NCBI GenBank assembly: GCA_015485455.1
Contig: WFTN01000114.1
Coordinates: 1 to 11,979, forward strand
Direction: 5' to 3'
Source: Planctomycetota bacterium
Lineage (GTDB): Bacteria; Planctomycetota; GCA-002687715; DRQF01
DNA length: 11,979 bases
In this document: positions 1 through 11,979 of the stretch, piece by piece
Layout of the letters: each line of letters starts with the position of its first letter
Numbering within the stretch: position 1 is the stretch's first letter
Program-made: the position numbers and the translations under genes
Notes under the pieces: model-generated
What the model saw: the letters and a program-made list of their open reading frames with translations, nothing else
Database searches by the model: none
Told to the model about the DNA's origin: nothing

Positions 1-20
1 GAATGAATGAAAACCTGCCG

Positions 21-49
21 TTGGTTCTCAGATGAGCCCTAATTATAAT
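21..49 (+). promoter_or_regulatory. Candidate sigma70-type promoter of korAB
   Basis: A perfect TATAAT (44-49) lies 17 bases after TTGGTT (21-26, three of six matches to TTGACA). Transcription would start near base 56, giving a leader of about 135 bases to the preferred korA ATG. The -10 box is strong and the -35 weak. This is sequence matching only; start-site mapping would settle it. Confidence 0.5.
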
Positions 50-55
50 CGTCCG

Positions 56-76
56 CTCGTTTCCCTGCGGGACGAG
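56..76 (+). other. Short stem-loop at the predicted 5' end of the korAB mRNA
   Basis: CTCG (56-59) pairs with CGAG (73-76), and TCCC (62-65) pairs with GGGA (69-72). This leaves a TT bulge and a TGC loop. The hairpin starts almost exactly where transcription from the TATAAT box at 44-49 should begin, so it could act as a 5' stability element. No poly-T follows, so it is not an intrinsic terminator of an upstream gene. Confidence 0.35.
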
Positions 77-191
77 TCATACGTTGACTATTTTCTTCTC
101 TAAGAGGAGTTCGATCTCGGGGCAGTCCGCACAAACCTCTAATTCAAAACGGTTTATGCCAGACGAACCAGGATCGGCAGCAGTTCACACC

Positions 192-2057
192 ATGAACTCC
201 GAGAACAATGACGGCCACCAGGTCGAGACCATCAAACAAGCCACGATCCGCTTTGCCGGTGACTCTGGCGATGGAATGCAAATCACCGGTACCCAATTCA
301 CCAACACTTCTGCGATTTTTGGCAACGATCTTGCCACCTTCCCAGATTATCCTGCGGAGATTCGCGCTCCAGCTGGAACGATCCCTGGTGTTTCTGGTTT
401 TCAAGTTCGTTTTTCGAGTTTTGACATCCATACGCCGGGAGACCAGCCGGATGTCCTGATCGCCATGAACCCGGCGGCTCTCAAGACCAACCTCAAGGAT
501 CTGAAGCCCGGTGGCATCGTCATCATCAACAGTGATAATTTCGAAAAGGGCGACTTGCAAAAAGCCAAGTACGAAGTCAGTCCCCTCGAAGACAGCACCC
601 TCGATGGCTACCGAGCTGTCAAAGTGCCCCTCAACAAACTCACCAAAGAAACGCTGAAAGACCACGGTTTGGGGCCCAAGGTTGTCATGCGCTGCAAGAA
701 CTTCTTCGCTCTCGGTATTGTCTATTGGCTCTACCAGCGGCCAATGGAAACCACCATTAGCTACCTTGACCGAGAATTCGGTCAGAAGAAGAAGCGGCCG
801 GAAATTGCCGCTGCCAACATTGCCGTCCTGAAAGCGGGTTACAACTACGCCGACATCACCGGCGAGTTCCAATCCCAATACGAGGTGCCCAAGGCCAAGT
901 TGACTCCTGGTACCTACCGTAACATTCAGGGCAACATGGCAGTTGGCTTGGGGCTCATTGCCGCCAGTTTGCAGGCAAAGTTGCCACTTTTCTTGGGCTC
1001 GTACCCCATCACCCCAGCGACAGATATCTTGCAGCAGCTCGCGGCCTATAAGAACTTTGGCGTGGTAACATTCCAAGCAGAAGACGAAATCGCTGGCATT
1101 TGCTCCGCTATTGGCGCGTCCTTCGCCGGTAGTTTTGCAGTCACAACCACCAGTGGACCAGGCATTGCCCTTAAGTCAGAAGCCATGAACTTGGCGGTCA
1201 TGACAGAGCTGCCTTTGGTCATCGTCAATGTTCAAAGAGGCGGACCTTCCACTGGTATGCCAACAAAGACAGAGCAATCTGACCTTCTTCAATGCCTCTA
1301 CGGTCGAAACGGTGATAGTCCAATTCCTGTCGTCGCATCTTGCTCTTCATCGGAAGCTTTCGACGCCACCATTGAAGCCAGTCGAATCGCCCTCAAATAC
1401 ATGACTCCTGTGGTACTTCTCACCGATGGTTACATTGCCAACGGTGCTGAGCCATGGCTCTTGCCCGATTTGGACACATTGCCAAACTTAGAAGTCAACC
1501 GTCCAACTGAAGCCGACAAAGAGACTTATCAGCCATATGGCCGCGATGAAACAACTCTGGCTCGTCCATGGGCAGTCCCAGGAACACCGGGCTTGCAACA
1601 CCGCATCGGCGGTTTGGAAAAAGAGGACCTCAGCGGCAACGTCTGCTACGACCCAAGTAACCATCAGAAGATGACCGATCTTCGCATGGAAAAGGTCGAG
1701 CGTATCGCCAACGACATCCCAGAGTTCTCTTTGATGGCCGGTAGCACAGACGACAAAGTCTTGGTCTTAGGTTGGGGCTCAACCTTGGGTGCCATCACAG
1801 CCGCGGTCGAAGAACTACGGACCGCTGGCCGCTCCGTTGCTCAAGCTCACCTCCGCCACCTTAACCCCTTCCCGAAGGGGCTGGCTGAGACGCTTGCCAA
1901 GTTCGATCACGTCATCGTGCCAGAAATGAACAAGGGTCAGTTGTCGCTTGTGTTGCAGGGTAAGACTTGCATCCAAGTCGAGTCCTTCACCAAAGTGACA
2001 GGGCTTCCATTCATGACCAACGAAATCATCGCAAAAGTCAACGAGTACCTGGGGTAA
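192..2057 (+). CDS. korA: 2-oxoacid:ferredoxin oxidoreductase, fused gamma-alpha subunit (probably 2-oxoglutarate)
   Basis: This is the large subunit of a thiamine-diphosphate enzyme that converts a 2-oxoacid plus CoA to acyl-CoA and CO2 and reduces ferredoxin, cytoplasmic and linked to the TCA cycle. Residues about 15-225 form the gamma domain, opening with the motif FAGDSGDGMQ (21-30). Residues about 245 onward form the alpha domain, with YPITPAT (271-277), the conserved acidic QAEDE (295-299), SGPG (321-324) and QRGGPSTG (348-355). The C-terminal PEMNKGQ (577-583) belongs to the domain that closes the active site. The fused order and 621-residue length fit the two-subunit KorA type. The frame stays open back to a TTG at 84 and has another ATG at 156. 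I prefer ATG 192 because the family domain begins soon after it, although its ribosome binding site is weak. korB follows after 4 bases. Substrate choice (2-oxoglutarate over pyruvate) is inferred from the architecture. Confidence 0.92.
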   Translation: MNSENNDGHQVETIKQATIRFAGDSGDGMQITGTQFTNTSAIFGNDLATFPDYPAEIRAPAGTIPGVSGFQVRFSSFDIHTPGDQPDVLIAMNPAALKTNLKDLKPGGIVIINSDNFEKGDLQKAKYEVSPLEDSTLDGYRAVKVPLNKLTKETLKDHGLGPKVVMRCKNFFALGIVYWLYQRPMETTISYLDREFGQKKKRPEIAAANIAVLKAGYNYADITGEFQSQYEVPKAKLTPGTYRNIQGNMAVGLGLIAASLQAKLPLFLGSYPITPATDILQQLAAYKNFGVVTFQAEDEIAGICSAIGASFAGSFAVTTTSGPGIALKSEAMNLAVMTELPLVIVNVQRGGPSTGMPTKTEQSDLLQCLYGRNGDSPIPVVASCSSSEAFDATIEASRIALKYMTPVVLLTDGYIANGAEPWLLPDLDTLPNLEVNRPTEADKETYQPYGRDETTLARPWAVPGTPGLQHRIGGLEKEDLSGNVCYDPSNHQKMTDLRMEKVERIANDIPEFSLMAGSTDDKVLVLGWGSTLGAITAAVEELRTAGRSVAQAHLRHLNPFPKGLAETLAKFDHVIVPEMNKGQLSLVLQGKTCIQVESFTKVTGLPFMTNEIIAKVNEYLG

Positions 2058-2061
2058 TAAC

Positions 2062-3072
2062 ATGGCTACCGAAACAGCACCTTTGAAGAAAAAAGACTTC
2101 AAAACCGACCAAGACGTGCGCTGGTGTCCAGGGTGTGGCGATTATGCCATCCTCAACTCCATCCAAGCCGTCATGGCAAAATTGGGTCGCAAGAAAGAAG
2201 ATGTGGTCTTCGTGTCAGGCATTGGCTGTTCTAGTCGATTCCCCTACTACATGGAAACCTACGGCTTTCACACCATCCACGGTCGCGCTCCCGCCATTGC
2301 ATCTGGAGTCAAGATCGCCAACCCAGACTTAGATGTTTGGTTGGTGACCGGAGATGGTGATGCCATGTCCATTGGTGGCAACCATTTGATCCATGCTTTA
2401 CGGCGCCGGGTCAATCTTAAGATCCTGATGTTCAACAACAGAATCTACGGTTTGACAAAGGGTCAATACTCTCCCACCAGCCCTTTGGGCAAAGTGACCA
2501 AAACATCCCCCATGGGATCATTGGATACACCGTTTAACCCGATTCACTTGGCCCTGGCATCGAAGGCTTCCTTCATTGCCCGTTCCATTGATGTCATGGG
2601 ACCTCACTTGCAAGACGTCTTGATGCAAGCTGCCCAACACGAAGGCAGCGCCTTCATCGAGATCTTCCAAAACTGCAACATCTTCAACGATGGCGCTTTC
2701 GAACATGTCACAGGTCGCGACGTGCGGGCCGACCAATTGGTCGACCTCCAGCACGGACAAAAGTTGATCTTTGGCAAAGAAAAAGACAAAGCCATTGTCA
2801 TGGATGGCTTCGCACCCAAAGTTGTGCCACTTGCAGGCACCGACGAAGATGCCATCCTCACTTGGGACATGGATGCCAACCCAGCACTGGCCTATTTGCT
2901 GGCAGGCATGGAAGAAGGGGTTATGCCAACTCCCATCGGTGTCTTCCGTAATACCAAGCGCGTATCATTCGACGCCGGTGTTCATCAACAAATCAAGGAA
3001 GCCACTGAAAAGCATGGAAAAGGAGACCTTAAGAGTCTTATCTATGCAGGCGACCTCTGGGAAGTGAAGTAG
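2062..3072 (+). CDS. korB: 2-oxoacid:ferredoxin oxidoreductase beta subunit (TPP- and 4Fe-4S-binding)
   Basis: This is the catalytic partner of KorA; it binds thiamine diphosphate and the iron-sulfur cluster that passes electrons to ferredoxin. WCPGCG (21-26) is the family N-terminal signature. Four cysteines, C22, C25, C56 (GIGCSSR) and C205 (QNCNIFND), are spaced as expected for a single 4Fe-4S cluster in this family. GDGD (97-100) followed by NNRIYG (125-130) and LTKGQ is the Mg-TPP binding motif. The 336-residue length is usual. The ATG sits 4 bases after the korA stop, with GGGG at 2051-2054 as a weak ribosome binding site, so translation is probably coupled. An intrinsic terminator follows. 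No delta (ferredoxin-like) subunit gene lies here, so the electron acceptor must be encoded elsewhere. Confidence 0.94.
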   Translation: MATETAPLKKKDFKTDQDVRWCPGCGDYAILNSIQAVMAKLGRKKEDVVFVSGIGCSSRFPYYMETYGFHTIHGRAPAIASGVKIANPDLDVWLVTGDGDAMSIGGNHLIHALRRRVNLKILMFNNRIYGLTKGQYSPTSPLGKVTKTSPMGSLDTPFNPIHLALASKASFIARSIDVMGPHLQDVLMQAAQHEGSAFIEIFQNCNIFNDGAFEHVTGRDVRADQLVDLQHGQKLIFGKEKDKAIVMDGFAPKVVPLAGTDEDAILTWDMDANPALAYLLAGMEEGVMPTPIGVFRNTKRVSFDAGVHQQIKEATEKHGKGDLKSLIYAGDLWEVK

Positions 3073-3101
3073 CACCAAGTAAGGCCACCGCAAGAAAACC
3101 C

Positions 3102-3142
3102 AAGAGCCATCAGCCGACAGTGCTGGTGGCTCTTTTTCTTTT
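3102..3142 (+). terminator. Intrinsic terminator of the korAB operon
   Basis: Bases 3102-3114 (AAGAGCCATCAGC) pair with 3122-3134 (GCTGGTGGCTCTT) in a 13-bp stem with one G-U wobble. The loop is 7 bases, and a T-rich run (3133-3142, interrupted by one C) follows. It starts 30 bases after the korB stop and separates korAB from the kinase gene. Confidence 0.88.
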
Positions 3143-3240
3143 GCACAGACAGTCATTGCCGATCCCGGCTAACTGACAAAGGACTTCTTAAAGTAATTCG
3201 GCCTACCACTGAAAAAACCGACATGGGAATTTTGTGTTTC

Positions 3241-3270
3241 GTGGCATTTACTGGTCGCTTCACCGATAAT
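3241..3270 (+). promoter_or_regulatory. Candidate promoter of the Ser/Thr kinase gene
   Basis: GTGGCA (3241-3246, four of six matches to TTGACA) is followed 18 bases later by GATAAT (3265-3270, five of six matches to TATAAT). The predicted start, near 3277, falls in the 10-bp palindrome AACAATTGTT (3276-3285), which could be an operator. This start would leave almost no leader for the TTG at 3281 but about 28 bases for the TTG at 3305. Confidence 0.4.
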
Positions 3271-3292
3271 CTATGAACAATTGTTATTGACC

Positions 3293-3297
3293 GGGAG
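3293..3297 (+). promoter_or_regulatory. Ribosome binding site that decides the kinase start
   Basis: GGGAG lies 7 bases before the TTG at 3305, a good Shine-Dalgarno spacing. The earlier in-frame TTG codons at 3281 and 3287 have no comparable motif upstream. I therefore place the start at 3305. Confidence 0.55.
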
Positions 3298-3304
3298 CGC
3301 CTCT

Positions 3305-6300
3305 TTGAGTTCACACAATTCCGACGACACCCCCCCAGAGTTTTCTACCCACGAAAACGATAAAACCGAGTTCGTTTCTCGTGAAGCCGATGCGCTGTCA
3401 GAAGGTGACTCCTCTCTCTTCAAGACCCAGGTGGGAAGCGAATTCCGCTTGGGCCCCTATCGCATCATCAAAGAACTGGGACGAGGCGGCATGGGCATTG
3501 TCTATCTGGCCGAAGACCAAGATCTCAAACGACAAGTTGCTCTCAAGGTCTTGCCGCCGACGTTCGGAACAGCACCCGCCATGTTAGCTCGATTCAAACG
3601 CGAGGCAGAAGTAGCCTCTCGCTTAGATCACCCCAATATCTGCGGCGTGCTGAGGGTCGGAGAAACCGATGGTAAGCACTGGATTGCCATGCGCCATATC
3701 GTCGGAGACGGTCTTGATGAGATGCTCCGAAGCGACGAATCGATGTCACGGTTATCCAGCTCAATCTCCAGCCGCACTGTCGGTGGTATGCCATCAGAGT
3801 TGGCAGCCAAACTCACAACACTCGAGACAGTAGCCAAAGCGCTACAAGTGGCCCACGATGCCGGCGTCGTTCATCGCGATCTCAAGCCAGGGAATATCAT
3901 CGTCAATGAACAACGGGAGCCGGTGGTTTTGGACTTCGGTTTGGCAGTCGATTTACAAGACGGAGACGGGGTCGCTTTAACTCAATCGGGCGACGTCCTG
4001 GGCACCCCTTACTACATGGCACCGGAGCAAATTCGCGGGGAAACGAATCGTGCGGACCATCGGGTCGATATCTGGGCTATGGGCGTGATGCTATTCGAAA
4101 TGGTTACGGGAATTCGGCCATTCGACGGCGCCACTCGAGATGCTCTCTACCGTTCAATCCTTGAAGACGAACCCCCTCAACTCAGAAAGTACCTCCCCCA
4201 TGCTCCCAAAGACTTACAAACAATCATTGAAACTGCCTTAGCGAAGCAAACCGAAAAACGCTACGCATCAGCTTCGGCTCTGGCGGAAGACTTGCGCGCC
4301 CTTATGGAAATCCGCCCCATCCATGCCCGGCCTGTGGGAATCGTGGAGAAAACTGTCAAGATGGCTCGACGGCGTCCCGCTTTGGCAACACTCATTTTGG
4401 CGCTGATAGTCATCCTGCCAACCATCGCCGCTCTGTTGACTTCTCGGGCGAAAGACCAAGAGAAAATCGGCGCCGCATTGGAGCAGGCCCGCACCCAAAT
4501 CAAATCAGAAGTGACCGAAGGAAGACTGAGGGCTGCCCGCTCTGCCCTAGTCGCTGGCCGGCAGATCGCCAAGGAAAGTACATGGCAATCGGACTTGGAA
4601 TCCCGCATCGCTGCCTTGGAGGACGATGAAAAGGCTCGGACGATTCTGTTAGACGACGACAGCGATCCTCAAGGGCACATGGCTGTGAAGTTCCTCAAAA
4701 ACCTCGTCAAGAGAAGGCCAGCAGACACTTCTCCTCACGTTTGGCTGGCACTGGCCTACAGCAAACAAGGTCGCCAGAACAAAGCACGAGAAGAATTAGC
4801 TAAGCTGCCCCAAGGGAAGGTTTACTTAGCCACCTTCAACCTTGATTCCGATGCCCTAGCCAAAGAAGAACCTCAGAGTCACCTGCGCGGCATGTTTGAG
4901 GTGATGCTGCTTTCTATGCGCGGTCGATCCTTGGCATCCTTGCAACGGTTAGAGCGACTTATGGAATCAGGAGCAAACCAACCAGCCCTGGCCTGGGTTG
5001 CGGCAGAGCAGGCAACGCGCATACAGGACTTCCGCGCAGCTTTGGCCTACGCCAGCAAGGCCAAGAGTCTCATGGGTGAACTCACACCACTTCAACTGGG
5101 ACGATATTCCGTGCATCTTCGACGCGCTGGGCTGACGGACTTGGCCCTCAAGAGCGCAGAAGAAGCCCATGCCAGGCTGCCCCAAAACCCCTTCCTTCGT
5201 GTCCATCTGGCAACTGCCTACGCTGATGCTGGTAAGGAAGAACAAGCGGTGGCCGCCTACAAAAGTCTGATTGCAGATGAACCCAATTTAGGCGTGGCCT
5301 ACCGCAACTATGCCAGCGTCCTTATCGAGCAAGAGGAATACCAAGCCGCCCTGTCCATCAGCAAACGATCTATCGAATTGGACAAGACCGACCCAGGTGT
5401 TTGGGTCAACCATGCCGCGGTCCAGCAAAAGCTTGGGAAAAGCAAGGAAGCCCTGGCCTCCCTCGACCAGGCGATTCGTCTACGCCCCAATTTCCCCTTT
5501 GCTATGCACAACCGAGCAACATGCCTCAAAGACCTGGGGCGCTTGGAAGAAGCAAAAGATGCGGCACAAGCAGCCCTCAAACTGAAGCCAGACTATCCTG
5601 AATGCCACTACACCTTGGGTGCAATCTACTTGGCACAAGGAAAAGACGCCGAGGGTTTATCGGCGTTCGAAAAGGCCGCGGAACTCCAACCTTCACTGTC
5701 CATCGTACATGAAGGTATTGGCACGATTCACCTCAGGGCGAATCGATTCGCCAAAGCTCTGACTTCCTACCAAGCGGCCCTCAAGAGCAATCCAACAGCC
5801 CACATGGCATGGGTTCATTTGACACTGGTTTACGAGGGTTTAGGCGATCTCCCAAAAGCCCTTGAAGCTGGAAAGCAAGCCATCATTTTTTATCCCACAG
5901 ACATCCAAGCCAATCTGAACTATGGTTCGGCTCTCATTCACGCTCAGCAGTTGGATGAAGCGATCCATGTCTTCCAGAACCTCTTAGATGTGGCCCCAAA
6001 GGAAGACCGCATCTTCTTGATGTTGGCGACTTTGCTGGCGGCCAAGGACACACCCATGGCCACCGGATTCCTGCTTTGCCTTGAAGGAAGAAAGAGCCCC
6101 TTCTTCCAGCACATTCAGCAATTCACCGAGCCTTTGGTCGCCGGAACTGCCGGCCAAAGCGAAGATCACATCCTGATCCAAGTCTGCCAATTACGCTCCG
6201 AGATCGGCTCGAAGAAACTAAGTGAAGAACAGTCGAAAAGACTGAAGGAGCTAGCTGAACGTTTCGAGACCCTGCCAAAAGGCAAGACGAGTCCCGAACG

Positions 6301-6523
6301 AGCCAGCAATTTGGCGGCGGCTTACACGTTGGCACGACTTCTCGAACAAGAGAGTGCTTGGCCAGGAGAAACGTCCTCGTCGTTGAAAAAGCTCTTAAGC
6401 CAAGAGATTGCTGACCGAGACGCCGCATGGAAGCAATCAGCAGCTGAGATCAAAGAGAACCGTGACCAAGCCGCCCGGAAGATTCGTCAGAGCGCAGGAG
6501 TGCCAGGGAGCAAGCCATCTTAG
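3305..6523 (+). CDS. Transmembrane Ser/Thr protein kinase with C-terminal TPR array
   Basis: This is a PknB-type (Hanks) kinase fused to a TPR tail, 1072 residues from the TTG at 3305. All catalytic elements are present: glycine loop GRGGMG (59-64), ATP-anchoring K81, helix-C E100, HRDLKPGN (190-197) with catalytic D192, DFG (210-212) and APE (239-241), so it should be active. A serine-rich insert (about 143-158, eight serines in 16 residues) sits after the hinge. One membrane segment (about 358-378) follows the basic stretch KMARRR. The positive-inside rule therefore puts the kinase in the cytoplasm and the TPR part outside. Looser TPR-like helices lie at about 475-595, then eight contiguous 34-residue TPR units at 627-898, then a charged helical tail. 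The partner or ligand is unknown. It is flanked by a terminator upstream and a convergent gene downstream, so it is probably monocistronic. Similar kinase-TPR proteins are frequent in Planctomycetota. Confidence 0.9.
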   Translation: MSSHNSDDTPPEFSTHENDKTEFVSREADALSEGDSSLFKTQVGSEFRLGPYRIIKELGRGGMGIVYLAEDQDLKRQVALKVLPPTFGTAPAMLARFKREAEVASRLDHPNICGVLRVGETDGKHWIAMRHIVGDGLDEMLRSDESMSRLSSSISSRTVGGMPSELAAKLTTLETVAKALQVAHDAGVVHRDLKPGNIIVNEQREPVVLDFGLAVDLQDGDGVALTQSGDVLGTPYYMAPEQIRGETNRADHRVDIWAMGVMLFEMVTGIRPFDGATRDALYRSILEDEPPQLRKYLPHAPKDLQTIIETALAKQTEKRYASASALAEDLRALMEIRPIHARPVGIVEKTVKMARRRPALATLILALIVILPTIAALLTSRAKDQEKIGAALEQARTQIKSEVTEGRLRAARSALVAGRQIAKESTWQSDLESRIAALEDDEKARTILLDDDSDPQGHMAVKFLKNLVKRRPADTSPHVWLALAYSKQGRQNKAREELAKLPQGKVYLATFNLDSDALAKEEPQSHLRGMFEVMLLSMRGRSLASLQRLERLMESGANQPALAWVAAEQATRIQDFRAALAYASKAKSLMGELTPLQLGRYSVHLRRAGLTDLALKSAEEAHARLPQNPFLRVHLATAYADAGKEEQAVAAYKSLIADEPNLGVAYRNYASVLIEQEEYQAALSISKRSIELDKTDPGVWVNHAAVQQKLGKSKEALASLDQAIRLRPNFPFAMHNRATCLKDLGRLEEAKDAAQAALKLKPDYPECHYTLGAIYLAQGKDAEGLSAFEKAAELQPSLSIVHEGIGTIHLRANRFAKALTSYQAALKSNPTAHMAWVHLTLVYEGLGDLPKALEAGKQAIIFYPTDIQANLNYGSALIHAQQLDEAIHVFQNLLDVAPKEDRIFLMLATLLAAKDTPMATGFLLCLEGRKSPFFQHIQQFTEPLVAGTAGQSEDHILIQVCQLRSEIGSKKLSEEQSKRLKELAERFETLPKGKTSPERASNLAAAYTLARLLEQESAWPGETSSSLKKLLSQEIADRDAAWKQSAAEIKENRDQAARKIRQSAGVPGSKPS
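5183..5998 (+). repeat. Eight tandem TPR units encoded without gaps
   Basis: Eight units of exactly 102 bases (34 codons) run end to end inside the kinase gene, with no insertions or deletions between them. Most units end in a proline, as in IADEP, IRLRP, LKLKP, AELQP and KSNP. Each unit carries the usual small residues of helix A and the alanine of helix B (for example KEALASLDQAIRLRP). The units differ clearly in sequence, so this is an old protein-level repeat and not a recent DNA duplication. Confidence 0.85.
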
Positions 6524-6666
6524 GTCGATTCATTCATGAGAGCGAGATCGTTGTGTGAGAAAATGCCCCGCAAAGAAGGCTATGAACAACAATGCTTACT
6601 TAGGACTTCTTTTCAGAACACAACACAGCCAGGAGTAGCAGAGTGTCCGCAATCATAACCAGGATT

Positions 6667-6725
6667 ACGACCTCACGTGGATAATCTCTGAGATCTTCTC
6701 TTAGTTCATGGGACCACGTGGTCGT
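6667..6725. repeat. CACGTG-centred inverted repeat between convergent genes
   Basis: ACGAC (6667-6671) plus CACGTGG (6674-6680) can pair with CCACGTG (6714-6720) plus GTCGT (6721-6725). This makes a 12-bp stem with a CT bulge and a 33-base loop. The right arm also contains a perfect 12-bp palindrome, GACCACGTGGTC (6712-6723), and the loop contains ATCTCTGAGAT (6684-6694). It lies between the ends of the kinase and tetR genes. No T-run flanks it on either strand, so a terminator role is uncertain and a protein-binding site is an alternative. Nothing else is supportable in 6524-6734. Confidence 0.45.
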
Positions 6726-6734
6726 GAATTATTC

Positions 6735-7319
6735 TTAGGGTCGGCGAAGTAAGGAAATGCAGCCGTCCATCCGGCTTCGTAGTTCTTCAATGTCATTGTG
6801 GGCCTTGGCGAACATCAAACAGCCTTCGACGTAGGCCATGATCCGTTTGGCACCCTCTTCCGGGTCTACAGCGTCTTCGATTTTGAACTCGGCAATCAGC
6901 TCTTTCACCAAGATGGCCATCCCCGAACAACTATGCTGCATCAACTGGTTGACGTGTTCACCCATACTGGCGTCAGCTTGAGCCACCTCCAAGGCAATGT
7001 TTCCCAGCAAACAACCATGGATATTGTCTGGATCTTCAGCAAGTTCCTGATTTGCCGCCAAGAAAGACTCACAGATGAGATCCAACTTCTCGCGAGCCGA
7101 AACTGGGGTGGCCAACACATGCATCTGCTTCTCGGCCATCAGCATCGAGTAATGGGTGAGGGCCTCTCGGGCTAAAGAGACCTTGGATGGAAAGAAGTGA
7201 TAAAAGGTTCCTTTGTTCACTTCCGCCTCCTGGCAGATCTCCTTGGTGCCCACAGCGGAAAACCCCTTCCGGTAGAAGAGCTTTGTGGCCGCAGCAATCA
7301 ATCGTTCTTTGCTACTCAT
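6735..7319 (-). CDS. TetR/AcrR-family transcriptional repressor of the adjacent MMPL operon
   Basis: This is a 194-residue one-component regulator with an N-terminal DNA-binding domain and a C-terminal ligand and dimer domain. The helix-turn-helix is at about 24-43 (GTKEICQEAEVNKGTFYHFF), and the family signature TFYHFFPSK is clear. The C-terminal half contains HGCLLGN (101-107), a motif resembling the NemR/AcuR-type ligand domain, and six cysteines in all (29, 83, 103, 131, 167, 187). The frame extends to a GTG at 7346, but the ATG at 7319 has GGGAG 8 bases upstream and begins just before the helix-turn-helix, so I chose it. It is divergent from the MMPL gene, with operator-like palindromes between them. 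That arrangement implies repression of both itself and the exporter operon until a ligand, probably a substrate of the pump, binds. The ligand cannot be read from the sequence. Confidence 0.92.
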   Translation of the reverse strand: MSSKERLIAAATKLFYRKGFSAVGTKEICQEAEVNKGTFYHFFPSKVSLAREALTHYSMLMAEKQMHVLATPVSAREKLDLICESFLAANQELAEDPDNIHGCLLGNIALEVAQADASMGEHVNQLMQHSCSGMAILVKELIAEFKIEDAVDPEEGAKRIMAYVEGCLMFAKAHNDIEELRSRMDGCISLLRRP

Positions 7320-7327
7320 ACCGAAGG

Positions 7328-7332
7328 CTCCC
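7328..7332 (-). promoter_or_regulatory. Ribosome binding site of tetR
   Basis: On the minus strand GGGAG lies 8 bases before the ATG whose first base is 7319. This favours that start over the longer GTG start at 7346, which would place the site inside the coding region. Confidence 0.6.
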
Positions 7333-7362
7333 GGAAATCTTTCCACTATTTAGGCCAGACTC

Positions 7363-7379
7363 TTGACTGACCGGTCAGT
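7363..7379. promoter_or_regulatory. Operator-like palindrome O1 at the tetR promoter
   Basis: ACTGACCGGTCAGT (7366-7379) is a perfect 14-bp palindrome of the kind often bound by TetR-family dimers. Read from 7363 it also contains TTGAC-N4-CGGTCA, which recurs at 7491-7505. It covers the predicted start of tetR transcription near 7380, a position suited to autorepression. Confidence 0.7.
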
Positions 7380-7386
7380 TGGCACT

Positions 7387-7415
7387 ATTGTCCGTCGTGC
7401 TGAAGATGCTGTCCA
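7387..7415 (-). promoter_or_regulatory. Candidate tetR promoter
   Basis: On the minus strand TGGACA (7415-7410, five of six matches to TTGACA) is followed after 17 bases by GACAAT (7392-7387, four of six matches to TATAAT). Transcription would start near 7380, at the edge of the palindrome O1, with a leader of about 60 bases before the ATG at 7319. Confidence 0.45.
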
Positions 7416-7425
7416 ACCAAGGCAC

Positions 7426-7444
7426 TGAGGTCTCGTGGACCACA
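7426..7444. promoter_or_regulatory. Possible third inverted repeat in the divergent control region
   Basis: GGTC (7429-7432) and GACC (7438-7441) flank a 5-base centre. TG and CA add two further outer pairs, separated from the core by one A-A mismatch. The half-sites have the opposite orientation to those in O1 and O2 (GACC then GGTC), so this may be unrelated or chance. Confidence 0.2.
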
Positions 7445-7489
7445 AAGCGCGCGAGGTTGGGCGCCGCAGCGCACATTTATTAACAAATC

Positions 7490-7507
7490 CTTGACCACTC
7501 GGTCAAG
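7490..7507. promoter_or_regulatory. Operator-like inverted repeat O2 over the MMPL promoter
   Basis: CTTGACC (7490-7496) and GGTCAAG (7501-7507) are perfect inverted arms around ACTC. The site shares TTGAC-N4-CGGTCA with O1, 128 bases away and in the same orientation. It overlaps the predicted -35 box and spacer of the exporter promoter, so a bound repressor should block RNA polymerase. Confidence 0.7.
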
Positions 7508-7521
7508 ACGACGAAAATAAG
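7491..7521 (+). promoter_or_regulatory. Candidate promoter of the MMPL operon
   Basis: TTGACC (7491-7496, five of six matches) is a good -35 box. The -10 is poor: AATAAG (7516-7521, four of six) at a 19-base spacing, or AAAATA (7514-7519) at 17. A weak -10 is compatible with a regulated promoter. The -35 lies inside operator O2. Confidence 0.45.
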
Positions 7522-7547
7522 AACCGGCCAAGAGAAGAGGCTCAACC

Positions 7548-10500
7548 ATGTCTGACGGAAATCCGTCCCTCATTGCGGCAAGATTCACCTATCGCTACCG
7601 TTTCGTCACCAGCATTTTTGTCCTGGCTCTTGTCATTGGCTTCTTCGCCAGGGGTGCTGCCACTGTCAGCAGTTTCGATGAGGGCTTGACTCGCATTGGG
7701 GATGTCTCCAACGGACTGAAGGAGCAACCCCCAACCGTCTTTGATTCGCGCATGGATATCTGGTTCGACGAGGCAGATCCTGCGGTTGGCACCTACAATC
7801 AAATCGAAGATCGCTTCGTATCAGAAGATTTCGTCATGGTGGCTTTCAAAGAGGATGATCACCCTTTCGGAGTCTTTAGCCCCAATTCCCTGTCTGCCAT
7901 TGCCCGACTCTCCCAACAATTCATGACGATTCCTGGGGTGAGACATGTTCGCAGCCTCACCGTCAATCCTTGGATTCGCTGGGGCAGAATCGAAGACGAT
8001 ACCGGGGCAGAAGATGGTCTCATTATTTCTGACCTCTTCGAAGGGGATCCCCTCGGCTACAGCCGTCACGATGTCATCGAACGCATGATTGCCGTACTCG
8101 GCGCTTCTCGAACCGCTAAGAAAGTCGGAAAGGCCGCAGTGCTGGAGGTCCTCGGAGAACAAGCCAACTTCGATGACTACATCGGCGAGCCCAGGCTCCT
8201 GGGCACGATCATCAATGAGAGTGGCACGGTGGCAGCCATCCAATTGCAGATTCGTCGACCCAAAGACGCATCCGCTGGGGTGGACATACCCGAACTCATG
8301 AGCCATGAGCTTGCGTCCAACCTGTACTCGACAAAATTTCAACAGGCGGCTCTTCGAGGCATCGCACATTTCTTGCGCCTTGAGGCGGGGACGGCCCCAC
8401 CGACAGCCGAGCGCGCAGGTTTGCAAGATTGGATCAACAGCCTCGAACCCGGTGAAAAGAAAAAGGCACTTCTGTTTGAACTGAACGATCCAACCCGCAA
8501 TTTCATGGTGGATGAGCATGGCAATAACCGCCGTAAATTTCACGCCTATGACCCCGATGGCACGGGAGGTTGGATCGACCGCACAGACCCGAGCAACCCT
8601 GAAGTGGCCCCCCCTGACTTCAAGCCCAGCCCTCTCAGCACCTATCAATATCGCGTTGGAGGGGTCCCTACTTTCGAGCTAAATTTCGAAGACGTAGGTA
8701 TGTCTGATGCGAAGTTCATCCCCCTGATGTTTCTGGTCATCGCCGTCTCCCTACTCATCGTCTTTCGAAAGGTCGTGGGAGTTCTTGCACCCCTAGCTGT
8801 GGTGTTCGGCTCCATCTTCGGCATGGTTGGTTTTTCGCTTTCTCAAGGAAACCTCTTCAATAACCTGACAATGATCGCTCCAAACATGGTGACTGCCGTC
8901 GGCATCGCGGATGCCATTCATTTGGTCGCTGCTTGGATGGCCCTCAGATCAAAATACGAATACAAGAGCGATCTAATCATTGAAGTCATGAGTAAGAATG
9001 CCCTCCCCGTACTCCTCACGTCCATCACAACGGCCATTGGCTTCTTCTCTTTGACAGTTAGTACGATTCTCCCCGTGAGGATGCTTGGCACTATCGCCGG
9101 CTTGGGAACTCTTTTCGCCTACCTGCTATCCATGTCTATCGTCCCAGCAATTCTTTCATTGGTCCCCCACAAGAACCCCAAACAAAAGAAACCATCAGGC
9201 ATGACCACCTTCTTTTCAGAAGAGCGGGCCACAAAGCTCGTCACATTTCTGATTGGAAAGCGGAAACAGATACTTGCGTTCTCGAGCATCGTCATCGTTG
9301 TTTCACTTGTCGGAGTTTCTCGGATCGAAATCGATTCCGACTTTCGTGGCATGTTCCCGGATGACAACAAGGTCATGTCAGAATTCACCTGGATCGAGAA
9401 TCACCTGGGGGGCGTGGGGGATCTTGAAATCGTCTTCGAAGCGCCGAGATCCCAAAGAACCCTGGCGGATCTCAGCGACGACGAGCGCCAAGAGTTAGAG
9501 GACCTCAAGTTAAGAGCAGCTCTATCGGCCCAGGGTGAGTCCAAGAATCTGTCTGACGGAGAACAAAAAGAACTCGCTCTGCTCACCTCGAAAGAAGAAG
9601 ACATCAATCGTGGCCGGATTGGTGTGGACCCCACTTTTCTGGGGGCTGTTGCAGCATTCGAGGATCGCCTAAGGTCTGAGTCAAAGAAAGAAGGTTCACC
9701 CGTTCGCATACTCACCGACCTCATCAGTCCCCTCGACGTTCTGAGGAAGATGCACCAAGTTCAAAACGAAAATAGGGCGGCGGCCTATCGCGTCCCCAAT
9801 GAATCTGACGTTCAAGAAGAAGCTCGTCAACCCAGGCTTAGCTATGATGAATGGACCGAAGAATGGCAACTAACTCCAGCCCAAACTGGCTCGAACCTCA
9901 TTGCACAATATTACCTGCAATATGAAAACGGGGCCAAGCCTGGCGAGAACCTCTCGACCCAACTCAGTGGCAATCGTACCCACTTTCGAATGCAGGGGCG
10001 CCTACTTCAAGCGCCAACTCTCACTCTTCTCGCCGCCTTCAATCGTATTCGAGAGATCGCTTTCGATGAGTTCCCCCTACTCACAACAACTCTGCATCTG
10101 GATGGCGACGAAATACCGCATTCCGCTGACATGACTTTGTCGGGGAAAATGCTTCTCAATGCTCGCACTATGGATGTCTTCTCCAAGGGGTTCTTGACCT
10201 CCATGTCCATCGCACTCATGGCCATCACAATCCTCATCGCCATCATTTTCCGGTCATTGCGCTTGGCGGTGATTAGCATCGTGCCCAACATTCTGCCCAT
10301 CGCAATTCCCTTGAGTTTCTTTGGTATCTTCGGCGTTGCCCTCCATGGTCCAGCTATCCTCGTCTCTTCCATTGCCTTAGGAGTTTGCGTTGATGATACG
10401 ATCCACTTCTTCACACAATTCGCTCGGGGTAAGAAACAGGGACTGAGCAACCGCCATGCCTTGGTGCGCATGTTTCAGGAAAGCGGAACCGCCGTCGTCC

Positions 10501-10724
10501 TTACTTCGATCGTGCTCATGTTAGGTTTCTGCTCTTTGGCCTTGTCCGAATTTACTCCCAACAAGATCATGGGATATTTGGCAGTTGGTATGATTGGCTT
10601 GGCACTCATAGCAGACCTAATCGTGGCCCCGGTTCTTTTGAGCCTATTGCCGGAGAAGGACTCACAGGCCGACGAGATCGAATCAGAAAATGAAACAAAG
10701 AATGCGACTCTTCAACACGTCTAA
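7548..10724 (+). CDS. MMPL/RND-superfamily inner-membrane transporter
   Basis: This is a 1058-residue transporter, probably proton-driven, with the twofold RND layout. TM1 is at about 19-38, followed by a large periplasmic domain (about 40-388). TM2-6 are at about 390-407, 411-430, 446-464, 486-506 and 513-539. TM7 is at about 574-591, followed by a second periplasmic domain (about 592-880). TM8-12 are at about 882-901, 905-929, 935-957, 981-999 and 1007-1034. Acidic residues inside the fourth helix of each half, D455 (GIADAIH) and D949-D950 (GVCVDDTIHFF), fit the proton-relay position. This form resembles the MMPL/HpnN-like lipid exporters more than the drug pumps of the AcrB type. Unusual inserts lie at about 275-362 and 636-690. 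AGAGG (7536-7540), 7 bases before the ATG, is the ribosome binding site. It is followed 12 bases later by a LolA-like gene. The cargo is probably lipidic, but this is inferred. Confidence 0.92.
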   Translation: MSDGNPSLIAARFTYRYRFVTSIFVLALVIGFFARGAATVSSFDEGLTRIGDVSNGLKEQPPTVFDSRMDIWFDEADPAVGTYNQIEDRFVSEDFVMVAFKEDDHPFGVFSPNSLSAIARLSQQFMTIPGVRHVRSLTVNPWIRWGRIEDDTGAEDGLIISDLFEGDPLGYSRHDVIERMIAVLGASRTAKKVGKAAVLEVLGEQANFDDYIGEPRLLGTIINESGTVAAIQLQIRRPKDASAGVDIPELMSHELASNLYSTKFQQAALRGIAHFLRLEAGTAPPTAERAGLQDWINSLEPGEKKKALLFELNDPTRNFMVDEHGNNRRKFHAYDPDGTGGWIDRTDPSNPEVAPPDFKPSPLSTYQYRVGGVPTFELNFEDVGMSDAKFIPLMFLVIAVSLLIVFRKVVGVLAPLAVVFGSIFGMVGFSLSQGNLFNNLTMIAPNMVTAVGIADAIHLVAAWMALRSKYEYKSDLIIEVMSKNALPVLLTSITTAIGFFSLTVSTILPVRMLGTIAGLGTLFAYLLSMSIVPAILSLVPHKNPKQKKPSGMTTFFSEERATKLVTFLIGKRKQILAFSSIVIVVSLVGVSRIEIDSDFRGMFPDDNKVMSEFTWIENHLGGVGDLEIVFEAPRSQRTLADLSDDERQELEDLKLRAALSAQGESKNLSDGEQKELALLTSKEEDINRGRIGVDPTFLGAVAAFEDRLRSESKKEGSPVRILTDLISPLDVLRKMHQVQNENRAAAYRVPNESDVQEEARQPRLSYDEWTEEWQLTPAQTGSNLIAQYYLQYENGAKPGENLSTQLSGNRTHFRMQGRLLQAPTLTLLAAFNRIREIAFDEFPLLTTTLHLDGDEIPHSADMTLSGKMLLNARTMDVFSKGFLTSMSIALMAITILIAIIFRSLRLAVISIVPNILPIAIPLSFFGIFGVALHGPAILVSSIALGVCVDDTIHFFTQFARGKKQGLSNRHALVRMFQESGTAVVLTSIVLMLGFCSLALSEFTPNKIMGYLAVGMIGLALIADLIVAPVLLSLLPEKDSQADEIESENETKNATLQHV

Positions 10725-10736
10725 GGACCAATAACA

Positions 10737-11651
10737 ATGAGACATCAATCAAGAACACTCCTTTGGGTAGTCATGGCCTTCGTTCTGTCCCATTCCGTGA
10801 GTCTAGGGCAGCAAGTAAAGAAAGAGCAAAAGGCAGTCAACAAGTCGGGGGTGCCCTTCCCCAAGACTCCAACCTTCTCAACTGAAGAACCGGCAGTTTA
10901 CGGCAAACAGTTGGCAAAATTCGCTGACCTTTACGAGCAAGGCTGGGTGGACGAAGTTTCTCGAGGTCGCATGACACTGACGGATGCCGGAGGCGATTCT
11001 GTCAAAAGAACGTTTTCTCGTCGAAGCCTGGAAGGAGCTGTTAAGGGCGACAAATTCCTCATTGGCTTTCTTTCCCCCAGCGAGATCAAAGGTGTCAAGG
11101 CGCTCACGTTTGAAAACCCAGGAAGCTCTGACGACAACTGGCTCTACTTACCATCAAACAAACGTGTTCGGCGCATCTCTGGTGCCAATAATACGGCAAG
11201 TTTCCAAGGCACGGAGTTTACCTATGAAGACTTGGTGAACTTGGACTACCGCGAGTTCAAATGGCGTTTCCTCAAGAACGACACTATCACGCGAGGCAGG
11301 AAGAAGCTGGAGGTGTTCAAGTTAGACGCCGTTCCCACCTATGCAGATACCGGCTATTCTCATATCCACGTCTATCTGAACCGCAAGACATGGCGTCAAG
11401 AACGAGTCGACTACTTCAACTTGGCTGGCCAACATCTCAAAACCAAAGACAATCGTGACTGGAAACTCAAGCACGGACGATTCTGGCGGGCAACCACAAT
11501 CGAAATGGCAAACCTACGCAGCAAAAAAACAACCCTCCTGACTCTTGATCGCTTCTTTGTCAATCTTTCTCTCTACACCAGCCGCAAAACGAAGAAGCCC
11601 CGGAAGAACCTGACGGCAGCAGCCTTCACCAAGCGAGCTCTTGCGCGATGA
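10737..11651 (+). CDS. Exported LolA-like protein (outer membrane lipoprotein-sorting family)
   Basis: This 304-residue exported protein has a signal peptide whose hydrophobic core is residues 8-22, with likely cleavage after SLG (24), no lipobox and no later membrane helix, so it is periplasmic. The mature part carries features of the LolA-like family often encoded next to MMPL transporters: NWLYLPSNKRVRRI (134-147), GTEFTYEDL (158-166), a run of alternating hydrophobic strands, and the ending FTKRALAR (297-304). The family fold is an open beta half-barrel that shields lipid or acyl chains, so it is a candidate periplasmic carrier for the transporter's cargo. The basic insert SRKTKKPRK (282-290) near the end seems unusual. 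AAGGA (10723-10727) overlaps the MMPL stop and serves as ribosome binding site. Its own stop overlaps the next ATG. I do not claim it sorts lipoproteins as LolA does. Confidence 0.82.
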   Translation: MRHQSRTLLWVVMAFVLSHSVSLGQQVKKEQKAVNKSGVPFPKTPTFSTEEPAVYGKQLAKFADLYEQGWVDEVSRGRMTLTDAGGDSVKRTFSRRSLEGAVKGDKFLIGFLSPSEIKGVKALTFENPGSSDDNWLYLPSNKRVRRISGANNTASFQGTEFTYEDLVNLDYREFKWRFLKNDTITRGRKKLEVFKLDAVPTYADTGYSHIHVYLNRKTWRQERVDYFNLAGQHLKTKDNRDWKLKHGRFWRATTIEMANLRSKKTTLLTLDRFFVNLSLYTSRKTKKPRKNLTAAAFTKRALAR

Positions 11652-11979
11652 ATGTGGCCTCCCAACTGCTGAAGGCTTTCTTCCTTGCGCTCTTGTGTTT
11701 CTCCCTTGGTGGTTCCATGGCCCAAGCAGCCAGCCCTCAAATTGAATCGGGAACGGAAGATGAAATGGAGCGGTTGATCGAAGGTGTTCATCTTCAAGAG
11801 GAGGCAGAAGATGAGCTCCTCGATGACGGCCTGGATGATCTCTTGGAAGGGGCAGACAACGACGGGGATGGCGAAAGCACTTCATTTCTGAGAGATTGGA
11901 AGGGCTTTGCAGAAGTCGAGTTTCGCTTCTACTTTGCCGACCGCAACCAAGGGCGAAACGACGAAGACTTGCGTTTGAA
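11648..11979 (+). CDS. Exported protein, probable outer-membrane beta-barrel (DUF1302-like), 5' part only
   Basis: The frame opens at an ATG overlapping the previous stop (ATGA) and stays open to the window edge, giving 110 codons plus 2 bases. A signal peptide with hydrophobic core at about 10-23 ends at AQA (25-27). Residues 33-76 are extremely acidic (20 Asp/Glu against one Arg) and include DNDGDGE (70-76), which resembles a calcium loop. From about 83 the sequence changes to DWKGFAEVEFRFYFADR, alternating aromatic and polar residues as in the first strands of a barrel. Third genes in MMPL/LolA-like operons are often DUF1302-type barrels, so I suggest an outer-membrane exit or receptor component. 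The barrel assignment rests on little sequence, and the 3' end lies outside the window. Confidence 0.6.
   Translation, partial: MNVASQLLKAFFLALLCFSLGGSMAQAASPQIESGTEDEMERLIEGVHLQEEAEDELLDDGLDDLLEGADNDGDGESTSFLRDWKGFAEVEFRFYFADRNQGRNDEDLRL

Follow-up and report, generated by a model that had tools for sequence, protein, structure and literature searches.

How cargo gets away from an MMPL pump in bacteria surrounded by two membranes is a question on which the cassette described here bears. In mycobacteria, such pumps export lipids and siderophores. The DNA analysed here (the window, one whole contig of 11,979 nucleotides from a Planctomycetota bacterium, WFTN01000114.1) carries a repressor gene and, divergent from it, genes for an MMPL pump, a LolA-like carrier and a probable barrel. 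With a probability of roughly 0.6, we read these as a three-part envelope-spanning unit with its own repressor, which, controlled by that repressor and driven by protons, would export a hydrophobic compound; both the outward direction and the cargo are what we infer. Being small and equipped with a carrier and a probable barrel of its own, it is a handy unit in which to ask whether a LolA-type shuttle can replace the fusion-protein duct.

Layout and surroundings of the cassette

The four genes with their divergent TetR, the gap of 12 bases between the pump and carrier genes (10725-10736) and the ATGA overlap of the carrier gene with the fourth gene (11648-11651), all named in the initial annotation, can be read directly from the sequence, and the four frames were confirmed (Table 1). 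The fourth gene, truncated by the contig end, continues on C94, another contig of this assembly; PhoU and ABC-transporter genes lie convergent downstream of it there, so that the cassette ends at the barrel gene. Besides these, its flanks hold ferredoxin oxidoreductase and kinase genes, and neither Rfam families nor tandem repeats were found in the window.

Table 1 Features of the cassette, with positions counted from the first letter of the window
Feature	Position	Strand	Basis
TetR-family repressor, TetR_N + TetR_C_13	6735..7346	-	Pfam, NCBIfam, sequence
Operator-like palindrome O1, TTGACT-GACC-GGTCAG	7363..7380	.	sequence
Operator-like palindrome O2, TTGACC-N4-GGTCAA	7490..7507	.	sequence
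MMPL/RND (HAE3-like) inner-membrane pump, 1058 aa, enlarged periplasmic domains	7548..10724	+	Pfam, NCBIfam, alignment, structure-relative profile search
LolA-like periplasmic carrier, 304 aa	10737..11651	+	PF17131, partial DUF1329, signal sequence
Probable barrel, N-terminal 110 residues, cut by contig end	11648..11979	+	window frame, protein P0028, contig C94

A profile scan of 7 window and 8 C94 proteins revealed neither an HlyD-type fusion protein nor TolC among the neighbours, and likewise no lipid-synthesis gene, Lol ABC transporter, LolB, adjacent DUF3261 LolB-like protein or BNR/COG4447 (AmeC-type) protein; a single PF14870 match lies elsewhere in the window's genome. The earlier proposal of a route that dispenses with fusion protein and TolC holds for the neighbourhood, but the same genome has 14 TolC-type matches elsewhere, so that the cassette may be served by an unlinked TolC. 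The reading of the cassette as one self-contained unit, built of parts from known families, is supported.

Pump and carrier

Both halves of the pump match the MMPL family of Pfam (PF03176, 9.8e-25, 87.6 bits with a cut-off of 20.5, in two stretches), and the HAE3 subfamily TIGR00921 scores 153.3 bits, below the NCBIfam cut-off of 351.9. HpnN, BstA and the MmpL transporters are, like the window pump, RND proteins of the MMPL type, but the pump stays far below the cut-offs of the HpnN profiles (TIGR03480, 89.5 bits, and NF052374, 41.3 bits; cut-offs 751.85 and 1100) and of the BstA profile NF045600 (34.6 bits; cut-off 1400), and we know of no PF17131-barrel pair in the definitions of HpnN, BstA or MmpL. 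Intramembrane Asp residues are a proton-coupling feature of MMPL/RND pumps, and D455 and D949 are predicted to be these residues; D949, H458 and H953 are each kept in 26/26 aligned pumps and D455 in 19/26. The alignment (A5) comprised 26 pumps from 24 sources, leaving out the cut pumps of L022 and L038, the fused one of L028, L041, L049 and the second pump of L045. The periplasmic part is enlarged by about 200 extra residues, chiefly 279-364 and 640-693.

The carrier matches PF17131 LolA_like (9.4e-36, 123.6 bits, Pfam gathering cut-off 30) and partially DUF1329 (27.7 bits, cut-off 23.1), has 3bk5, 9tp6 and 4z48 as solved relatives and begins with a signal sequence that, by eye, contains no Cys. 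Judging from sequence, pump and carrier would fit the inner-membrane and periplasmic layers assigned to them before. Both Pfam and the record annotation speak of an outer membrane lipoprotein-sorting protein, and taken at its database name, the carrier would be a chaperone of the Lol pathway. This we consider extremely improbable and reject, as the partner of the carrier is an RND pump, the scanned proteins include no Lol ABC transporter or LolB, the carrier also has its partial DUF1329 match, and a patchy distribution (see below) is ill-suited to essential sorting.

The fourth gene

The frame at the contig end is without a Pfam match up to E 0.01. A database protein of 488 aa, P0028, bridges the contig break: it is identical to the window frame in 110/110 residues, and its residues 121-488 are found at 100% on C94 (L052:2-1105). 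In Pfam (up to E 0.1) and NCBIfam, P0028 itself is without a match, and a PDB sequence search with an alignment gave no solved structure up to E 1; counting strand patterns gave no signal either (14 in the barrel versus 12.7 in shuffles, 116/300 shuffles reaching 14). Its relatives were aligned (A4) from 63/92 database matches, scored among the best 7999 candidates, and 20 loci, leaving out the duplicates L011 and L013, L021-L024, L041, L049 and L035, the start of which was miscalled. At E up to 0.1, DUF1302 is matched by 24/83 of these relatives and Wzi by 40/83. A profile of the close-clade barrels finds, in the 83-protein set, the barrels of L036, L037 and L039 at 6.5e-17 to 3e-21, that of L039 matching DUF1302 at 6.5e-12, while the barrels of L040-L048 are not listed directly by it; the comparison of close with DUF1302-type barrels by hhalign gave E 2.7e-4 at a probability of only 42%. 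The C-terminal residue is Phe or Tyr in 27/29 barrel rows (the exceptions being L025, with Arg, and L013, which is cut), in which start codons were chosen to favour a hydrophobic N-terminus.

We regard the fourth protein as a probable DUF1302-related outer-membrane barrel. The DUF1302-type gene expected beyond the contig end appears, on this ground, to be present on C94; as to the idea of one protein for each envelope layer, pump and carrier agree with it and the barrel sequence has been completed, its fold being putative.

Co-occurrence and distribution

The co-conservation of the three structural genes is more than chance. Among the loci fetched with the LolA-like protein, some of them cut by contig ends, 27/30 also match MMPL and barrel (the LolA-like database search listed 120 of 307 matches), and in a sample of the phylum, strong orthologues of pump, carrier and barrel occur in the same 4/216 genomes, the window's own included, which bears out the co-occurrence that the initial annotation had named as a check. 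The four genomes stand apart from the next in score (LolA-like at least 302 bits versus 130, barrel at least 578 versus 57, pump at least 962 versus 117), with thresholds read off after the scores were known and with at most 7 candidates per genome taken in one search and at most 3 in another. Ten other genomes of the same family or order (76-97% complete) were without a match in the LolA-like and barrel surveys; since genomes are incomplete, such absences are not proof. Protein distances of pump, carrier and barrel correlate: r is 0.85-0.93 for 14 close loci and rises to 0.97-0.98 when 20 loci (19/30 loci and the window) are compared, and 0/2000 permutations reach this, species relatedness being uncontrolled. 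Trees of the 20 loci group three gammaproteobacterial loci together and leave the direction of horizontal transfer unsettled.

Gene order varies between loci, yet the set is retained, as in L021 (LolA-barrel-MMPL). In L028, MMPL and LolA-like proteins are fused in a single frame of 1336 aa, with a glutathione S-transferase gene upstream. The flanks differ as well (IMPDH and GMP synthase genes near L027, TatC near L032), and so do the neighbouring regulators, with TetR in 10/15 close loci, HxlR after L027 and AraC before L033. Such differing flanks and regulators suit an accessory unit better than a fixed pathway of biosynthesis.

These observations bear on the possibility that the cassette carries a special lipid of the cell's own (a hopanoid, polyketide lipid or modified phospholipid) from the inner to the outer membrane, as is thought for HpnN, BstA and ApeLMN. 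HpnN and MmpL proteins, which move lipids, are among the best solved relatives of the pump in a profile search, in Sulfitobacter an MMPL-LolA pair comes after a type I polyketide synthase, a setting that speaks for an endogenous lipid in that case, Leisingera has MMPL and LolA genes among biosynthesis genes, and an acyltransferase gene lies upstream of the L035 pump. We nevertheless consider this reading unlikely, though worth serious attention, for the window: none of the 15 scanned proteins belongs to lipid synthesis, the HpnN and BstA profiles fall far short of their cut-offs, the patchy occurrence (0/10 in the genomes of the same family or order) is unlike a housekeeping lipid route, and the varied regulators suggest conditional use.

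Comparison with described systems

The arrangement is already described in kind, contrary to the initial annotation: as AmeABCD (PMC6394551), PG1178-1181 (PMC10434189, PMC10470040) and TOL_3187/3188 (PMC6304351), all according to excerpts of these sources, and as sets in Prevotella and Haliovirga, whose records annotate an MMPL, a LolA-like and a DUF1302 gene as neighbours. According to the excerpts, AmeABCD of Castellaniella defragrans resembles the window in that a single cassette supplies an HAE3/MMPL-type pump, a periplasmic protein of the LolA superfamily and a DUF1302 protein of the outer membrane; but it has an extra periplasmic AmeC (COG4447, BNR-type), its DUF1329 protein AmeB is 451 aa long, and it sits in a monoterpene island (PMC6394551). 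In the window, the carrier has 304 aa, TetR is divergent and the periplasmic domains of the pump are enlarged. This likeness is drawn from the description of AmeABCD and not from Ame sequences, and the window does not contain the full DUF1302/DUF1329/BNR/HAE3 set. Deletion of ameABCD is described there as lowering monoterpene tolerance and, in cells grown on limonene and treated with CCCP, slightly raising the accumulation of Nile Red; after growth on acetate, mutant and wild type took up the dye to a similar extent (PMC6394551). By analogy, the cassette may work like AmeABCD; as no cargo gene is linked to it, detoxification is only the best guess as to its role.

In the excerpted accounts, PG1178-PG1181 of Porphyromonas gingivalis and operons of Prevotella share TetR, MMPL, LolA-like and a following gene with the window, but have TetR within the operon and adjoining ABC transporters (PMC10434189, PMC10470040, PMC13227078); PG1178-PG1181, likened by description and not by sequence, is moreover induced by iron or hemin shortage (PMC10434189, PMC10470040). 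The pump of Prevotella nigrescens has 805 aa, that of the window 1058 aa, and the gene after its LolA-like gene carries a DUF1302 annotation and is recovered at 3.9e-12 (17-protein set) by the profile of the close-clade barrels. TOL_3187/TOL_3188 of Thalassolituus oleivorans resemble L028 in that a fused MMPL and LolA-like protein is followed by a predicted porin without conserved domain; unlike the window, TOL_3187 is fused and its expression tied to a long-chain alkane, and the likeness is again one of description, not of sequence (excerpts of PMC6304351). ApeL, ApeM and ApeN of aryl polyene clusters (LolA-like, RND and LolB-like, respectively), which speak for the transport of an endogenous lipid, share the RND pump and LolA-like carrier with the window, but have the LolB-like DUF3261 protein ApeN instead of the barrel and lie within a biosynthetic cluster (excerpts of PMC8253772).

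Some of these systems would also suit the opposite direction, in which hydrophobic nutrients or stray lipids are carried inward or their assimilation is aided: by the excerpts, TOL_3187 is up 42-fold and TOL_3188 detected only on C28 alkane (PMC6304351), PP_0765, PP_0766, PP_2018 and PP_2019 of P. putida are required on Tween 20 (PMC10866462), and in P. gingivalis iron shortage raises PG1175-1181, as hemin shortage does the TetR, MMPL and LolA-like genes among them (PMC10434189, PMC10470040). The slightly higher dye level of cells without AmeABCD, seen in one condition, argues against uptake (excerpts of PMC6394551). Induction on a substrate fits the export of a toxic excess equally well, and we hold uptake to be quite improbable. 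Most characterised RND pumps, moreover, are exporters.

New here are the extra periplasmic pump residues, numbering about 200, a barrel below Pfam thresholds and the spread in Planctomycetota and Gammaproteobacteria.

Proposed working

In the export route that we favour, the MMPL pump, as its family suggests, would pick up either the compound that serves the repressor as ligand or a lipid in the inner membrane, and lift it to its periplasmic head, powered by proton antiport via the intramembrane Asp residues. The soluble LolA-like protein, going by its fold family, would accept the cargo and cross the periplasm, and the DUF1302-related barrel would receive it for delivery to the outer membrane or the medium. 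The lipid cargo and the outward direction given in the initial annotation are likewise inferences. A further reading, which we put forward tentatively and do not ourselves hold to be probable, sees in these cassettes a separate clade of envelope-spanning RND machines common to Planctomycetota and Gammaproteobacteria, in which the extra periplasmic pump residues, chiefly 279-364 and 640-693, would make up a dock passing the cargo straight to a dedicated soluble LolA-type carrier, the barrel would be private to the machine, and the shuttle would replace the fixed fusion-protein/TolC duct.

Possible control by the divergent repressor

Local control by TetR, which the initial annotation took to be self-regulation, is plausible from sequence. 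The repressor gene matches TetR_N (2.5e-15) and TetR_C_13 (8e-10) of Pfam, its best NCBIfam match, AcuR, reaching 67.5 bits, far below the cut-off of 247; as the longer frame reaches TetR_N only at its residue 16, the ATG at 7319 is a likelier start than the GTG at 7346. The operator-like palindromes overlap promoter-like sites: O1 includes the -35-like hexamer of a plus-strand promoter candidate and adjoins the -10-like hexamer of the TetR promoter candidate, and O2 includes a second -35-like hexamer. Sitting on both palindromes over the divergent promoters, the TetR_C_13 repressor would keep its own gene and the operon off, until a small hydrophobic or amphiphilic ligand might release it. 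Through these sites, ligands could be screened for, which might put a name to the cargo.

If one mismatch is tolerated, the operator pattern occurs at 24 places in the assembly versus 11 for a reversed control. The chance figure for the operator is flattered, the pattern having been derived from the window itself. In planctomycetes farther removed, the window operator was not found; other palindromes were seen there by eye and without shuffle control. Exact O2 sites number two in the assembly, the second lying within an open frame of 563 aa; it was taken as chance, and a regulon beyond the cassette was rejected. The 563-aa frame itself looks, by eye, cation exchanger-like.

Gene layout and completion of the fourth gene

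The assembly comprises 614 contigs (4.13 Mb, 77% complete), and the window represents the entire contig C114 of 11,979 bases. The four genes lie where the initial annotation had placed them, and the 12-base gap as well as the ATGA overlap were confirmed from the sequence. The fourth frame leaves the contig end unclosed. When 14 related barrels (alignment A1) served as a search profile, they recovered a database protein of 488 aa, P0028, which is identical to the window frame in 110 of 110 residues; its residues 121-488 are encoded, with 100% identity, on a second contig of the same genome, C94, from the second base onwards. The genes following there, which we read as probable phoU-pstBACS, run on the opposite strand, so that the barrel is the last gene of the operon: the proposed rightward extension completed the fourth gene and revealed no further operon genes. 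To the left of the cassette, a Ser/Thr kinase joined to a TPR array is ordinary in planctomycetes.

Features of the window, of contig C94 (L052) and of related loci
Feature	Location	Position	Remarks
2-oxoacid:ferredoxin oxidoreductase, two subunits	window		left of cassette; family scan
Ser/Thr protein kinase with long TPR array	window	3281-6523	beside the oxidoreductase genes, left of cassette; family scan
Palindromes	window	7363 and 7491	putative operators
Fourth gene	window	from 11648	cut by contig end
PhoU, ABC ATPase, two permeases, binding protein	C94		after barrel, opposite strand
Split redoxin-like frame (two frames)	C94	L052:5596-6723	beyond PhoU/ABC genes
AHSA1/Polyketide_cyc2-matching protein	C94		beyond redoxin-like frame
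HxlR-type regulator	L027	10232-10594	adjoins gammaproteobacterial cassette
AraC-type regulator	L033	3413-4489	adjoins gammaproteobacterial cassette
Glutathione S-transferase gene, MMPL/LolA-like fusion, barrel start	L028	8-4637	in this order
Type I polyketide synthase, then MMPL and LolA-like pair	L075	1-6726	Sulfitobacter plasmid

Co-conservation and distribution

The cassette is real and co-conserved. Scanning genome contigs once with the LolA-like protein as query yielded 30 loci. Matches to MMPL, LolA-like protein and barrel (profiles built here) occur together in 27 of them, a count including contig-end cuts of the pump (L022, L038) and the barrel (L028). L044 is without barrel, and L046 and L048 are without MMPL, the preceding gene in L046 being a CHASE2 cyclase. 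The gene order is shuffled while the set is kept, with LolA-barrel-MMPL in L021 and TetR last in L034; in L040, L043 and L045, two tandem MMPL genes stand ahead of the LolA-like gene and the barrel, which suggests a paired pump.

Strong orthologues of all three proteins are confined to the same four of 216 sampled phylum genomes (G000, the window's own, G001, G030 and G037), so that the co-occurrence expected by the initial annotation is borne out. Weak matches, these four genomes included, were obtained in 32 of the 216 for the LolA-like protein, in 20 for the barrel and in 7 for the pump at 1e-30. Ten further genomes that share the window's family or order (76-97% complete) all lacked a LolA-like or barrel match, so the cassette has a patchy distribution. 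Outside the phylum it is present at three gammaproteobacterial loci, in Agaribacter, Exilibacterium and an Alteromonadaceae bacterium, with 40-53% identity over the three proteins. Inter-protein distances of the three are strongly correlated, with species relatedness uncontrolled, as expected of genes travelling together.

The pump and the fourth protein

Judged by its sequence, the pump belongs to the MMPL-type RND proteins; when a profile of 26 pumps (A5; 14 close, 12 distant) was run against solved chains, MmpL4, HpnN, MmpL5 and MmpL3 were among its top matches. D949, H458 and H953 are conserved in all 26 and D455 in 19, which, by family-based reasoning, is consistent with proton coupling. 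Its two periplasmic domains have lengths of 348 and 284 residues, compared with 263-364 and 280-291 in the close pumps and 190-263 and 177-204 in the distant ones. The first domain reaches only 263-277 residues in the close pumps of L026, L029 and L031, hence its enlargement is not clade-wide. Extra segments, counted as such when shared by half or more of the close pumps and by less than a quarter of the distant ones, total about 200 residues, chiefly 182-211, 279-333, 338-364 and 640-693.

Outer-membrane barrels tend to end in Phe or Tyr, and 27 of 29 barrel rows do so (L025 ends in Arg, L013 is cut); signal sequences of these rows are weaker evidence, because starts were chosen to favour a hydrophobic N-terminus. 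A strand-pattern count was uninformative, and the P0028 alignment gave no hit among PDB sequences at E 1 or below. Among 83 relatives, 24 matched DUF1302 and 40 the Wzi barrel (up to E 0.1). With a profile restricted to the close clade, the intermediates L036, L037 and L039 were recovered, as were two proteins annotated as DUF1302, from Prevotella nigrescens (E 3.9e-12) and Haliovirga abyssi (E 8.3e-8; 17-protein set); the barrels of L040-L048 were not listed directly. Comparison of close with DUF1302-type barrels by hhalign gave E 2.7e-4 with a probability of only 42%. We regard the fourth protein as probably DUF1302-related, not as a DUF1302 member, with a predicted barrel fold. The close-clade profile speaks for a relative of the DUF1302-type barrel sought downstream; P0028 itself had no hit to any Pfam or NCBIfam family at E 0.1 or below.

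Regulation

A TetR match was found in 16 of the 30 loci and in ten of the 15 close ones (L020-L034), all ten matching both TetR_N and TetR_C_13; in L026, L029 and L031 the TetR_C_13 score is under its cut-off. The region separating the divergent genes holds two palindromes, TTGACY-N4-GGTCAR; the four matches (both strands counted) against 0.46 expected, a number reached by 3 of 200 shuffles, are flattered since the pattern was derived from the window. Each palindrome includes a -35-like hexamer of a plus-strand promoter candidate, and next to the first is a -10-like hexamer belonging to a TetR promoter candidate (three candidates against 0.2 expected). The sister locus L020 carries TTGACC-GTGC-GGTCAA ahead of the pump, and the assembly holds one further exact operator-like site, within an open frame. 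These putative operators fit a dedicated, self-repressing TetR.

Upstream of the pump in L025, L026 and L029, other palindromes are seen by eye, with halves like CCTACC/GGTAGG and not TTGACC/GGTCAA, as if the putative TetR operator had changed between lineages. No TetR match was found at L027 and L033, where the HxlR-type and AraC-type proteins are candidate regulators by position.

Relation to known systems and possible function

The cassette is a variant of a recognised, little-studied kind, and the claim that the arrangement is undescribed is not supported. In Castellaniella defragrans, AmeABCD (DUF1302, DUF1329/LolA superfamily, COG4447, HAE3 pump) confers monoterpene tolerance; its loss left slightly more Nile Red in CCCP-treated cells grown on limonene, not on acetate (PMC6394551). 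In P. putida, a Tween 20 phenotype and co-folding connect a pump with DUF1302 and DUF1329 proteins and with a periplasmic one (PMC10866462), and in T. oleivorans a C28 alkane elicits a response of TOL_3187/3188 (PMC6304351). In P. gingivalis, PG1175-1181 are up when iron is short, and the TetR, MMPL and LolA-like genes together with the one that follows them are up when hemin is short (PMC10434189, PMC10470040); PG1177-1181 were termed a putative transport system (PMC13227078), and PG1178, PG1180 and PG1181 are up in a PG_0686 mutant (PMC10101095). Prevotella and Haliovirga records annotate MMPL, LolA-like and DUF1302 adjacently. The literature searched, without most subscription papers and without bioRxiv preprints, contained no paper with both DUF1302 and MMPL and, in the text available, no cargo test of an MMPL-PF17131-barrel set.

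By analogy with AmeABCD, the cassette would most likely be an exporter of some hydrophobic compound, controlled by a repressor that senses a ligand, cargo and direction both being putative. The main rival is transport of an endogenous lipid: on the Sulfitobacter plasmid the polyketide synthase gene directly precedes the pair, hinting at export of polyketide lipids in some relatives, but none of the seven window and eight C94 proteins scanned belongs to a lipid-synthesis family. Neither is a fusion protein or TolC among them, in agreement with the initial annotation.

Resembling TOL_3187, MMPL and LolA-like protein form a single 1336-aa frame in L028, with a signal-like segment between; the glutathione S-transferase encoded beside it is possibly a detoxification enzyme.
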